64,000 bases of DNA, taken from NCBI RefSeq assembly GCF_020042345.1, contig NZ_CP083387.1:2294001-2358000 (forward strand), in the 5' to 3' direction. The notes under the pieces were generated by a model. The model saw only the letters and a program-made list of their open reading frames with translations, had not been told where the DNA came from and searched no databases. Source of the stretch: Arachidicoccus terrestris. Its GTDB lineage: Bacteria; Bacteroidota; Bacteroidia; Chitinophagales; Chitinophagaceae. Of the stretch, positions 1 through 64,000 are shown piece after piece. The stretch's first letter is position 1. The number at the start of each line of letters is the position of its first letter. The translations under genes and the position numbers were made by a program.

Positions 1-111
1 GCCAGCAGGAATACGCCCGACAAAAACGAAGCATATTCAGGGAGACCGGTAAGCGGGGGATTCTTAAAATGTGCTGAATTCAGGTTTATTCCGAATGGCA
101 AATGGCTTTAA
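1..111 (+). CDS. Possible 3' end of an upstream gene (partial)
   Basis: Frame 1 is open from the first base to a TAA at 109-111, giving 36 residues ending in FIPNGKWL. A second plus-strand frame is also open for about 75 bases, so openness alone is weak evidence. No family can be recognised in so short a piece. It may be the tail of the gene before dnaN, or simply the dnaN upstream region. Confidence 0.2.
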   Translation, partial: ASRNTPDKNEAYSGRPVSGGFLKCAEFRFIPNGKWL

Positions 112-161
112 CAGCCGTTGCCAGACATGACCGATCATTAAAAACAATTAAATTTTTACCG

Positions 162-1271
162 ATGAAATTTATCGTTTCCTCTTCCACCTTACTGAAACAA
201 TTGCAACATATTGGGGGTGTGATCAGCAGCAACACAATCCTGCCGATTCTGGAGGACTTTCTCTTCGAGATCACTGACAAAAAATTGTCTGTGGTTGCCA
301 CTGACCTTGAAACTGTGATGCGCGTCCAGATTAATGTTGAAAGTAATGAAGACGGAAGGTTCTGTGTACCGGCAAAAATTCTGCTGGATACACTGAAGGC
401 CCTGCCCGATCAACCGCTTACCTTTAGCATAGAAAGTAATTACGCTATTGAGATCACCAGCGACAGCGGTAAATACAAAATTCCCGGTGAAGATCCGGAA
501 AACTTTCCCAAAGATCCTTCGGACGAAGAAGGGAATGCCTTTAAAATGCGCAGCGATGCCTTGCTGACCGCCATCAATAAGACACTTTTTGCCGTCTCTA
601 CCGATGACCTGCGGCCGGCCATGACAGGTGTATATTTTGAGCTGGGACTCAACGACATCCAGTTCGTCGCCACTGACGCACATCGCCTCGTTAAATACCG
701 TCGCACCGACGTTTCTCCGGGAGAAACCAACAGTTTCATCGTACCACGTAAACCTTTAAACGTATTGAAGAATGTCCTTCCTGAAAATGAAGACCAGTTG
801 GACATCAGTTATACAAATAATCACTTATTCGTCTCTCACGAAAATATCTCTCTGATTTGCCGGCTGATCGATGCCCGCTTCCCCGATTACAAAGTGGTGA
901 TTCCTACGGAAAACCCTTATGTGATGACCATTAACAAAGCAGCTTTCACCAGTGCGCTGAGGCGTGTCAATGTATTTGCCAACAAAAGCACCAACCTGGT
1001 TGGTCTATCTATTTCCGGCAGCGAACTGCAACTAAAGGCCCAGGACATTGACTATAATTTCGAGGGGGATGAGAGAATGGAATGCCAGTATGATGGCGAG
1101 CCCATTCAGATAGGTTTCAATGCAAAATTCCTCAGTGAAATGCTGGGTGCCGCTGATTCCAGTGATGTGAAGGTGGAACTCTCGACACCGGCGAAAGCTG
1201 GGTTGATCAAACCAACGGAGCAGGGAAACAATGAAGACCTGCTTTTGCTGATGATGCCGCTGATCTTATAA
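162..1271 (+). CDS. dnaN: DNA polymerase III beta subunit (sliding clamp)
   Basis: This is the ring-shaped clamp that holds the replicative polymerase on DNA. The 369-residue product has the usual clamp length and should fold as three similar domains of about 120 residues each. Recognisable parts are the N-terminal MKFIVSSSTLLKQLQHIGG, the middle segment ATDAHRLV, and the C-terminal hydrophobic MMPLIL, which matches the family's MPMRL-like end. The ATG at 162 was chosen because clamp homology begins exactly at MKFIV; the frame extends to an ATG at 102, but those 20 extra residues are not clamp-like. A hairpin terminator follows. Identification is firm. Confidence 0.96.
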   Translation: MKFIVSSSTLLKQLQHIGGVISSNTILPILEDFLFEITDKKLSVVATDLETVMRVQINVESNEDGRFCVPAKILLDTLKALPDQPLTFSIESNYAIEITSDSGKYKIPGEDPENFPKDPSDEEGNAFKMRSDALLTAINKTLFAVSTDDLRPAMTGVYFELGLNDIQFVATDAHRLVKYRRTDVSPGETNSFIVPRKPLNVLKNVLPENEDQLDISYTNNHLFVSHENISLICRLIDARFPDYKVVIPTENPYVMTINKAAFTSALRRVNVFANKSTNLVGLSISGSELQLKAQDIDYNFEGDERMECQYDGEPIQIGFNAKFLSEMLGAADSSDVKVELSTPAKAGLIKPTEQGNNEDLLLLMMPLIL

Positions 1272-1314
1272 ATTTTCGCTTTTTATAGCCAGGAGCACTC
1301 CATTAAATATTCAA

Positions 1315-1365
1315 AAAGGCCCGGACCGACTCCCCGATTAAAGCGGGAAATAAGTTCGGGCTTTT
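1315..1365. terminator. Bidirectional terminator between dnaN and the Rieske gene
   Basis: CCCGGAC near 1319 pairs with GTTCGGG at 1354-1360 (one G-U pair), with a smaller inner stem CCCG/CGGG. The outside is A-rich on the left and T-rich on the right, so the hairpin can end transcription of dnaN on the plus strand and of the hflX-Rieske unit on the minus strand. Confidence 0.65.
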
Positions 1366-1401
1366 TATATGTACCTAACAGGCAGTTGATATAGTTTTTG
1401 A

Positions 1402-1719
1402 TTATACGAAGTCCACGTACCATCCATCCGACAAACGCTTTGTCTTATATATTTTGATGTGATACCCCTCTCCGGAAGTGTCAAACCCGTTGGAAAGACT
1501 GAACCTGTAATTATGCAGGGGACAGACAATACAGTTCTTGGAATCCAGATAGCCGTCCGCCAGCTCATGGCCTGCATGCGGACAAATTCCGGAGAATGCA
1601 AATAACCGGTCACCTTTTCTTGCTAATGTAATTTTACGTCCTTCCAGTTCCATGGCGCATAAGCCATTTTTGGAAAAACGAATCTCTTGTAATCGATCAG
1701 CTAGTTTGTACAGCGACAT
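1402..1719 (-). CDS. Rieske [2Fe-2S] ferredoxin-like protein
   Basis: A small 105-residue electron carrier consisting of a Rieske domain only. Both cluster-binding boxes are present: C46-P-H48-AGH and C66-PL-H69, i.e. C-x-H and C-x2-H separated by 17 residues. There is no signal peptide or membrane anchor, so it is expected in the cytoplasm, like NirD-type or dioxygenase ferredoxins. It lies 25 bp downstream of hflX on the same strand and is probably co-transcribed. Its redox partner is not evident in the window. The family is clear; the pathway is unknown. Confidence 0.88.
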   Translation of the reverse strand: MSLYKLADRLQEIRFSKNGLCAMELEGRKITLARKGDRLFAFSGICPHAGHELADGYLDSKNCIVCPLHNYRFSLSNGFDTSGEGYHIKIYKTKRLSDGWYVDFV

Positions 1720-1744
1720 AGTTCAAAAAAAATTGTTTAAGTAG

Positions 1745-2932
1745 TTAATAGTATTGCACTTTATAGGGATAGCGGATACTATATAGCTCCCGGACCCTGG
1801 TCAGTAAAAAATCCCTAAGGGTGTCTATGTTTTCTCTTCTGGCAGCGGAAATGAAGATGCTGTTCCCCTCCGTTATGTTGTGCCACTTTTGATTCAGCTC
1901 TTCCAGAATTTGTTTTTTAACCTCTTCGGGAAGCCACTCATCAAAATTCTTTTCCACGTAAAGGTCCATCTTATTGAATACCGTAATAATTGGTTTATCA
2001 GACGCGCCGAGCTCCTGAAGGGTTTTATTCACCACCTCGATCTGTTCCTCATGTTTCTCATGAGAAATGTCTACGACATGGACTAAAAGATCCGCTTCCC
2101 GGACCTCATCCAGTGTGCTTTTGAAACTTTCAATCAGATGATGAGGTAATTTTCGGATAAAGCCAACGGTATCGCTTAAAAGAAACGGGGTATTCTCCAA
2201 CACCACTTTTCGGGTGGTGGTATCCAGCGTAGCAAATAACTTGTTCTCGGCAAATACATCGCTTTTACTTAGCAGGTTCATAATAGTGCTTTTCCCCACA
2301 TTCGTATAACCGACTAAAGAAACCCTGATAAATTCCCCACGCTCTTTTCTTTGGGTGTAAGATTGTTTTTCAATCTCTTTGAGTCTTTTTCTAAGCAGAG
2401 AGATCTTGTCTTTTACAATACGGCGGTCGGTTTCTATTTCTGTTTCTCCCGGCCCCCGGGATCCGATGCCCGCCCCCTGTCTTTCCAGATGTGTCCACAT
2501 GCCTCTAAGTCGGGGGAGAATATATTGATATTGTGCCAGCTCTACCTGTACTTTAGCCTGGGCGGTTCTTGCCCGCCGGGCAAATATATCAAGAATCAGG
2601 TCACTTCGGTCAATCGTTTTGACTTTAACCACTTCCTGGATATTCTTGATCTGGGATCCTGTAAGCTCATCATCAAATATGAGCAGGTCAACCTGACGAC
2701 CTGCGATATATTGTCTGATCTCATCAAGTTTACCTTTCCCTACAAAAGTCCTGCTATCGGGGTTGGGCAGTCGTTGAATAAACCTTTTGACCGTTTTGGC
2801 TCCGGCCGTCTCCGCCAAAAAAGCTAATTCATCCAAATATTCATTTGCCAATGCTTCTGTCTGGTCCGGCTGCAGCACACTGACCAGAACCGCAACCTCA
2901 TCTTCCGCTATTTTATTCTGCTTATCTATCAA
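1745..2932 (-). CDS. hflX: GTPase HflX
   Basis: A ribosome-associated GTPase that in other bacteria splits stalled 70S ribosomes after stress. The 395-residue product has the N-terminal HflX domain (about 15-200) with the conserved GIGSRGPGETEIETDRR region (155-171), then the G domain: P-loop GYTNVGKST at 208-216, DTVG at 254-257, NKMD at 320-323. The length is typical. A -7 promoter box sits 16 bp upstream of the ATG. The Rieske gene follows after 25 bp. Nothing is missing from the GTPase motifs. Confidence 0.96.
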   Translation of the reverse strand: MIDKQNKIAEDEVAVLVSVLQPDQTEALANEYLDELAFLAETAGAKTVKRFIQRLPNPDSRTFVGKGKLDEIRQYIAGRQVDLLIFDDELTGSQIKNIQEVVKVKTIDRSDLILDIFARRARTAQAKVQVELAQYQYILPRLRGMWTHLERQGAGIGSRGPGETEIETDRRIVKDKISLLRKRLKEIEKQSYTQRKERGEFIRVSLVGYTNVGKSTIMNLLSKSDVFAENKLFATLDTTTRKVVLENTPFLLSDTVGFIRKLPHHLIESFKSTLDEVREADLLVHVVDISHEKHEEQIEVVNKTLQELGASDKPIITVFNKMDLYVEKNFDEWLPEEVKKQILEELNQKWHNITEGNSIFISAARRENIDTLRDFLLTRVRELYSIRYPYKVQYY

Positions 2933-2948
2933 TGGAATTAACTTTTGG

Positions 2949-2956
2949 CAAAGATA
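2949..2956 (-). promoter_or_regulatory. Predicted -7 promoter element of hflX
   Basis: On the minus strand this reads TATCTTTG, a match to the Bacteroidota -7 consensus TAnnTTTG, followed by C. It ends 16 bp before the hflX ATG, implying a very short leader. No clear -33 TTTG was found at the usual spacing. Confidence 0.5.
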
Positions 2957-3042
2957 GCATTTGTTAATCTATTTGTAATACATGTTATTAAGGCAGGTAC
3001 GCAATTTTATCATAAAAATTGGCCTTTTGCGTCCTATAATCA

Positions 3043-3081
3043 AAAGAGCAGACCCGCGAATAAATCACTGATCTGCTCTTT
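3043..3081 (-). terminator. Hairpin terminator of the outer-membrane protein gene
   Basis: AAAGAGCAGA at 3043-3052 and TCTGCTCTTT at 3072-3081 form a perfect 10-bp stem with a 19-nt loop. On the minus strand it ends in TTTT, 53 bp after the stop of the 3135-3983 gene. Confidence 0.65.
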
Positions 3082-3134
3082 AACGTAATTCTTTGTATTG
3101 ATATTATGCCGCACCGGCACCTTCAGCGCATAAC

Positions 3135-3983
3135 TTACATGACCCCCAGCGCCAATCCTACGCTGTAAGGATGTAAAGAAGGCCCCGCCCCGGTATTGAG
3201 TAACGGTGTCAGCTGATAAGTTCCAAATACGGAAAATAGACCATAACCCACTCTGATTGTACCACTTACGCGCGTATTTTTAAAAAATCTCTTGCTATAT
3301 TCCTTGTCGATATAGCCTTTGCCATAAATAGTACTGCCATCGGCATTCATTTCATTCTTGCCTTTGCTGTGTGCACTTAACAAGAGTCCGCCTTTCAGGC
3401 CAACAGCCAACCTGAATCCTTTATTCGGATGTTCCATATTGGCGCTGTAACGCAGTTCCAGTGGAATCTCAAAATAGTTCAGTACAACTTTGAATTTATT
3501 GAATGAATTGGTTGTCCCGGTAATGTGGTCGGAAATTTGCAATTCACTTTCAGTAGATTTAATGTCCACATATTTTCCATTAAAAAACAAATTAGCGCTA
3601 CTATAACCTATTCCAAATCCGAGGCTGTAGTGGGGATTACTTTTAAAAGGCTTATCTAACATGAAAGAGAAATTAAACTCCCGGCTAAAACCGTTCGTTT
3701 TAAAATCATCGGTGGCGCCTCCAAGCCCCATACCACCAAACTGGAACATAAAATGATCTGCGCCGCGATGGCTAAGATCTATATTGGCAAACTTTTTTCT
3801 TTTATCCGCAGCTTTTTGTGCAGATGCATCTGTCTCTACTTGCTGAGCCAGGGCAGGAGCACTGCTATCCTTGACGGCACTATTTGATTGAGCAGCAACA
3901 GGAGGAGTGACATCTGTAATCTGTGCCTTCAAAATACCCATGGAGCAGACTGCAATGGTAAAAAGGCCGATAAGTTTCTTCAT
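3135..3983 (-). CDS. Secreted/outer-membrane beta-barrel protein (PorT-like)
   Basis: A 282-residue exported protein of unknown function. It starts with a signal peptide (MKKLIGLFTIAVCSMGILKAQ), then an alanine/serine/glutamine-rich linker to about residue 65, then alternating amphipathic stretches with many aromatic and glycine residues (FMFQFGGMGLGG, YSLGFGIGYSS, IRVGYGLFSVFGTYQL), as expected for a small porin-like barrel. I used the ATG at 3983 rather than 4037 because the signal peptide begins there and a -7 promoter box overlaps 4037. It is monocistronic with its own terminator. The barrel is inferred from the sequence pattern. Confidence 0.75.
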   Translation of the reverse strand: MKKLIGLFTIAVCSMGILKAQITDVTPPVAAQSNSAVKDSSAPALAQQVETDASAQKAADKRKKFANIDLSHRGADHFMFQFGGMGLGGATDDFKTNGFSREFNFSFMLDKPFKSNPHYSLGFGIGYSSANLFFNGKYVDIKSTESELQISDHITGTTNSFNKFKVVLNYFEIPLELRYSANMEHPNKGFRLAVGLKGGLLLSAHSKGKNEMNADGSTIYGKGYIDKEYSKRFFKNTRVSGTIRVGYGLFSVFGTYQLTPLLNTGAGPSLHPYSVGLALGVM

Positions 3984-4034
3984 TCTGTTTTGTTTTCCCT
4001 GTAATAAATTTATGAGGGGTGATTTCTTAATGGG

Positions 4035-4042
4035 CAAATATA
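4035..4042 (-). promoter_or_regulatory. Predicted -7 promoter element of the PorT-like gene
   Basis: Minus-strand TATATTTG fits TAnnTTTG and is followed by C. It lies about 50 bp upstream of the chosen start at 3983 and overlaps the alternative start at 4037, which argues against that start. Confidence 0.45.
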
Positions 4043-4262
4043 AATGAATTGTTGTACCTGTCTGTTAAAAACTTAGTAAAAATGTCTGTTTTTCACCTGA
4101 CTAGATTTACAATATTTTACTGCTTTTTAACCGGTCATGGCAGCCGGCAGGATAAAATTGCGCCTTATTGACCCCTTTGATTTAACATACAAAAAGAGTT
4201 GATATAACAAAAAAATGGTATTTTTAATGCCTGATTCCTTAACTTCTAACGATTTTTATTTT

Positions 4263-5207
4263 ATGTCAATACCTGTTGTAGACCTCTCCGATTTCCTGGG
4301 GATTGAACCGCTTGAAAAAGACGCCTTTGTCCAAAAATTAGGGAAAGCCTATGAAGAAGTAGGCTTTGTCGCCGTCAAAAACCATGGCATTCCACAATCA
4401 TTGATCAGTGACTTGTATACTTATGTCCAATCCTTCTTTAATCTCCCTACATCCGTCAAGGAGCATTACGAAAAACCCGAGCTTGCCGGCCAGCGAGGCT
4501 ATACCAGTTTTGGGAAGGAGCATGCCAAGGGTTTTGACGCGCCGGACCTCAAGGAGTTTTTTCAGTATGGCCAGACCGTAGAGGGAGAGGAGCTCCCCGG
4601 TGAAAATTATCCGCCCAACGTTGCAGTCGATGAAGTACCGCAACTGGAACCGACCCTTTATGAAACCTACCGGCATTTTGAACAGAGCGGCAAAGCCTTA
4701 CTGTCCGCCATTGCGCTTTACCTGGGACTGGATGAACATTATTTTGATGCATTTGTGCACAATGGCAATTCTATCATTCGCTGCATCCATTATCCGCCAA
4801 TTACGCAGGAGCCTGCCTCCGCGATCCGCGCAGAACAGCATGAAGACATTAACCTGATTACCTTGCTGGTAGGCGCTTCAGCTGATGGACTGGAAGTAAT
4901 GACTAAGGAAGGAAAATGGGTGCCGGCAACCGCCGCGCCCGATGAAATCGTCGTCAACGTCGGAGACATGCTCCAAAGACTCACCAATAATAAACTTAAG
5001 AGTACAACCCACAGAGTCGTAAATCCGCCCCGGGAAAAATGGAACACGAGCCGGTATTCCATCCCGTTCTTTCTGCACCCCCGCAGTGAAATGAGCCTGG
5101 ATTGCCTGGAAAGCTGCATCGACAAAGACCATCCTAAGGCCTATGCGCCTATTACGGCAGGAGGCTATCTGGATGAACGCCTCCGGGAGATTGGTCTGAA
5201 AAAATAA
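4263..5207 (+). CDS. 2-oxoglutarate/Fe(II)-dependent oxygenase, isopenicillin N synthase family
   Basis: A cytoplasmic non-haem iron oxygenase of about 314 residues. The N-terminal domain (SIPVVDLSDF..., GFVAVKNHGIP) is that of the IPNS/flavonol-synthase family. The jelly-roll core carries the iron ligands H193-x-D195 (in AEQHEDINLITLL) and H250 (in STTHRVV), and the 2-oxoglutarate anchor R264-x-S266 (in SRYSIPFF). I chose ATG 4263 because family homology begins at MSIPVVD; an in-frame ATG at 4215 adds 16 unlikely residues. It faces the M1 peptidase across a strong hairpin. The substrate cannot be told from sequence, and no biosynthetic cluster surrounds it. Confidence 0.85.
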   Translation: MSIPVVDLSDFLGIEPLEKDAFVQKLGKAYEEVGFVAVKNHGIPQSLISDLYTYVQSFFNLPTSVKEHYEKPELAGQRGYTSFGKEHAKGFDAPDLKEFFQYGQTVEGEELPGENYPPNVAVDEVPQLEPTLYETYRHFEQSGKALLSAIALYLGLDEHYFDAFVHNGNSIIRCIHYPPITQEPASAIRAEQHEDINLITLLVGASADGLEVMTKEGKWVPATAAPDEIVVNVGDMLQRLTNNKLKSTTHRVVNPPREKWNTSRYSIPFFLHPRSEMSLDCLESCIDKDHPKAYAPITAGGYLDERLREIGLKK

Positions 5208-5221
5208 AGGGCATTCAAAAC

Positions 5222-5270
5222 ATAAGAGAGCGGCTGCAGTTATCTGAGATAACCGCAGCCGCTCTCTTAT
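5222..5270. terminator. Long bidirectional hairpin between convergent genes
   Basis: A 16-bp perfect outer stem (ATAAGAGAGCGGCTGC with its complement), one A-C mismatch, and a 6-bp inner stem around a 3-nt loop: 49 bp almost entirely paired. It lies between the ends of the oxygenase and M1 peptidase genes and can stop transcription from both sides, although the flanking T-tracts are short. Confidence 0.75.
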
Positions 5271-5297
5271 GTACCGGTTATATGTTTATGTAAGACC

Positions 5298-7262
5298 CTA
5301 TTTCGTCCAAACGTTGTTATTGCGGTCACCGTCCGGCAGATCATGTTTCGGATCCAATTCCACTTTGGTCACGGCGCTGGTCGTATTCACTTTAAAGGTC
5401 CAGCTGGCCCCTCTTTGCCATACTTCTACCGGCAGTTTTATATCCGTCACTTTCCCGTTCTCTTCGGTGACCTGAACCAAGACGGGCATGACCATTTTTT
5501 CTTTATTCAGGATCGTTACCAGGCAGCCATCCTTCAGATCATTACTGGCCTGACGCACCTCTGTAATCGCCTGATCCAGCTGCCAGGTCTTATAAACCCA
5601 TTCTTTCCAGAACCAGTTCAGGTCTTCACCTGCCCCGTTATTCATGCTACGGAAAAAATCTTCGGGCTGTGGATGCTTAAAAGCCCAGTCGTGGATATAT
5701 TGCTTAAAGGCATAATCGAACCTGTCACGGCCCAATACAACATTTCTGAGGATTTTAAGGCCTGCAGCAGTTTTAAAATAATACTGGCCATAATCGCTTA
5801 AGCCTATGTTCTCCGGAGCAGTGATCAGTGGGCTGGTACTGGATTTTATCACCTGTGCAATATGCATGATATCCTTATTGGTGGTATCTCCGTATTCGCC
5901 CCCGTTAAACCAGTTAGAAGCAAAACTATTGATAAAAGTATTCATCCCTTCATCCATCCACATAAACCTTCTTTCATTGGAGCCGACGATCATGGGAAAC
6001 CAGTTGTGACCGATCTCGTGGGTAACATCATGGAAAAGGTTACCATCTTCAATATTATACATGCAGAAAACAATGCCCGGATATTCCATCCCAAGAGCCA
6101 CACCGGCGACCGCAGTGGCATTGTCCCATGGGAACTCAAAATAATGCCTGGAATAAAACTCTATGCTTTGCTTCAGATATTGTGCAGCCCTCCCATAACG
6201 ATGCACCCCTTTGCTTTCAACCGGATACACGGCGCTGGCCAGCCCTTTTCTGCCCGATGGATAGTTCACCCTTGCGGCATCCCATATAAAAGCGTTGGAG
6301 GCCGACCAGGCGATATCACGGGAATTGTTCATCTTAAAATGCCAGGTCAGGTTACCCTTTGCGGCAGGTCTGGAAGCTGCGGAGCCAACTTCTGATTCAC
6401 TGACAATAGTCACTGTACTGTCTGAACCGGATGCTTTTTTTAGCCTTTGTTGCTGCGTTTTGGTAAGTACATCTTCAGGATTTTGTAATACGCCAGAACC
6501 GGCTACAATCATAGAAGCAGGTACGGTCACGTAATAATCAAAGTCGCCATATTCCAGATAAAATTCACCGAGTCCCATATATGGTAAGGTATTCCAGCCT
6601 TTAATATCATCATACACACACATTCTGGGATACCACTGAGCCAGTTCATACACCACTCCGTTCTTGGTATATAATCTGCCCATTCTATCGGCTCCGTATC
6701 GGGGGATAGAAAAAGAATAACTGACCTTTACATCAATGGCGTCTCCTTTTGGTGCCATGGTTACTGGCAGACGCAACTGCATTCTGGCATCTGAGATCAC
6801 CGGCTCAATCTTATAGGTCCTGCCCTTATATACAACTTCGACCGCTTGAATGTGCTCCCCCCCTTTGGTATATCCTTTTACATCAAAGCGATCCCCCGAA
6901 ATAGGCGTAGTCGCCGCCCCCCGGGAGCTCGGCTCAAATAGATTCTGGTCCAGCTGCAACCATAGATAATGAAGAGAATCGGGACTGTTATTCAGATAAT
7001 GGATCTTGACTTCCCCCGTCAGTGTCGTATCCGGCTCATTGAGGGTGGCATGGATCTCATAATTAACCTTGTTCTGCCAATAGGCAGGTCCTGGGGCACC
7101 ACTTGCACTTCTATACATATTACCTGACTGTGTAAAGAAACCTGGATCAAAGGCCTCATGCTGATTATAGTTCGTTTCAGGATGTTGCTCCTGTGCCTGA
7201 ACCGCAAAAGGGCCGATAGCGCAGGTAACCAGTATAAAGGCCAACCGGGAAAAAGCTCTCAT
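5298..7262 (-). CDS. Secreted M1-family zinc metallopeptidase
   Basis: A 654-residue exported aminopeptidase-like protein. A signal peptide (about 1-24, ending VQAQ) is followed by an M1 N-terminal beta domain and the catalytic domain. The zinc site is complete: HEIGH at 415-419 and the third ligand E438 in MDEGMN, with 18 residues between. The substrate-binding GAMEN loop of classical M1 enzymes is replaced by GMEYP at 391-395, a variation seen in Bacteroidota members, so exopeptidase specificity may differ. It likely degrades peptides in the periplasm or outside the cell. It appears monocistronic. Confidence 0.9.
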   Translation of the reverse strand: MRAFSRLAFILVTCAIGPFAVQAQEQHPETNYNQHEAFDPGFFTQSGNMYRSASGAPGPAYWQNKVNYEIHATLNEPDTTLTGEVKIHYLNNSPDSLHYLWLQLDQNLFEPSSRGAATTPISGDRFDVKGYTKGGEHIQAVEVVYKGRTYKIEPVISDARMQLRLPVTMAPKGDAIDVKVSYSFSIPRYGADRMGRLYTKNGVVYELAQWYPRMCVYDDIKGWNTLPYMGLGEFYLEYGDFDYYVTVPASMIVAGSGVLQNPEDVLTKTQQQRLKKASGSDSTVTIVSESEVGSAASRPAAKGNLTWHFKMNNSRDIAWSASNAFIWDAARVNYPSGRKGLASAVYPVESKGVHRYGRAAQYLKQSIEFYSRHYFEFPWDNATAVAGVALGMEYPGIVFCMYNIEDGNLFHDVTHEIGHNWFPMIVGSNERRFMWMDEGMNTFINSFASNWFNGGEYGDTTNKDIMHIAQVIKSSTSPLITAPENIGLSDYGQYYFKTAAGLKILRNVVLGRDRFDYAFKQYIHDWAFKHPQPEDFFRSMNNGAGEDLNWFWKEWVYKTWQLDQAITEVRQASNDLKDGCLVTILNKEKMVMPVLVQVTEENGKVTDIKLPVEVWQRGASWTFKVNTTSAVTKVELDPKHDLPDGDRNNNVWTK

Positions 7263-7468
7263 TATTATATTATTTGTATGTGTTATTACTTGCTCTAAGC
7301 CATTTACCCCGGAAAACGGGGCGTCAAAGCGGAAGCTTGAATGGACGAATATACGATAATCACAGATTTTGTGTGCAATGCGTGAAAATAATTCCTATTT
7401 AATGCGGCTGTTATCGCCTCCCGGAAGAATATACCCCGGAAAAAAGCTGCTAACTTCAAAACTACACT

Positions 7469-7476
7469 TATTTTTG
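7469..7476 (+). promoter_or_regulatory. Predicted -7 promoter element of the glycosyltransferase gene
   Basis: TATTTTTG fits TAnnTTTG and is followed by CGCT and then the ATG at 7481. With a start of transcription about 7 bases further on, the RNA would begin at the start codon or a few codons in; the alternative start at 7493 would then be the used one. Confidence 0.4.
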
Positions 7477-7480
7477 CGCT

Positions 7481-8608
7481 ATGATGATGTCGATGAGTCT
7501 GATAGGATGGATCGTTTTAGCAATATTAGCGTTAGTAGTCCTCATACAACTTGGGTATTACCTGTTCGTATTCAGGAAGCTGGCCTATTATACCCCCAAA
7601 GAAAAGAGTACCAGCCAGGAATATGCGGTGTCCACTATTATATGTGCCAAAAACGAGGCAGAGAACCTGGCCACCCACCTGCCCGGTGTGCTGGTGCAGG
7701 ACTACCAGACAACGCATGAAATCATCGTGGTCAATGACAATTCCACCGATGAGACCAAATACCTTCTGGAAGAATTCCAGAAGCAGTTCAAAGTATTAAA
7801 TATCCTCCCTCTGGTACAGGAGGCCCAGGGTATTCCGGGCAAGAAGTTTCCATTATCTATGGGGATCAAATCCGCCAAATACGAAATCCTGCTACTGACA
7901 GATGCTGATTGCGTACCAGCGTCAGAAAAATGGATGCAGCTTATGCAAAGCGGTTATGATACAGGTATTGACATTGTGCTGGGCTATGGTCCATACAACA
8001 AAAAGAAAGGCATGCTCAATCAGCTGATACGTTTTGAGACCTTTCATACCGCATTACAATATTTAAGCCTCGCCCTCTCGGGACATCCTTATATGGGAGT
8101 GGGGCGCAATCTTTCCTACAAAAGAGAGCTCTTTATTAAAAACAAAGGCTTTGCTTCCATCAATCATATTCCCAGCGGGGATGATGATCTTTTTATCAGC
8201 AAGGTTGCCAAAAAGGGAAACACGGCTATTATGATCGACCAGGCAGCCCACACGATCAGTGAGCCTCCGCTGACCTGGAGCGCCTGGATGAAACAAAAAA
8301 ACAGGCATTATACCACGGCCAAATATTACAAGCCTAAAACAAAATTCTTACTGGGCCTTTATAGCGGCTCCGGCTTTTTGGTTTATCCGGCACTCATCGC
8401 AGCGATTATACTGGCTAACTGGTGGATGGCACTCAGTATTTACCTGGTCAGAATGCTGGTACTCGCCATTATCTGGAAAAAAGCTATGAAGCAGTTAAAT
8501 GAACAGGACCTTTGGTCAAAATTCATTATTTTCGATTTGTGGATGTTCCTGTACTACTTTATTATGGCCCCTTCCCTCTGGAAAAAGCCGGCTAAAAAGT
8601 GGAAGTAA
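7481..8608 (+). CDS. Membrane glycosyltransferase, family 2
   Basis: A 375-residue GT-A-fold enzyme anchored in the inner membrane. One helix at the N-terminus (about 6-30) precedes the catalytic domain with STIICAKNEAENL, VVNDNSTDET and the metal-binding LLTDADC (DxD-type). SGDDDLF and KQKNRHY occupy the positions of the acceptor-binding ED and QxxRW-like motifs of processive GT2 enzymes. Two or three more helices follow (about 285-370). It probably adds sugars to a lipid or exported glycan; donor and acceptor are unknown. The start could be 7481, 7484, 7487 or 7493. The sensor kinase follows 42 bp downstream. Confidence 0.88.
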   Translation: MMMSMSLIGWIVLAILALVVLIQLGYYLFVFRKLAYYTPKEKSTSQEYAVSTIICAKNEAENLATHLPGVLVQDYQTTHEIIVVNDNSTDETKYLLEEFQKQFKVLNILPLVQEAQGIPGKKFPLSMGIKSAKYEILLLTDADCVPASEKWMQLMQSGYDTGIDIVLGYGPYNKKKGMLNQLIRFETFHTALQYLSLALSGHPYMGVGRNLSYKRELFIKNKGFASINHIPSGDDDLFISKVAKKGNTAIMIDQAAHTISEPPLTWSAWMKQKNRHYTTAKYYKPKTKFLLGLYSGSGFLVYPALIAAIILANWWMALSIYLVRMLVLAIIWKKAMKQLNEQDLWSKFIIFDLWMFLYYFIMAPSLWKKPAKKWK

Positions 8609-8650
8609 CCGTTCCATGCAGCTAATTCTCCGTCAAAGCAGTAAATATTC

Positions 8651-9988
8651 ATGAAAAAAGCGATTCCAGTCAGTCTGATTCTCGTGGCGTTGTCCTTAGT
8701 AGGTTTTGTTTTCCTGCAGGTGAACTGGGTCGTCAATATTGTCCAGACACAGGAACAGAAGATCATCTTCAGGGTTTTCAAAGCCGCCAGTGAGGCCGTT
8801 GATTCTCTAAGCAAATCCTCTGCCACCGCCATGCGGTTACGTGACCAGAGCCTCACCTTTCCGTATAATGGCAATATACTGCCCAGCATTAAAGTCAACC
8901 AACGCTTTTCAGAAGCAGAGGTCAATCAGATTATTTTAAAAGCCATGACCCGGAACGAGGCGGAGAAGTACCATATTGAATACGCGATCGTATTTGGACA
9001 GGGTTCCGCCGGCATCCCCGAACAAATGACGCCAAATTTTGCGCCGCTGGTTCAAAAATTTGTGACAGATTCTATATTAAGAGAGAATACCCCGAATCAG
9101 ACTTTCCCCATTGATGCAAGACAGGAAGACGGTTATGTGACCGCCACAGAATTTATGACGGTATTGATCCCGGATTTGAACGGCCAGGCCTGGCGTTCAC
9201 TGACCTGGATACTTTTTGGCTCTGCCCTTTTGACACTTATCACGATCTCCGCTTTCTATCTTACCGTGCGCACCATGCTGCAACAACGCAGGCTCAGTAA
9301 GATCAAGAGTGACTTTATCAATAACATGACCCATGAGTTCAAGACGCCACTGGCCACCATTTCGCTGGCCGTGGATGCTTTACAGAACCAAAAGGTACAG
9401 GGTGATAAAGAAAAGTCGGGATATTTCAGCGGCATCATTAAAGAAGAGAACCGACGCATGAATAAACATGTGGAAACTATATTGCAGGCTGCCCTTATGG
9501 AAAAACAGGAACTCAATCTTAAAAAAGACGACTTACATATACACGACCTGGTGCGCCACCTGGTAGACAACTTTACCCTGCAATTATATGATAAGTCGGG
9601 CGAGGTGGTGATGCACTTAAACGCAACCAATGACCTGATCCGGGGCGATGAAGTCCATATTAATAATTTATTGAACAACCTGATCGATAATGCGGTTAAG
9701 TACTCAAAATCTGATGTCCCGCCCCGTATCGTTATTACAACGACCAATTCTGCCAAATACCTGATCATACAGGTAAAGGACAATGGGATCGGGATGTCCA
9801 AAGAATCCGCCAAACGAGTGTTTGAAAAATTCTATCGCGCCCATACCGGCAATTTGCATAATGTAAAGGGCTTCGGATTGGGGATGACGTATGTGAAAGA
9901 TATAGTAGAGGGTCATAACGGTAAAATTAAAGTAGACAGCACCCTTGGAAAAGGCACCACCTTCACCGTTGAACTGCCGCTTGCCTGA
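8651..9988 (+). CDS. Sensor histidine kinase (two-transmembrane, HisKA type)
   Basis: A 445-residue inner-membrane sensor. The first helix is about 5-27, a periplasmic region of about 150 residues without a recognised domain follows, and the second helix is about 184-206. The dimerisation domain has the phospho-acceptor H228 in NNMTHEFKTPL, and the ATPase domain has the N box (NNLIDNAVKYS), G1 (VKDNGIGM) and G2 (GFGLGMTYV). No response regulator is next to it; upstream is the glycosyltransferase, downstream glnN. The signal is unknown. A link to nitrogen status is suggested only by position. Confidence 0.92.
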   Translation: MKKAIPVSLILVALSLVGFVFLQVNWVVNIVQTQEQKIIFRVFKAASEAVDSLSKSSATAMRLRDQSLTFPYNGNILPSIKVNQRFSEAEVNQIILKAMTRNEAEKYHIEYAIVFGQGSAGIPEQMTPNFAPLVQKFVTDSILRENTPNQTFPIDARQEDGYVTATEFMTVLIPDLNGQAWRSLTWILFGSALLTLITISAFYLTVRTMLQQRRLSKIKSDFINNMTHEFKTPLATISLAVDALQNQKVQGDKEKSGYFSGIIKEENRRMNKHVETILQAALMEKQELNLKKDDLHIHDLVRHLVDNFTLQLYDKSGEVVMHLNATNDLIRGDEVHINNLLNNLIDNAVKYSKSDVPPRIVITTTNSAKYLIIQVKDNGIGMSKESAKRVFEKFYRAHTGNLHNVKGFGLGMTYVKDIVEGHNGKIKVDSTLGKGTTFTVELPLA

Positions 9989-10075
9989 GCTTCATAATAG
10001 CCTTCAAAATACATTGAAATTAAATTAATGTGTATTTTTTTTGACTAACGGTTGTTATATACAGAAGAATAGTTT

Positions 10076-10083
10076 TAATTTTG
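10076..10083 (+). promoter_or_regulatory. Predicted promoter of glnN
   Basis: TAATTTTG matches the -7 element TAnnTTTG, and GTTG at 10051-10054 lies 21 bp upstream, a spacing normal for the -33 element. The expected transcript start is near 10090, giving a leader of about 30 nt before the ATG at 10120. This is the best-spaced promoter in the window. Confidence 0.55.
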
Positions 10084-10119
10084 CGATATTAATTTATTTT
10101 TAATTCAAAAAATTAATCA

Positions 10120-12312
10120 ATGTCCCTGAGATTTGACGCTATTAGTGCTTTAACCAGTGATACCACCACCAAAGCAGGTATTGCTGATACAAAAGTGACC
10201 GGTATTTTTGGAGAAAACGTCTTTACACTGGAAAAAGCCAGATCCTTTCTGAGCGGTGAAGCTTATAAAAGCCTTTTAACCAGCGTCCAAGGCGGAAAAA
10301 AAATTGACCGCAATCTTGCCGGCCAGATTGCCATCGGCATTCGTGCCTGGGCAGAAAGCAAAGGAGTAACCCACTATACGCACTGGTTCCAGCCATTGAC
10401 GGGTACTACTGCAGAAAAACATGATTCTTTCTTTACCTTAAAAGGAGATGGTACACCCATTGAAGAATTTGACGGTGGTACACTGATCCAGCAGGAGCCT
10501 GACGCTTCTTCTTTTCCTAATGGCGGGATCCGTGCTACATTTGAAGCCCGTGGTTATACGGCGTGGGACCCTTCTTCTCCTGCCTTCATCTATGAAATGG
10601 GTGCCGGTAAGACGCTGTGCATTCCTACTATATTTGTATCATATACAGGTGAATCCCTGGACTATAAGGCCCCGTTATTAAAAGCGGTTGAATCTGTCAG
10701 CAAGGCGGCTGTTGAAGTAGCCAACCTGTTTGACAAAAGCATCAGCAAAGTAACACCTACACTGGGCTGGGAACAGGAATATTTTGTCATTGACGAAGCG
10801 CTCGCCAATGCACGCCCTGACCTGATCCAGGCCGGCCGTACTGTATTTGGCGCCGCACCCGCCAAAGGGCAGCAGCTGGATGACCACTATTTCGGTTCTA
10901 TTCCTGAGCGGGTATACGCCTTTATGCGTGACTTTGAAAATGAATCTTACAAGTTAGGCATTCCATTAAGAACAAGACATAACGAGGTAGCGCCTGCCCA
11001 GTTTGAGGCTGCGCCTATCTTTGAAGAAATCAATATCGCGGTTGACCACAACATTCTGTTGATGGATCTGATGACCCGGGTGGCCAAAAGGCACAAGCTG
11101 AAGGTTTTACTGCATGAAAAACCTTTCGCGGGTATTAATGGTAGCGGCAAACACAATAACTGGAGTCTGGCTACAGATACAGGCGTTAACCTGCTGGCGC
11201 CGGGCAAAACGCCGAAGACCAACCTGTTATTCCTGACATTCTTTATCAATATTATCAAAGCGGTACATGACCATGCGGACATTCTGAGAGCCTCTATCGC
11301 TTCTGCCAGCAATGATCACCGTCTGGGAGCCAACGAAGCGCCTCCTGCTATTATTTCTGTATTCGTCGGAGAATACCTGTCTCAGGTTTTAGGTGACCTG
11401 GAAAAACGCGTAGGAGATAAATTTGATGAGCAGGATGAAGCCATTCTCAAACTGGATCTGCACAGATCTATTCCTGAACTGCTGCTGGATAACACAGACA
11501 GAAACAGGACCTCTCCGTTTGCCTTCACGGGTAATAAATTTGAGTTCCGTGCCGTAGGTTCTTCTGCCAACTGCGCGAATGCAATGATCACCCTGAATAC
11601 GATTATGGCGGATTCGCTGAAGAAATTCAAGGCAGAAGTGGATGAGCTGATCAAAGGTGGCAGCAAAAAAGAGATCGCCGTAATGCAGACCTTACAGAAG
11701 TATGTCGTAGAAAGTAAAAGTGTACTTTTTGAAGGGGATGGCTATAGTTTCGAGTGGGAAAAAGAGGCTGAAAAACGCGGACTCCCCAATGTTAAAACAA
11801 CACCATTGGCGCTTGATGCACTCTCTACCGATAAAGCAAAAGAACTGTTTGAATCCAACGGTGTCTATACCCATCGCGAGCTGGAAGCCCGTCATGAGAT
11901 TGAACTGGAGAACTATCTCAAAAAGGTGCAGATCGAAGGGCGCGTAATGGGCGACCTGGCCTTAAACCACATCATTCCGGTAGCCGTCAACTACCAAAAT
12001 ACCCTGGCTCAGAATATCAAGAACCTGAAAGACCTGGGTATGGACGAGGAGAGCTACGCCGGCCAGAAGGATCTGTTAACCCGTGTTTCCAAGCATATTC
12101 AGGTGATCTATACAAAGATCCATGAAATGACAGAAGCGCGTAAAGTAGCCAATAATATCGAGAACATCCGCACCCGAGCCATCGCATATGATAGCCAGGT
12201 GAAAGCGCAGTTCTTTGATGAGATCCGTTATCATGTCGATAAACTGGAACACTTGGTTGACAATGAAAACTGGACATTGCCTAAATACAGAGAAATGCTG
12301 TTACTGCGATAA
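10120..12312 (+). CDS. glnN: Glutamine synthetase type III
   Basis: ATP-dependent synthesis of glutamine from glutamate and ammonia in the cytoplasm. At 730 residues it is far longer than type I enzymes and has the type III size common in Bacteroidota and cyanobacteria. Recognisable segments are YEMGAGKTLCIPT, the RTRHNEVAPAQFEAAPIFE region, GINGSGKHNNWSL and DHRLGANEAPPAI, which carry glutamate- and nucleotide-binding residues. It has its own promoter and terminator, so it is monocistronic. Nothing looks truncated. Confidence 0.95.
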   Translation: MSLRFDAISALTSDTTTKAGIADTKVTGIFGENVFTLEKARSFLSGEAYKSLLTSVQGGKKIDRNLAGQIAIGIRAWAESKGVTHYTHWFQPLTGTTAEKHDSFFTLKGDGTPIEEFDGGTLIQQEPDASSFPNGGIRATFEARGYTAWDPSSPAFIYEMGAGKTLCIPTIFVSYTGESLDYKAPLLKAVESVSKAAVEVANLFDKSISKVTPTLGWEQEYFVIDEALANARPDLIQAGRTVFGAAPAKGQQLDDHYFGSIPERVYAFMRDFENESYKLGIPLRTRHNEVAPAQFEAAPIFEEINIAVDHNILLMDLMTRVAKRHKLKVLLHEKPFAGINGSGKHNNWSLATDTGVNLLAPGKTPKTNLLFLTFFINIIKAVHDHADILRASIASASNDHRLGANEAPPAIISVFVGEYLSQVLGDLEKRVGDKFDEQDEAILKLDLHRSIPELLLDNTDRNRTSPFAFTGNKFEFRAVGSSANCANAMITLNTIMADSLKKFKAEVDELIKGGSKKEIAVMQTLQKYVVESKSVLFEGDGYSFEWEKEAEKRGLPNVKTTPLALDALSTDKAKELFESNGVYTHRELEARHEIELENYLKKVQIEGRVMGDLALNHIIPVAVNYQNTLAQNIKNLKDLGMDEESYAGQKDLLTRVSKHIQVIYTKIHEMTEARKVANNIENIRTRAIAYDSQVKAQFFDEIRYHVDKLEHLVDNENWTLPKYREMLLLR

Positions 12313-12350
12313 GTGTAGTTGCTTAGCGTTAAATTCAACTTAACCATTCA

Positions 12351-12380
12351 ATGCCGGCAGCCAAAAGCGCCGGCATTTTT
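12351..12380 (+). terminator. Terminator of glnN
   Basis: ATGCCGGC at 12351-12358 pairs with GCCGGCAT at 12369-12376, followed by TTTTT: a classical intrinsic terminator 38 bp after the glnN stop. Confidence 0.85.
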
Positions 12381-12406
12381 GTAACTAATATTGGCAATCT
12401 ATAACT

Positions 12407-12414
12407 TACCTTTG
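12407..12414 (+). promoter_or_regulatory. Predicted -7 promoter element of rsmA
   Basis: TACCTTTG fits TAnnTTTG and is followed by CGCC and the rsmA ATG at 12419. Only 4 bases separate the box from the start codon, so the transcript would have little or no leader. A TTTG at 12378-12381 could be the -33 element, but the 25-bp spacing is long. Confidence 0.45.
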
Positions 12415-12418
12415 CGCC

Positions 12419-13177
12419 ATGCAAGATTATACCCTCAAAAAAGCGCTGGGTCAGCATTTTCTCAAAGACGAAAAGGTTCTTGAGCAGATCATGGATGCGC
12501 TCGGCAAGACCACATTCAGCAGGTTGCTGGAAGTCGGTCCGGGAGGCGGCGCTTTAACCAGGCACTTGCTACAGCTTCGGGGTATCGAACTCAAGGCCGT
12601 GGAACTGGATGAAGAAAAAGTGGTATACCTGCATAAGACCTATCCCGAACTGGAAGGAAAGATCATCCACAAAAGTATATTGGAACTGGAACCGCCGTTT
12701 GAAAAGGACTTTACCATAATCGGCAATTTTCCTTATAATATCTCATCTCAGATTCTTTTTAAAGTACTGGACTGGAAAGATCAGGTCCCTTCTGTTTTTG
12801 GCATGTTCCAGAAGGAAGTGGCGGAGCGGATCGCCTCAAAGGGAGGCTCTAAGGACTACGGTATTCTAAGCGTTCTGATACAGGCCTACTATGACGTAAC
12901 GTATCTTTTTGATGTGCCGGCCACTTGCTTTAACCCTCCGCCTAAAGTAATGAGTGGGGTTATTGAACTCACCAGAAGAACGACACCTGAAGAAGTGGCC
13001 AGTCACAAAAAATTCAGGTTGCTGGTAAAAACAGCCTTTAACCAGCGCAGAAAAATGCTGCGTAATGCGGTAAAAGGCTTATTCGATCCTGATTTTTTAA
13101 AAGACGACATCTTTAATAAACGCGCAGAACAGCTCAGTGTAGCTGACTTTGCACGCTTAAGTTTTAAAATGAAATAA
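12419..13177 (+). CDS. rsmA: 16S rRNA (adenine1518-N6/adenine1519-N6)-dimethyltransferase
   Basis: RsmA (KsgA) dimethylates two adjacent adenines near the 3' end of 16S rRNA late in small-subunit assembly. The 252-residue product begins with the typical [15 protein letters not shown], has the SAM-binding [12 protein letters not shown] (36-47) and the catalytic NFPYNISSQ (103-111), and ends with the small helical domain. The start is well supported because the family begins a few residues before LGQHFL. It is followed after 8 bp by the hydroxyacid dehydrogenase, so the two are likely co-transcribed. Confidence 0.96.
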
Positions 13178-13185
13178 ACAATAAA

Positions 13186-14124
13186 GTGACAAAGAAAGTA
13201 CTGATCACCGCGAAAACACATACTATCTTAAAAGAAACACTGGAAGCTCAGGGCTTTCAGGTTGATTATCAGCCAGCCATCACCGCCGCAGATTTATTGG
13301 ATAAAATAGGAGAAACCGAAGGGCTGATCGTCACCACCCGTTTGAAAATTGACAAGGCAGTAATTGACGCAGCACCTCATTTGAAGTGGATCGGCCGCCT
13401 GGGCAGCGGAATGGAACTTATCGATGTTCCCTATGCAGAGTCTAAAGGCATCATTTGTGTCAGTAGCCCGGAAGGTAACCGGAATGCCGTTGCGGAACAC
13501 AATCTCGGCCTCTTGTTAAACCTCCTCAATAAAATCAGCAGCAGCTTTGAAGAGGTCAGGGCGCATAAATGGATCCGTAATGCCAACAGGGGAACGGAAC
13601 TGACAGGCAAAACAGTGGGCGTTATCGGCTATGGCAATACCGGACAGGCTTTTACGAGGCTACTGGCGCCTTTTAATGTGACCGTCCTGGCACATGATAA
13701 ATATACGGAAGGATATGCCAGGGATTATGTGCACGAAGCGCAACCGGAGCAGATCTGCAAATATGCCGATATTGTATGCATGCATATCCCCCTGACAGAA
13801 GAAACCTTTCACTATGCCAATGATACGTTTTTTAACGCGATGGAAAACAAGCCGGTATATATCACCGCCTGCAGGGGGAAAGTAACGGACCTGGAAGCGC
13901 TCATCAGGGCCCTGGATACCGGTAAAATCTCTGCGGCCGGCGTGGATGTCCTGGAAAATGAAAAGCTGGACACATATACCCAAAAAGAGTGGGATATTCT
14001 GGACAACCTGGCCAGTCGGTCAAATGTAATTCTAACCCCTCATATTGCCGGATATAGCCATGAAGCCTTTTTTAAAATGTCACAGGTTATACTAGAAAAG
14101 TTAGGATTTTGGCCGAAAAAATAA
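13186..14124 (+). CDS. D-2-hydroxyacid dehydrogenase (phosphoglycerate dehydrogenase-like)
   Basis: A 312-residue NAD-dependent oxidoreductase of the SerA/GyaR family. The Rossmann motif [12 protein letters not shown] has G148, G150 and G153; catalytic-site candidates are R230 (CRGKVTD), a Glu in DVLENE (257-259) and H286 ([10 protein letters not shown]). It has no ACT domain, unlike some SerA proteins, so it may act on 3-phosphoglycerate or another 2-hydroxyacid. The start is GTG at 13186, 8 bp after rsmA; no upstream ATG is available. No serC or serB is in the window. Confidence 0.88.
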
Positions 14125-14189
14125 GGCTTCATTTGCATATTTATTAACAAATATTCACTTAACTTCGTAGAAATAACATTTATGTACAG

Positions 14190-14223
14190 CGCCGCAGCTT
14201 GGTTGCGGCGTTGTATTTTTTTT
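14190..14223 (+). terminator. Terminator after the hydroxyacid dehydrogenase gene
   Basis: CGCCGCA at 14190-14196 pairs with TGCGGCG at 14204-14210, followed by TTGTA and a run of eight T. It ends the rsmA-dehydrogenase transcript and leaves only about 25 bp before greA, so the greA promoter may overlap it. Confidence 0.75.
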
Positions 14224-14246
14224 GTGTATAATCAAAAATATGTCCC

Positions 14247-14720
14247 ATGAGTGAAGTAATGTATGTCTCAAAAGAGAGCTTCGAAAAGATGAAGCAAGAG
14301 CTCCACGAAATGCTAACGGTGCAGCGCCCCGCAGCCTCCCGCGCCATTGCTGAGGCAAGGGAAAAAGGGGACCTCCGGGAAAACGCAGAATATGATGCCG
14401 CGAAAGAGGCACAGGGCATCCTGGAAGCGAAAATTGCAAAACTGGAGATACTGGTGCATAGCGCCAGAATTGTAGATGAAAGTCAGATCGATACCAGCAA
14501 AGTATCTGTACTGACCAAGGTGACCTTTACCAATATGTCGACCAAGAAAAAAAGTACTTTCCAGCTGGTCGCAGAGAAAGAAGCCAACCTTAAAGAGGGA
14601 AAATTGTCCGTATCCTCTCCCATTGGGCAGGGATTACTGGGCAAAGCTGTCGGAGACGTTGCTGAAGTCAGCGTACCTAACGGTAAAATGAAACTAAAAG
14701 TGGAATCAATCGCCCTCTGA
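14247..14720 (+). CDS. greA: Transcription elongation factor GreA
   Basis: GreA rescues backtracked RNA polymerase by stimulating transcript cleavage. The 157-residue product has the family's normal length: an N-terminal coiled coil (about 1-75) with the tip segment GDLRENAEYDAAKEAQ carrying the acidic residues that enter the polymerase channel, and a C-terminal FKBP-like domain (about 85-157) with SVSSPIGQGLLGKAVGD. It is followed by its own hairpin terminator. The identification is firm. Confidence 0.95.
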   Translation: MSEVMYVSKESFEKMKQELHEMLTVQRPAASRAIAEAREKGDLRENAEYDAAKEAQGILEAKIAKLEILVHSARIVDESQIDTSKVSVLTKVTFTNMSTKKKSTFQLVAEKEANLKEGKLSVSSPIGQGLLGKAVGDVAEVSVPNGKMKLKVESIAL

Positions 14721-14762
14721 TCTCCGGGTCAAAGGGCTTAGGCATTTGTAAAAATAAAACAG

Positions 14763-14803
14763 AAAAGATTTGACAGTACCCCGATATTGTCAAATCTTTT
14801 TTT
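14763..14803 (+). terminator. Terminator of greA
   Basis: AAAAGATTTGACA (14763-14775) and its exact complement (14788-14800) form a 13-bp stem with a 12-nt loop, followed by more T residues, 42 bp after the greA stop. The tRNA-Pro promoter box overlaps its last base. Confidence 0.8.
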
Positions 14804-14810
14804 ACATTTG
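14803..14810 (+). promoter_or_regulatory. Predicted -7 promoter element of tRNA-Pro
   Basis: TACATTTG fits TAnnTTTG and is followed by C, 17 bp before the mature tRNA 5' end. It abuts the T-run of the greA terminator. No -33 element with normal spacing is obvious. Confidence 0.45.
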
Positions 14811-14827
14811 CAATCCTAACCGGAAAA

Positions 14828-14901
14828 CGGGATGTAGCGCAGCCCGGTAGCGCACACGTCTGGGGGGCGTGGGGTCGCAGGTTCAAATCCTGTCATCCCG
14901 A
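14828..14901 (+). tRNA. tRNA-Pro (anticodon GGG)
   Basis: A complete cloverleaf of 74 nt: acceptor CGGGATG pairs with CATCCCG, D-arm GCGC...GCGC, anticodon arm CACGT-CTGGGGG-GCGTG with anticodon GGG, T-arm GCAGG-TTCAAAT-CCTGT, discriminator A. CCA is not encoded. It reads proline codons CCC and CCU. The accessory island begins immediately downstream, but I found no integrase and no convincing att duplication. Confidence 0.95.
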
Positions 14902-14924
14902 CTGAGAAGCCTATAAAGGCGGTC

Positions 14925-14958
14925 AAAACCCCTCTAATCATATGATTAGAGGGGTTTT
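14925..14958. repeat. Perfect 34-bp palindrome, left copy; possible tRNA-Pro terminator
   Basis: AAAACCCCTCTAATCA, a central TA, then the exact complement: a perfect 34-bp palindrome 23 bp after the tRNA. An identical copy is at 16708-16741. Each copy directly abuts one inverted-repeat end of the IS4-type element. Its form, with A and T runs outside a GC stem, suits a bidirectional transcription terminator. Confidence 0.9.
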
Positions 14959-14990
14959 CTCTAGTTTGGCCTTTTTCTAGATAAGGCAAA

Positions 14991-15028
14991 AAAAAATAGC
15001 AATTTAGTTGGTTATATTGCTATTTTTT
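14991..15028 (+). terminator. Hairpin at the inner left end of the IS4-type element
   Basis: AAAAAATAGCAA pairs with TTGCTATTTTTT (12-bp perfect stem, 14-nt loop). Placed between the element end and its first gene, it would stop read-through from outside, such as from the tRNA promoter, from driving transposase, a common safeguard in insertion sequences. Confidence 0.55.
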
Positions 15029-15059
15029 GTGATCTTTATATCTAGTTAAACGACTAGAT

Positions 15060-15269
15060 ATGGGATATCCAACTAAAATTCAGATAATAAAAAGAGCAAA
15101 GAGTGAGCAATGGTATGTAAATTTTCCAGCTGCCGTGGCTCAGGCAATAGAATTTAAGCAAGGAGAGATTGTTGAGTGGGTGATAGATGATCACCAGCGC
15201 CTAGTACTTCAGCGTAGTGATGAATCCGTAAAAGATCTTAAAAAAAAACTCCCCAAAAAGAAGGAGTAG
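15060..15269 (+). CDS. AbrB/SpoVT-like small protein, first frame of the IS4-type element
   Basis: A 69-residue protein whose first 50 residues (IQIIKRAKSEQWYVNFPAAV...FKQGEIVEWVID) resemble the swapped-hairpin AbrB/MazE DNA-binding fold; the last 20 are lysine-rich. It ends just past a run of nine A residues (15240-15248) where the -1 frame opens into the transposase. It may therefore be the DNA-binding N-terminal part of the transposase as well as a free protein that binds the element's ends. The fold assignment rests on pattern recognition only. Confidence 0.65.
   Translation: MGYPTKIQIIKRAKSEQWYVNFPAAVAQAIEFKQGEIVEWVIDDHQRLVLQRSDESVKDLKKKLPKKKE
15237..15269 (+). promoter_or_regulatory. 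Candidate -1 ribosomal frameshift site joining AbrB-like frame to transposase
   Basis: The zero frame reads CTT AAA AAA AAA CTC CCC and stops at TAG 15267-15269. The transposase frame is -1 relative to it, opens just after the stop at 15239, and encodes plausible transposase sequence (FNELFDRCITAFKQSRTFQR) long before its only permissible start, TTG 15347. Nine consecutive A residues make a slippery site like those of IS1 and IS3 elements. Confidence 0.6.
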
Positions 15270-15346
15270 TTGCTTGCTTTAATGAATTATTCGATAGATG
15301 TATAACAGCTTTCAAGCAATCCAGAACTTTTCAGAGAGCTCGCGAT

Positions 15347-16696
15347 TTGTCTCACGGAGTTATTTCATGTATTGGACGTTGTACGATAACAGGGATGTTA
15401 ACAGCAAGTGGGAATCAGTTTAAGGACTGGAGTGCGGCCTATCGAATATTTAAGGGTGAAAGAATGGATATGAATGCAATTTTTTCTGAAGTTAGAAAGG
15501 AGGTCGTGTATCAAAATAGAAAGAAAGGCGATTTTATTTATGCACACATGGACGATACCCTGTTAAGGAAGAGAGGGAAGAAAATATCAGGGACCGGATG
15601 GCTAAGGGATCCACTTGGCCCCCCGTTTTGTAATAATTTCATTTGGGGCCAACGATTTGTTCAACTCTCTTTATCGCTCATTGAAAAAGACCTCTGCGGT
15701 CCATCAAGGGCCATCCCGGTAGACTTCAAACATTGTCCTCCCACCAAGAAGCCGTCAAAAAATGCGACCGACCAGGAAGTAGCACTATACCGGGAAAGAC
15801 AGAAGAAAGAAAAAATGAGCGAAGTAGGCGTCCAGCGTGTCATAGCCTTGAGAAAGTGCTTAGATGACGATGGCTATAAAAATAAAAAACTTATCCTGAG
15901 CGTGGACGGCAGTTACACGAATGGAACTGTTTTAAGGCAACTTCCAGAAAATGTAGAACTCATTGGCCGCATAAGGAAGGATTCAAAAATTTATGCTCTA
16001 CCAGAAGAGCAACAATCAGGAAAGGGACGTAAACGATATTATGGAGAAGAGCTCCCCACACCAGAACAAATCCGACAAAGCGATGACTATCCTTATCAGC
16101 AGGTTGAAGCATGGGCTGCAGGAAAGATGCGTACATTCAATGTGAAAGTTGTAAAAGATATACGCTGGCGAAAATCAGGTAAGAGAGACTTAATGCTGAT
16201 CATTATCAGGCCAGTTTCCTATAGGCTCACCAAAAAATCAAAATTACTGTATCGTGCTCCCGCCTATTTAATATCAACCAATCAAGAGATAGATATTTTC
16301 CTGCAGGTCCAGGCTTATATTAGAAGATGGGAGATAGAAGTCGGCTTTAGAGATCAGAAAACATTAATGGGATGTGGTCAGGCACAAATCCGGGAAAAAA
16401 CTGCGGTAGCAAAAGTTCCGGCATTTGTATCCGCATGTTATGCTATGATGATACTGGCATCGCACAAACAGCAGCAGTCCAAATCAAAAAAACAACTCCC
16501 TGGGCCTAAATGGTACGTAAATATTAAAAAGCAAAGGGTTACTACTGGTGATATTATAAATAGATGTAGAGTTGAAAATTGGGCGCAAAGTGTAAATATT
16601 AATTTTTCCGACTTCGTGAACATTGAAAAAAAATTATCGAAGTGCGAAAAAATGGCAAATCCCTCATTTTCCTCCTTCTTTTATGCCAGAAATTAG
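15347..16696 (+). CDS. DDE transposase of the IS4-type element
   Basis: Catalyses excision and insertion of the element. The IS4 signature Y-x2-R-x3-E-x6-K is exact in YIRRWEIEVGFRDQK (near 16315-16360); earlier catalytic aspartates are likely in AHMDDTLL and LSVDGSYT. The coordinates start at TTG 15347, the only allowed start codon in the frame, but coding-like sequence reaches back to 15242 with no ATG, GTG or TTG, so the real protein is probably a fusion with the AbrB-like frame by -1 frameshifting, of about 540 residues. The C-terminus is rich in lysine and serine. The frame is intact, so the copy may be active. Confidence 0.88.
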   Translation: MSHGVISCIGRCTITGMLTASGNQFKDWSAAYRIFKGERMDMNAIFSEVRKEVVYQNRKKGDFIYAHMDDTLLRKRGKKISGTGWLRDPLGPPFCNNFIWGQRFVQLSLSLIEKDLCGPSRAIPVDFKHCPPTKKPSKNATDQEVALYRERQKKEKMSEVGVQRVIALRKCLDDDGYKNKKLILSVDGSYTNGTVLRQLPENVELIGRIRKDSKIYALPEEQQSGKGRKRYYGEELPTPEQIRQSDDYPYQQVEAWAAGKMRTFNVKVVKDIRWRKSGKRDLMLIIIRPVSYRLTKKSKLLYRAPAYLISTNQEIDIFLQVQAYIRRWEIEVGFRDQKTLMGCGQAQIREKTAVAKVPAFVSACYAMMILASHKQQQSKSKKQLPGPKWYVNIKKQRVTTGDIINRCRVENWAQSVNINFSDFVNIEKKLSKCEKMANPSFSSFFYARN

Positions 16697-16707
16697 CCAA
16701 ACTAAAG

Positions 16708-16741
16708 AAAACCCCTCTAATCATATGATTAGAGGGGTTTT
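16708..16741. repeat. Perfect 34-bp palindrome, right copy
   Basis: Identical base for base to 14925-14958, abutting the right inverted repeat of the IS4-type element. It continues into GCTTTTTTT, so on the plus strand this copy looks like a complete intrinsic terminator and may preserve the original downstream flank of tRNA-Pro. Confidence 0.9.
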
Positions 16742-17035
16742 GCTTTTTTTCTTACCCCAATTTGTTCAAGTAAAACCAAAGAAAATGAGACTCATTCGGT
16801 TACCCATTTTCTATACCTAATTTTGAGTCACAGAAATGGGTTCAAATATCTAAAAATCAGCCTTTTGCACTTATTTGTTTTGTTGCTTTTTGTAGCCGTT
16901 TGATATAGGATTTTAACCGATTAGTGACCTTTTTCATATCAAGCCTTACTGAAAGAATCTATGGTAATGTCAAATCTAATCTCAACTTTTAAAGTGTCAA
17001 AAAGACTTAATGAAATGACCAAATTAATTTACTAT
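16742..17035. other. AT-rich non-coding stretch
   Basis: No gene was recognised. One hairpin is visible: ACCCATTTTCT near 16802 pairs with AGAAATGGGT near 16833 with one bulged base; it lacks a T-tract. The rest is AT-rich, like the receptor block that follows. Confidence 0.4.
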
Positions 17036-19261
17036 TTAGGGCTTAAATTTCACTCTGCCTTGTTCATCCCTAGAGCCGTTTCTATCTCTTAGATTCTCAT
17101 TCCTATTTCTTCTAAACCTATAATTGAACGAAATCATGATTGTTCGAGTGTCCCTTTGATTTTCAAAATACGTATCTGAACCATAAACGTTATAAATCCT
17201 ACCTTTACTTTTTACACTATGAAATAGGTCATTCCCACTAATACTTATTGATCCCTTACCATTCAATAGTTGGTATCTTAAACCAGCTCGTAGACTTGCA
17301 ACCCCCTCAGTCGAATTTTGCCCCGTAAATGTAGGACTGCCCGTATTTAGCACCAATTCTCCTATCAATCTTTTACCAATTGTAAAGCGATTAAACCAAT
17401 TAAATGAATATGCAAAAAATGTAGTATCAACTCGGTTTTTATTTATTAGAATATTAAGATGAACTCTTTCAGGATTTATGCTAAAATCAGAATTCCACCA
17501 TTTAAAAATATTTTGATTATAAGTCATCATCAAACCGACTAGCTTTAGAGCGCCGGTGTTTTCAGGTCTTCGTATATATACATCATTAGCAGCGTTCACA
17601 ACATCCGTAGCTATATTATTAATTTTAGTTAAGTATAGACTTGAATTCAGTTTTTTCTTAAAAACATAAGTTATTTCTACATTATTTGAAAATTCGGGTT
17701 CTAAAAACGGATTGCCTATCGATTGGTCGTATCTCTGGACTAAACTGTAGAACGGGTTTAAACTGTTATAACTTGGACGATTAATTCTTCTTCCATAGGC
17801 AAGGAAGAATTGACTTAGATTTGTTGAATCTGGTTTATAAGATAAAAAAAAGGTAGGAAACACATTTAAGTAATCCCGTTTAAATAAAGCACTCTTTACC
17901 GATATATTTCCCATTTGGTGTCCGTCAGAAATTGTTCGTTCTATCCTTATCCCAGCTTGCACACCTATTTTGCCAAAATCTTTCTGGGATTCTAGGTAAC
18001 CGCTTTGAATAATTTCATTATACAGAAACCGATTGCTAAGCGATTGGTCATATTTTTCATTAAGTCCATCTCCAGCAAAATACCCAGCAATATTATCCGT
18101 TTTTACTTTGCTAATTTTAACGCCAGAATTTATTTTAAATTTTTTGGACAACGGAAGTACAAGATCGGACCTTGCTGAGTATATGTTGATGAACCGTGGA
18201 AGAAATCCCCTGAGTAAGTCAGTTTTTATCAGGTTATCACCTATATAGCTTGAATTGCTGAAATTTTGTTCAGTACCTGTCTTATAATATCCATAATCAA
18301 GGTCGAAGCTTATTTCGGATCCTAGGGAATCAAATTTGCGGTTCATATTGAGGTTAAATAATTTGTTGTTAAGCTTGTTATTCGCAGTATTTGTTGATAA
18401 AATTGTTGAATCAAGTTTTCCATAGGAATTTAATGCTTCATTATAAACCTCACCCGCTTCATTTTCAAAGTTCCGAGAATTGGTGAATATTATGCCGAAA
18501 GTCGTTCTTTTATTGAGGTAATAATCTGCACCTAATTTTATTAAATTATTATTTTTAGTTGATACAGTTTCCCCTTTTTGATCAATAACAGAAAAAGGAG
18601 TAAAATCAGAATTTAGCACTCTTCTTACCGAATTCGTCTTTATAAAGTCTTTTAAGCTACCAATTCCAAAATCAGCAAAAAGGTTTAATTTATCAACTCT
18701 GTAATTCAGATTCAATGAGCCATTTATCTTTCTGTACAACCCTTCACCAATGTTTCCAGATAACCCTACATTGAATCCATCCTCTTTGTTTTTCTTGGTT
18801 ATAATATTAACAACGCCCCCGTTTCCCGCAGCGTCATATTTTGAAGGAGGTTGAGGCATAAGTTCAATTTTGTCCAAAAGATCTGCCGGCAATGATTTCA
18901 AATATGCAATTAGGTCACTACCTGATAAATAGGTAGGTTTACCATCCACATAAATAGTAACTCCTTTTCCCATTAAATTTATACCTCCATCTTCATGTAC
19001 TTTCATTCCTGGTAATTGACCAAGGAGATCAAATGAGTTATTCCCAGAAGTGGTTATAAAACTCCCAACATTAATTATCGTACGATCAATTTTTCTTTCA
19101 ATTGCGTTTTTTCTTCCTATTACAACAACCTCTTGCAGTTGTCTAATATTTTTAATATCACTAACTGAGTCTTTTTTTAATGTATCAGAAGCAAGTTTAG
19201 GATTCTGCGCAAATGTTGAGGAACAGATGACTAATAAGATTATAGTTATGAACTTTTCCAT
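17036..19261 (-). CDS. Outer-membrane beta-barrel receptor (TonB-dependent-receptor-like)
   Basis: A 741-residue outer-membrane protein. A signal peptide (about 1-18, ending TFAQ) is followed by a plug-like domain with LLGQLPGMKVHEDGGINL, GKGVTIYVDGKPTYLSG and KIELMPQPPSKYDAAG, then a long barrel rich in aromatic beta strands, ending YRFRRNRN. This resembles the Bacteroidota outer-membrane beta-barrel family without the N-terminal carboxypeptidase-regulatory domain of SusC. The ligand is unknown. It is divergent from the LytS/LytTR pair (177 bp apart), and all three are much more AT-rich than the flanking genome, which suggests transfer as a unit. Confidence 0.88.
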   Translation of the reverse strand: MEKFITIILLVICSSTFAQNPKLASDTLKKDSVSDIKNIRQLQEVVVIGRKNAIERKIDRTIINVGSFITTSGNNSFDLLGQLPGMKVHEDGGINLMGKGVTIYVDGKPTYLSGSDLIAYLKSLPADLLDKIELMPQPPSKYDAAGNGGVVNIITKKNKEDGFNVGLSGNIGEGLYRKINGSLNLNYRVDKLNLFADFGIGSLKDFIKTNSVRRVLNSDFTPFSVIDQKGETVSTKNNNLIKLGADYYLNKRTTFGIIFTNSRNFENEAGEVYNEALNSYGKLDSTILSTNTANNKLNNKLFNLNMNRKFDSLGSEISFDLDYGYYKTGTEQNFSNSSYIGDNLIKTDLLRGFLPRFINIYSARSDLVLPLSKKFKINSGVKISKVKTDNIAGYFAGDGLNEKYDQSLSNRFLYNEIIQSGYLESQKDFGKIGVQAGIRIERTISDGHQMGNISVKSALFKRDYLNVFPTFFLSYKPDSTNLSQFFLAYGRRINRPSYNSLNPFYSLVQRYDQSIGNPFLEPEFSNNVEITYVFKKKLNSSLYLTKINNIATDVVNAANDVYIRRPENTGALKLVGLMMTYNQNIFKWWNSDFSINPERVHLNILINKNRVDTTFFAYSFNWFNRFTIGKRLIGELVLNTGSPTFTGQNSTEGVASLRAGLRYQLLNGKGSISISGNDLFHSVKSKGRIYNVYGSDTYFENQRDTRTIMISFNYRFRRNRNENLRDRNGSRDEQGRVKFKP

Positions 19262-19438
19262 AGAAATCAGTTTAAATTTATGCTAAACTAATTTTTGTAG
19301 GCTTGGTTGAAAAGCATAATCGATGAACAAGGAGAACATATAGACGAACGCATGATTTAGAAAATGTTTTCTATTCGATTTACTATAACTTTGAAAGACC
19401 TAAAAGAATTATAAATTTTTCTTTAAGAACTGGAAGGA

Positions 19439-20455
19439 ATGAAAAAAAGAATAGGCTTATTAATTGTTGCATTTATAATATTTTATTCATTGATCCATTT
19501 GGGAAGATATGTTCCCGACCTTGTACGAGGGAAATTTAGTCTTGTAGACGAAAGAAGTTATGAAATCAGGTGCTTACATTTAATGTTGGACCTAGTCATT
19601 TCTTTCATGTTTATTCTTGGAACCTATCTTAGTTTACATAAGTTTAATCCTGGCCAAAAATATTTAAAGCTCACAATCTCTATTGGTTTCTCTTTCCTTT
19701 TATGCTTTGGATTACAATTTATAACGTCGAAAATACTTTCGAGTGATCCAGTAATAATCTCAAGGTTTTTTAGGAACGAAATTCTTTACAATGCTTTTTA
19801 CGTTGTATTTTCTATGGTATTTTATTTTATCCAATATAGCCTATACAATGAATTCCAACAAAAGGAGTTGACCTTACAAAATAAATCGTCTGAGCTGTCC
19901 TTATTGCGGTCACAGATTAATCCCCATTTCCTTTTTAATAATCTCAACAATATATACTCACTGGTATATCACAATTCGAAACAATCTCTAAATGCAATAT
20001 CTGGGCTGAGTGAATTACTTAGGTTTATGCTTTATGAGAAAAGTGAATTTATTCCATTAGAGAATGAGATTAATTATATTAAAAAGTATATTGAACTCGA
20101 ACAATTACGTTTTGAACGTCCCAGTTTGATTAAATTTTGTGTTGAAAAAACAAAAAATGAGCCTTTAATACCCCCACTACTCTTAATACCTTTTATTGAA
20201 AATGCGTTCAAACATGGGAAAGTATCCTTCGAAGAACACTGGCTAGAAATTGACATTAAAGTTGAACATAATGGAGATATTGTCGTTAGGTGTATCAACA
20301 ATGTCGGAATAAAGGCAAAAGCACCAATTGGAGGAATAGGATTGGAAAATGTTAAGAAAAGATTGGAAATATTATATCAAGGCGATTACAAATTTGAAAT
20401 CCATCATATTGAGAATAAATTTGTTGTTAATCTTGAGATTAACAACAAATTTTAA
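19439..20455 (+). CDS. LytS/YehU-family sensor histidine kinase
   Basis: A 338-residue membrane kinase. Four predicted helices (about 5-22, 46-66, 78-98, 118-136) are followed by a short coiled segment and the His_kinase domain with phospho-acceptor H163 in SQINPHFLFNNLNN, then an ATPase domain with PFIENAFKHG and GGIGLENVKKRLEILY. The response regulator starts 20 bp downstream. There is no separate sensory domain, so the membrane part itself probably senses. Base composition is AT-rich like its neighbours. Confidence 0.92.
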   Translation: MKKRIGLLIVAFIIFYSLIHLGRYVPDLVRGKFSLVDERSYEIRCLHLMLDLVISFMFILGTYLSLHKFNPGQKYLKLTISIGFSFLLCFGLQFITSKILSSDPVIISRFFRNEILYNAFYVVFSMVFYFIQYSLYNEFQQKELTLQNKSSELSLLRSQINPHFLFNNLNNIYSLVYHNSKQSLNAISGLSELLRFMLYEKSEFIPLENEINYIKKYIELEQLRFERPSLIKFCVEKTKNEPLIPPLLLIPFIENAFKHGKVSFEEHWLEIDIKVEHNGDIVVRCINNVGIKAKAPIGGIGLENVKKRLEILYQGDYKFEIHHIENKFVVNLEINNKF

Positions 20456-20475
20456 ATAAGATAAATTATAAAAAC

Positions 20476-21186
20476 ATGTCTAAACCATTATCATTTGTTA
20501 TAGTCGATGATGAGTTTCAAGCAATTGAGCTCTTAGGGGACTATGTTATAAAAACCCCGGGTACTGAATTACTTCTCAAAACAACTTCAGCCTTAGAGGC
20601 ATTGGACTTTATTCAAGAAAATCAAGTCGATGTTCTGTTATTAGATATCCAAATGCCGGAAATTACAGGTTTAGAACTTATTGATATTATAAAAAATAGA
20701 AATACAAAAGTAATTCTTACCACAGCGTACTCTGAATTTGCAGTAGATGGCTTTAATCAAGATGTTATAGATTTTTTACTGAAACCTATTACTTTTGAAA
20801 GATTCCTCACTAGTATTTCTAAAGCGAAGAAAAGAATTAATATCGATAGTTCGATTTCTGGTGCTTCTATTGAGACTAATTTGGATTACATTTTTATTAA
20901 AACGGAATATCGATTAAAGAAAATTATCCTCTCAACAGTTTTATATATAGAAGGGTTGGGAGATTACATCACTTTGTACACAACAGAAGGAAAAACATTG
21001 TCACTTGAAAGAATAAAATATATGGAAGAAATTCTCCCATCTTGTTTTTTGAGAATTCATAAGTCTTATATAATCAACATTAACAGCATTGATTTTATTG
21101 AAAAAAACCGAATAATAATCGGTAAGGAATATTTACCGATAGGTGCTTCTTTCAAAGAAAAGGTTAGAATTAAACTGAAACTTTAA
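20476..21186 (+). CDS. LytTR-family response regulator
   Basis: A 236-residue DNA-binding regulator and the partner of the upstream kinase. The receiver domain (about 5-120) has the acidic pair D11-D12, phospho-acceptor D57 in LLLDIQMPE, T-A (LTTAYSE) and lysine K (FLLKPI). The LytTR domain (about 140-236) has YIEGLGDYITLYTTEGK and FLRIHKSYIININ. Such regulators bind direct repeats; the divergent receptor gene is the obvious candidate target, but no site could be confirmed by eye. Confidence 0.93.
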   Translation: MSKPLSFVIVDDEFQAIELLGDYVIKTPGTELLLKTTSALEALDFIQENQVDVLLLDIQMPEITGLELIDIIKNRNTKVILTTAYSEFAVDGFNQDVIDFLLKPITFERFLTSISKAKKRINIDSSISGASIETNLDYIFIKTEYRLKKIILSTVLYIEGLGDYITLYTTEGKTLSLERIKYMEEILPSCFLRIHKSYIININSIDFIEKNRIIIGKEYLPIGASFKEKVRIKLKL

Positions 21187-21581
21187 TTAACTTCTGTATC
21201 AAATGTCGGTTATATCTCTTCCCTAACTTGTGACTTGCGATAGTCCCGCGCTCATTTCTGGCCTGCGAAACCCCACCGCTCTTAACCTGCGCTGTTCTCA
21301 CCTGGCTGTTTACGGAATTGGTTTGGCGACTAAATTCTATAAAAAAAGGATCGTTATTATCGTATCTTTATGACAACAAAGAACATTGACTGATTGTGGT
21401 GAAAGCGTTGGGAGGGGTGCGCCTCCCTCCATGATTTAAACTTGAGATCACAAATTGTGATTTCAAGTTGGCATATTCCTGATTCGTTAACGGAAAATGA
21501 AATTTTTCTTGAAATATTGACAGATTCCCCTCATCATTTATGTTTCAGCTTTCAAAGAAGGAATTTGAAAATTGGAGATCA
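21187..21581. pseudogene. Degraded 5' part of the ORF6N gene region
   Basis: No intact gene. ATG ACA ACA AAG AAC ATT GAC at 21370 looks like an ORF6N-type start but meets TGA. At 21439-21471 there is a piece encoding NLRSQIVISSW, a core ORF6N motif, in one frame. At 21515-21581 another frame encodes NIDRFPSSFMFQLSKKEFEN, also ORF6N-like, preceded by a TGA. This looks like rearranged remains of one or two ORF6N genes. The last four bases, ATCA, are the target duplication of the IS3 element. Confidence 0.5.
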
Positions 21582-21613
21582 TGTAAGCTTCCCAAAAATA
21601 GAACCTTTAGAGA

Positions 21614-22492
21614 TTAGATTTCTTCCCTCTCCTGGGGAAATTGATTGGGGGCGAGTGTAGCGGAGGCGTAGCCGGAGCGGAACGAGCCCCCAATCAATTT
21701 TTGGCCGCTTTCTTCCCGGTACCTCACCGGTGGAAGACCTCCTAATGAGTCGTGTGGCCGATCGTGGTTATAGTCTTTTACAAACTCATCTGTGATATCT
21801 CTTACATCATCCAACGATTCAAAGATATAAGCATCCAGTACATTTTCTCTGTAAGTCCTATTAAATCGCTCTATATAGCCATTCTGCATGGGTTTGCCAG
21901 GTTGGATGTACTGAAAAGTTATATCGTTTACTGCGCTCCAATGAGTCATTAACCCTGCTATTAATTCCGGGCCATTATCCATACGAATATTCTGTGGTTT
22001 ACCGTAGCGGTTGATTAGGTGGTTTAACACCCACACTACACGGCTACTTTTTAAGCTGTAATCAACTTCTATGTACAATACTTCACGGTTATAGTCATCA
22101 ATAACATTAAAACTTCTAAATTTAAGTCCATTGCTCAGAACGTCATTGGTGAAATCTATACTCCAGCTCTGTGTAAAGGTCTCCGGAACAACTAATGGCT
22201 GCTTCTCTCTATTGGGCAGGCGGCGCTTACATTTGCGACGAAGAGACAGGCCAGCTTCCCGGTAAATGCGAAAGAGTCGTTTATGATTTACTATGACACC
22301 CTGGTTGCGGATGCGGCCATAAGCCTTCCAGAAACCCTCACGAGGATGATCTTCAGCATGCTTACGAAGTAAATCCACGTAAGTGCTGTCATCTTTGATT
22401 GATTTATAGTGCAATACGCTTCGACTTAAACCGAGAACCCGACAAGCCTTGCTCACTGATTTTGGCAGTTCCTTACGTATTTCTTCTACCAA
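21614..22492 (-). CDS. IS3-family transposase OrfB (integrase catalytic domain)
   Basis: A 292-residue rve-type catalytic subunit. After an HTH_21-like region (VSKACRVLGLSRSVLHY), the DDE residues appear in SIDFTND, IRMDNGPE and ERFNRTYRE. It is normally made as an OrfAB fusion: the frame continues upstream beyond the TTG at 22492 to the slippery A-run at 22519-22526. The last 30 or so residues (QKLIGGSFRSGYASATLAPN...) are not typical of the family and are encoded by a GC-rich repeat with a 12-bp stem, apparently an inserted repeat that extended the reading frame. Otherwise intact. Confidence 0.92.
   Translation of the reverse strand: MVEEIRKELPKSVSKACRVLGLSRSVLHYKSIKDDSTYVDLLRKHAEDHPREGFWKAYGRIRNQGVIVNHKRLFRIYREAGLSLRRKCKRRLPNREKQPLVVPETFTQSWSIDFTNDVLSNGLKFRSFNVIDDYNREVLYIEVDYSLKSSRVVWVLNHLINRYGKPQNIRMDNGPELIAGLMTHWSAVNDITFQYIQPGKPMQNGYIERFNRTYRENVLDAYIFESLDDVRDITDEFVKDYNHDRPHDSLGGLPPVRYREESGQKLIGGSFRSGYASATLAPNQFPQEREEI
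21641..21697. repeat. GC-rich hairpin repeat inside the 3' end of IS3 orfB
   Basis: TTGATTGGGGGC (21641-21652) pairs perfectly with GCCCCCAATCAA (21686-21697) around a 33-base segment holding short direct repeats (GTAGCGGAG and GTAGCCGGAG). It is much more GC-rich than the element and encodes the odd C-terminal tail of OrfB, so it looks like a small repeat that inserted into the element. Confidence 0.6.
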
Positions 22493-22512
22493 AGCCCTTT
22501 TGTGGCAAGGCT

Positions 22513-22779
22513 TTACAACTTTTTTTCGATTATGTATTTAGCGACATCAAGCTCCATTGCCAGATTGGCATACATACGTTTTAAGCGGGTATTTTCCTCC
22601 TCCAACTCCTTCACCCGTTTCATCTCACTAGCTTCCATGCCACCGTACTTTTTACGCCAATTATAGAGTGTGGCTTTGCTTACGCCACGTTCTCGACTTA
22701 TTTCCTCGGCACTTTTGCCGCCATCAAGCTCCTTTAAAATACTAGCGATCTGAGTCGCGCTAAATTGATTCTTCTTCAT
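22513..22779 (-). CDS. IS3-family OrfA (helix-turn-helix)
   Basis: An 88-residue DNA-binding protein of the transposase_8 type, with the helix-turn-helix KSAEEISRERGVSKATLYNW near residues 18-37 and a leucine-zipper-like segment (about 55-80) used for multimerisation. Its reading frame ends ATC GAA AAA AAG TTG TAA; A AAA AAG at 22519-22526 is the standard IS3 slippery site for a -1 shift into orfB, giving the active OrfAB transposase. Confidence 0.93.
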   Translation of the reverse strand: MKKNQFSATQIASILKELDGGKSAEEISRERGVSKATLYNWRKKYGGMEASEMKRVKELEEENTRLKRMYANLAMELDVAKYIIEKKL

Positions 22780-22847
22780 ATTTGAACGGTTTAAAATTAA
22801 ACAATTTTGTCTAATTCTAACTCGTTCTATTTAAAGGGGAGCTTACA

Positions 22848-23529
22848 ATCACAATTTGTGATGTCCAATAACGACAAAATGGGATTAAGGAGAGCGCCCT
22901 ATGCATTCACCGAACAAGGAGTAGCAATGCTCTCTGCTGTTCTAAGAAGTGAGGTGGCTGTAAGAATTAGTGTGCAAATTATGAACACATTTGTTCAGAT
23001 GCGTAAACTTATTGGACAGAGCACCATTCAACAATTAAGGTTTAACAATATTGAAAGTAAACTAATTGAACACGACCAAAAGTTTAATCAGTTATTTACG
23101 GCTTTAGAACAAAGCGCCCTGCCGCAAAAAGGGATTTTCTATGACGGAGAGGTGTTTGATGCCTATAACTTTGTGTCTGATGTAATCAGAAAAGCAAAGA
23201 AATCAATTATCCTAATAGATAATTATGTAGACGATTCTCTATTAACTTTTTTTACCAAACGTAAAACACAAGTTGGCTGTTTTATTTATACCAAAAAAAT
23301 CAATAAAAGCCTGCGATTAGATGTTGACAAACACAACGCCCAGTATCCACCAATTGAATTAAGGGAGTTCACTGAAAGTCATGATCGCTTTTTAATTATT
23401 GACAGGAAAGAACTCTATCATATTGGAGCATCGCTGAAAGATTTGGGAAAGAAGTGGTTTGCTTTTTCAAGGATGGATAGTTTGTGTGATGAGGTCTTGG
23501 ATAAATTGAAAGGAGGTAAAAATGAGTGA
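22848..23529 (+). pseudogene. ORF6N-domain protein with PLD-like C-terminus, split by the IS3 element
   Basis: The surviving 3' part encodes SQFVMSNNDKMGLRRAPYAF-TEQGVAML, the core of the ORF6N (KilA-N-related) DNA-binding domain, then a helical linker and a C-terminal region with SHDRFLIIDRKELYHIGASL, which resembles phospholipase D/nuclease-like domains seen in this family. Joined across the IS3 element through ATCA, the frame continues from FMFQLSKKEFENWR at 21530-21581. The N-terminus before that is already broken by stops, so the gene was probably damaged twice. A residual frame from TTG 22807 could still make a truncated protein. Family members occur in phages and restriction loci. Confidence 0.75.
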
Positions 23530-23572
23530 GCAGAAGGATACAATCTCACGACATGTCTGCAAAATATTTTAA
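23522..23572 (+). pseudogene. Possible truncated start of a gene coupled to the ORF6N gene
   Basis: ATG at 23522 overlaps the ORF6N stop (AATGAGTGA) and encodes only MSEQKDTISRHVCKIF before TAA. The overlap is typical of translationally coupled genes, and ORF6N genes often sit within type I restriction-modification operons. It may be the stub of a deleted downstream gene, but it is too short to assign. Confidence 0.25.
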
Positions 23573-23892
23573 CAGGCAGAGCTCCGCTTACCAGTGATAA
23601 AGCGTGTTAAGACAGAGACAATGTCTCCTGGCTAAAAGACGAAAGAGATTAAATTTTAATAAAACACAACCAGAAGTGTTTGGTTAATTTAATTTTGAAA
23701 AGGATTTATTTTCTGCGCAATACCTTTGGTTGGATTTGCAGTTATTCGATATTCCAAAGAGGAATGCGTTTAAATCGAAAATCCAGGTTTGAAAATTTAA
23801 GTAGTTGAACTGTGTATCCCCAGCTAAATGGCCCGTCCTTTATGGAAAAACGCTCACGGCTATGAAGCGGATTATTAAAGGTCTGTTGCAGC
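23573..23892. other. Non-coding right edge of the accessory region
   Basis: No gene, tRNA or strong hairpin was seen. Several short frames end quickly. The stretch separates the AT-rich IS/ORF6N region from the ordinary genome that starts with the next minus-strand gene. Confidence 0.35.
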
Positions 23893-25173
23893 CTACAATA
23901 ATGTGAACATTTTCTTTTTATTTTGAAAGCTGGCGGCTTTTACAGCAGCTGTCCCCTTGAAGATATATTCTACCCCGACAATGCCTGAGGGTGAATTAGG
24001 AAATACCAGCGAGCAGGCTTCTTTGCCATTAACTATAAAACGAAGATGCTTATTAATTGCCACCACCTTCAATGTCGTCCATTTTGTCAGATCGCAACCA
24101 AATCCTGAAAGGTCTCTTTCTGAACTGGTGACTTTGCGCCCTGCAGCCAAGAATTGTAAATCGCCGACGCAGCCTGTTGCACAGAGGGGAATGGTGATCA
24201 CATCATTTTTGCAAAGGATCCGAACACCTATCTTCTGGCAAACGGCGCTTCCTGTCTTAAAATCACTCTTTAAGGTTGTTTCAAAGGTAAAATTATCATT
24301 TCGAAGCCCCGGCAGATCCCGCACATTGAACAGGCAGATCACTGGCGGATGTGGCTGAAGTGTCAGGTGATAGGATTTAAGAAGCGAAGCAGACACCACC
24401 ACCATACTGTCTTTCATATATTCTTCTTTTTTGAAATACAGCGGCACATCCTGTTGCGGCATGGCTGCCAGCCAGCCTTTGGTGGTGATCAAAAGATCAT
24501 GATGTTTCACCACCCTGCTTCCCCGGATCAACTGCGCCCGGAAGAATCCCGGATAATAATAGATGGAAGAATAGGAATGATTGTTTTTAGACACCCGCTT
24601 TTTACGGCTGATATCCCAGCTTTGCGTTATAAACACAGAGTCCTCTCCCGATTGGCTGGCATCATAATCAAAAATAACAGAATTAGGCACGCCGGAAGTT
24701 AAAACTTTCCTACTGCTAAAAGCATAGGCTGCCGTGTCACGAGTTGATCTGGCAGGCCGCTTGGTCAGGCCGCTAAATAATGCAAATAGCAGCAGGGCCA
24801 GGGTGATACCTCCCGCCCACCAATATCTTCTTTTATGCAGAAGAGTAGTGGAAAAGGTGCGCATTTTCTTCGACATACCGGCAGTTTTACTGCTGGACGC
24901 AGCCTGCAATTTAAAGGTGCTCCAGTCCGCAAACCCTATATATTGCGCCAGTGTATTTAATGTAACCGTTGAAGGGACACTGTCATATTTAACTTTGCCA
25001 AAAATTCGTTTGAGCGTTGTTATACTCAACAATACGCCCGTTATCTCCTGTATTTCTTCGCTGAGTTTTTCAAAATCATAATTCGTCCATTCATGGCTGT
25101 CGCCCCGCTGAAACTGCTGTTCCACCAAAGACAGGCACTCTTTTATATAAATAAACGAATGATTATTACCCAT
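23893..25173 (-). CDS. One-pass membrane protein: cytoplasmic regulator-like domain plus periplasmic lectin-like domain
   Basis: A 426-residue protein of unknown function. Residues 1-90 (NYDFEKLSEEIQEITGVLLS, ITTLKRIFGK, LNTLAQYIGFADWSTF) form a helical domain seen at the N-terminus of many Bacteroidota membrane proteins and resembling a DNA-binding or regulatory module. One helix follows at about 117-136. The remaining 290 residues lie outside the membrane and are beta-rich, with a last segment (about 285-415: FTFETTLKSDFKTGSAV, LTKWTTLKVVAINKHLRFIV) like a concanavalin-A/LamG fold. It is divergent from the lectin-like secreted protein at 25294, 120 bp apart. A transmembrane regulator sensing a glycan is an inference. 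Confidence 0.6.
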   Translation of the reverse strand: MGNNHSFIYIKECLSLVEQQFQRGDSHEWTNYDFEKLSEEIQEITGVLLSITTLKRIFGKVKYDSVPSTVTLNTLAQYIGFADWSTFKLQAASSSKTAGMSKKMRTFSTTLLHKRRYWWAGGITLALLLFALFSGLTKRPARSTRDTAAYAFSSRKVLTSGVPNSVIFDYDASQSGEDSVFITQSWDISRKKRVSKNNHSYSSIYYYPGFFRAQLIRGSRVVKHHDLLITTKGWLAAMPQQDVPLYFKKEEYMKDSMVVVSASLLKSYHLTLQPHPPVICLFNVRDLPGLRNDNFTFETTLKSDFKTGSAVCQKIGVRILCKNDVITIPLCATGCVGDLQFLAAGRKVTSSERDLSGFGCDLTKWTTLKVVAINKHLRFIVNGKEACSLVFPNSPSGIVGVEYIFKGTAAVKAASFQNKKKMFTLL

Positions 25174-25293
25174 TGATTGTCAATATAAAAACCGTTGAAC
25201 AGGAATGAACCAATTTGAACGGCTCGTGAATAGCCTCTAAATTAAAGATTTTTAAGCTTTGGTCAACTTCTAAATTTTTAATACATATTTTTT

Positions 25294-26433
25294 ATGAAAA
25301 AGATCATCGCCAAATTAGCCTTCTCCGCCTTAGCTATATTATTAGCGGCTCATCTGAAGGCACAGCAAACGTCAGCTAAAAATATCTTCGTGCAAATGCA
25401 CCCAGACAACTGGCAATATGACCCGGGTACAGTCAGGTTTGAAAAAGTTGACGGGCAGCTCGCCATGAAAATTACCGATGCCAGGCATATGGCTACCGTT
25501 AAAGACGCCAGCCTCACTGATGGCATCATCGAATTTGATATCCAGCTGCCGTCAGAAGGGTTTTCCACTGTCTATTTTCGCCGGCAATCAACAAATGAGG
25601 CGGAGTGCTTTTATTTCCGTACCGGCAAAGGCCGCAACGGCCAGGCAGGCGATGCCCTCCAGTATGCGCCAATCATTAAAGGGATAAATCTATGGGATCT
25701 CTATCCGCAGTACCAGTCAGATGCATCAATTCAACCGGGAAAATGGAATCATGTAAAAGCCGTTATCTCAGGCAAACAGTTGCGGGTATTTGTCAACGAT
25801 ACCACGCGGCCCGCACTTATCGTTCCTTATCTGGAAGGCAATGTTCGTGGAGGTTCTGTCGCATTTGACGGCGCGGCAACCATTGCCAACCTGACCATCA
25901 GGCGAGGTGCGACCGACGGGCTTTTTTCTCTGGCCGGCGCAGATATCACAGATAATGATCCCCGTTATCTCCGCAATTGGCAGGTAAAGCAAAAAATGAC
26001 TTCCATGCAACCAGGGATCGGATTGGATAACAGCGATATGCCAGACAGCAATACCCTGTGGGAACCGATCCGGGCAGAGAGGCGGGGCCTGATCAACCTC
26101 AGCCGCAAATTTGGTGGCGATCAAAAGCGAAAAATTGTATGGCTCAAAACCCATATCCAAGCAGACGCAAACCTGACCAGAAGACTGTTACTGGGGATCA
26201 GTGATGAAGTGTGGGTCTTTATTAACGGGCAACTGCTTTATGTTGATAAAAACTACTTCAATACCCCGACGATGAAAACACCTGGCGGGCGCATCTCACT
26301 GGAAAATGCATCTTTCGACTTACCATTAAAAAAAGGGCAGAACGAAATCCTTATCGGCGTGGCAAACGCTTTTTATGGTTGGGGAATCATCGCCCGGCTG
26401 GACGACAGTAAGGGTCTTTTATTGGAAAGATGA
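25294..26433 (+). CDS. Secreted two-domain lectin-like protein (LamG/3-keto-disaccharide hydrolase fold)
   Basis: A 379-residue exported protein. A signal peptide (about 1-24, ending LKAQ) precedes a jelly-roll of about 190 residues (GIIEFDIQLPSEGFSTVYFR..., PGKWNHVKAVISGKQLRVFV, GGSVAFDGAATIANLTI) of the LamG/DUF1080 type, then a second beta domain (about 255-375: VWVFINGQLLYVDKNYF, GQNEILIGVANAFYGWGI) like galactose-binding domains. No catalytic residues can be named. It may bind or modify a glycan outside the cell. Divergent from the membrane protein at 23893, which ends in a similar fold. Confidence 0.7.
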   Translation: MKKIIAKLAFSALAILLAAHLKAQQTSAKNIFVQMHPDNWQYDPGTVRFEKVDGQLAMKITDARHMATVKDASLTDGIIEFDIQLPSEGFSTVYFRRQSTNEAECFYFRTGKGRNGQAGDALQYAPIIKGINLWDLYPQYQSDASIQPGKWNHVKAVISGKQLRVFVNDTTRPALIVPYLEGNVRGGSVAFDGAATIANLTIRRGATDGLFSLAGADITDNDPRYLRNWQVKQKMTSMQPGIGLDNSDMPDSNTLWEPIRAERRGLINLSRKFGGDQKRKIVWLKTHIQADANLTRRLLLGISDEVWVFINGQLLYVDKNYFNTPTMKTPGGRISLENASFDLPLKKGQNEILIGVANAFYGWGIIARLDDSKGLLLER

Positions 26434-26796
26434 CCTTTTTAGTTAGAGCTGTTTTGCCTTGTCTGAAGATCTGCCTGGCTTTTTTCAGCAGATCTCATGG
26501 CCGGGCTGTGCCTTTTCGGGCAACTGTATGCCGTTAAATATGTCTTTTCGGGACATTCAATTAACATTACTTTCAACATCTTTGCATCTGCTAGCTGCCT
26601 GGATTGAGAAAATTGAGGTGCCGCAATCAAAACAACCGCTATCACCTGACTGAAGGTCAATAGCTCAGGCATTACCACTCAAAAAGCTCTCTTTAAAGTG
26701 GTAATGCTTTTCCCAAAAATGGCTGACAGATGCCCGCGGATCCTTATACTCCGGTTTACCCGTCTTTCTGTTTTTTATTAAACAGGTTATCTACCT
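26434..26796. other. Non-coding gap between a plus and a minus gene
   Basis: Between the 3' ends of two convergent genes. It holds one terminator hairpin (26669-26711). No coding frame here looks real. Confidence 0.4.
26669..26711 (+). terminator. Hairpin terminator
   Basis: GCATTACCACT (26669-26679) pairs exactly with AGTGGTAATGC (26697-26707), an 11-bp stem with a 17-nt loop followed by TTTT. It lies 236 bp past the stop of the secreted lectin-like gene, so it would end a long untranslated tail or an unrecognised short transcript. Confidence 0.65.
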
Positions 26797-27900
26797 TTAT
26801 AGGCTTTTTGTCAGCGCTGAGGGTGATGCGCCATGATATTTTTTAAATGCCACAGAAAACTTTCCGGCGCTTTCATAGCCAAATTTGAAGGCAATGTCTT
26901 TTATCAGTAACTGGTTTTCCAGGATCAGCTCCCGGGCCTTCTCCATTTGCCGGTCCTGAAAATACCGGTACAAGGGTTTGCCAAACACCTGCTTAAATTC
27001 TGTCTTAAGCTTAGTTTCTGATATACCAAATTTTCTGGCCAGGAAACTGACGCCCGGAAACCGTTCATATACATGCGCGCGAAGGTAGGCTTCCACCGTG
27101 TTCATGGTAAACCCCTCTTTATATTCAACTGCGATCGTCTTGTTGACAATATTCAGATCCTGGCAAAGCCGGCAAAAATCAAAAATCAGGTTCAGTGTCG
27201 TAAACTTTAAGCGAAGGAGGTCCACCCGTCTGGCATCGCCGCCAATATTCATTACCTGCTCAAACAAATCAAAACGATTCAATACTTCGTCTTCTGCTTT
27301 AAGCGGCCATACAATATATTCGGCATCGGATCCAATGAAGCGGTCCAATCCTGCTTCTGCAAAAAGCTGGTTAGGCATCAGATTTGTTTTCAGCCACCGC
27401 TCATTAAAGTACAGGGTAATAAATTTGCAGTCAGCACCTTTAAAATTGAGGTCACAGTGCCGTTTTTCAGGTTTAAAAAACGTCCAGCTGTATTGCGGAA
27501 AATATAGCGTTTCATGAGCATCTGCCTTTTTAATTCCAGGCACATTGCTGATACTATTTAAACTCAGGATATAGTAATCATCTTCTCTGTCAGATACAAC
27601 AGTTCCTTTATCCCTATAAAGCAGATCATAGGCCACATTAGCGTTATAATAGGCCTTCGAATATACGATCCAGCAGCCCCGCTCTAATTCCTGATAATAG
27701 AAGCCTCCTTTGCAAAAGGGATTATTGGAATAAAGATGCTGTTTATCTTTAGCGTGTTCCACAAAAGGGAACCCCTCAAAACTTTCAATCATCGACCTGG
27801 GGGAATCTCCGTTATACGGCAAGTGGAAAAAGCCTTTACTATAGGTAAAATAATCTTGTTTAAACTGACTTAGCCAGGCTTTAAGTTTTTTGGTATACAT
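26797..27900 (-). CDS. AraC-family transcriptional regulator
   Basis: A 367-residue regulator. The C-terminal hundred residues hold the two helix-turn-helix units: FLARKFGISETKLKTEFKQV and IKDIAFKFGYESAGKFSVAF followed by the typical H-G-A-S-P. The N-terminal 260 residues have no recognised domain and are long for the family; they probably sense a ligand or mediate dimerisation. A -7 promoter box lies 41 bp upstream. It is divergent from the lipoprotein glycosidase at 28263 with 362 bp between, so it may control that gene. Confidence 0.9.
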   Translation of the reverse strand: MYTKKLKAWLSQFKQDYFTYSKGFFHLPYNGDSPRSMIESFEGFPFVEHAKDKQHLYSNNPFCKGGFYYQELERGCWIVYSKAYYNANVAYDLLYRDKGTVVSDREDDYYILSLNSISNVPGIKKADAHETLYFPQYSWTFFKPEKRHCDLNFKGADCKFITLYFNERWLKTNLMPNQLFAEAGLDRFIGSDAEYIVWPLKAEDEVLNRFDLFEQVMNIGGDARRVDLLRLKFTTLNLIFDFCRLCQDLNIVNKTIAVEYKEGFTMNTVEAYLRAHVYERFPGVSFLARKFGISETKLKTEFKQVFGKPLYRYFQDRQMEKARELILENQLLIKDIAFKFGYESAGKFSVAFKKYHGASPSALTKSL

Positions 27901-28262
27901 AAGCGTCTCAAATAATGGTGCAGTACCTGTGTCGGTAGAGCAAAGCTACAGAAAATTGGAGAAATGGCGTCCCGCTTCAAGGCAACATATAAATAACGCT
28001 CAAATTAAAAAATATTTAAATTTTATTAAATATGTCAAAGATCCTCCCTTCCTGGAAATCCTATTAAACGCTCTTTTCATATATATTCGCAACTATTTGC
28101 CAGATATCGATCATGCCGGCATTTTGTCGCCATTACGATGTGGATTTGTCAATTTATTCTTTAGTTTCGTCTGGTAGGTAGGTTTGACGGCTCAAGATAT
28201 TACAACAATATCACTAAGGTTCTTACACGCACCCTATTATTAGTTTAAATCAAAATCGTATT
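27901..28262. promoter_or_regulatory. Divergent control region of araC-type regulator and glycosidase
   Basis: A 362-bp gap between divergent genes. Minus-strand TAGCTTTG at 27941-27948 (followed by C) is a good -7 element for the regulator. No clear element was found for the plus gene. The middle is AT-rich. Regulator binding sites are likely here but none could be read out. Confidence 0.4.
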
Positions 28263-30398
28263 ATGAAGTATTGTCTCTGGGGAGCATTCCTTGTCTGCAT
28301 CCTGTCTTGTAATACATCCGTACAAAAAATTGACCGAAGGGCTGTCGTCAGCCGCCACAATGTACAACTTAAAAAAGCTGATACACTCGGTTCGCTCACG
28401 GTGGGCAATGGCAAATTTGCCTTTACAGTTGATGTTACTGGCCTGCAATCCTTTCCTGTAGCGTACGCAAACGGCGTTCCGTTAGGCACACAGGCTGAAT
28501 GGGGCTGGCATAGCTTTCCCAATGACAAGCAGCTTACCTTCAGTGAAACGCTTAAGTCCTTTAACTTTAACGGAAACCATCCGGCTGTATACTCAGTCCA
28601 GAAAAAAACCGGGAGAGGTAAAGAAGCCTCCGATTATTTCAGGGCGAACCCCCAGCGCATTCAGCTTGGAAATGTCGGTCTGGTCATTTTGAAAAACAAT
28701 GGCGATACGGCTACACTTTCCGATGTAAAAAATATTCAGCAACAGCTGGATCTCTGGACAGGTGTTATTACCAGTCAGTTTGAAGTAGAGGGCGTACCGG
28801 TTAAAGTCGTCACCTGTGCTGACAGCACAAAGGACCTGATCGCTTTCCGGGCCACTTCCGCCTTAATACAGCAAGGGCGCCTGAAGGTGCGCTTTCGTTT
28901 TCCTACGCCCATGACCTCCTTTTCAGACAAGGCCGTTAACTATACCGCTTATGCCGGCAATACGACTACGCTGACCCAGGGTAAAAGCCAGGCAGTATTT
29001 CACAGAAAAATAGATACCACCGTCTACTTTGTTCAGGCAGACTGGTCGGGAGCGGGTCAGGTTGTTCAGACGGGAAACAACGATTTTCTCTTAAACCCGG
29101 ATGGGTCCCAAAAGCAGCTGGCCTGCAGTGTTCTTTTTATGCCGGGTAAGGGCCAGATACAAAAGCCGGACGGCTTTGAAGCCACCCGTCAAAGCAGCAT
29201 CGCTGCCTGGGACAAGTTCTGGATGTCCGGTGCGGTCGTCGATTTCAGCCACTGCACGGATAAGCGCGCCTTCGAACTGGAACGCAGGGTCGTACTTTCC
29301 CAATATTTATTAAGGGTACAGGAAGCGGGCAGTAATCCTCCTCAGGAAACCGGTCTTACCTATAACAGCTGGTATGGCAAGCCTCATATGGAAATGATCT
29401 GGTGGCATATGGCACAATGGGTGCAGTGGGGCCGTCCGGAACTACTGGCGCCCGCGTTATCCTGGTATTTCAGGGCCTATCCTACCGCCAGAGATATCGC
29501 CCGGCGTCAAGGCTATAAAGGTATCCGCTGGCCCAAAATGACCGATAACCAGGGCAGGGAGACGTCCTCTAATGTGGGCTCCTTTCTGATCTGGCAACAA
29601 CCTCACTTAATTTACCTGGCAGAATTGCTCTACCAGGATAGCCGCAATACGGAGGACTTAAAAAAATATCAGAAACTCGTCTTTGAAACCGCCGACTTTA
29701 TGGCCTCCTTCGCCGCTTATGACAGCGTTAACCACCGGTTTAATCTGGGAAAAGGGTATATTCCAGCACAAGAGTGCTTCAAAGCGGCAGAGACCTTTAA
29801 TTCTCCCTATGAACTGGCCTACTGGAAATGGGCCTTACAGACTGCGCAAACCTGGCGCAAAAGGCTTGGCTTAACGCCGGATCTGGCCTGGCAGCAGGTT
29901 ATTGATCTCCTGGCACCACTGGCAGTACAAGACGGTTTATATAAAGGCGCTGAAGATGTAACAGATTCCTATTCGCCCAACAGCGCATATACCATCGACC
30001 ATCCTGCCGTGCTGATGGCGCTCAGCACACTACCGGCAAACAAAGTTGTCGACACTGCCATAATGAGTCGGACATTTGACACAGTAGAAAAAGTCTGGCA
30101 TTGGGAGCATACATGGGGCTGGGACTTTCCGATGGTCGCCATGACGGCAGCCCGGCTACACAAACCGGAAGCTGCTATTAACGCATTGTTTAAGGACGAA
30201 CAGACCAATACTTACCTTATAAACGGCCATAACTATCAGGATGGCCGCCTGACCATATATCTGCCGGGCAATGGATCATTGCTTAGCGCCATTGCATTAA
30301 TGTGCGCCGGCACCAAAGAAGACCCGGAACACAATCTTGGTTTTCCCAAGAATGGTAAATGGGATGTAAGATGGGAGGGGTTAGAACAACTACCCTAA
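28263..30398 (+). CDS. Lipoprotein six-hairpin glycoside hydrolase (GH65/GH95-like)
   Basis: A 711-residue surface or periplasmic glycosidase. A lipoprotein signal peptide ends at C16 (VCILSC). An N-terminal beta-sandwich (about 25-330; GSLTVGNGKFAFTVDVTGLQ) is followed by an (alpha/alpha)6 barrel (about 340-690) with NSWYGKPHMEMIWWHMAQW, a segment where GH65-type enzymes have aromatic sugar-binding residues, and WHWEHTWGWDFPMVAM near the C-terminus. The overall layout matches GH65/GH95-clan proteins, but I cannot name the substrate. It overlaps the stop of the convergent nitrilase gene by 4 bp. Confidence 0.72.
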   Translation: MKYCLWGAFLVCILSCNTSVQKIDRRAVVSRHNVQLKKADTLGSLTVGNGKFAFTVDVTGLQSFPVAYANGVPLGTQAEWGWHSFPNDKQLTFSETLKSFNFNGNHPAVYSVQKKTGRGKEASDYFRANPQRIQLGNVGLVILKNNGDTATLSDVKNIQQQLDLWTGVITSQFEVEGVPVKVVTCADSTKDLIAFRATSALIQQGRLKVRFRFPTPMTSFSDKAVNYTAYAGNTTTLTQGKSQAVFHRKIDTTVYFVQADWSGAGQVVQTGNNDFLLNPDGSQKQLACSVLFMPGKGQIQKPDGFEATRQSSIAAWDKFWMSGAVVDFSHCTDKRAFELERRVVLSQYLLRVQEAGSNPPQETGLTYNSWYGKPHMEMIWWHMAQWVQWGRPELLAPALSWYFRAYPTARDIARRQGYKGIRWPKMTDNQGRETSSNVGSFLIWQQPHLIYLAELLYQDSRNTEDLKKYQKLVFETADFMASFAAYDSVNHRFNLGKGYIPAQECFKAAETFNSPYELAYWKWALQTAQTWRKRLGLTPDLAWQQVIDLLAPLAVQDGLYKGAEDVTDSYSPNSAYTIDHPAVLMALSTLPANKVVDTAIMSRTFDTVEKVWHWEHTWGWDFPMVAMTAARLHKPEAAINALFKDEQTNTYLINGHNYQDGRLTIYLPGNGSLLSAIALMCAGTKEDPEHNLGFPKNGKWDVRWEGLEQLP

Positions 30399-31186
30399 TA
30401 CTGAAGTAATTCTGGCTTGAAGCGGCTGGCGTAAATGCCGGTAGCTTCAGCCAGATCTATATCAATAACGCGTAGGCCTTCAACACCATATTGTTGGTGA
30501 CCCAGACAGTGGCCGTCAGGCGCAAAAAGCGCAGAGGCTGATTCCTGATATTTAGAAGCATAGTTGACGCTGGCAAAAAAGATCCCGTTTTCCAGCGCAC
30601 GCATCATCATAGCCTTTTCATAATAAGGGTTTTCCTTCGCTAAAAAGGTAGTACAGGCACGTCCTTCCAGATTGCTTCCGTTGTAGTGTGGATGGAATAC
30701 CAGATGAACTCCACGGTAAGCGGCCCACCGGACAGATTCCGGATACCGGAACCCTTCATGGCAAATGGTGATGCCGAATTTTAATCCCCGCACCTCAAAT
30801 AGCTGCCTTTCTGTTCCGGGTCTCCAAAGCGCATCTTCGCTTGGGTCCAGTTGATTTTTCGTTTGCCAACCCTGCACCCCGCCATCCGCGTCGATCACAT
30901 AGGCGAGATTCATCAGACAGCCGTCTACATACCCATCCATCGGCAATACCATGGCTATTTTATTTCTTTGCGCCACAGACTGAGCCTGGGCTAATGCTGT
31001 TTGCAGGGCCTCCGGCTTCCGATCTGAGGAGGGGTAGCCCATTCCGGGATAACCGGGTAAAAAAGATTCCGGAAAGCAGACTATAGCGGCGCCTCTGCCG
31101 GCAGCATCTGTCACATAGGTTTCCAGTATCGTAAGCCCTTCCTGTAACGACCCGGGGAATGGGGGAGATGCAAGTGCGATTTTCAT
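30395..31186 (-). CDS. Carbon-nitrogen hydrolase (nitrilase superfamily)
   Basis: A cytoplasmic amidase or nitrilase-like enzyme of about 263 residues. The catalytic triad is complete: E40 (CFPESFLPG), K110 (WQTKNQLDP) and C142 (GITICHEGFRYPE). The start ATG at 31186 was preferred to 31210 because MKIALASPPFPGS is where the family fold begins. The substrate is unknown. It lies 68 bp downstream of the antiporter gene on the same strand and overlaps the convergent glycosidase stop by 4 bp. Confidence 0.87.
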   Translation of the reverse strand: MKIALASPPFPGSLQEGLTILETYVTDAAGRGAAIVCFPESFLPGYPGMGYPSSDRKPEALQTALAQAQSVAQRNKIAMVLPMDGYVDGCLMNLAYVIDADGGVQGWQTKNQLDPSEDALWRPGTERQLFEVRGLKFGITICHEGFRYPESVRWAAYRGVHLVFHPHYNGSNLEGRACTTFLAKENPYYEKAMMMRALENGIFFASVNYASKYQESASALFAPDGHCLGHQQYGVEGLRVIDIDLAEATGIYASRFKPELLQY

Positions 31187-31254
31187 CAGATGATTATTCA
31201 GTGAAATCAAAGGTACAATATCGTTATATTTTTACATCCCAATCAGACGCTTCA

Positions 31255-32325
31255 TCAGGGAAAGATTACCGTAAAAATATAGGCCACCAGGTTCACTAAC
31301 AATACGACGCCGTACAAAATATTGGTTTTCCCCTTACTCAGCGACAACATCACAGTAAAAACAGACAGCCCTAATAAGATCATAGACTTGGTATCCAATC
31401 CAAGTACAATATTTAAATCAAAGAAACGGCTGACGACCACCACTGATGGAATCGTCAGCCCGATACTGGCCAGCGCGGATCCCAACGCCAGGTTCAGGCT
31501 TGTCTGTAAATTGTTCTTCCTGGCAGCTATAATGGCAGCCATACCTTCCGGCAACAGAACAACCGCCGCGATTAATACACCGACAAGAGAGGTGGGCAAC
31601 CCCGCCTCAATGACCGCAGATTCAATCGTTGGAGAAAAGGCCTTGGCCAGCAAAACAACGACGCCAAGGCTCAGTAATAAAAAAACAAGGCTCAGTGTTA
31701 CTTTAAGATTCGTAGGGACCGGCCGGACTTCCTCTGCGCCCTTATGGCCTTCTGACAAAAAATAGTTTCTATGCCTGACGGTCTGGACAAGCAAAAACGT
31801 TCCATAGATCGTCAGGCAGGCAAAAGCAATAAAAATCAGCTGCGCTTCACTATATTGCGGGCCGCTGACACTTGTGGTATAATTAGGCAAGACCAGCGTC
31901 AGGACCAGGATTGCGATAAGGCTGACTAAGGCCGTATTTACCGATGCTTTTTGAAAAGACTGTTCAAAATGTTTCGCACTGCCGACCAAAATACAAATAC
32001 CAATAATAGCATTCAGGATGAGCATTACAGCTGAAAATACGGTATCTCTGGCCAGATAAAGTGCTTTTTCTCCCCCGGATATCATTAGCGCAATAATCAG
32101 TGCCACTTCAATCACCGTGATTGCAATGGCTAGCAGTATGGTGCCATAAGGCTCGCCGACTTTTTCCGCAATCACTTCTGAATGATGCACTGCAGACAAC
32201 ACAGCGCCAATCAGAAATGCGCCGGTAAGAAGCTGCATTATCAGAGAACCGTTTGTCCACCCCAGAAAATAGGCCATCCAGGCGATAACAGGCAGCAGCA
32301 GAGACCAGTCTAAAAATTTCTTCAT
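31255..32325 (-). CDS. ChaA-type calcium (sodium)/proton antiporter
   Basis: A 356-residue inner-membrane cation/proton exchanger with about 11 predicted helices. Both halves carry the acidic alpha-repeat motifs of the CaCA superfamily: GEPYGTILLAIAITVIEVAL in the first half and LLPEGMAAIIAARKNN...LALGSALASIG in the second. ChaA in E. coli exports Ca2+ and Na+ at high pH. No partner gene is needed. It follows the SIS gene after 150 bp and may have its own promoter. Confidence 0.88.
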   Translation of the reverse strand: MKKFLDWSLLLPVIAWMAYFLGWTNGSLIMQLLTGAFLIGAVLSAVHHSEVIAEKVGEPYGTILLAIAITVIEVALIIALMISGGEKALYLARDTVFSAVMLILNAIIGICILVGSAKHFEQSFQKASVNTALVSLIAILVLTLVLPNYTTSVSGPQYSEAQLIFIAFACLTIYGTFLLVQTVRHRNYFLSEGHKGAEEVRPVPTNLKVTLSLVFLLLSLGVVVLLAKAFSPTIESAVIEAGLPTSLVGVLIAAVVLLPEGMAAIIAARKNNLQTSLNLALGSALASIGLTIPSVVVVSRFFDLNIVLGLDTKSMILLGLSVFTVMLSLSKGKTNILYGVVLLVNLVAYIFTVIFP

Positions 32326-32475
32326 CGGGTTTTCGCTTTATAGATACAATAAGCGCAGTCTTACCCTTTAAAAATAAATAAATTCTGGCGAACAACAGGC
32401 CCTGCGAGCATAAATATTCCCCCTTATACGCCGTTGTAAGAATCAATGGTGCAGACGCCACAAATCACTTCATTA

Positions 32476-33237
32476 TTATACCCCCGCCACCCGCCTTTTA
32501 TATTCTGCCAGCGCCTCATCCAGGCGGACTTTGGTATCGACTGCGCCAGGCGCATTATGAGAGGGGTGAATGAATAACTTAACGCCCCTGTCTGCCAGGA
32601 TCTCGGCCACAGTCGTTACGGTCATCCAGACCGCCGTGATAAACGCCATCGTAGAGACAGGGCCAATTTTATCAGGATGATTCTTTAGAGGGACAGAAGC
32701 GTCTTCTACCGGCGCACAGGTGTCTACCACCACATCGGCGATCTCAAAAATATTCTTACCACTGGAATGTCTGGTCTTTTTGCCTTCCGCTTCCGCAGCA
32801 GATCCGAAAACCACAAGCTTCATTCCCTTGTTTTTGGCCTCTAATGCCACATCTATATTAACACTATTTATGCCGGTATGCGAAAAGATCCACATTGTGT
32901 CGCGGGCATCAAAATCATACCCTTTCATGATTTCTTTTCCATAACCTTCTACTCTTTCCAAAAAAATAAACTGATGAACACCCATCTGGCCGGTTATATT
33001 GGTAAAGAATGTCAGCGGTAACTCTACAATCGGGTGAAATCCGACAAAGCCGCCAATACGCGGATACATTTCCTCAATGGGTAATGTGGCGTGTCCACAT
33101 CCAAAGGTATGTACCCACCGGCCACATGCAATTGAATCGGCCATCACCTCGGCAGCCTTCTGAATATTCTCCATTTGAGAGGCCTCAATGTTTCCCATGA
33201 CATTTCTGGCATTCTCCAACCAAATTTTTGCTAACAT
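32476..33237 (-). CDS. SIS-domain sugar-phosphate-binding protein (COG4821-like)
   Basis: A 253-residue cytoplasmic protein with a sugar isomerase (SIS) fold: ADSIACGRWVHTFGCGHA at the first phosphate-binding site and WIFSHTGINSVNIDVALEAK, KLVVFGSA for the rest. C-terminal HPSHNAPGAVDTKV is typical of this uncharacterised branch, close to phosphosugar isomerases and etherases. Last gene of the ROK-MFS-SIS operon (32 bp after the transporter), so it probably isomerises or cleaves the phosphorylated sugar made by the ROK kinase. Confidence 0.8.
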   Translation of the reverse strand: MLAKIWLENARNVMGNIEASQMENIQKAAEVMADSIACGRWVHTFGCGHATLPIEEMYPRIGGFVGFHPIVELPLTFFTNITGQMGVHQFIFLERVEGYGKEIMKGYDFDARDTMWIFSHTGINSVNIDVALEAKNKGMKLVVFGSAAEAEGKKTRHSSGKNIFEIADVVVDTCAPVEDASVPLKNHPDKIGPVSTMAFITAVWMTVTTVAEILADRGVKLFIHPSHNAPGAVDTKVRLDEALAEYKRRVAGV

Positions 33238-33269
33238 AGTCGTATTAATTTAAAGATAAAAATTTCAGG

Positions 33270-34424
33270 TTATTTGCCTTTATTAACCCGGCGCAGCACC
33301 GCTACGCAGAGAGTGACCATGACCATCCACTCCAGGCCAATGGCAATCGTCAGGTTCTGAATGCCGGATTTCTGTACGACAATACCCATCAGATAGTTGA
33401 CCAACATATTACCTGTCAAAGCAACGACCAGCACAATACCAAAGGCAGTGGCAGACAGCTGGCTGAAGCGTTCTCCGACCATACCTAACATTAGGGGAAA
33501 TCCTCCGGCCAGTCCACCTCCTATCAGCATCAACGCTATAATAACGACGGTGTAAGACGCGCTCCAGGTGAGTAAGCCCAACCCTGTGGCCAGTAGAACA
33601 AAAGCGATCAGCCAGAGCCGCCCAGAGGAAAGCTTTCTAAATACACTACCTAACAGCAGCCGCATGATGGTCATACCCACAACGGATAAAGAAAGCGCAA
33701 ACAAAGCATGATTATTTGCAAACGCCTTAACGCCTATCAGATAAGTGGTTGTCCAATTGCTCATCAGCGCCTCCAGGCTACTTTGGCAAAAAAGAAAGAA
33801 AGCGATAAGAATAAGCACAGGGTCTTTCAATAACCGAATGGCTTCCCGCATTGGAAAACCCCGCCCTAGCTTAGCTACGGGAAAACGGATGCATACATAA
33901 AATACACCCAATAAAAAGCAGAGACCGCCGATAACGGCCAGGATAACCTCATAAGGAACCACTTTTTCCAGGGCGCCTGACACTAAGGGCATACCCAGGG
34001 CGCCTATACCAAAGAAAACGCCCAGCACGCTCAGATTCGCTCCTTTTTTCTCATCACTAAGGTCTGCCACCAAAGCGCTTGTCGCGCCGTTTACAGCACC
34101 GCCTCCCAGACCAAATAAAAAGACACTTAGCCTGAGCAAAGCCCAGGTCGGTGCAAACGCCACCCCTTCAAACCCCAAAAGCATACTGAAACAACAAGCC
34201 GTCAATATATATTTATATCCATATTTATCAGAAGCCGGTCCGAATAACAACGACCCCATAAGGATCCCTAAAGGAAGAATAGAAAATAATGTCCCTGCCC
34301 CGATTTCATCCAGCCCGAACCGGATCATCAGCGCCTGCTTCACTGAGCCTAATGTGGTGATGCCCGCACCAAACAAAAGGATGCCCATGCAAGCGCCACC
34401 AAAAACAAGTTTTTTATTATGCAT
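33270..34424 (-). CDS. MFS transporter, probable sugar importer
   Basis: A 384-residue inner-membrane transporter with 12 predicted helices. The family signature between helices 2 and 3 is present (GPASDKYGYKYIL). The start at 34424 gives 8 bp overlap with the ROK gene; an alternative ATG at 34436 overlaps by 20 bp; either way translation is coupled. Placed between a sugar kinase and a SIS protein under a DeoR-type repressor, it most likely imports the sugar that the kinase phosphorylates. Confidence 0.85.
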   Translation of the reverse strand: MHNKKLVFGGACMGILLFGAGITTLGSVKQALMIRFGLDEIGAGTLFSILPLGILMGSLLFGPASDKYGYKYILTACCFSMLLGFEGVAFAPTWALLRLSVFLFGLGGGAVNGATSALVADLSDEKKGANLSVLGVFFGIGALGMPLVSGALEKVVPYEVILAVIGGLCFLLGVFYVCIRFPVAKLGRGFPMREAIRLLKDPVLILIAFFLFCQSSLEALMSNWTTTYLIGVKAFANNHALFALSLSVVGMTIMRLLLGSVFRKLSSGRLWLIAFVLLATGLGLLTWSASYTVVIIALMLIGGGLAGGFPLMLGMVGERFSQLSATAFGIVLVVALTGNMLVNYLMGIVVQKSGIQNLTIAIGLEWMVMVTLCVAVLRRVNKGK

Positions 34425-35373
34425 AGATGGAGGCATTGTTTTGATAACTCAATTGGATGGCAGACCAGGCTGCACCATATAAACAGGCGTATCCTTTAAG
34501 TGCAGATCCGACCAAACGGACCCGTGCTCCGGCTATGGGCTGTGCCCATTTTAGCATTTCTGCCTCTATATCCTCCAAATACTGTAAAGCCGGGCCAAAT
34601 ACCCCTCCTCCAAAAATAATCACCTCCGGGTTCAGGATACTGACCAGGTTAGCAACAGCCCTCCCCCAGGATGCCGTACAATCAGTAAGCACACGCATCG
34701 CAATGGGGTCTTTCTTTTTTGCAGCTTTAAAAATTGCCGCACTATCCAGTGGCAGGGTATGGCGTAACATCCCGGAATATTCAGGTGTCTGCCGGATCAA
34801 TTTCCCCGCGAGCCTCGCTATTCCATCCCCCGAACTATATGATTCAAAACATCCAAAAGACCGGTAGAGCTCCTCATAACCGTCTTCCATCGCCATCCAT
34901 CCGACGGCACCGGCTGTTCCGGTCGAGCCACGGATGATTTTACCCTCAGATAGAATCCCCGCTCCGATCCCCGTGCCAACTGTGATAAAAACAGCGTTTT
35001 TAGCGGCTTTTGCTTTTCCTTGCCAAGCCTCTCCCAGAATGGAGCAAGTTCTGTCATCTTCAATACTAATCGGTATATCTCCCACTGATTCACGCAACTT
35101 TGCCTTTAACGGATAGGCTTCCCAACCGGGAATATTTGGCGCCCAGACTGTATCACAATTAGGGTCATACATCCCCGGTATAGCCACTCCGACGGCGCTG
35201 ACCCGTTGCTGATTTTTTTCTTTGATCTCCTGGAGCTTTGCGCAAATGAATGCCCCCACCGCATCTCCTTCCCGCTGATCAAGCCCGAACCGCTCCTCCT
35301 GAAAGCAATCTCCATTTTCGGTAAAAAGGCCTATCCATAATTTCGTTCCGCCTAAATCAATACCAATCACCAT
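34417..35373 (-). CDS. ROK-family sugar kinase with a degenerate zinc motif
   Basis: A 318-residue cytoplasmic kinase-like protein. The ATP-binding GIDLGGTK (4-11), the catalytic region IEDDRTCSILGEAWQG and TVGTGIGAG, and the C-terminal NPEVIIFGGGVF are all ROK. However, the usual zinc site is absent: where most ROK proteins have GEIGHM and CxCGxxGCxE, this one has GAVGWM and YRSFGCFESYSSG. It heads the operon with the MFS and SIS genes. It may phosphorylate a hexose or amino sugar; loss of the zinc residues makes activity uncertain. Confidence 0.83.
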   Translation of the reverse strand: MVIGIDLGGTKLWIGLFTENGDCFQEERFGLDQREGDAVGAFICAKLQEIKEKNQQRVSAVGVAIPGMYDPNCDTVWAPNIPGWEAYPLKAKLRESVGDIPISIEDDRTCSILGEAWQGKAKAAKNAVFITVGTGIGAGILSEGKIIRGSTGTAGAVGWMAMEDGYEELYRSFGCFESYSSGDGIARLAGKLIRQTPEYSGMLRHTLPLDSAAIFKAAKKKDPIAMRVLTDCTASWGRAVANLVSILNPEVIIFGGGVFGPALQYLEDIEAEMLKWAQPIAGARVRLVGSALKGYACLYGAAWSAIQLSYQNNASIYA

Positions 35374-35792
35374 ACTATTTGATTTAAAGATAAAAAACGG
35401 ATTGCGACTTTATGCTATAAAAATAATAATTAATGCATAAAACAGCAAACATTATTGCTTATTTATTTGCCGATGCCACCGACTGTTTTTAATGGGGTGC
35501 CGGCGTATTTCCTCAGTTGCCTGCTAAACCGGTAAAAGCCTGTATTCTCTGTATATAACAGCTTATAAATAGTCCTTTATTCTATCAAAATTATATATAT
35601 CTTTGTTAAGCGCGCGGCTTTTTAAACAAAGATGCATGCAGTCAGACAGCATTATGTGTCCTTCATTACGCCCATTAAACTAGCGTTTTTATGCAGTTTT
35701 TAATTGTCCGTAATGGCTGGAGATAGGCCTGTAAATACTGTTCTCTGTATGCCTGTTTAATTCACCCCCATATTTTTATAAAAATAAGAAAC
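35374..35792. promoter_or_regulatory. Divergent control region of the deoR-type gene and ROK operon
   Basis: 419 bp without a gene. TATCTTTG at 35598-35605 is a -7 match for the plus strand, but would leave a leader of about 180 nt. On the minus strand TATCTTTA just upstream of the ROK gene is a near match. DeoR-family operators would be expected here; no obvious dyad was found by eye. Confidence 0.35.
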
Positions 35793-36557
35793 ATGGACGT
35801 ACCCGTTACCAGCCTTTTTAAAAATGAAAGACACGCTTTTATCATCAAAGAGATCAGTTTACACAATAAGGTCCTATCCTCTGAGCTCAGCCAAAAATTA
35901 AATGTTTCCGAAGATACCATTCGACGGGATCTGGCAGAATTGGCGGATGCGGGAGAACTGATCAAAGTTCACGGCGGGGCCCTCTCCAAATCCTATCATT
36001 ACCCCATTCAGCAAAATAAGACCTATGCCCATGAGGCCAAAAAAGCAATCGGCAAAAAGGCAATACAGCTTTTGCGCACGGGTGCCAATATACTGATTGG
36101 CACCGGCACAACGATGTTGGAACTGGTCCGCCAGATTCCCGAAGACCTGGAAGCAACATTCTTTACCGTAAGTCCGCTGATGGCCCTGGAACTGGCGACA
36201 CATCCTTTACTCACCGTCATCTTAATCGGCGGCAAATTGGATATGTCCTCTCAAATCAATATTGGAGAAAAGCCGATCTCTGAGCTGGCAGAAATAAAGG
36301 TAGATATTTGTTTTCTAGGCGCCTACGGACTGGATGCCAAAGATGGATTAACAGAAAAGGACTGGGCCGTCGCACAAGTCAAAAAGGCCATGCTGCGCGC
36401 TGCCAGGCAGCTAGCCATTATCACGATCTCGGAGAAGCTGGACTCCTCCTTACCCATGAAGTTATGCCCACTATCCGGAATCGACTACCTGATCACTGAA
36501 CTTTCTCCACAGGATCCGAAACTAGCGGCATACAGCACGGAAATCGCGCTGCTGTAA
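35793..36557 (+). CDS. DeoR/GlpR-family transcriptional regulator
   Basis: A 254-residue repressor-type regulator. The N-terminal helix-turn-helix has LSSELSQKLNVSEDTIRRDLAEL (about 28-50) with the family's DTIRRDL signature, then GELIKVHGGAL. The C-terminal domain (about 80-235) has the sugar-phosphate sensor segments GTGTTMLELVRQIP, LIGGKLD and FLGAYGLDAKDGLTEKD. It is divergent from the ROK-MFS-SIS operon and most likely represses it until a phosphorylated sugar binds. Confidence 0.92.
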   Translation: MDVPVTSLFKNERHAFIIKEISLHNKVLSSELSQKLNVSEDTIRRDLAELADAGELIKVHGGALSKSYHYPIQQNKTYAHEAKKAIGKKAIQLLRTGANILIGTGTTMLELVRQIPEDLEATFFTVSPLMALELATHPLLTVILIGGKLDMSSQINIGEKPISELAEIKVDICFLGAYGLDAKDGLTEKDWAVAQVKKAMLRAARQLAIITISEKLDSSLPMKLCPLSGIDYLITELSPQDPKLAAYSTEIALL

Positions 36558-36570
36558 TGCTTTCCGGCAG

Positions 36571-37347
36571 CTATTTTAAATGCTGCTTTGCCCACATTAC
36601 CATCAACGGATTGACACTGCTGTTCCAGGCCTGCTGATACAACTTCCGGACAACAGTTAACCAACTTAACCGCCGGTCCGTCTTGTCGCCCACGTCCTGC
36701 GTACCTCCACCGGCCAGATAATCTTCCCGGGTGGTACTGCATATTCGCGCATATTGCCCGGTTTGTGACTTTATATCCTTATTCCCAATCTGAATGGCAA
36801 AATGTAGCTGTGCCTCTGATAATGGTCCATGTTCAGACCAACTTGCTATATCCTTGATATATACAGTTACTCCGTCCTTAAACAAATAGGGCTCCTGATA
36901 GCCTTTCACGTACTGATCCTCATACACGACGCCCTTTACCGGGAATTGCCCTCCCGATTGATGCATCACCCAGTTAAGCACCTGATCGGTATAGGAAGAA
37001 GAAGTGCTTTTTTTTACGATCCAGCAAGTCGTGGCCACCCACATGGCCAACTTTTCCGGGCTGGGGTCGAGCAGATAGACCAATGCTTTCTTCGGCCGCC
37101 CCGTCCTGCTATCAATGCCTGTTTTATAGGCATACAGCTGCACAGGAAATCCCTCCCATCCGGGGATCGTATCTGTAACGGCCATCAACGTTTGCGCCAT
37201 ATAGGCACTGGATAATACGTTTGCAGCTTTCTTAACAAGTGTAGGAAAACTGTCATGGAGATAATCCGCAGGCAGCTGCACCTGCTGCCCGGATCCAGCC
37301 ATATAAGCCCCCAATAGCAATGCCAGCGTGTATAATCGTTTTGTCAC
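36571..37347 (-). CDS. Secreted protein of unknown function after the GH9 gene
   Basis: A 258-residue exported protein. The signal peptide (about 1-20, ends AGSGQQ) is followed by a mature protein with no recognised domain, rich in aromatic residues and tyrosine (SAYMAQTLMAV, AMWVATTCWIVKKSTSSSY, GVTVYIKDIASWSEHG). It lies 21 bp downstream of the GH9-deacetylase gene and is likely the last gene of that operon, so a role in the same glycan pathway is plausible. Confidence 0.55.
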   Translation of the reverse strand: MTKRLYTLALLLGAYMAGSGQQVQLPADYLHDSFPTLVKKAANVLSSAYMAQTLMAVTDTIPGWEGFPVQLYAYKTGIDSRTGRPKKALVYLLDPSPEKLAMWVATTCWIVKKSTSSSYTDQVLNWVMHQSGGQFPVKGVVYEDQYVKGYQEPYLFKDGVTVYIKDIASWSEHGPLSEAQLHFAIQIGNKDIKSQTGQYARICSTTREDYLAGGGTQDVGDKTDRRLSWLTVVRKLYQQAWNSSVNPLMVMWAKQHLK

Positions 37348-37368
37348 TTCAGCACGGTTTTAGGTATA

Positions 37369-39939
37369 CTAATTTTTCTTCCTTAATAGTTCGTCTACAC
37401 GGACAAACCGGTATCCTCTTTTTTTCAGGCGGTCGATAAGTTCGCCCAGGCGATCATAAAATTTATCTGTCCGCCTGGGATCAGTCCCAAAGTGTGTCAG
37501 TAACAGAAACCCGTTAAGACCGGAGGCATGCTGCTGTTCATACCCTAAAATCCCACTCATTATCTGCTGGCTGCTTTTATATTTATCGCCCATCTCCGGA
37601 ACTGTGTAGTCTGCGTTACTACCGGTCCCCGGCGTAAAATTCACCAATTGCAATCCTTCCGCTCTGGTCCAGGCGGCAATAGAATCATTATGCCATTCAA
37701 AAGGCGGCAGAAAATAATGTGCCTCGCTATCTTTTATTCCCCATTTGTCCAGCTTCTCATAAACGGCAGAAAGGTCTCTGACAAAACTATCCTTCGTAAC
37801 AAGCAACCGGTGACGGTCTGCCCAGGAAGCATAGAGAAGGTGTTTGTCAGAATGCGCTCCTAAATAGAAACCCGCCTGTTTCAGTTGTCGGATAATAGGT
37901 GCGTTATCAGGATCTGCATAAAAATTCCCGGTAAAAAAGAAAGATCCCGGTACCTTTTCGGCCCGAAGTGTTTGAACGATAGTATGCCCTCCGTCCTTAA
38001 ATGAGTCCGCGGTAAAAACCAATGCCATTTCTTTTTTCGTGCTATCTGCCCGAATGATCGCTCCTGCATCCAATGTATACGGCCTTACCGTTCGTCCATG
38101 GCTTTCTGACTCTTTTGCAGCCAGCAGATATACCAGTGATGCCGTTCCGTCCATAGTGGGTTCATTGGTACTATAATCGCCATAATCATCGTGATATACG
38201 GCCAGGTCGCTCTGAAATGCGGCATAATTATCCTCATGACTTAACCGGATCCCAATTAAATTCTTATAGATGCTACCATAAACGGGGCCATCCACCATGC
38301 CACCATCTATCGGATAATGGCCAATATGTGTAAAGGCTGAATGAGGATCTGTCGGGCTGTCTCCTGTGGCCGGAAGTCCATATACCATTGAGGTCCCCCA
38401 GGGATTCAGGCCAAAAAGCCAGTCAAAATTCGCTTGCTCAAGTGCAGCAAACTGCCTGTCCCCAGACAATTGCCGGTACCAGTAACACTGAATCGCAAAA
38501 CTGGTGGTCAGGTTATTGCTGCACCAGATAAAGGGGACGCCTCTATAAAAAGCATTTTCCCGGGCCCTGATCCAGACATCTTCAATCCCCTGACGATAAT
38601 CATCGATTAGGGCTTTTCGCCTGTGGCCTTTTAACTGTTTTGCCAGTTCATAATGACCCAGGTTGATAAATGGATAATACTGATAATGATTGGCTGTGTC
38701 GCGGTACATCCACGGCGTAACGGGTTCTTTTTTTGCATACCGGACCGCCGAATCCAACATCGCCATGTCAGCGTTATGCTGACCGTTCAGTTTTGCCAGT
38801 GAAGCAAATGCCAGCTCCATATCATCCACCCAGTTATCTTCTGCATAGATATACGGAGACACGACAGAGACCGTCTGCGTTACCCCCGGTATCCGCTGTC
38901 CATAGGCTAAAGAAGAATATGCATGCTTTTTGAGGATACCGGCGTAGGCCTGATCGCGTACGCTAAAAATCTTTGTACCCAGTGCAAATGCACCTGCAAA
39001 TTTGCCGGCGGTTGAACTTGTTCCCGTAGTGGCATTCATAAACTTGCCACGCTGCTGCGGCTTACCATTGATAAAATACACCGGCCTTTCAATTCCTTTC
39101 CCATAAAAAGAATCTTCAGCAGGTATGCGCATTCCATGGTGGTCTCTGTCATCTGCCACCTGATTAAACATCCAGTCTGACCGCGGATGTAACTTGAGTA
39201 GAAAATCAAGACCCCACCTTGCCTCGTCCAGGACGTCGGGCACATCATTAGCGCCTTTAAGGCCGTTTGTCTGTACTTTATCCGTAAATACAGCAGGAAA
39301 GTCTCTGTAAGCTGCCAGTAAATGCCAAGTAGCATTAGCGGTTGTTGAACTGTATTGCAGATAATCAGATGCGTCATGCCAGCCACCCGTCATGTCAATA
39401 TGTGTGCTGTCGGCCATGGGTCCGTAAAGCGTATAGCCGTCCGACTTGTGGCAGGAATCTTTTAAAAACGGATTGAAGCCACATCTTTGTTGCCGGAGGT
39501 AAAAAAGGCAAAAATCAGCTGCTCCCTTATAGACATCTGCACCAATTTTAAATACCGGAGAGATGGCACGCCCTGCCTGCAGATAATAACGGCCTTCTTT
39601 CGAAAACCCGGAAAAATCGAGCCGGGCACTACTCGCAAAAGGGCCGTATTTTCCAAAGACTTTCTCAACAGTTCCTTTATATACCTGCTTATGCGTAACG
39701 GCATCTATCAGCCGGAATACAGACACTGTTCTTCTAGCCTGGCTGCACCACACTGCTATTTTTATGCCGTCCGGCTGATAGCCGAGCTGATTTATCCGGA
39801 TCCACTGAGTCACTGCTTCAGGGGTTTGCGCTGCCACCGGGGTTAGCCCATAAGTGGTCACCAAAAAGCTTACGAGGAACAACAACCTGATCATCCATTT
39901 CTCAGCCATTCCATTTACTTCATTTACTGAATACTTCAT
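37369..39939 (-). CDS. GH9 glycoside hydrolase fused to a polysaccharide deacetylase
   Basis: A secreted two-enzyme protein of about 856 residues. After the signal peptide (ending PVAAQ) come an Ig-like N-terminal domain of GH9 cellulases (about 40-135), a GH9 catalytic domain (about 140-640) with GGWHDASDY (catalytic aspartates) and STNEPTMDGTASLVYLL (acid region, usually NEVxIDWNA), and a C-terminal NodB-like deacetylase domain (about 650-856) with VFTADSFKDGG in place of TFDDG and the metal motif HSDKH. I chose ATG 39939 for its upstream GGAG; 39969, 39909 and 39894 are alternatives. It follows susD by 61 bp. Acetylated glucan or glucosamine polymers are possible substrates. Confidence 0.82.
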   Translation of the reverse strand: MKYSVNEVNGMAEKWMIRLLFLVSFLVTTYGLTPVAAQTPEAVTQWIRINQLGYQPDGIKIAVWCSQARRTVSVFRLIDAVTHKQVYKGTVEKVFGKYGPFASSARLDFSGFSKEGRYYLQAGRAISPVFKIGADVYKGAADFCLFYLRQQRCGFNPFLKDSCHKSDGYTLYGPMADSTHIDMTGGWHDASDYLQYSSTTANATWHLLAAYRDFPAVFTDKVQTNGLKGANDVPDVLDEARWGLDFLLKLHPRSDWMFNQVADDRDHHGMRIPAEDSFYGKGIERPVYFINGKPQQRGKFMNATTGTSSTAGKFAGAFALGTKIFSVRDQAYAGILKKHAYSSLAYGQRIPGVTQTVSVVSPYIYAEDNWVDDMELAFASLAKLNGQHNADMAMLDSAVRYAKKEPVTPWMYRDTANHYQYYPFINLGHYELAKQLKGHRRKALIDDYRQGIEDVWIRARENAFYRGVPFIWCSNNLTTSFAIQCYWYRQLSGDRQFAALEQANFDWLFGLNPWGTSMVYGLPATGDSPTDPHSAFTHIGHYPIDGGMVDGPVYGSIYKNLIGIRLSHEDNYAAFQSDLAVYHDDYGDYSTNEPTMDGTASLVYLLAAKESESHGRTVRPYTLDAGAIIRADSTKKEMALVFTADSFKDGGHTIVQTLRAEKVPGSFFFTGNFYADPDNAPIIRQLKQAGFYLGAHSDKHLLYASWADRHRLLVTKDSFVRDLSAVYEKLDKWGIKDSEAHYFLPPFEWHNDSIAAWTRAEGLQLVNFTPGTGSNADYTVPEMGDKYKSSQQIMSGILGYEQQHASGLNGFLLLTHFGTDPRRTDKFYDRLGELIDRLKKRGYRFVRVDELLRKKN

Positions 39940-40000
39940 ATCGGCTCCGCTGATTTTAAGAAAACGCATACCGCCCGGCTATATCCGGGCGGTGTTTTAA

Positions 40001-41707
40001 TTACTCTTCCCAACCGGGGTTCTGTGCTAAAGTTACACCATGATCTTTATACAGCTGTATCTGGTCGAGGGGCAATGGCAACAGATAGATTCTGTCGTTA
40101 TCAATAACGCGCAACACAGAAGCGGGCTTAATATACCCTTCATTGCCTCCGCCTTCTATAATTACACTGGCACTCAGATTAGGATAATCGGACTTTTTGA
40201 TCCAGGCACCTCTGTTCAGATCCGGGTGCTTGACCATGTCCATATAATCTAATTTTTTCCACCTTCTCAGGTCATCATCACGGACGCCTTCCATACTCAT
40301 CTCTACCCGTCTTTCTCTTCTGATCTCCCAAAGCATGGAAGAAACCGTCGGATCTCTTTTAGGATCATCATAAACATGGCCATTCACAGCCGGTTGCCCC
40401 CCTATAACCTCCAGCGGAGGCAGATTACCTCCAGGCCGGCTTCTGAGTTTATTGATGGACATATCCAGGTCTGCCTGCGTAACACCTCCCAATTCCTGAG
40501 CCGCTTCCGCATAATTGACCATTACTTCTCCAAGACGAATAATCGGTGCATCTGTAGGGTTCACATTAGATAAACCTCTGCCATCATTCATAATCTCTTC
40601 GTTGAGGAATTTCAGTGTTGCATAACCGGTAGACGACGCGCCAAAAAAAGTTCCCGCAGGGCGATCGTATCCGACCGGCCGCAGGTCCGGAGCAAAGGTT
40701 CCTGCCATTCTGGAATCTCTGTTAGCCATTACGTGACCAATTCCCTTATCCCCCTCATAGTCTCCTGAAAGTTCTATAGGCAACCCGTCTGAACACAGGT
40801 AGTCGTCAATAACGTCTTTATTCGGCCCGGTTTGCCCTTCTCTGTTGACATAGCTGACCAGGGTATGTGTCACTTGTCCTGACTCGTATTGTTTATACAG
40901 GATCATTTCCTGATTGGACGAAAGATCCAACGCGTTAAAGGATTCCCGGTAAGGATAATTAAAGGAAAACCCACCATTATTGATCACTTCTCCGGCAGCC
41001 CATTTTGCTGCTTCTAAGAAAGTCTTGGCGGCTTGCTGATCTACATTATGATACTTTTCCCAGGTACCCTCAAATAAAAAGACCTTAGACATAAACGCTA
41101 ATACGACCCATTTATTCACCGTCAGACCTTTCTCTCCATCGGATTCCCTGACATGCGCTGCAGCATATTGAAAATCCTCCAGCACATGTTTCATGACCAT
41201 TTGCCTGGGATCACGAGGAATGTATAGCGAATCTTCCTGCTCCGATGAAACCGCCTTGTCATACCAGGGCACATCACCAAAGCGCTCTACCAACAGGTAA
41301 TAAGCCATGCCTCTGAAGAACCGGGCGACCCCTGTCCAATGGGCTTTGGCTTCTTCAGACATATCTGCCCGCTGCAGCCTGTCCAGAAAAATATTTGCCT
41401 TTCTGACATTGGTAAATGACCAGCCACCTCCCGTACTGGGTACCACTTTAGGGTATTGACTGGGACTTGTCTGCCCAAACTCATCATTGAGCGTTTCTCC
41501 TGTAAAATAATCCCCCCAGGTCCAGCCATGTCCATAGCCGGTAAAATAGGTCGGATAGAATCCGTAGGAGAAAGTCCGAACGTTCTTTTCGTTTGACCAA
41601 AAATTATCATCGGTCAGTTGGTCCAGTGGCGGCCTGTCTAAAAATCCTTTTTTACAACCGGAAAAAAGGCAGACAGTACTGAAAAGGAAAATAATTATGC
41701 GTTGCAT
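40001..41707 (-). CDS. susD: SusD/RagB-family glycan-binding lipoprotein
   Basis: A 568-residue surface lipoprotein that caps the SusC transporter and binds oligosaccharides. Lipobox at C18 (LFSGCKKGF). The family start FLDRPPLDQLTDDNFW, TPR-like helices in the first half, and the C-terminal YLLPLPLDQIQLY..LAQNPGW are characteristic. It lies 80 bp downstream of susC and upstream of the GH9 enzyme. The bound sugar cannot be read from the sequence. The symbol is a family name. Confidence 0.95.
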   Translation of the reverse strand: MQRIIIFLFSTVCLFSGCKKGFLDRPPLDQLTDDNFWSNEKNVRTFSYGFYPTYFTGYGHGWTWGDYFTGETLNDEFGQTSPSQYPKVVPSTGGGWSFTNVRKANIFLDRLQRADMSEEAKAHWTGVARFFRGMAYYLLVERFGDVPWYDKAVSSEQEDSLYIPRDPRQMVMKHVLEDFQYAAAHVRESDGEKGLTVNKWVVLAFMSKVFLFEGTWEKYHNVDQQAAKTFLEAAKWAAGEVINNGGFSFNYPYRESFNALDLSSNQEMILYKQYESGQVTHTLVSYVNREGQTGPNKDVIDDYLCSDGLPIELSGDYEGDKGIGHVMANRDSRMAGTFAPDLRPVGYDRPAGTFFGASSTGYATLKFLNEEIMNDGRGLSNVNPTDAPIIRLGEVMVNYAEAAQELGGVTQADLDMSINKLRSRPGGNLPPLEVIGGQPAVNGHVYDDPKRDPTVSSMLWEIRRERRVEMSMEGVRDDDLRRWKKLDYMDMVKHPDLNRGAWIKKSDYPNLSASVIIEGGGNEGYIKPASVLRVIDNDRIYLLPLPLDQIQLYKDHGVTLAQNPGWEE

Positions 41708-41787
41708 TCTGAATATTTTTATTTTTTGAATAGGCCCGGATAAATCACTGTTAGATTTATATACCGGATTTTCTAATGAGCTATACT

Positions 41788-44700
41788 TTAGAATGTTACT
41801 TGTACCCCAAAGGAAATGGTCTTTCTATAAGGATAAACTCTGCCGAAGGCATTCCCGGCACCTGCCAGCTGCGCCTTTGTGTAATCGACTTCGGGATCAA
41901 TCGGGATTTGCAGATTATCAAAGGTCAACAGATTCTCTCCACTGGCATACACCCTTACTTTTACCAGATTGAGCCTGGAAATCAGCCCCGCAGGCAGGCT
42001 GTAACCTAATTGTACATTCTTTAACCGGAGATAAGCCATATTCAAAAGGTAGCGGCTCTGCGGATAAAAATTAAATGAATTTAAGGGGTTTGAGGTAGAG
42101 CGGGGATAATAGGCATCGGTGTTCTCCGGTGTCCAATAGTCCAGTTGATGTTCATATCTTGCCTCTGCAACACTGAATCCGGGAATGAATACCGGACCAC
42201 CTCCTGAAGGCCAGAGGTCTCTTTTGCCCACACCTTGCCAAAACATATCAAAATCAATTCCCCGCCAGGCTGTCCCCAGACGAATACTATACTGATAGCG
42301 GGGTGTCGTATTTCCGATGACCTTCATGTCGCCGTGATCATCCACCGTAGAATTACCCGGATCAATTTTCCCGTCGCCGTTCAAGTCCTTATAGTGAACA
42401 TCTCCGGGGCCAAAATTGAACCAGTTGCTATTGCCTTCCAAAAATGACTGATCAGCGATACCGCTTTTAGGGATCCATCTGCCGGAACCGTCCTTACCCT
42501 CAAAATCAGATTCCTGGAAGAGTCCGACGGTTTCATAACCCCAGATCTCACCTAGCGTTTTGCCATTGTAAATGCTGGTAATTGTTTTGGTCACATTGGC
42601 ATCTTTGGTAATCTCTTCCTTGAAATCACTAAGCGTAACAGCGGCATTAATACTGAAGTCGTTGCCAATATTCTGATGGTAATCCAGTGATAGTTCCCAA
42701 CCGGTCGTGCGCATGGCGCCATAATTCCTTACCGGGCTATTGCCTCCGTAAGAACTGGGCAATGTAACCCCTGGCCGGATCATGTCACTGGTGGTTCTTT
42801 GATACCAGTCAAAAGTAAGGCCTAAGCGATCTTCCAGAAATCTGGCATCCAACCCAAAATCCAATGTGGCAATTTTCTCCCATGTCAGGCTGCTGCGCAC
42901 CTCCTGGGGTGTACTGAAGGTGATTTCATTGTTATCGCCGATCCACCATCCGGAAGAAGATGAGGCCATCGTCGAAAGAAACCTGTATTCTCCTACACCC
43001 TGATTGCCCAATTGTCCCCAGGATCCCCTTACTTTTAAAAACGACAAGGTTTTTTTCAGCGGTTGCATAAAAGGCTCTTCTGTCAGCACATATCCCGCAG
43101 ACATGGATGGAAAGAATGCCCATGCATCTTTTGTCGGAAAACGGGATGAGCCGTCACGGCGGCCATTAAGTTCCAGTAAATATTTATTCTTATAGCTGTA
43201 GTTAATTCTGGCAAAATACCCCAATGTAGACCATTGCGTAATCGGCCACTGCTCCCCCGGATCACGGCCAGGGCCGCCATAGGCAAATTGATCACCCGTT
43301 GTGAGCCCGATTTCTCCAAAGTCCGGATCGATAATATCTCTTCGCTCTGAATACTGCCCCCAGCTTTTATACAGATCCATATCAGAACCCACCATAAACT
43401 TGAACTGATGGTCGTTCAGGCCCAGATCATAAGTAGCAAAGGCCTTAGCGGTGTGCATTTTATCCCAATTGGAAATATATGTGACACTGTTATAAGAGCT
43501 GGACTGATAGTTGTCCAGATAGTTCAGCTGTCCGGCCCAAAAATCAATGCCAGAGGTTCCTCCACCTGTCGAATGGTAATGCTCATTATTCGTTGAGTAG
43601 CTATAATCGAAATTGATGCTCAAATGGTCGATAGGCCTAAGGGTTGCCCCCGCGGAAGCACGCAGATAGGCATTATTGTCGCGGTTCATTTTGGCCTGAG
43701 CGACCTCCGTCACAGCACTGCGAAACGGATGGCCATCAATCGTACCGTAAGGATAAATAGCTGGCCAACGCAGTAGATAATACCAGGGGCCAAAAGCGTC
43801 ACTGCCGAATATAAACGGTGTTGTCGTAAGCGTCGAAGCGTAAATCAATTTTGATCGTACATCCAGCCATCCCGTCACAGAAGACTGTACGCCAACTGAC
43901 GCATTGTAGCGATCGAACTGATCCGGGTTGACTTTCAGCACTCCCTTTTCTCCCAGATATCCCAATCCTATATCAAAGGTTGTTTTATCACTTCCTCCTG
44001 TTATTGAGATATCATGCTTTTGTTGTGGTGTCCAGTCGCGCATATACATCTTTAAAGGGTCCCAGGAGCGATAAAAGTATAAATTGCCGTTCCTGATCTC
44101 GTAGTCGCGGCCCTCCACCATCTCCGGTCCCAAATCCTGGCCACCATATTTTTCCGACCATTCCTTGATTTTCTGGTTACCAATGGAATCAAAGTACATA
44201 CCCAATACGCCAAAACTTTGAATATCGGGATTATTGGCGGAACGGCGCAAAGCCTCAAGGACCATTTGCGCACCTTCATATGCCGGTGCAATCTTGGGCG
44301 TAGTCGTTGGTTGACTATAGGCAAAATTATTACGGTAGGATACACGTGTCGGCATATTTCTGTGCCCCGATTTTGTTTTAATCAAAATCACGCCCCATGC
44401 AGCCCTTGTCCCATAGATTGATGTAGACGCCGCATCTTTCAATACAGAGATCTGCTCAATATCCTCCGGATTGATCATCTGTAAATTGGGCATCTCTACA
44501 TTATCCACCAATATCAAAGGTTGTGTACCTTCCGGGCTATTAAGTGACCCTGTGATGCCTCTTAACCGGATAGCGGGATTCTTCCCCAGTTCTCCGGAGG
44601 ATGTGGTAATAGTCAGACCGGGAACGACGCCTTGCAGCCCTCTGGCCAAATCAGTAATTGGCCGGGCATCCAGTACTTTTGTGTCTACGGTGGTGACAGC

Positions 44701-45069
44701 ACCCGTCAGATTGGATCTTTTCTGCGTGCCATATCCCACAATAACCACATCTGTGAGCGCCTTGTTGTCTTTCTGCAACACTACATGAAAAGATGTACTG
44801 TCACCAATAGCGACCTCTTTATCTACGAAACCTACATAACGAAAAATCAGGATCCTCGACTTTTCAGGCACTTTCAGGGAAAAGGAGCCATCCGTCCCTG
44901 TGGCCGTTCCTATAGTCGCTCCTTTTACCAGGATAGATACCCCTTGCAAGGGTATATGGCTTTCATCGGTAACGGTTCCTGTCAGGTCCCTGGACTGGGC
45001 AAAAACTGTCTGTACGCAAAAGCAGCAACACAACAGGATAGCCGAAAAGTTGATGTACTTTGTTTTCAT
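41788..45069 (-). CDS. susC: SusC/RagA-family TonB-dependent outer-membrane transporter
   Basis: A 1093-residue outer-membrane importer. Order: signal peptide (about 1-24, ends VFAQ), CarboxypepD_reg-like domain (27-105; GTVTDESHIPLQGVSILVKG), TonB-box region DVVIVGYGTQKRSNLTGAV, plug (about 125-240; IYGTRAAWGVILIKTK), and a 22-stranded barrel ending in SFGVQVTF. The length is normal. It is the first gene of the susC-susD-GH9-unknown minus operon. It imports oligosaccharides released at the surface using TonB energy. The symbol is a family name. Confidence 0.96.
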   Translation of the reverse strand: MKTKYINFSAILLCCCFCVQTVFAQSRDLTGTVTDESHIPLQGVSILVKGATIGTATGTDGSFSLKVPEKSRILIFRYVGFVDKEVAIGDSTSFHVVLQKDNKALTDVVIVGYGTQKRSNLTGAVTTVDTKVLDARPITDLARGLQGVVPGLTITTSSGELGKNPAIRLRGITGSLNSPEGTQPLILVDNVEMPNLQMINPEDIEQISVLKDAASTSIYGTRAAWGVILIKTKSGHRNMPTRVSYRNNFAYSQPTTTPKIAPAYEGAQMVLEALRRSANNPDIQSFGVLGMYFDSIGNQKIKEWSEKYGGQDLGPEMVEGRDYEIRNGNLYFYRSWDPLKMYMRDWTPQQKHDISITGGSDKTTFDIGLGYLGEKGVLKVNPDQFDRYNASVGVQSSVTGWLDVRSKLIYASTLTTTPFIFGSDAFGPWYYLLRWPAIYPYGTIDGHPFRSAVTEVAQAKMNRDNNAYLRASAGATLRPIDHLSINFDYSYSTNNEHYHSTGGGTSGIDFWAGQLNYLDNYQSSSYNSVTYISNWDKMHTAKAFATYDLGLNDHQFKFMVGSDMDLYKSWGQYSERRDIIDPDFGEIGLTTGDQFAYGGPGRDPGEQWPITQWSTLGYFARINYSYKNKYLLELNGRRDGSSRFPTKDAWAFFPSMSAGYVLTEEPFMQPLKKTLSFLKVRGSWGQLGNQGVGEYRFLSTMASSSSGWWIGDNNEITFSTPQEVRSSLTWEKIATLDFGLDARFLEDRLGLTFDWYQRTTSDMIRPGVTLPSSYGGNSPVRNYGAMRTTGWELSLDYHQNIGNDFSINAAVTLSDFKEEITKDANVTKTITSIYNGKTLGEIWGYETVGLFQESDFEGKDGSGRWIPKSGIADQSFLEGNSNWFNFGPGDVHYKDLNGDGKIDPGNSTVDDHGDMKVIGNTTPRYQYSIRLGTAWRGIDFDMFWQGVGKRDLWPSGGGPVFIPGFSVAEARYEHQLDYWTPENTDAYYPRSTSNPLNSFNFYPQSRYLLNMAYLRLKNVQLGYSLPAGLISRLNLVKVRVYASGENLLTFDNLQIPIDPEVDYTKAQLAGAGNAFGRVYPYRKTISFGVQVTF

Positions 45070-45660
45070 CCGTTTCTTTTTATTTGGTTTATCAATGGCC
45101 GGATGGAAACGTGCAATCCCACCCCTTTTAACCCAAGGCTATCGCTTGATTTCATCCGTATTTATTTAAATCGTTGTATCCGTTTAGTGTTGGCCGTTCT
45201 TAACTTAGCAAAGCATTCTTCCCATTTTGGCCATATTTTCTCACAATCCACTCAACACTGTCAACCCGCACAAACCCGCATCGTTTTTTGTGTATCTACA
45301 ACTAAATTAGCTTAAAATTGCATAAAAACGCAAATTATTTTAAAACTTTCTTAACATCGATAGCCGCTCCCACGGTTGCATTAACACATATCGCTGTCAG
45401 TCAATTGGTTTTCCTCGTTAAGGTCGCTCTGTTTTATTTCTTCAGGATATTGCCATATTATGAGCATTTACCTGTTTTTCTGGCAAAACAACGCAGTACT
45501 GGTGCTGTTCTCGATGCCCGCTTTTTTGTAAAGCTGCTTTTCCGAAAGGAGGAAGAAACCAGCGGCGGTGTAAAGCGCCACCCTGTTTTGGCTATCTGGA
45601 AATAACGGCTCTCCAACACCCAATATGCATTACTTTTGCGGCAATCAAAGATGACGATGA
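45070..45660. promoter_or_regulatory. 591-bp divergent region between susC and the isochorismatase-fold gene
   Basis: No convincing gene; small frames on either strand lack starts or family resemblance. It must contain the susC promoter (none of the TAnnTTTG type was found on the minus strand) and the plus-strand -7 element at 45631-45638. A weak dyad TTGCAT...GCAA near 45318-45334 is the only symmetric element I noticed. Confidence 0.35.
45631..45638 (+). promoter_or_regulatory. Predicted -7 promoter element of the isochorismatase-fold gene
   Basis: TACTTTTG fits TAnnTTTG and is followed by CG. It lies 22 bp upstream of the ATG at 45661. No -33 match at usual spacing. Confidence 0.45.
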
Positions 45661-46248
45661 ATGGAAGCAATGAATCGCGAAGATAGGATGACCGATACCG
45701 CACTGCTCGTTATGGATGTTCAAAAATATACCCTCAGATCTCTCAAAGATGCCAATTATTATATTCACGGTATTGCCAGGGCCCTTTCTGCCGCCAGGCA
45801 GGCAGGTATGCCTGTCATTTATATCGTTGTCGGGTTCAGACCAGGGTATCCGGAGGTGCATCCCGACAACCAGGCATTCATGAACATGAAAAAGCTAAAT
45901 GTTGGGTTAGACGATCCGGATAACTACACAGTCCCGGCCTCTATCGGGCCGAAAGCCGATGATTTGGTGGTCATCAAAAAAAGATTCAGCGCATTTGCGG
46001 GTAGTGGCCTGGACTTAATTTTAAGATCGAAGCAAATCCGGCATTTGGTATTGGCGGGCATTTCCACAAGCGGCGTAGTGCTTTCCACATTAAGGGAAGC
46101 AAGCGATAAAGACTATAGGATAACAGTGCTGGCAGACGGCTGCGCAGATAAAGACGAAACCGTCCACCAGATGTTACTGGAAAGAATATTTCCCAGGCAG
46201 GCCCGGCTAACCACCATTGAAGACTGGTGTTCCGATATCCGGCCCTGA
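45661..46248 (+). CDS. Isochorismatase-fold hydrolase lacking the catalytic cysteine
   Basis: A 195-residue cytoplasmic hydrolase-fold protein. The catalytic Asp (LLVMDVQ) and Lys (VVIKKRFSAFAG) of the cysteine-hydrolase/isochorismatase superfamily are present. The nucleophilic Cys expected in the T-x-x-C-V segment is missing: AGISTSGVVLSTLREA has glycine. True isochorismatases also dispense with the cysteine, so it may act on a vinyl ether rather than an amide, or be inactive. The ATG at 45661 gives a 9-residue lead; 45688 is an alternative. It sits alone on the plus strand inside the minus-strand glycan locus and may be unrelated to it. Confidence 0.8.
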   Translation: MEAMNREDRMTDTALLVMDVQKYTLRSLKDANYYIHGIARALSAARQAGMPVIYIVVGFRPGYPEVHPDNQAFMNMKKLNVGLDDPDNYTVPASIGPKADDLVVIKKRFSAFAGSGLDLILRSKQIRHLVLAGISTSGVVLSTLREASDKDYRITVLADGCADKDETVHQMLLERIFPRQARLTTIEDWCSDIRP

Positions 46249-46269
46249 CAGCTGATTTTTACTTATGAT

Positions 46270-48336
46270 TCATTGCCTCCTCTCCACTACAGGAAAAGAA
46301 GATATCCTCAGTCGGGTGGCTCCCATCGGGATCAGGGTTACCTGCTCTTCCGGCGTCTGTACCGCTACCGGGCTCTGAGGTAATACACCGCAAAGACCAT
46401 GTTCATCGATCTTCCAGTCAGGTATTTTCCGCGCGTTGACGACCATTTCGAGCGGTACAGATCCAGGGGTAAACGGCATAGAATCCTTTGGCCAGGGCTT
46501 TTGCCTGACTTTCCAGCCAGAGATGTCTCCGTTTGCAGGCAGTACCAATCCGTAATTCCAGGCACTGGCCGGATAAATATTATAGGCCGGCCACTTGGTG
46601 GGATCAGCATCTTTTTGCCAGTGAGAATCGCCGATAGCTGATTTGCGGCTGTCTTCCATTTCAAATTTTTCTTTGATCTTCAAAGAGAAGCTCAAAGGGC
46701 CGTAGTCGACACTAACGCTGTTTTTATTCTTCGCCCATTTCTTTAGCGTGGGTTTCATGGGAAGTTTCAAGGTGATCTTATCTCCGTTTTTCCATGTATG
46801 CGTGACCTTCGCATAACCACCAGCGGCCAGATCCGAGAAGACCGCTTTCCCATTCACCAGGACTTCCGCACGGTCGCACCATCCGGGTATTCTCAGGTAT
46901 ATCGGAAAAGCAATGGCTCCGGGTGTATTTACGATAAAACGAATTTCCTGTTCAAATGGATAATTCGTTTCTTCTTTGAGTGTCACAGTTGTACCGTCAC
47001 CGACCTTGGCAGTAACCGAGCTGGCCGAATACAGCACTGCTGCAATGCCTTTATCAGGGGTGGCCATCCATAGATTCTCTGCGTAATAAGGCCAGCCCTG
47101 TGCATGATTGTGCTGGCAGCACCTGCTGCTAAAGGGGTTCATCATCAAAAACGGGCCATTGTTTTGGATACCCGGACTATGGTTTTTATTGTCACTAATC
47201 ACCATATTGGGCGCAGTCAGATACCGGAGCGCCTTAAAATCCGGCATGACGGCTGCGGGATACGTATTGAAAGCCACATCTTCACAATTGTCAGCCCAAA
47301 AGGGATCTCCGGTAAACCGCAGCAGCATTTCATCGGAAGCCATCTGCTCGACCATCCCGCAGGTCTCGACTGCCTGGTGAGGATCAGCATATCCGGGCCG
47401 GGCATTCTCATCGGCACCGAACATACCTCCGGGCACCTGACCATACATACCGCGCACTAAATAAAAGTCACGGTATGTCGCTTTAAGATCTGAAGAATCT
47501 CTGGACAACATGTAATAAGTGGCCGGTTCCCTGAAACTCTGCGCTATGTTTACATTATGCCAATTGGGCAAATTGTTTTGCTGTTCCCAATCAGCCGTAT
47601 TGCGATGGATCTTTTCTGCCAGCTTCAACAGATCCTGATCTCCGGTACGGTTATATAACCAATATACACTATACAGGTTGTCCCCTCCGCGGCTATTCTC
47701 CCAATAATCCTTTAAAAACAAGCTATCCGGCAGGTTTTGCTCCCACTTAAAATATTTGGTCATAAAGGGAATGACCCTGCTGTCTCTACTGTAATCATAG
47801 TAGGACTGCAGGCACCACAGCATAATCATATTCGGCCAGAGATCCGGCTTCCCGTCTCTCAGCGTAAGCGGACCAAAATAACCGTCCGGACGCTGGGTTT
47901 GCAAAACGGCGTCAATCCAGACCTTGGTCTCTTTAAGCATGGCTGGATCTTCCAGGATATAAGCCAGGTCTCCATATCCTTTGAGCCAATAAGGCACTTC
48001 TTCCCAACCATGACCCCCTTTGCCCTCCTTATCCAACCAGGCGTTGTCTTCTTTTTCCAGCCAGGCGCTGATTTCTCCAAGATGCCCCGTAAGACCATCG
48101 CGTTGCAGTTCCAGATACTTTTTCAGCCAGCCCGCCGGCTGAATGCTCCCAATCGGCAATTTCATAAAATGTGTCGGCTTCAGCGGCGCTTTATTCCCTA
48201 TATAATAAGGATTTGTCAGTTGCGTGGCCGGCTGCGCAACCTGCTCAACAATCACAGGAGACTGAGCCTGAACCAGAGCCTGGCACAATAATAACCCTGC
48301 TACCCCCAAGACATATTTTTTAATTGAAAACATCAT
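46270..48336 (-). CDS. GH127-family beta-L-arabinofuranosidase
   Basis: A 688-residue secreted enzyme that removes beta-L-arabinofuranose units. The signal peptide ends ALVQAQ. The (alpha/alpha)6 barrel carries the zinc/cysteine active site of GH127: the Glu and Cys in AVETCGMVEQ and the adjacent cysteines in SSRCCQHNHAQGWPYY. Beta-sandwich domains follow (YLRIPGWCDRAEVLVNGK). It is 11 bp downstream of the DUF4965-type gene and is the last of the GH43-epimerase-DUF4965-GH127 run. Confidence 0.88.
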   Translation of the reverse strand: MMFSIKKYVLGVAGLLLCQALVQAQSPVIVEQVAQPATQLTNPYYIGNKAPLKPTHFMKLPIGSIQPAGWLKKYLELQRDGLTGHLGEISAWLEKEDNAWLDKEGKGGHGWEEVPYWLKGYGDLAYILEDPAMLKETKVWIDAVLQTQRPDGYFGPLTLRDGKPDLWPNMIMLWCLQSYYDYSRDSRVIPFMTKYFKWEQNLPDSLFLKDYWENSRGGDNLYSVYWLYNRTGDQDLLKLAEKIHRNTADWEQQNNLPNWHNVNIAQSFREPATYYMLSRDSSDLKATYRDFYLVRGMYGQVPGGMFGADENARPGYADPHQAVETCGMVEQMASDEMLLRFTGDPFWADNCEDVAFNTYPAAVMPDFKALRYLTAPNMVISDNKNHSPGIQNNGPFLMMNPFSSRCCQHNHAQGWPYYAENLWMATPDKGIAAVLYSASSVTAKVGDGTTVTLKEETNYPFEQEIRFIVNTPGAIAFPIYLRIPGWCDRAEVLVNGKAVFSDLAAGGYAKVTHTWKNGDKITLKLPMKPTLKKWAKNKNSVSVDYGPLSFSLKIKEKFEMEDSRKSAIGDSHWQKDADPTKWPAYNIYPASAWNYGLVLPANGDISGWKVRQKPWPKDSMPFTPGSVPLEMVVNARKIPDWKIDEHGLCGVLPQSPVAVQTPEEQVTLIPMGATRLRISSFPVVERRQ

Positions 48337-48347
48337 GAGATATCATT

Positions 48348-50858
48348 TTAGTTATTAAGAAGCTGTTTTTCCAATAACCGCATATAAAACCCGCCAACAA
48401 CACTACGTGCCTGAAAGCCCACCTGATGGGCATCAGTTGTCTCATACCAATCACTCAGGGGAACGCGGTCAGGTGTTTCAGTGGCAAATTTGTAGACCGG
48501 ATCTATAAAGAATTCAAAGTCTGATCTGGTTTTAGCCATGCTGGCTGTCCAAAGGATCCAGTCGGATTTTGTATAGGTTTTTCTACTATCCAGCGGGAGC
48601 CCAAATCTCAGCTGCTTTGTTTTATAAAAAGCCAGTTCTTTCGCAGCCACAGATTCAGGGAAAGCATTTATTCCAAGCATTTTATCCCATATCATATTAT
48701 ATTTCTGACTCCAGCTCTTCGCCGGCCCTCCGAAAGTGAGGGTATAATGATCGCCGGCACCCGCCATCTGCTGCCATTTATCAGCCATTTGCTTTGCCGT
48801 CCGGCCATACTTTTCGGCAATATCGCTTTTACCCAGCATGCCGGCCAACTTTCCATAGGCCCCTACGGCCTCAATCGCCTTGACAGAAAGATTGGCGTTT
48901 CTGGCTAAATGCCCTGCAAAGTCATCTGTACAAAGCTGATTGGTCGGATCCATGCCTTGTTCTACCAGGTAATTGGTCCAGGTTGTCAGTTCCTTCCAGT
49001 GCTTGGCTGCATAATCTGCATTCCCCTCAACGGTTGCAATGGCCGCAGTCAAGATTACCATGTTGCCGGCTTCTTCTACTGGCATGTCCTCTCCGTAGGT
49101 CTGACCATTGGCAAGGGGGTAGGTCCCCAGGTCATGTGCAGGGAAAGGTTTTTTCCATTTACCGCTTTCACTGTAATAGAAAATACCATTCATCATTCCC
49201 TTTAATAAATCAGGGTTATATAATAAATACAGGGGTGAAGACGGATAGGTTATGTCCACGGTATTGATTGATCCATTGCTGAAATTCTCTTTAGACATGA
49301 ACAGCAGTTCTCCTTTAGGAGATTTTACAATACCGTGCGCTGCAATACTCTGACGATAGGCCAGCTCTAACAGTCGGGCGTATTTTTCTCCACCAGCCTT
49401 TAGGGCGCTATCTCTCAGGCTTTGGTCAAACCGGTTGCACAGAGATATTACCTGATCATGGTCATCAGCCGCATTTAGCAGCTGCTCTTCAATTGTATGT
49501 TTGCCGTCTTTATTCCACCAGGGTCTGAGATTTTCATGAAAAAACTGCACAGAAAATCTTTCATCGTAGGCCAGCTCTATATAGGTAGATGCATTACTGC
49601 TTACCTGACCCAGGTCCTGTACCGTATTCAGACTGAGCCCTTTGCCCTGCATAGAAGGTGCTTCGGTAGAAGTCCCGTTTAAAAAAGAACTGACACCTTC
49701 TATTCCTGATTTAGAAATATATTGTTTTAAGCTGGCAGACTGTTTGGCGCCGACATAAAAATAGCCCCAGTTGATCCGCACATTATCGCCTTTCTTTTGT
49801 AAGATCGCCTGGGCAGTCGTTCCTGTTTTAAGGAAAGAGAGCCCTCTTTCGTTTTTACGAAATGCAATTACCTGTTCAGAAGGCTGGTCAACGGCAATGT
49901 CTGAGCTCACGCCCAAATAAAGCTTAATGCGGTGTGCCTTGCCATCTAGCACCTTTACCTGATAGTCAATATAAGAAACAGGCCGGGAAAGAATATCCAT
50001 TCTATCCAGTAACAGCGGAGAAACAAACTGCACAGAAAGGCCTACATTACCGGCTTTGAACTGATAAACTGTCTGGGTCGCTTTTACGGTTACGTCTGTC
50101 TGTTCAGCGGGCTGTACGGCTTTTATGACATCCTGACTGACGGCCTGCACCAGTCCGGCGTCCAGATAGGCTCCGCCCTTTGTATTAGCGCAATGAATGG
50201 CCAGTACATTTTTGCCTTTTTTAAGCAGGCTTCTTACATCAACGGATAAGGCCGGCTTTATATATTTTTCTGTCCAGCCCTCTTTTTGAAAGATCTCTTT
50301 TCCGTTAAGATACACTTCGACATTATCATCATGGCGAATACTCAACAAAACGGGAGCGTCTCCTAAAGTGGAGGGATCGGCCTCAAAGCTACGGCGCATC
50401 CAGATATCCTCTGACTTCCAGGCGGTTTTTGCATCATGGCTGTTATCTCCAAAAGGGGCTTGCCCTGCTGTCCACCTCATGTCATTGTAAGCGGCACTTG
50501 CCCAGTCTCCCAACGGCTTCTCGAAAGTATAACGGGCACTGTAGGGCTGATGCTGCGTTGTTGCCAATACATCTTTATAGGAGAGAGGCGTCTTTCCCAA
50601 AAATCGGTAAAACCGGTCATCCACCTGAATGATCCCAACAAGGGACTGCTCCGCGCCTGTCCAATGTCTGGTCGTGCTTTCGTTTAACTGATCAGAGGCT
50701 GACCAGATGCTGAAATAACTGTCATGCGTAATAAGCGGATAGGAGGGGGCCTTCTGCTGTGCAGAAAGAACAGTGAATGCTCCGGATAATAACAGAGCGC
50801 CGGTTAAGCGCCATTTCCTTTTGAATCCTGTGTTGCCCCGGGAAGGTACTTGATACAT
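48348..50858 (-). CDS. DUF4964/DUF5127/DUF4965 six-hairpin protein (annotated 'glutaminase family')
   Basis: A large secreted protein of about 836 residues. After a signal peptide ending VLSAQQ come the DUF4964-like start (YPLITHDSYFSIWSASDQLN), an inserted galactose-binding jelly roll (about 100-230; DDNVEVYLNGKEIF, GKNVLAIHCANTKGGA), a DUF5127-like beta-sandwich, and a C-terminal (alpha/alpha)6 domain (about 460-835; VDITYPSSPLYLLYNPDL, PVEEAGNMVILTAA). Relatives are named glutaminases after a fungal enzyme, but those in glycan loci are more likely glycosidases. Start 50858 was preferred over 50924 because the signal peptide follows it closely. Confidence 0.8.
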   Translation of the reverse strand: MYQVPSRGNTGFKRKWRLTGALLLSGAFTVLSAQQKAPSYPLITHDSYFSIWSASDQLNESTTRHWTGAEQSLVGIIQVDDRFYRFLGKTPLSYKDVLATTQHQPYSARYTFEKPLGDWASAAYNDMRWTAGQAPFGDNSHDAKTAWKSEDIWMRRSFEADPSTLGDAPVLLSIRHDDNVEVYLNGKEIFQKEGWTEKYIKPALSVDVRSLLKKGKNVLAIHCANTKGGAYLDAGLVQAVSQDVIKAVQPAEQTDVTVKATQTVYQFKAGNVGLSVQFVSPLLLDRMDILSRPVSYIDYQVKVLDGKAHRIKLYLGVSSDIAVDQPSEQVIAFRKNERGLSFLKTGTTAQAILQKKGDNVRINWGYFYVGAKQSASLKQYISKSGIEGVSSFLNGTSTEAPSMQGKGLSLNTVQDLGQVSSNASTYIELAYDERFSVQFFHENLRPWWNKDGKHTIEEQLLNAADDHDQVISLCNRFDQSLRDSALKAGGEKYARLLELAYRQSIAAHGIVKSPKGELLFMSKENFSNGSINTVDITYPSSPLYLLYNPDLLKGMMNGIFYYSESGKWKKPFPAHDLGTYPLANGQTYGEDMPVEEAGNMVILTAAIATVEGNADYAAKHWKELTTWTNYLVEQGMDPTNQLCTDDFAGHLARNANLSVKAIEAVGAYGKLAGMLGKSDIAEKYGRTAKQMADKWQQMAGAGDHYTLTFGGPAKSWSQKYNMIWDKMLGINAFPESVAAKELAFYKTKQLRFGLPLDSRKTYTKSDWILWTASMAKTRSDFEFFIDPVYKFATETPDRVPLSDWYETTDAHQVGFQARSVVGGFYMRLLEKQLLNN

Positions 50859-51057
50859 CGTTGCTAATACATCTTTTAAATGTTGGAAAATGAAAATCTG
50901 AAATGGGTGGTAGTGTAGTGGCAATAAAATTAAAACTATTGTCTAAGAATTCCTCTTTTCATACGCGCAATAACAATTGCTTTAATTTTTGCCTGCCAGG
51001 CCCCTTAAAGCCAATCGGGAACAACTTCTCAGCTCTTCCCGATCTACTAAAATGCTA

Positions 51058-52245
51058 TTATTTCTGTATTGAAAATTTATACTCGGATGCTGTATGATAG
51101 GTCTGTCCCGGGTTTAAGACCGTACTTGGAAAATCAGGGTGGTTGGGCGCATCGGGAAAATGTTGTGTTTCCATAGCAAAAGCTGTTCTGAAACTGTCTT
51201 TAACACCGTTATTAAAAGTATTGGCAGCATTCATAAAGTTTCCGCTATATACCTGTAATCCCGGCTGATCTGTATAGACATCCATTCTAATGCCGCTTTT
51301 ATCCCCTATAACTGTCGCGGCTAAATGATGACTGCCTGTACTATCCAGTACATAATTAATATCATATCCTTTCCCGTTTTTCAGTTGCACATTATCCTGA
51401 TCAATTCTGGCGCCCATTGTGCGGGCCGTGAGAAAATCAAAAGGTGTCCCTTTCACGGAGGATATCTTACCCATAGGGATCAGTGTGCTGTCAACCGGTG
51501 TAATATGGCTGGCGTAGATAGTAAAGCTATGGTTCAGGATCGTGCCATTCCCTTCACCGTTAAGATTAAAGAAGGCATGGTTGGTCAGGTTGATTATGGT
51601 GGGTTTATCTGTAGAGGCATCATAGGTCATCTCCAGTCCGTTATCCGCATTTAGGTGATAGGTAACTTTTACCTGTAAGTTGCCGGGGAATCCTTCTTCC
51701 ATATCCTTGGAAACACGGGTAAAAACTATAGTGCTGCTGTCTGGCTGGCTGGCATCAAATGTCTGGTATTGAAATCCCTTTTTTCCTCCATGCAGTGTAT
51801 TGACTCCATTATTGGTAAATAATGTATACGTTTTTCCGTTCAGTGTGAATTTACCTCTGGCAATCCGGTTCCCGAATCTTCCGATCGTCGCGCCATAATA
51901 GGGTTCAGTGGCCCTTGCATAATCAGCAATGGAGGAAAACCCGCAGACAACATTCACTAATTTTCCCTCTTTATCCGGCACCTGCAGACTGACCAGCCGT
52001 CCGCCATAGTTCGTAAAAGTCGCGATCATTCCACTGGCGTTTTTCAACACGTAGAGATCCGTTTTAACACCGTCCAGCATCCCCTGAAACCCGGCCTTAT
52101 TGAGCAAATTGACGGTGGTGTCTTTAGTTCCGTTTCCTTTGCCAGCTCTATCACTATTCCCGCTGTTGCAGGACAGCGACAGCGCCGCTGTTATCACAAA
52201 AGCCCCCATTGCTGCGAGGCGAAAGACTCTAGATCTTTGTTTCAT
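51058..52245 (-). CDS. Aldose 1-epimerase (mutarotase), lipoprotein
   Basis: Interconverts the alpha and beta anomers of free sugars such as arabinose or galactose. A lipoprotein signal peptide ends at C26 (LSLSC), so it acts in the periplasm or at the surface. Family active-site segments are NTLHGGKKGF (His), NLTNHAFFNLNG (His) and METQHFPDAPNH (Glu). At 395 residues it has the usual length plus the leader. Within an arabinosidase cluster it would speed conversion of the released sugar. Confidence 0.92.
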   Translation of the reverse strand: MKQRSRVFRLAAMGAFVITAALSLSCNSGNSDRAGKGNGTKDTTVNLLNKAGFQGMLDGVKTDLYVLKNASGMIATFTNYGGRLVSLQVPDKEGKLVNVVCGFSSIADYARATEPYYGATIGRFGNRIARGKFTLNGKTYTLFTNNGVNTLHGGKKGFQYQTFDASQPDSSTIVFTRVSKDMEEGFPGNLQVKVTYHLNADNGLEMTYDASTDKPTIINLTNHAFFNLNGEGNGTILNHSFTIYASHITPVDSTLIPMGKISSVKGTPFDFLTARTMGARIDQDNVQLKNGKGYDINYVLDSTGSHHLAATVIGDKSGIRMDVYTDQPGLQVYSGNFMNAANTFNNGVKDSFRTAFAMETQHFPDAPNHPDFPSTVLNPGQTYHTASEYKFSIQK

Positions 52246-52260
52246 AAATTTTCTTTTATT

Positions 52261-52279
52261 CGTCGGGAAGACCCCGACG
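52261..52279. other. Stem-loop between GH43 and epimerase genes
   Basis: CGTCGGG and CCCGACG form a perfect 7-bp stem with a 5-nt loop, 15 bp upstream of the epimerase ATG on the minus strand. There is no T-tract, so it is more likely an mRNA-processing or stability element in the operon than a terminator. Confidence 0.35.
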
Positions 52280-52325
52280 ATACGATATGTTTAGAATATG
52301 TTTTAACGGATCTGATTGTGTGCTG

Positions 52326-53393
52326 TTATTCGCCTGAGGGAACCGCCAGTTTTTCTCCCACCTTTACCGGCTTGCCAAAATCAGGCGTGCCGTCTGCTTT
52401 CCAGTGAACAGGTTGCATCCTGGGGCTTCTGAACCGTCCGCAACCCTGACCGGCCTTATCATTCGCGTGGTAGATGATCCAGTCCTCTTTACCATCGGGA
52501 GATTTAAAAAATCCATTGTGACCCGGCGCATATACACCAATTTCCGGCGCACTGGCAAAAACCGGTTGAGGGCTTTTGATCCAATCTGTCGCCTTCATGG
52601 GATTGCCTCTCTTTTTCAGGCTAAGCATTCCCAGGCAATAGTGGTCAGTCCAGCAACCGCTTGCCGAATACACAAGAAAAAGGCGCTCATTTGAACCCTT
52701 TAGGATCTCCGGGCCTTCATTAACTGTGGGCAAACTTCCTTTAACGCTTCCTCTTTTTTCCCAGTCATACACCGAGGTTGAAAGCATCACCCTTTCCCCC
52801 TGGACAGTCCAGGGGTTTTTAAGTCTTGCGATATAAATATTCTGATGTATATTCTGATCCCCTTCCCACCCAGACCAGATCATGTATAGTTTCTTCTTGT
52901 ATTCAAAAACAGATCCATCGATCGCCCATTTATTCGTAGGATCAGTAACCTGCCCTTTAAAGACCCAGTTTTTGGAAAGCGGGTCAGCATTTGCGTTCTC
53001 TAGCACAAACATCCGGTGATGATCATTATTGCCATCATCGGCTGCAAAATAAATGTACCACTTATGATTGATGTAATGCATTTCCGGAGCCCACAGCTCT
53101 TTAGCATACATGCCTTCCGAAGGCGGTGTCCAGACGGTAACGGGTTTGGCCTCGCCTAACCGGGACATTTTTGTTGTCGCTAATAACTGAATATTGCGTC
53201 CGGTGGTGCGGCAAAAATAGTAAACCCCATTATGCTGAACTACCCAGGGGTCCGGCCCCGTCACCAAAAGCGGGTTAGCAAAACTGTCTTTCCCTGCCAG
53301 TGAACCGGCCGGCTGACCAATACCCGTCAGGGAAAAGAAGGTAACAAGGAAGCACGTTATAATACTCGTTAAGCCGCATGTCTTTTTAATCAT
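52326..53393 (-). CDS. GH43-family glycoside hydrolase (arabinofuranosidase/xylosidase type)
   Basis: A 355-residue secreted five-bladed propeller enzyme. The signal peptide ends LTGIGQ. The three catalytic carboxylates are visible: Asp in TGPDPWVV, Asp in KWAIDGSVF and Glu in VNEGPEIL. C-terminal CGRFRSPRMQPVHWKADGTP is typical of the family. First gene of the GH43-epimerase-DUF4965-GH127 run on the minus strand. Together with GH127 it implies release of L-arabinose from side chains; xylose is possible too. Confidence 0.92.
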   Translation of the reverse strand: MIKKTCGLTSIITCFLVTFFSLTGIGQPAGSLAGKDSFANPLLVTGPDPWVVQHNGVYYFCRTTGRNIQLLATTKMSRLGEAKPVTVWTPPSEGMYAKELWAPEMHYINHKWYIYFAADDGNNDHHRMFVLENANADPLSKNWVFKGQVTDPTNKWAIDGSVFEYKKKLYMIWSGWEGDQNIHQNIYIARLKNPWTVQGERVMLSTSVYDWEKRGSVKGSLPTVNEGPEILKGSNERLFLVYSASGCWTDHYCLGMLSLKKRGNPMKATDWIKSPQPVFASAPEIGVYAPGHNGFFKSPDGKEDWIIYHANDKAGQGCGRFRSPRMQPVHWKADGTPDFGKPVKVGEKLAVPSGE

Positions 53394-53596
53394 ATCAGAT
53401 CAGATATAATGGGGTGATTAATCTTCTTAATCAAAAACAGATAACGCTTTGCTTTCGTCACGTAATCGTTTGCACAAAAGAACCCTTCAAAAAGTTAAAA
53501 ACAAAATACGTTTCTGCAATATAGACATTAATTCTAAACAAGCACAGGCAATAGCGCTTATTTAGAATCTATTAAAGATTGGATGAATTCTTTGCT

Positions 53597-54604
53597 TTAG
53601 TGGCAGCTTTTAAAAAAGGGTTTCAACAGACTGTAAGAATGCAATCTGGCTGAATTATCATAGATGTGGCTCCCTACCATAATTTCATCAACATTTGTCT
53701 GCTCAACAAACGCCTCCAAGCCGGCCCGTACTGTCCCGGGACTACCGATAAAACTGTAACGCATCATTTGCAACACGGCCGCTTTTTCCATGTCATCCCA
53801 GATGCCGTCCATGGAATCCACAGGTGGCGGAAGCGGCTGACGTGCATTGGTAACAATCCCTCTGGCCATCTGATAAAAGGAAGTTGCCAATCGATCCGCT
53901 TCGCTGTCTGTATCAGCAGCGATCACATTAATACAGGCCATCGCATAAGGCGCATCCAGTTGAATAGAAGGCCGGAACTGCTCCCGGTATAATCGAAGCG
54001 CCTCGTGCAGGTAGGTCGGCGCAAAATGACTGGCAAACGCAAAGGGCAAACCCATTCTTGCCGCAAGCTGGGCACTAAATGTGCTGGACCCTAAAAGCCA
54101 GATGGGAACCTGCGTGCCTATCCCAGGAACTGCCTTTACGGGCGTGTTGCCATCTGCAGCCGCCAGATAACCTCTAAGCTCGGCCACGTCACCCGGAAAC
54201 TGGTCTACACTGTGATGATACCTTCTGAGCGCCATCGAAGTCAGCTGGTCAGTGCCGGGCGCCCGGCCCAATCCAAGATCAATTCTGTCAGGAAACAGAG
54301 ACTCAAGGGTTCCGAATTGTTCCGCCACAACCAGCGGCGCGTGGTTGGGCAACATAATCCCGCCGGATCCCACCCGGATATGCTCTGTATGCTCAGCAAC
54401 ATGCGAGATCAGCAAAACAGTAGCCGAACTGGCAATATTCTCCATATTATGATGTTCTGCGTACCAGACCCGCTTAAACCCTAATTGTTCAACATGTCTG
54501 GCCAGCGCAACACTTCTTTTAAAAGAATCAGCAGCGTTACCGCCCTGTACAATGGGCGCCAGGTCTAATACACTAAACGGGATATCTGTTAATTTTGCTG
54601 TCAT
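53597..54604 (-). CDS. LLM-class flavin-dependent oxidoreductase (luciferase-like)
   Basis: A 335-residue cytoplasmic flavin enzyme with the bacterial-luciferase TIM-barrel fold: [13 protein letters not shown] at the start, [39 protein letters not shown] and [13 protein letters not shown] are the family's hallmark segments. The natural substrate is unknown. It is separated from its neighbours by more than 200 bp and is probably transcribed alone. Confidence 0.92.
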
Positions 54605-54882
54605 TGAGGTCTCTATTTAATTGTGTTATTCAGCTGCCGGATTATTTAGCAGGCAACCGCTACATAAAAGTACGAAATAAGCAGGCCGGCCGTAACCTGC
54701 CCACCTGACCTCCATTTCTTGGCCTCAAAATTTTAACATCCTCAGCCGCATTTAAGCACCGCAAGCATAACGTTCATAGGTATCCAAGCCCAGTTATGCG
54801 TTAAGCCCAAATGGAAATATTTTAGCCTATCATAGGGTAAAGGACCTATCCTGCACCGGCAATTTTCGATCGAATCCCACCA

Positions 54883-55830
54883 TCAAGGCTGTACGCCGTT
54901 TTGATTCGTGCTTATTTTATAAAGGTGAGTAGAAGCCGTTATAAACAGGATATTATGATTCTTTCCGCCAAAGCAAAGATTAGAAACCCAGGGTTCATCT
55001 ACAGGTATATACTTAATGATTCTTCCCTGAGCATTAATAACCGTCACGCCATTGCCGCTAAGATAGAGGTGCCCCTTCTGATCTATCGTAATACCGTCTG
55101 CGACATGATGTAATATGACAAACGGGTTAGACAGCCGGCCACCATTGCCGATGTCAAATCTATAGATCTTCTTACCCTCAATATCTGCCACAAACAGATG
55201 CCGTCCATCCGCAGAACCGACGATCCCGTTGGGTTTTACCAACAGGTCACTTACGCGGATCGCCTTTGTTGCATTTTTGGGCAAATAATAAACGCAAGGC
55301 TTGTCTTGCTGTGTTTCCTTTCTGGCCCAATAATCTCTTTGGTAATAGGGATCCGTAAAAAAAATGCCTCCGTTCTCATCCATCCACAGATCATTAGGCC
55401 CATTGAGTAATTTGCCCTGATAGCCCGTGAGCAGTGTATCTACTTTTTTGCTCTTAATATCGATTTTCCAGAGCTGATTGCGTAAATCAGCGCAGGCAAA
55501 CAGGTCGCCTTCTGCATCGATGATCATTCCGTTAGCCCGGCCTGCCGGTTGCATAAAAATTGAGAACCGGTCCTCTATATCATACTTCCAAATCGCATTA
55601 TTGGGCTGATCTGTAAAGTATACATTTCCGGAGTCATCACTGACGGGCCCCTCTGTAAATGCGAAATTGTGCTTAAGCTGTGTGAGTTGGCCTGTCTGAA
55701 TAGAGTCTGCGGCAGGCTGAGCGGATAGATTGTCAATAGTTAAAAGTACTAGCATGGCAAAAATGCAGAAAAGAGCCGGTTGGCCCGGCCTTAAGCGATA
55801 CCACTTGGGAGCATTATCAGTGTTATACAT
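54883..55830 (-). CDS. SMP-30/gluconolactonase-family protein, exported
   Basis: A 315-residue six-bladed beta-propeller protein with an N-terminal signal or anchor (hydrophobic 19-37, ending LSAQ). Family segments: FTEGPVSDDSGNVYFTD (metal-binding Glu), GRANGMIIDAEGDLFACAD, GPNDLWMDENGGIFFTDPYY (Asn), VADGITIDQKGHLYLS (Asp). Such proteins hydrolyse sugar lactones with a divalent metal. The substrate is not evident. It lies 55 bp downstream of the cardiolipin synthase gene. Confidence 0.88.
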   Translation of the reverse strand: MYNTDNAPKWYRLRPGQPALFCIFAMLVLLTIDNLSAQPAADSIQTGQLTQLKHNFAFTEGPVSDDSGNVYFTDQPNNAIWKYDIEDRFSIFMQPAGRANGMIIDAEGDLFACADLRNQLWKIDIKSKKVDTLLTGYQGKLLNGPNDLWMDENGGIFFTDPYYQRDYWARKETQQDKPCVYYLPKNATKAIRVSDLLVKPNGIVGSADGRHLFVADIEGKKIYRFDIGNGGRLSNPFVILHHVADGITIDQKGHLYLSGNGVTVINAQGRIIKYIPVDEPWVSNLCFGGKNHNILFITASTHLYKISTNQNGVQP

Positions 55831-55885
55831 AATGAAGATTTCTCTTTTAATTTTACTTTATTCTGTAATATTTGATTGCTTTTTA

Positions 55886-57361
55886 TCAAAGTAGCGGCGC
55901 AATGAGCCTGACAGTTTTTTCCAGCAACTTTTGCAGCCAGAAACGCCGTTCCCATTGAAAAGCATCCAGCTTTACCGCCCCTTCTAAATCTTCATAAAAA
56001 CTTTTAGCGAGCTCAGCTCCAAACGCTTCATCATAAATAATCGCATTGGCTTCAAAGTTTAAGTCAAAGCTCCTGTAATCCATATTCGCGGACCCAATAA
56101 TAGAAAGGCTCTTGTCTGCTACAAGCGTTTTGGCATGAATAAACCCTTTTTGATAAAGATATATATCCACGCCAACATCCAGCAATTCTCCATAAAAAGA
56201 CCTGGCGGCAGCGTTGACAATTCTTGAATCAGATTTGCCCGGCACAAGCAACTTCACCTTAATGCCTGACAAAGAGGCAATGCTAAGCGCATCTATTACT
56301 GCCTGTTCAGGAATAAAGTACGGTGTCGTAATTAATAGCTCATGGCTGGCCTGGTGAATCGCCTGCAAGAGAGAAAATAATATCGTGGGGTTGTCGGAAT
56401 CCGGGCCGCTGGCAGCGATTTGTACATACTTCCCTTCGGGTCCGGTGTTGCCGTTCAGCCTCGGGAAATAGTCTCCATTAGGCGCAATAGTTTGCCCTGC
56501 ACAAAAATTCCAATCACATAAAAACAAGTGCTGCAAATAATGCACGCCTGCACCTTCGATGCTCACATGAGAGTCTCGCCAGAAGCGTTTTCTCTTTCTT
56601 TGTCGCAGTTTCTCTGCTTTCGATGGATTAACATATCCGTCGCTGACATTAATACCACCAATAAACCCAATTCTTCCATCGACGACGATAATCTTGCGGT
56701 GGTTGCGATAGTTAAGGCGGTTGGCAAACGCCAGGAAAATAATTTCATAAAAAGGGTAGGCCTGCACCCCTGCCTCTTTTAACCGGGGCACGAGCTTCTT
56801 CCGAATGGACCTGCTGCCAAAATCATCATAGATCAGCCTGACCTCCACGCCCTCCCTTGCTTTTTGTTTCAAGACTTCCTCAATCGTCCTGCCGATCTCA
56901 TCATCTTCATAAATATAATACTCCATATGGATATGATGTCGGGCAGCCTTAAGCACCTCCAATACCCTGGGAAACTTCAATTCACCATTAATCAGCAACT
57001 CCACTTTATTTCCCCCTGTCAAAGGGCTCATGTTTTCCTTCAACAGCAGCCTGGCGATCCCTTTGTGCAGCTGAACGGTCTCATTGCCCCCCTCGATTAT
57101 GCTCAGCGATTTACGTTGAATAGCAGCCTCCAGTTTTTTAGACTGGTTATCATCAGCCAATAGCTTTCTGGAGTAAATTTTTCTTTTACGGTAATTGGTG
57201 CCAAACACAAAATAAAACACCATCCCGACAAAGGGTAAAAAAATAATGGATAATACGTAAGCGAGCGCCTTGGTGTTAGAGCCTGTATCATATATTGCTT
57301 TCAGGCACACGAATACCAAGAGTACACTATAGACAATCTCCCAAATAAGGATCCAATCCAT
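55886..57361 (-). CDS. cls: Cardiolipin synthase (phospholipase D type)
   Basis: A 491-residue inner-membrane enzyme that makes cardiolipin from two phosphatidylglycerols. Two N-terminal helices (about 5-25, 35-55) are followed by two PLD domains, each with an intact HKD motif: HRKIIVVDGRIGFIGGIN in the first and HAKTLVADKSLSIIGSAN in the second. Length is typical of the ClsA type. A -7 promoter element lies about 45 bp upstream. The lactonase gene follows on the same strand. Confidence 0.94.
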   Translation of the reverse strand: MDWILIWEIVYSVLLVFVCLKAIYDTGSNTKALAYVLSIIFLPFVGMVFYFVFGTNYRKRKIYSRKLLADDNQSKKLEAAIQRKSLSIIEGGNETVQLHKGIARLLLKENMSPLTGGNKVELLINGELKFPRVLEVLKAARHHIHMEYYIYEDDEIGRTIEEVLKQKAREGVEVRLIYDDFGSRSIRKKLVPRLKEAGVQAYPFYEIIFLAFANRLNYRNHRKIIVVDGRIGFIGGINVSDGYVNPSKAEKLRQRKRKRFWRDSHVSIEGAGVHYLQHLFLCDWNFCAGQTIAPNGDYFPRLNGNTGPEGKYVQIAASGPDSDNPTILFSLLQAIHQASHELLITTPYFIPEQAVIDALSIASLSGIKVKLLVPGKSDSRIVNAAARSFYGELLDVGVDIYLYQKGFIHAKTLVADKSLSIIGSANMDYRSFDLNFEANAIIYDEAFGAELAKSFYEDLEGAVKLDAFQWERRFWLQKLLEKTVRLIAPLL

Positions 57362-57679
57362 ATAATGATTTTATAGGCGGGCAAGATCAGTGCCTGCACT
57401 TCTACAAATATACAAAACATTCGCCCCCACATCTGACCGTATAAGATAACCGGCTACATTTATTTTCTGGCTGCCAGACTCATTCACCGCTTTATTGTTG
57501 ATCGGTCAGTTTGCATGAACGATAAACAGCGAACGACCTGGCGCCGCCAGGCTGTGTTTCCAATATAATTTTGACAGCGACATTCCATCGAAAAGGACCT
57601 TCTGAATCGTAGCTATTCTCTGGTCAAAATCACGGTCAGTTGCGTGTCCGGCTACACGGTTTTATCTGTCAGGATCCTG
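57362..57679. promoter_or_regulatory. Control region of cls
   Basis: 318 bp without a gene. Minus-strand TATATTTG at 57405-57412 fits the -7 consensus and would place the cls transcript start about 35 bp before its ATG. Nothing else was recognised in the rest. Confidence 0.4.
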
Positions 57680-59887
57680 TTATAACTGAATTTGAAGGTA
57701 TACACCGCCATCCTGATGATCAAACTTTAATAATAAAGTCGAGGACGCCGCATCCCATTCGGTCTTTTTTGGCGGCACAGTCTTCCCGTTTTTATCCTTC
57801 AGCTGGATGCCTTTTGGCGCATTTTTCATTCGAATGCGCATGCTATTGACGGTTCCCACAGGCCCCTTTACCTGACAAGTGTATAGATTTTTTTCTGCCT
57901 GCCAGAGGCTATCATATACCCTTCCGGCAACAGCAATCACTTGGGGTGTATGCCCTGTAATCTTATCTAAATCATAGAGCAGCGCCTGCATACCGGGCTG
58001 CAGGGTGATTTTCTGCACGACCGGCAGATCGGGGTCATATAAACGAACAAAATGCCCTTTTAAGATCAACGGCTTTTGAGAGGGCCCGTCCGCCAAAACA
58101 GCAGCAACGATATAATTCCCTCTGTTTAGTGTAAAATAGTTTTGTCTGATTAGCTCCTTTTTATGTAGCGCCGTGTTTTTATACGCTGTCTGTACCACAT
58201 CCAACAGACCAGCGCCACCTTTCTTTTGCATCACCAGCTCTTTAGGATCCTTTCTTATCACCCAGATCTGGCCTTTCCCTGCAGTATAGACCTCTTTTCC
58301 CGGTTTGTATTCAATGCCTAGTTGTTTAAATAGATCTTCCGAGGGCGTTTTATTGTGGGCGCCATCTGTATTCCACCATTCCCGGACAGACTGAAACGGA
58401 TCGTCATCCCTTCCGTAATAAATTAACCGGCCGCCATGCTTAACCCAGGCAGCCAGGTATCGGTGTGTCTGGGAGGACGGCGGTTTCATATTGGCGTAAC
58501 TCATGATAAGGACTTTGATATTCTTTAAGGTAGCCGGGTAGGTCAGGTTTTCCATATGTACCGTTTCTACCGGCACACCTTCCTCCAGCAGAGGCAGCGC
58601 CATTCCATAGAAATTGGATAACTGTGGGTCTTCATATCCGTCATGGGTCGGAAAACGCTGAAACATCATCGAATTGCTCAGTAATACGCCGATACCACCG
58701 CTGCCACTAACCTTGTTGGAAGAGCTGGGCATTTGCTGTAAAGCATTGATCATTATCTGCACCTGAGTCGCATAGTCAACAGGGATAGGTTGCTTTTCTT
58801 TTTCTCCTTCTACCTGAAACTTTCCTAAATAAATCCTGCTGGGCCATGGCATAACTTCGTAACTAGTCACACTGGGATACATCAGTTCGGCTGTAAAGGT
58901 CGCTTCATAATTTCTTTTATAATCATCCCAGCTTCGCTTTCTGTCTTCTATCGGATCTGTCAATAAAAAGATCTTGCGATGGGTCGGAGCTGTCATAGAC
59001 ACCATAGAGCCATATTCCAGAAAGGCATTTTCAAATACACGTTCCTTTTTCACGCCGTCATAATATACCGGCTCCCTTGAAGTTCCGGTCCATACTTGCG
59101 CAATATACCCGTCTACACTTTTAAGACTGGCGAGACTTGCTTCAGGGCTAACAATCTGCCAGGAAGAATAATTAACCAGCGAATGGGTAGGCACATAACA
59201 AGAGACCTCTCTTCCTTTACTTCGGCTGTACCTTTTTGCATAGGAGAACAGCGAATCCAGCGCCCGGTAATATAAATGATACTTAAGTTTTGAAGAAAGA
59301 TACGTGGCTTCGGCACTGCTATCCTGCGGCTGCCAGGGAAATTTATAATAATCCAGCCACTCCTTTTTAAAAGCCGCACTATAACCCGCCCTGGCCCAAA
59401 ACTCAGGCTCCTCGAGATATACTGCTGTAACGCCCGCGTCAATAGCCCTTTTAATATGTGTCTTTAGATAGCCTAAATAGTTTTGGGTCGGAACGATATA
59501 AGGTACATTATGACCATGCCAGATGATCTCCCCGTTTTTCATCGTCTGCCCTTCGTCAAAATGTTGCTTTCCATCATACTGACCCAGAAAATAATCTTTA
59601 TACTGCCCCCAGGCAGATCCTGTCATAAACTGGACATTATATCCTTTATCCCGCCAGCCTTTTACACGCGCTTCAAAACGGCCGCCTGCATCATTAATGC
59701 CATATACCATGACAATATCAGCGCGAACATCGTAACGGGCATCCCAGGGGTCTGCGATCTGAAAAGAGGTTTTACCTCGTGGTTGCGCTGTTGGTTTTTC
59801 TGTTTGCCCGTATAGCCCTGACCATTGCAACAAACACAGGGTCAGTATAACACAGCAGCTACGAATGGAAAAAGACAGAACTTTCAT
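57680..59887 (-). CDS. Large secreted protein of unknown function, possible TIM-barrel hydrolase with GATase-like domain
   Basis: A 735-residue exported protein (signal peptide ends SGLYGQ) that I do not recognise as a named family. The first 350 residues look like a TIM barrel (ADIVMVYGIN, GYNVQFMTGSAWGQYKDYF, AIDAGVTAVYLEEPEFWARAG, GREVSCYVPTH, DGYIAQVWTG), with acidic residues in YLEEPE where glycosidases place a catalytic Glu. Residues 385-530 (GIGVLLSNSMMFQRFPTH, IKVLIMSYANMKPPSS, AWVKHGGRLIYYGRDDD) resemble the glutamine-amidotransferase-like domain of GH42-type enzymes. The C-terminus is beta-rich. It lies 63 bp downstream of the aminotransferase gene. A glycosidase role is an inference. 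Confidence 0.5.
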   Translation of the reverse strand: MKVLSFSIRSCCVILTLCLLQWSGLYGQTEKPTAQPRGKTSFQIADPWDARYDVRADIVMVYGINDAGGRFEARVKGWRDKGYNVQFMTGSAWGQYKDYFLGQYDGKQHFDEGQTMKNGEIIWHGHNVPYIVPTQNYLGYLKTHIKRAIDAGVTAVYLEEPEFWARAGYSAAFKKEWLDYYKFPWQPQDSSAEATYLSSKLKYHLYYRALDSLFSYAKRYSRSKGREVSCYVPTHSLVNYSSWQIVSPEASLASLKSVDGYIAQVWTGTSREPVYYDGVKKERVFENAFLEYGSMVSMTAPTHRKIFLLTDPIEDRKRSWDDYKRNYEATFTAELMYPSVTSYEVMPWPSRIYLGKFQVEGEKEKQPIPVDYATQVQIMINALQQMPSSSNKVSGSGGIGVLLSNSMMFQRFPTHDGYEDPQLSNFYGMALPLLEEGVPVETVHMENLTYPATLKNIKVLIMSYANMKPPSSQTHRYLAAWVKHGGRLIYYGRDDDPFQSVREWWNTDGAHNKTPSEDLFKQLGIEYKPGKEVYTAGKGQIWVIRKDPKELVMQKKGGAGLLDVVQTAYKNTALHKKELIRQNYFTLNRGNYIVAAVLADGPSQKPLILKGHFVRLYDPDLPVVQKITLQPGMQALLYDLDKITGHTPQVIAVAGRVYDSLWQAEKNLYTCQVKGPVGTVNSMRIRMKNAPKGIQLKDKNGKTVPPKKTEWDAASSTLLLKFDHQDGGVYLQIQL

Positions 59888-59950
59888 AAGGAAATAATAG
59901 TTTTTGAGCCAGGGATAAACATTATTAATGACGACTGAAATAAAAGGCGT

Positions 59951-61027
59951 TTATTTCAGCCAGTCCTCGATCTTTTGCAATAAATATCCGACCTCTTCGG
60001 GTTGGTTATAAAAATGCATGCTGATTCTAAGTGTCCCTCCTCTATTTGTCACTACAATCCCTGCCGCCGCCAGGAAGGCACCTAAAGAGCCATGATGATT
60101 GATGACATCCTTTAATACAACAATGGAAGCTCTGTTGTCGATCGTATAGTCTCCGTAAATTTCAATTTTATCTCTATGGATCGCCAGTCCGTCTAAAAGC
60201 GTTTTGGTAAGGCGCATATTATGTGCATGGATCTGACTGGCGCCGAACATCTTTTTTTCCCGGATCGCCTGGTTGAGTAACGCCAGCCCATAGATATTTA
60301 ATCCGCCCGGTTCATAACTTCTGGCTTGTCCCGCATACTCCAGGGATGCCGCACCAATGACGACTGGCGGATAAACCGCCAGAAAAGACGGATCGAAATA
60401 AATAATGCCATTGCCAAAACCGCTGTTCATCCATTTATAATTGCTGGCGATCAGTACATCAATATCCAGCTTTTGCATGGGAATGGGTATGGCACCCAGG
60501 CTTTGCGTCGCATCAACAATCAGTTTAACATGATGTTTTTTACAGAGCGCTGTCAGATCCGACAGGTCTATTTTAAATCCAGTCTGCCACTGTACATGGC
60601 CAATGGCCAGAATATCAATTTTTTGTTCTGTGAAAATCTGTGCGATCGTTTCAAGACGCAACGAAAATCCTTTTTCACTATCCATTGTATGTACAGCAAA
60701 CCCATTTTGTACAAATGGAGCGATAATGGAAGGATAATCGTTTTTATAGACCAGGACCCGCTCATCGCCCCTTAAGGATTGAACCACCATATTCATGGCA
60801 TAAGAGAAATTGGGAATATAACCCAACCTGCTTTCGTCCACCTCGAGAAAGCCCGCCAGCGTTTTTCTGTAGGCCGGATCCTCCGTCTCACGCCAGCGTT
60901 CAGATCTGGTCGAACTGTCTACCGCAAAGGCATTGTAAACATCCGCTCCGGCTTTCAGGCTGTCTGCAGAAATCAGTCCGCATCCCGCGGTATTCAGATA
61001 TATCGTTCCATTGGAATCAGGTTGCAT
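59951..61027 (-). CDS. PLP-dependent aminotransferase class V-fold enzyme
   Basis: A 358-residue cytoplasmic enzyme of the cysteine desulfurase/isopenicillin-epimerase fold. It has the start NTAGCGLISADSL, the cofactor-binding VDATQSLGAIPI and the Schiff-base lysine in ASNYKWMNSGFGNG. The C-terminus has GGTLRISMHFYNQPEEV, typical of this group. The reaction is unknown; desulfuration, epimerisation or lyase activity are all possible. It stands between an AraC-type regulator upstream and the secreted unknown downstream on the same strand, so the three may form one unit. Confidence 0.87.
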   Translation of the reverse strand: MQPDSNGTIYLNTAGCGLISADSLKAGADVYNAFAVDSSTRSERWRETEDPAYRKTLAGFLEVDESRLGYIPNFSYAMNMVVQSLRGDERVLVYKNDYPSIIAPFVQNGFAVHTMDSEKGFSLRLETIAQIFTEQKIDILAIGHVQWQTGFKIDLSDLTALCKKHHVKLIVDATQSLGAIPIPMQKLDIDVLIASNYKWMNSGFGNGIIYFDPSFLAVYPPVVIGAASLEYAGQARSYEPGGLNIYGLALLNQAIREKKMFGASQIHAHNMRLTKTLLDGLAIHRDKIEIYGDYTIDNRASIVVLKDVINHHGSLGAFLAAAGIVVTNRGGTLRISMHFYNQPEEVGYLLQKIEDWLK

Positions 61028-61124
61028 AAATAATATTTTAGTGGTGGCTTCTGTTCCACAAATTACAAAATATTCCTGCCGGACAGGATAAATTCACATT
61101 TGATTTAAGTTTGTTTTGTGTCGT

Positions 61125-62039
61125 TTACAGTCCGAAAGCAGCCTCAGGAGAAAGCGGCTCCATTGAGCTGGGTGCCCTTAATTCATTCCTGTATTGCAAC
61201 GGTGTTCTGCCCATTACCTCTTTGAACTTTTTATTGAAGTGGCTATAGTTATTAAAGCCACATTCATAACAGATATCTGAGATGGCCAGTTTGCTTTCAT
61301 GCAGCAATTTCGCTGCATGAATCAACCGGTATTCAATCAGATACTGTACAAATGTCTTATTCGTTATCTTTTTAAAGTACTTACAGAAAGAGGAAGGAGT
61401 CAGAAATACCTGTGCCGCAATATCCGACAGTGCGATTTCCTCATTGAAATTCTCTTTGACATAGTTGAAGATGCTATTAATTTTTTCCTGATCTTCCATC
61501 CTGGCTTCCAGCAAAATACGCCCTGCATTAAGGACCGTATACTGACTGGCGCCGGCCATCATTGTAAGCGCCTTTAAAAGCGTAAGAAACCTTTCCGGGC
61601 CCCTGTGGTACTCCATGGATTCCAGGACAGCGCCGATAGTTCTTTTGTCTTCTCCATGAAAGACCATTCCGCTTTTTGCCTGTTCAAATAAGCGCAATAT
61701 GGGTTTTAATTCAGGAATCTGAAAAAAGCCTTCGCCGAAAGCTTCCATCCGCCACTGCACCAGGGTTTCCCTTTGCGTTCCGCTGAGGGTCCGGGTAAAC
61801 CCGCAGTGGGGAAGGTTGGAGCCGATTAAGATTAAGTCTCCGTTACGATAATGGGACAAATGTGTTCCTACCTGCCTTTTACCGGCTCCTTCATTCACAT
61901 ATACTAATTCGAATTCAGGGTGATAATGCCAGGCAGCTGTAGTAGGATTGGGGTGTTGTGCATCATAGCGTTTATAAAAAAAAGAATATCCTACCTCAGG
62001 CTTTATTATTTCAATGCGGGGTTTAAACGTAGATTCCAT
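61125..62039 (-). CDS. AraC-family regulator with cupin sensor domain
   Basis: A 304-residue regulator. The N-terminal cupin (about 25-110; WHYHPEFELVYVNEGAGKRQVG, GDLILIGSNLPHCG) probably binds a small ligand. The C-terminal double helix-turn-helix has LSDIAAQVFLTPSSFCKYFK and ISDICYECGFNNYSHFNKKF, then GRTPLQYR. It is followed after 97 bp by the aminotransferase gene, which it may control. It is also 343 bp from the divergent small secreted protein. Confidence 0.92.
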   Translation of the reverse strand: MESTFKPRIEIIKPEVGYSFFYKRYDAQHPNPTTAAWHYHPEFELVYVNEGAGKRQVGTHLSHYRNGDLILIGSNLPHCGFTRTLSGTQRETLVQWRMEAFGEGFFQIPELKPILRLFEQAKSGMVFHGEDKRTIGAVLESMEYHRGPERFLTLLKALTMMAGASQYTVLNAGRILLEARMEDQEKINSIFNYVKENFNEEIALSDIAAQVFLTPSSFCKYFKKITNKTFVQYLIEYRLIHAAKLLHESKLAISDICYECGFNNYSHFNKKFKEVMGRTPLQYRNELRAPSSMEPLSPEAAFGL

Positions 62040-62382
62040 ATCAATAGACTTTTGTTATTATGATTTAACCAATGACCGGTTTCGTTAACAATATTGCAGC
62101 ATCCAAGAATTCTTTTTGCTCTTTTTTAGCTAAAAATGGCCCTGTTTCAGGTTTTTTAGCCCCTTTAACAGGCGTCGTTAGCACTGCACCGCAGAACTTC
62201 ACAATAAGATGTTAATAAACTAACGGATGGTTGTGCAATATTATCAAATTGTTACTACAAAACTAACGATAATTGAACAAAATACCATAGTTTTTGGATT
62301 AAATTCATGTTATAATCCGGTTGGCAGCACTCTACCTTTGCATCAGAAACAAAAGGAAGTAACCAACTAAAAAAATATAAAA
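62040..62382. promoter_or_regulatory. Divergent control region of araC-type gene and small secreted protein
   Basis: 343 bp, AT-rich, without a gene. TACCTTTG at 62333-62340 (followed by C) is a good -7 element for the plus-strand gene and predicts a leader of about 35 nt that ends in an A-rich stretch just before the ATG, a favourable context for translation in this phylum. No element was identified for the minus strand. Confidence 0.5.
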
Positions 62383-62952
62383 ATGAAAAAGTTCATTCAG
62401 TACAGTTTAACTGCAGTAGCTTTTACCTTAATGACTGCATTTGCCAAAGCCGGCAACATCAATGTTCTTTCTAATGGCATTGTAAAGGTAATGATCAGCG
62501 ATGCGCCTAATCTGCATAACATCTCTGTTTCCGATGAAAATGGTAACAGCTTGTATGAATTAAGCGACATGAAAGCGGGCTCATTCAAAAACATCGACTT
62601 TTCAATGGTTCCGGATGGCACTTACTACATTAAAGTAGAAAATACAAGATCCATTGAAACCACGCAGGTACAAAAGATAGACGGACTTGTTACAATAGCT
62701 GACAAATCTGATCTGTTTGTAAAACCCATCTTTAGAAAACAAGGCGATATTTTAAACGTATTTTTCACCAATCCTGATCAGAAAGAAGTAGAAATCAATG
62801 TATACAACCAGAACGGTTCTGTTGTTAATACCGTTAAAACAGATGCCGCTTCCGTTGCTAAAGGTTTTGATTTCTCCAAGAGCCTTCACGGTAACTACAA
62901 AGTAGTTTTATCTCAGGATAATTATGTATTCAGCACTGATTTTGATTTTTAA
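62383..62952 (+). CDS. Small secreted protein with two beta-sandwich repeats
   Basis: A 189-residue exported protein of unknown function (signal peptide about 1-23, ends AFAKAG). The mature part seems to be two similar beta domains: residues 27-100 (KVMISDAPNLHNISVSDENG...LYELSDM...GTYYIKVENT) and 105-189 (FRKQGDILNVFFTNPDQKEV...VNVYNQNG...LHGNYKVVLSQDN), each ending with G-x-Y-K/Y-x-V like DUF3244 or secretion-tail-type sandwiches. It has a good promoter and a strong terminator, so it is probably expressed well by itself. The repeat assignment is from pattern only. Confidence 0.65.
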   Translation: MKKFIQYSLTAVAFTLMTAFAKAGNINVLSNGIVKVMISDAPNLHNISVSDENGNSLYELSDMKAGSFKNIDFSMVPDGTYYIKVENTRSIETTQVQKIDGLVTIADKSDLFVKPIFRKQGDILNVFFTNPDQKEVEINVYNQNGSVVNTVKTDAASVAKGFDFSKSLHGNYKVVLSQDNYVFSTDFDF

Positions 62953-62983
62953 TATAACCCAAGGGACAACCTAATCATTTTCC

Positions 62984-63016
62984 AAGCCGGGCCTTTTACA
63001 AGGTCCGGCTTTTTTA
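62984..63016 (+). terminator. Terminator of the small secreted protein gene
   Basis: AAGCCGGGCCTT (62984-62995) pairs with AAGGTCCGGCTT (63000-63011), a 12-bp stem with one G-U pair and a 4-nt loop, followed by TTTTTT: a strong intrinsic terminator. Confidence 0.88.
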
Positions 63017-63060
63017 TGTCCTGTCAGTAATTGCTAAATTTTTCTTAATCCAACTCCAAT

Positions 63061-63101
63061 TACGAAATTTTTCGTAGGTTTGTCTACGAAAACAATCGTA
63101 G
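63061..63101 (+). promoter_or_regulatory. BlaI operator array overlapping the blaI promoter
   Basis: Four alternating half-sites make three overlapping dyads: TACGAAA-TT-TTTCGTA (63061-63076), TTCGTAG-GTTTGT-CTACGAA (63071-63090, perfect) and CTACGA-AAACAA-TCGTAG (63084-63101). The -7 element TAGGTTTG (63075-63082) lies inside the middle dyad, and the array ends directly at the blaI ATG. Binding of BlaI here would block its own promoter, the standard autoregulation of this family. Confidence 0.8.
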
Positions 63102-63485
63102 ATGAAGACAAACAGGAAAATAACTGACAGCGAACTGGAGATATTACAGATTCTCTGGGAAAAGGGTCCAAGCTCTGTAAGGACTGTACATGAGGCATTG
63201 GGGAATACCAAACAAACCGGCTATACAACTTCTCTTAAATTAATGCAGATCATGTTTGAAAAAGGTCTCTTGACCCGTGATGAATCTGCAAAGACACATA
63301 TATATGCAGCAGCGATTTCTGAGGTGAATGGACAAAAACAGGCTGTAGATAAAATAATTGACTCTATGTTTAAGGGGTCCTCCACCAACTTGGTCATGCA
63401 TGCTTTAGGTAACTATAATCCTTCTGATAAGGAAATTAATGAGATCAAAGCGTATTTGGAAGGGCTTCGGCAAAAAGAAAACTAA
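63102..63485 (+). CDS. blaI: BlaI/MecI-family transcriptional repressor
   Basis: A 127-residue winged-helix repressor. The N-terminal DNA-binding domain (about 1-75) has ITDSELEILQILWEKGPSSV-RTVHEAL and TGYTTSLKLMQIMFEKGLL; the C-terminal helical part mediates dimerisation, and SSTNLVMHALGNYN is near the site cut by BlaR1-type proteases in relatives. It starts right after a dense operator array. The M56 peptidase gene follows after 32 bp. In Bacteroidota these pairs are widespread and often control cell-surface or stress genes rather than beta-lactamases; none is seen here. The symbol is a family name. Confidence 0.93.
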   Translation: MKTNRKITDSELEILQILWEKGPSSVRTVHEALGNTKQTGYTTSLKLMQIMFEKGLLTRDESAKTHIYAAAISEVNGQKQAVDKIIDSMFKGSSTNLVMHALGNYNPSDKEINEIKAYLEGLRQKEN

Positions 63486-63517
63486 TTCAAATATTTTTTA
63501 TCCTTTAATCAGCGTTT

Positions 63518-64000
63518 ATGCAAACATTATTTGACTGGTTATCCAATCCATCGTTTAGGTCGCTGGCATTAAGCCTGCTGGCCAGTTTATGGCAGGCGGG
63601 ATTAATATTTATTGTTGTCTATGGATTATTGCGTCTCAATAAAAACGCTCCGGCCCGCATCAAATATAATATAGCCGCCGCCGGACAGCTGATCATTGCC
63701 TGCTGGTTTATTCAGACCTTTCTGCATCATCTGGCCACACAGGCAACGCTTTCCCAGTCATTAACGGCCCACGAAGCCGCCATGCTGTTTTATCCGGGAG
63801 AGTTCCCTTTATTATCTGGGTTATATACAGAAGAACTGGGAAGCGGAGGATTTCAGCTAAGCAAGTGTTTGCCACTGGCATTATGTGTATATATAATAGG
63901 GGTAGTGATTATGACCATTCGAATCATATTTGCTTATAAACAAACACGTGTACTCAAAACGAGGGGCATATTTGCGGCACCCCCGTCCTATATCGCCCAT
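63518..64000 (+). CDS. BlaR1/M56-family membrane metallopeptidase, N-terminal part (runs off the window)
   Basis: 161 codons are open to the last base without a stop. The N-terminus has WLSNPSFRSLALSLLASLWQ-AGLIFIVVYGLL, a helix pattern typical of M56 peptidases, and further helices at about 53-70 and 130-150. The zinc motif HExxH lies beyond the window, so the peptidase identity rests on the start and on pairing with blaI. It would sense a signal and cleave BlaI. Start ATG at 63518. Confidence 0.82.
   Translation, partial: MQTLFDWLSNPSFRSLALSLLASLWQAGLIFIVVYGLLRLNKNAPARIKYNIAAAGQLIIACWFIQTFLHHLATQATLSQSLTAHEAAMLFYPGEFPLLSGLYTEELGSGGFQLSKCLPLALCVYIIGVVIMTIRIIFAYKQTRVLKTRGIFAAPPSYIAH

Follow-up and report, generated by a model that had tools for sequence, protein, structure and literature searches.

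The 64,000-nucleotide stretch of the Arachidicoccus terrestris genome analysed here (the window) contains a transposase frame that overlaps a small AbrB-like frame and opens well upstream of its first canonical start codon, which raises the question of how such an enzyme is made and to what kind of mobile element it belongs. A first-pass annotation had proposed an AbrB-transposase fusion produced by -1 frameshifting on nine A residues, and had placed it at positions 15060-16696. Our overall reading, to which we give a probability of about 0.75, is that of an IS701-like element in which slippage on the A-run would give a fusion transposase and insertion would duplicate a target of hairpin length. 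The original coordinates omit the element ends; the full insertion sequence occupies positions 14959-16707 of the plus strand (1749 bp) and is found in nine copies in its own 4.9-Mb genome, identical at 1749/1749 positions. The left terminal inverted repeat (14959-14978, plus strand) starts with CTCTAGTTTGGC and forms an inverted-repeat pair with the right one (16688-16707, minus strand), and this terminal sequence sets the element boundary independently of the flanking repeat. Judged by eye, the ends are colinear with those of AbrB-less outgroups (CTCGACTTTG), and their fit to the published IS701 consensus ---YACT is a loose one only. On its sequence, the window element is a recently active IS701-like insertion sequence. 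Searches of viral contigs, and of plasmids with the AbrB ORF as query, gave nothing or no new members, and none were added by 298 order-level genomes outside the genus or by the family of G975 past the known matches.

The transposase frame (15242-16696, plus strand) is open over 484 aa and IS701_3-like, and its first ATG, GTG or TTG is the TTG at 15347-15349 (plus strand), both the opening position and the start codon being present in the sequence as the first-pass annotation had described them. When curated families were compared, the best match was NCBIfam NF049999 (IS701_3), at 180.3 bits against a cut-off of 170, which was passed by five of the six sequences scanned (the window, L016, L017, L030 and L031, relatives being given by locus number), with L010 missing it at 168.8 versus 170. 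The enzyme had initially been called IS4-type. The YREK residues of that type are present in the alignment (Y359, R362, E366 and K373) and the predicted fold is Tn5-like, but the nearest family is IS701_3, and IS4 proper is excluded by profiles far below their cut-offs (IS4_2, 31 versus 152 bits; IS4_4, 29.1 versus 250; IS4_1, 21.3 versus 115). Additionally, the candidate catalytic residues D104 (15551), D222 (15905) and E366 (16337) are invariant in 11/11 aligned rows, AbrB-less outgroups included. The predicted model has a mean pLDDT of 68.2 and matches Tn5 transposase with a best E of 2.8e-9, a TM of about 0.5 and an rmsd of 9.3; by profile and predicted model, the transposase is IS701-like and in the group with a Tn5-like fold. 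Transposase-like sequence does extend upstream of the TTG, as had been claimed: the NF049999 match begins at residue 19, ahead of codon 36 (the TTG), the stretch is conserved in relatives, and the model places helices at residues 9-18 and 27-42, with a mean pLDDT of 88-89 over residues 11-30. On these grounds the 35 residues preceding the TTG look coding, and a protein started at the TTG would probably lack part of the fold, because much helix lies upstream of codon 36.

The AbrB/MazE-like ORF (15060-15269, plus strand) encodes 69 aa between an ATG at 15060 and a stop at 15269. Its label as AbrB is tentative: the match to Pfam MazE_antitoxin (E=2.5e-4, 21.4 bits) lies below the gathering cut-off of 24.7, and the same match recurs in 5/5 homologues, below the cut-off every time. 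Against the PDB, the AbrB alignment gave weak matches to AbrB chains (E 0.5-0.6), and the AF2 model of the ORF is poor (mean pLDDT 55.9). The three top PDB matches were short ubiquitin-ligase peptides, which were taken as chance. Identity of the AbrB frame to the window is 100% in L010, 88% in L016, 93% in L017, 63% in L030 and 62% in L031, and that of the transposase 87, 80, 67, 44-45 and 42%, respectively. Between the window and L010, the AbrB frame differs at 19 of 177 nt, and 18 of these differences fall at third positions (dN 0, dS 0.96); between the window and L017 there are 35 differences, 31 of them at third positions. Judging from these substitutions, purifying selection is acting on the AbrB frame.

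Upon examining the junction, we find that the AbrB frame crosses an A9 run (15240-15248, plus strand) in a register that fits the net -1 relation between the two frames of the window, which agrees with the initial description. The AbrB frame, the overlap and the A-run are all kept in Bacteroidota relatives down to 42% transposase identity (L010, L016, L017, L030 and L031), and the run begins at nucleotide 181 of the AbrB ORF in all 23 loci compared except L018, in which the AbrB frame is broken. The run is A9 in the nine own copies and in L010, L016, L030, L031, L035, L036, L039, L040 and L041/L043 (one copy), and A8 in L017, L034 and L018; L039 and L040 carry a stop inside the transposase. 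Among decayed copies, L019 has TT followed by A7, and in L032 an A9 remains with an AbrB that is no longer recognisable. L092 (G1194), a diverged, AbrB-bearing copy cut at a contig end, keeps the -1 overlap with only A6 (GAAGAAAAAACG). Conservation of the two-frame layout and of the A-run, which the first-pass annotation had marked for checking, therefore extends to 42-44% transposase identity, but with A8 in L017 and L034 and A6 in L092. The A8 core is the longest invariant block in the junction alignment. In five lineages that are kin to each other (the window, L010, L016, L030 and L031), the three Lys codons are all AAA, AAA making up 52-73% of their Lys codons, and unaided survival of the three would not be expected because synonymous sites are so diverged. 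A frame error in one assembled copy is excluded, since the nine copies and independent relatives are concordant.

The start codon of the transposase frame is not conserved. L010 and L016 lack one throughout their first 51 codons and have a CTG at the position of the window TTG, whereas L030 has a GTG that overlaps the AbrB stop and L031 an ATG 81 nt into the frame. In AbrB-less outgroups, the single ORF begins near the position of the window junction. The TTG, GTG and ATG could be taken to mean that there is no fusion, with translation of the transposase beginning independently, at TTG 15347 or by re-initiation close to the AbrB stop, and AbrB acting as a separate repressor. We consider this improbable, as L010 and L016 have no start to use, the positions of the starts vary by lineage, family-matching sequence lies upstream of them, and the longest invariant block of the junction is the A8 core. 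Among the relatives we found neither a single-frame AbrB-transposase homologue, a form the first-pass annotation had suggested looking for, nor an intact copy with A7 or A10, in which the frames would be fused in the DNA. With the layout and the A-run conserved and the start codon not, an AbrB-transposase fusion by recoding, as first proposed, is the best reading of the two frames.

A slip on the A-run, with an A gained or lost in the mRNA or with a ribosomal -1 step, would then give an AbrB-transposase fusion that is the working transposase, and without a slip the product would be a short AbrB protein, which may act as a repressor at its own promoter. How the slip occurs is less clear-cut; at barely better than even odds, we favour joining of the frames by RNA polymerase slippage. 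Polymerase slippage that ends in A7 or A10 can serve A8 and A9 sites alike, and a ribosomal -1 slip can serve A9 and the A6 of L092 but not A8, which needs +1 (or -2); of the two, transcriptional slippage has a slight advantage. Against the overall reading of a slip on the A-run, of either kind, stand the A8 of L017 and L034, which is wrong for -1, and the A6 of L092. The alternative, in which it is the ribosome that slips by programmed -1 frameshifting on A_AAA_AAA as in IS1/IS3-type elements, would suit the net -1 relation in the window, L010, L016, L030 and L031 types as well as the A6 of L092, which is short for polymerase slippage and enough for -1 on A_AAA. We regard it as a real but less probable route, because the A8 of L017 and L034 would call for +1 and polymerase slippage reads both A8 and A9, because downstream structure is not conserved, and because slippage at A9 in IS elements, A8 homologues included, has been published (PMC1088944). 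A search for conserved stimulatory RNA structure downstream came back negative, most z values being near 0 and one L017 window reaching -2.4.

Polymerase slippage at such sites has precedents, since overlapping ORFs joined by transcriptional slippage at conserved A8-A9 runs are described for IS elements (Baranov 2005, PMC1088944), and the window element likewise has overlapping frames at a conserved A-run. A word search of the text of that article did not return IS4 or IS630, and no AbrB case was seen in the parts covered. Frameshifting is named for IS1, IS3, IS5 and IS630 in Atkins 2016 (PMC5009743), the searched part of which mentions neither IS4, IS701 nor AbrB. With the orfA-orfB arrangement of IS1 and IS3, the window element would share an upstream DNA-binding product, possibly a regulator when alone, that is fused to the catalytic part by a shift, although these belong to other families. 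No earlier report of such an element was found in the open-access literature, which was covered mostly as titles and the starts of abstracts.

We also examined the leader of the element. A terminator-like hairpin lies just inside the left end (14991-15028, plus strand) and, in the window and seven relatives, retains 10-13 of its 13 pairs when G-T is allowed as a pair; at several of these pairs both partners show changes. Directly 5' of the AbrB ATG is an operator-like inverted repeat, ATCTAGT-N6-ACTAGAT (15040-15059, plus strand), a candidate autoregulation site, whose right arm is kept in 8/8 aligned sequences (the window and seven relatives) and whose left arm is altered in L018, L019 and L031. 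Together, the two features may protect the element from transcription entering from outside and allow AbrB to repress itself, and the AbrB ORF may also yield a short stand-alone protein.

Next, we investigated the insertion sites. The window copy stands downstream of a tRNA-Pro(ggg) gene (14828-14902, plus strand, called by ARAGORN), the terminator-like hairpin of which is the insertion target, and it is flanked by two copies of a 34-bp perfect palindrome, at 14925-14958 on the left and 16708-16741 on the right. All nine own copies lie between direct repeats of 24-44 bp that change from one of the eight sites to the next, and every such repeat forms one complete hairpin, end to end. The hairpins do not belong to the element, since they vary between sites and the element does not. 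Insertions are therefore bracketed by two copies of one complete hairpin. Across the 13 repeats scored (the eight own sites, L010, L016, L017, L030 and L036, with L039 left out), 13/13 are hairpins with the stem base at most 1 nt from both ends and lengths of 18-44 bp; the L016 repeat was cut from 27 to 24 bp under the rule that the element end is 12 nt. For each of 12 repeats, 12 or fewer of 20,000 random stretches were as good; for the remaining one, the 18-bp repeat of L036, 296 of 20,000 were, the random background being the window's DNA for the foreign genomes too. When the loci of five relatives were checked, the tRNA-Pro was found at a minimum of 73/75 bases in three (L052, L053 and L056), which are from other species of the genus and have a terminator-like hairpin after the tRNA and no IS in 160 bases.

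Upon widening the comparison to the clade, we counted 28 copies (the nine own copies, L010, L016-L020, L023, L030-L036, L039-L042 and L092), of which five show no AbrB (L020, L023, L033 and L042, which are 3' fragments, and the decayed L032) and eight have one end only (L018, L019, L020, L023, L032, L033, L042 and L092). L018 and L023 share an assembly but have different hairpins and were therefore entered as two copies; the short decayed fragment L015 was left out of the end counts, and repeats of counted copies were also left out, among them L011-L014, L021, L022, L024-L029, L037, L038 and L043, and further L072-L075, L083, L084, L086-L091, L093 and L094. A hairpin is present at every recognisable end in 27/28 copies. 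Among the 48 recognisable ends scored, the two ends of one copy not being independent, 46 score above 0, 40 at least 5 and 38 at least 6, while random places reach at least 5 in 99 of 10,000 and at least 6 in 35 of 10,000. The weakest ends, with scores of 2-4, are one each of L031, L033, L034 and L035 and both of L036; scores of this size turn up at 549 to 240 of 10,000 random places, and any one of these hairpins is weak when taken by itself. The two hairpins of L040 differ from each other and those of L034 are similar, so that neither copy has an exact duplication. The sole copy without flanking hairpins, L041/L043 (G900), sits at a 6-bp repeat, ATCTAT, accounts for both zero scores and has its transposase in two pieces.

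Target duplications are usually short, with a length fixed by enzyme geometry, and elements of the IS701 family have a single transposase ORF. Lengths of 1400-1550 bp and duplications of 4 bp are given for this family in the consulted parts of De Palmenaer et al. (2008, PMC2266710). The window element agrees with it in a transposase above the IS701_3 cut-off, in the DDE residues and in ends colinear, by eye, with AbrB-less relatives, and differs in being 1749 bp long, in its two overlapping frames with AbrB and in hairpin duplications of 18-44 bp. A short duplication of the IS701 type (4 bp; 5 bp in outgroups) is absent at the eight own sites, and in the clade only L041 has a short one. IS1634 and IS1549, according to titles cited in PMC2266710, insert with direct repeats that are long or both long and variable in length, whereas a table of the same article gives duplications of 5-6 bp for the IS1634 family; the likeness to the window element is drawn from those titles only, no hairpin link was seen in them, and the window transposase scores only 13.9 bits against the IS1634 model.

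On plain duplex DNA, a fixed transpososome would not easily make staggers that range from 18 to 44 bp. We propose that the target hairpin is extruded as a cruciform, that joining would take place at the hairpin feet, a step that we infer, and that repair after joining would copy the hairpin arms; as repair copies the arms, the target duplication would equal the hairpin, whatever its length. That the target's own fold sets the duplication length implies a transposase that reads DNA structure and is able to act at a four-way junction. Imperfect stems with 4-5 nt loops extrude poorly from duplex DNA, and imperfect stems and 4-5 nt loops are found among these targets, several of which are terminator-like. 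The hairpin could for this reason be single-stranded when attacked, on the lagging strand at a replication fork, instead of a double cruciform; we find this unlikely, since duplication of the whole hairpin requires both strands to be joined at opposite feet and a single-stranded target explains only one joining. Attack on a cruciform, which we prefer, has a counterpart on paper. Members of the IS1272/IS1182 family carry out inverted-repeat-replacing transposition, in which a new IS1272 insertion replaces the hairpin and leaves no duplication (PMC5678879), and the relevant part of the IS1272 paper of Wan et al., 2017, draws a 'pathway b', by 5'-foot attack, as a hypothesis only. Like IS1272, the window element has as its target an inverted repeat known by structure and not by sequence, but it keeps the hairpin on both sides, duplicated, which matches the hypothetical 'pathway b', and it would thus supply a case from nature for a pathway that had been sketched for IS1272 as no more than a possibility.

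Does AbrB have a part in this choice of target? The AbrB-less 1514-bp element of Rhizobiaceae, which has similar ends, shows 5-bp duplications (e.g. CTTAG) in 7/10 copies, some read by eye, with mismatched flanks in the remaining 3/10, and AbrB-less copies in two Bacteroidota genomes show 5-bp duplications in 4/4. Among 28 ends of 14 AbrB-less copies, 25 score 0, 3 score 3 or 4 and none scores 5 or more. In the tree, which is midpoint-rooted and has long branches between the groups, the AbrB-bearing lineage, together with L073, which has lost AbrB, falls on one side of a branch with 100/99 support, and because the AbrB lineage is all on that side, the association of AbrB with hairpins is a single evolutionary contrast. 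AbrB as the cause of hairpin targeting is accordingly a correlation from one clade. Tentatively, and at rather less than an even chance, capture of an AbrB domain, joined by recoding, may have changed an IS701 transposase with 5-bp duplications into an enzyme guided by DNA structure, whose targets are four-way junctions at the feet of hairpins and whose insertions duplicate each hairpin in full. If that is true, insertion at a terminator leaves a terminator on both sides of the element, and the element offers a testable case of a captured DNA-binding domain altering target choice. It is nearly an even bet, falling a little short, that AbrB is irrelevant to target choice and only regulates, with hairpin targeting a property of the transposase lineage. 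The operator-like inverted repeat 5' of the AbrB ATG, the dependence of the contrast on one clade (100/99) and the presence of L041, of the same lineage, at a 6-bp repeat without a hairpin all speak for such a purely regulatory role, but the 5-bp duplications of the AbrB-less relatives (in Rhizobiaceae and in the two Bacteroidota genomes alike) and the lack of comparable hairpins at AbrB-less ends speak against it.

Finally, we looked at where the own-genome sites lie. Six of the eight are at most 40 nt from where the tRNA or an ORF of 80 aa or longer ends (L001, L004, L006, L007, L008 and L009), and insertion at a terminator with the terminator duplicated would be gentle on the host. At L005 (C1 416455-417906), the element interrupts a 432-aa ORF with thioredoxin domains at a 24-bp palindrome inside it, and because this copy sits inside such an ORF, it is the inverted repeat itself, not termination, that seems to be the target. 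In G900, L031 and L035 are oppositely oriented and have their left and right hairpins swapped, the mark of an inversion by recombination between them. The own tandem site lies about 440 nt from such an end. There, L002 and L003 (C1 2103114-2106349) stand in the same orientation with one hairpin in common, in the order hairpin-IS-hairpin-IS-hairpin, and this tandem arose either by a second insertion into a duplicated hairpin or by recombination between repeats.
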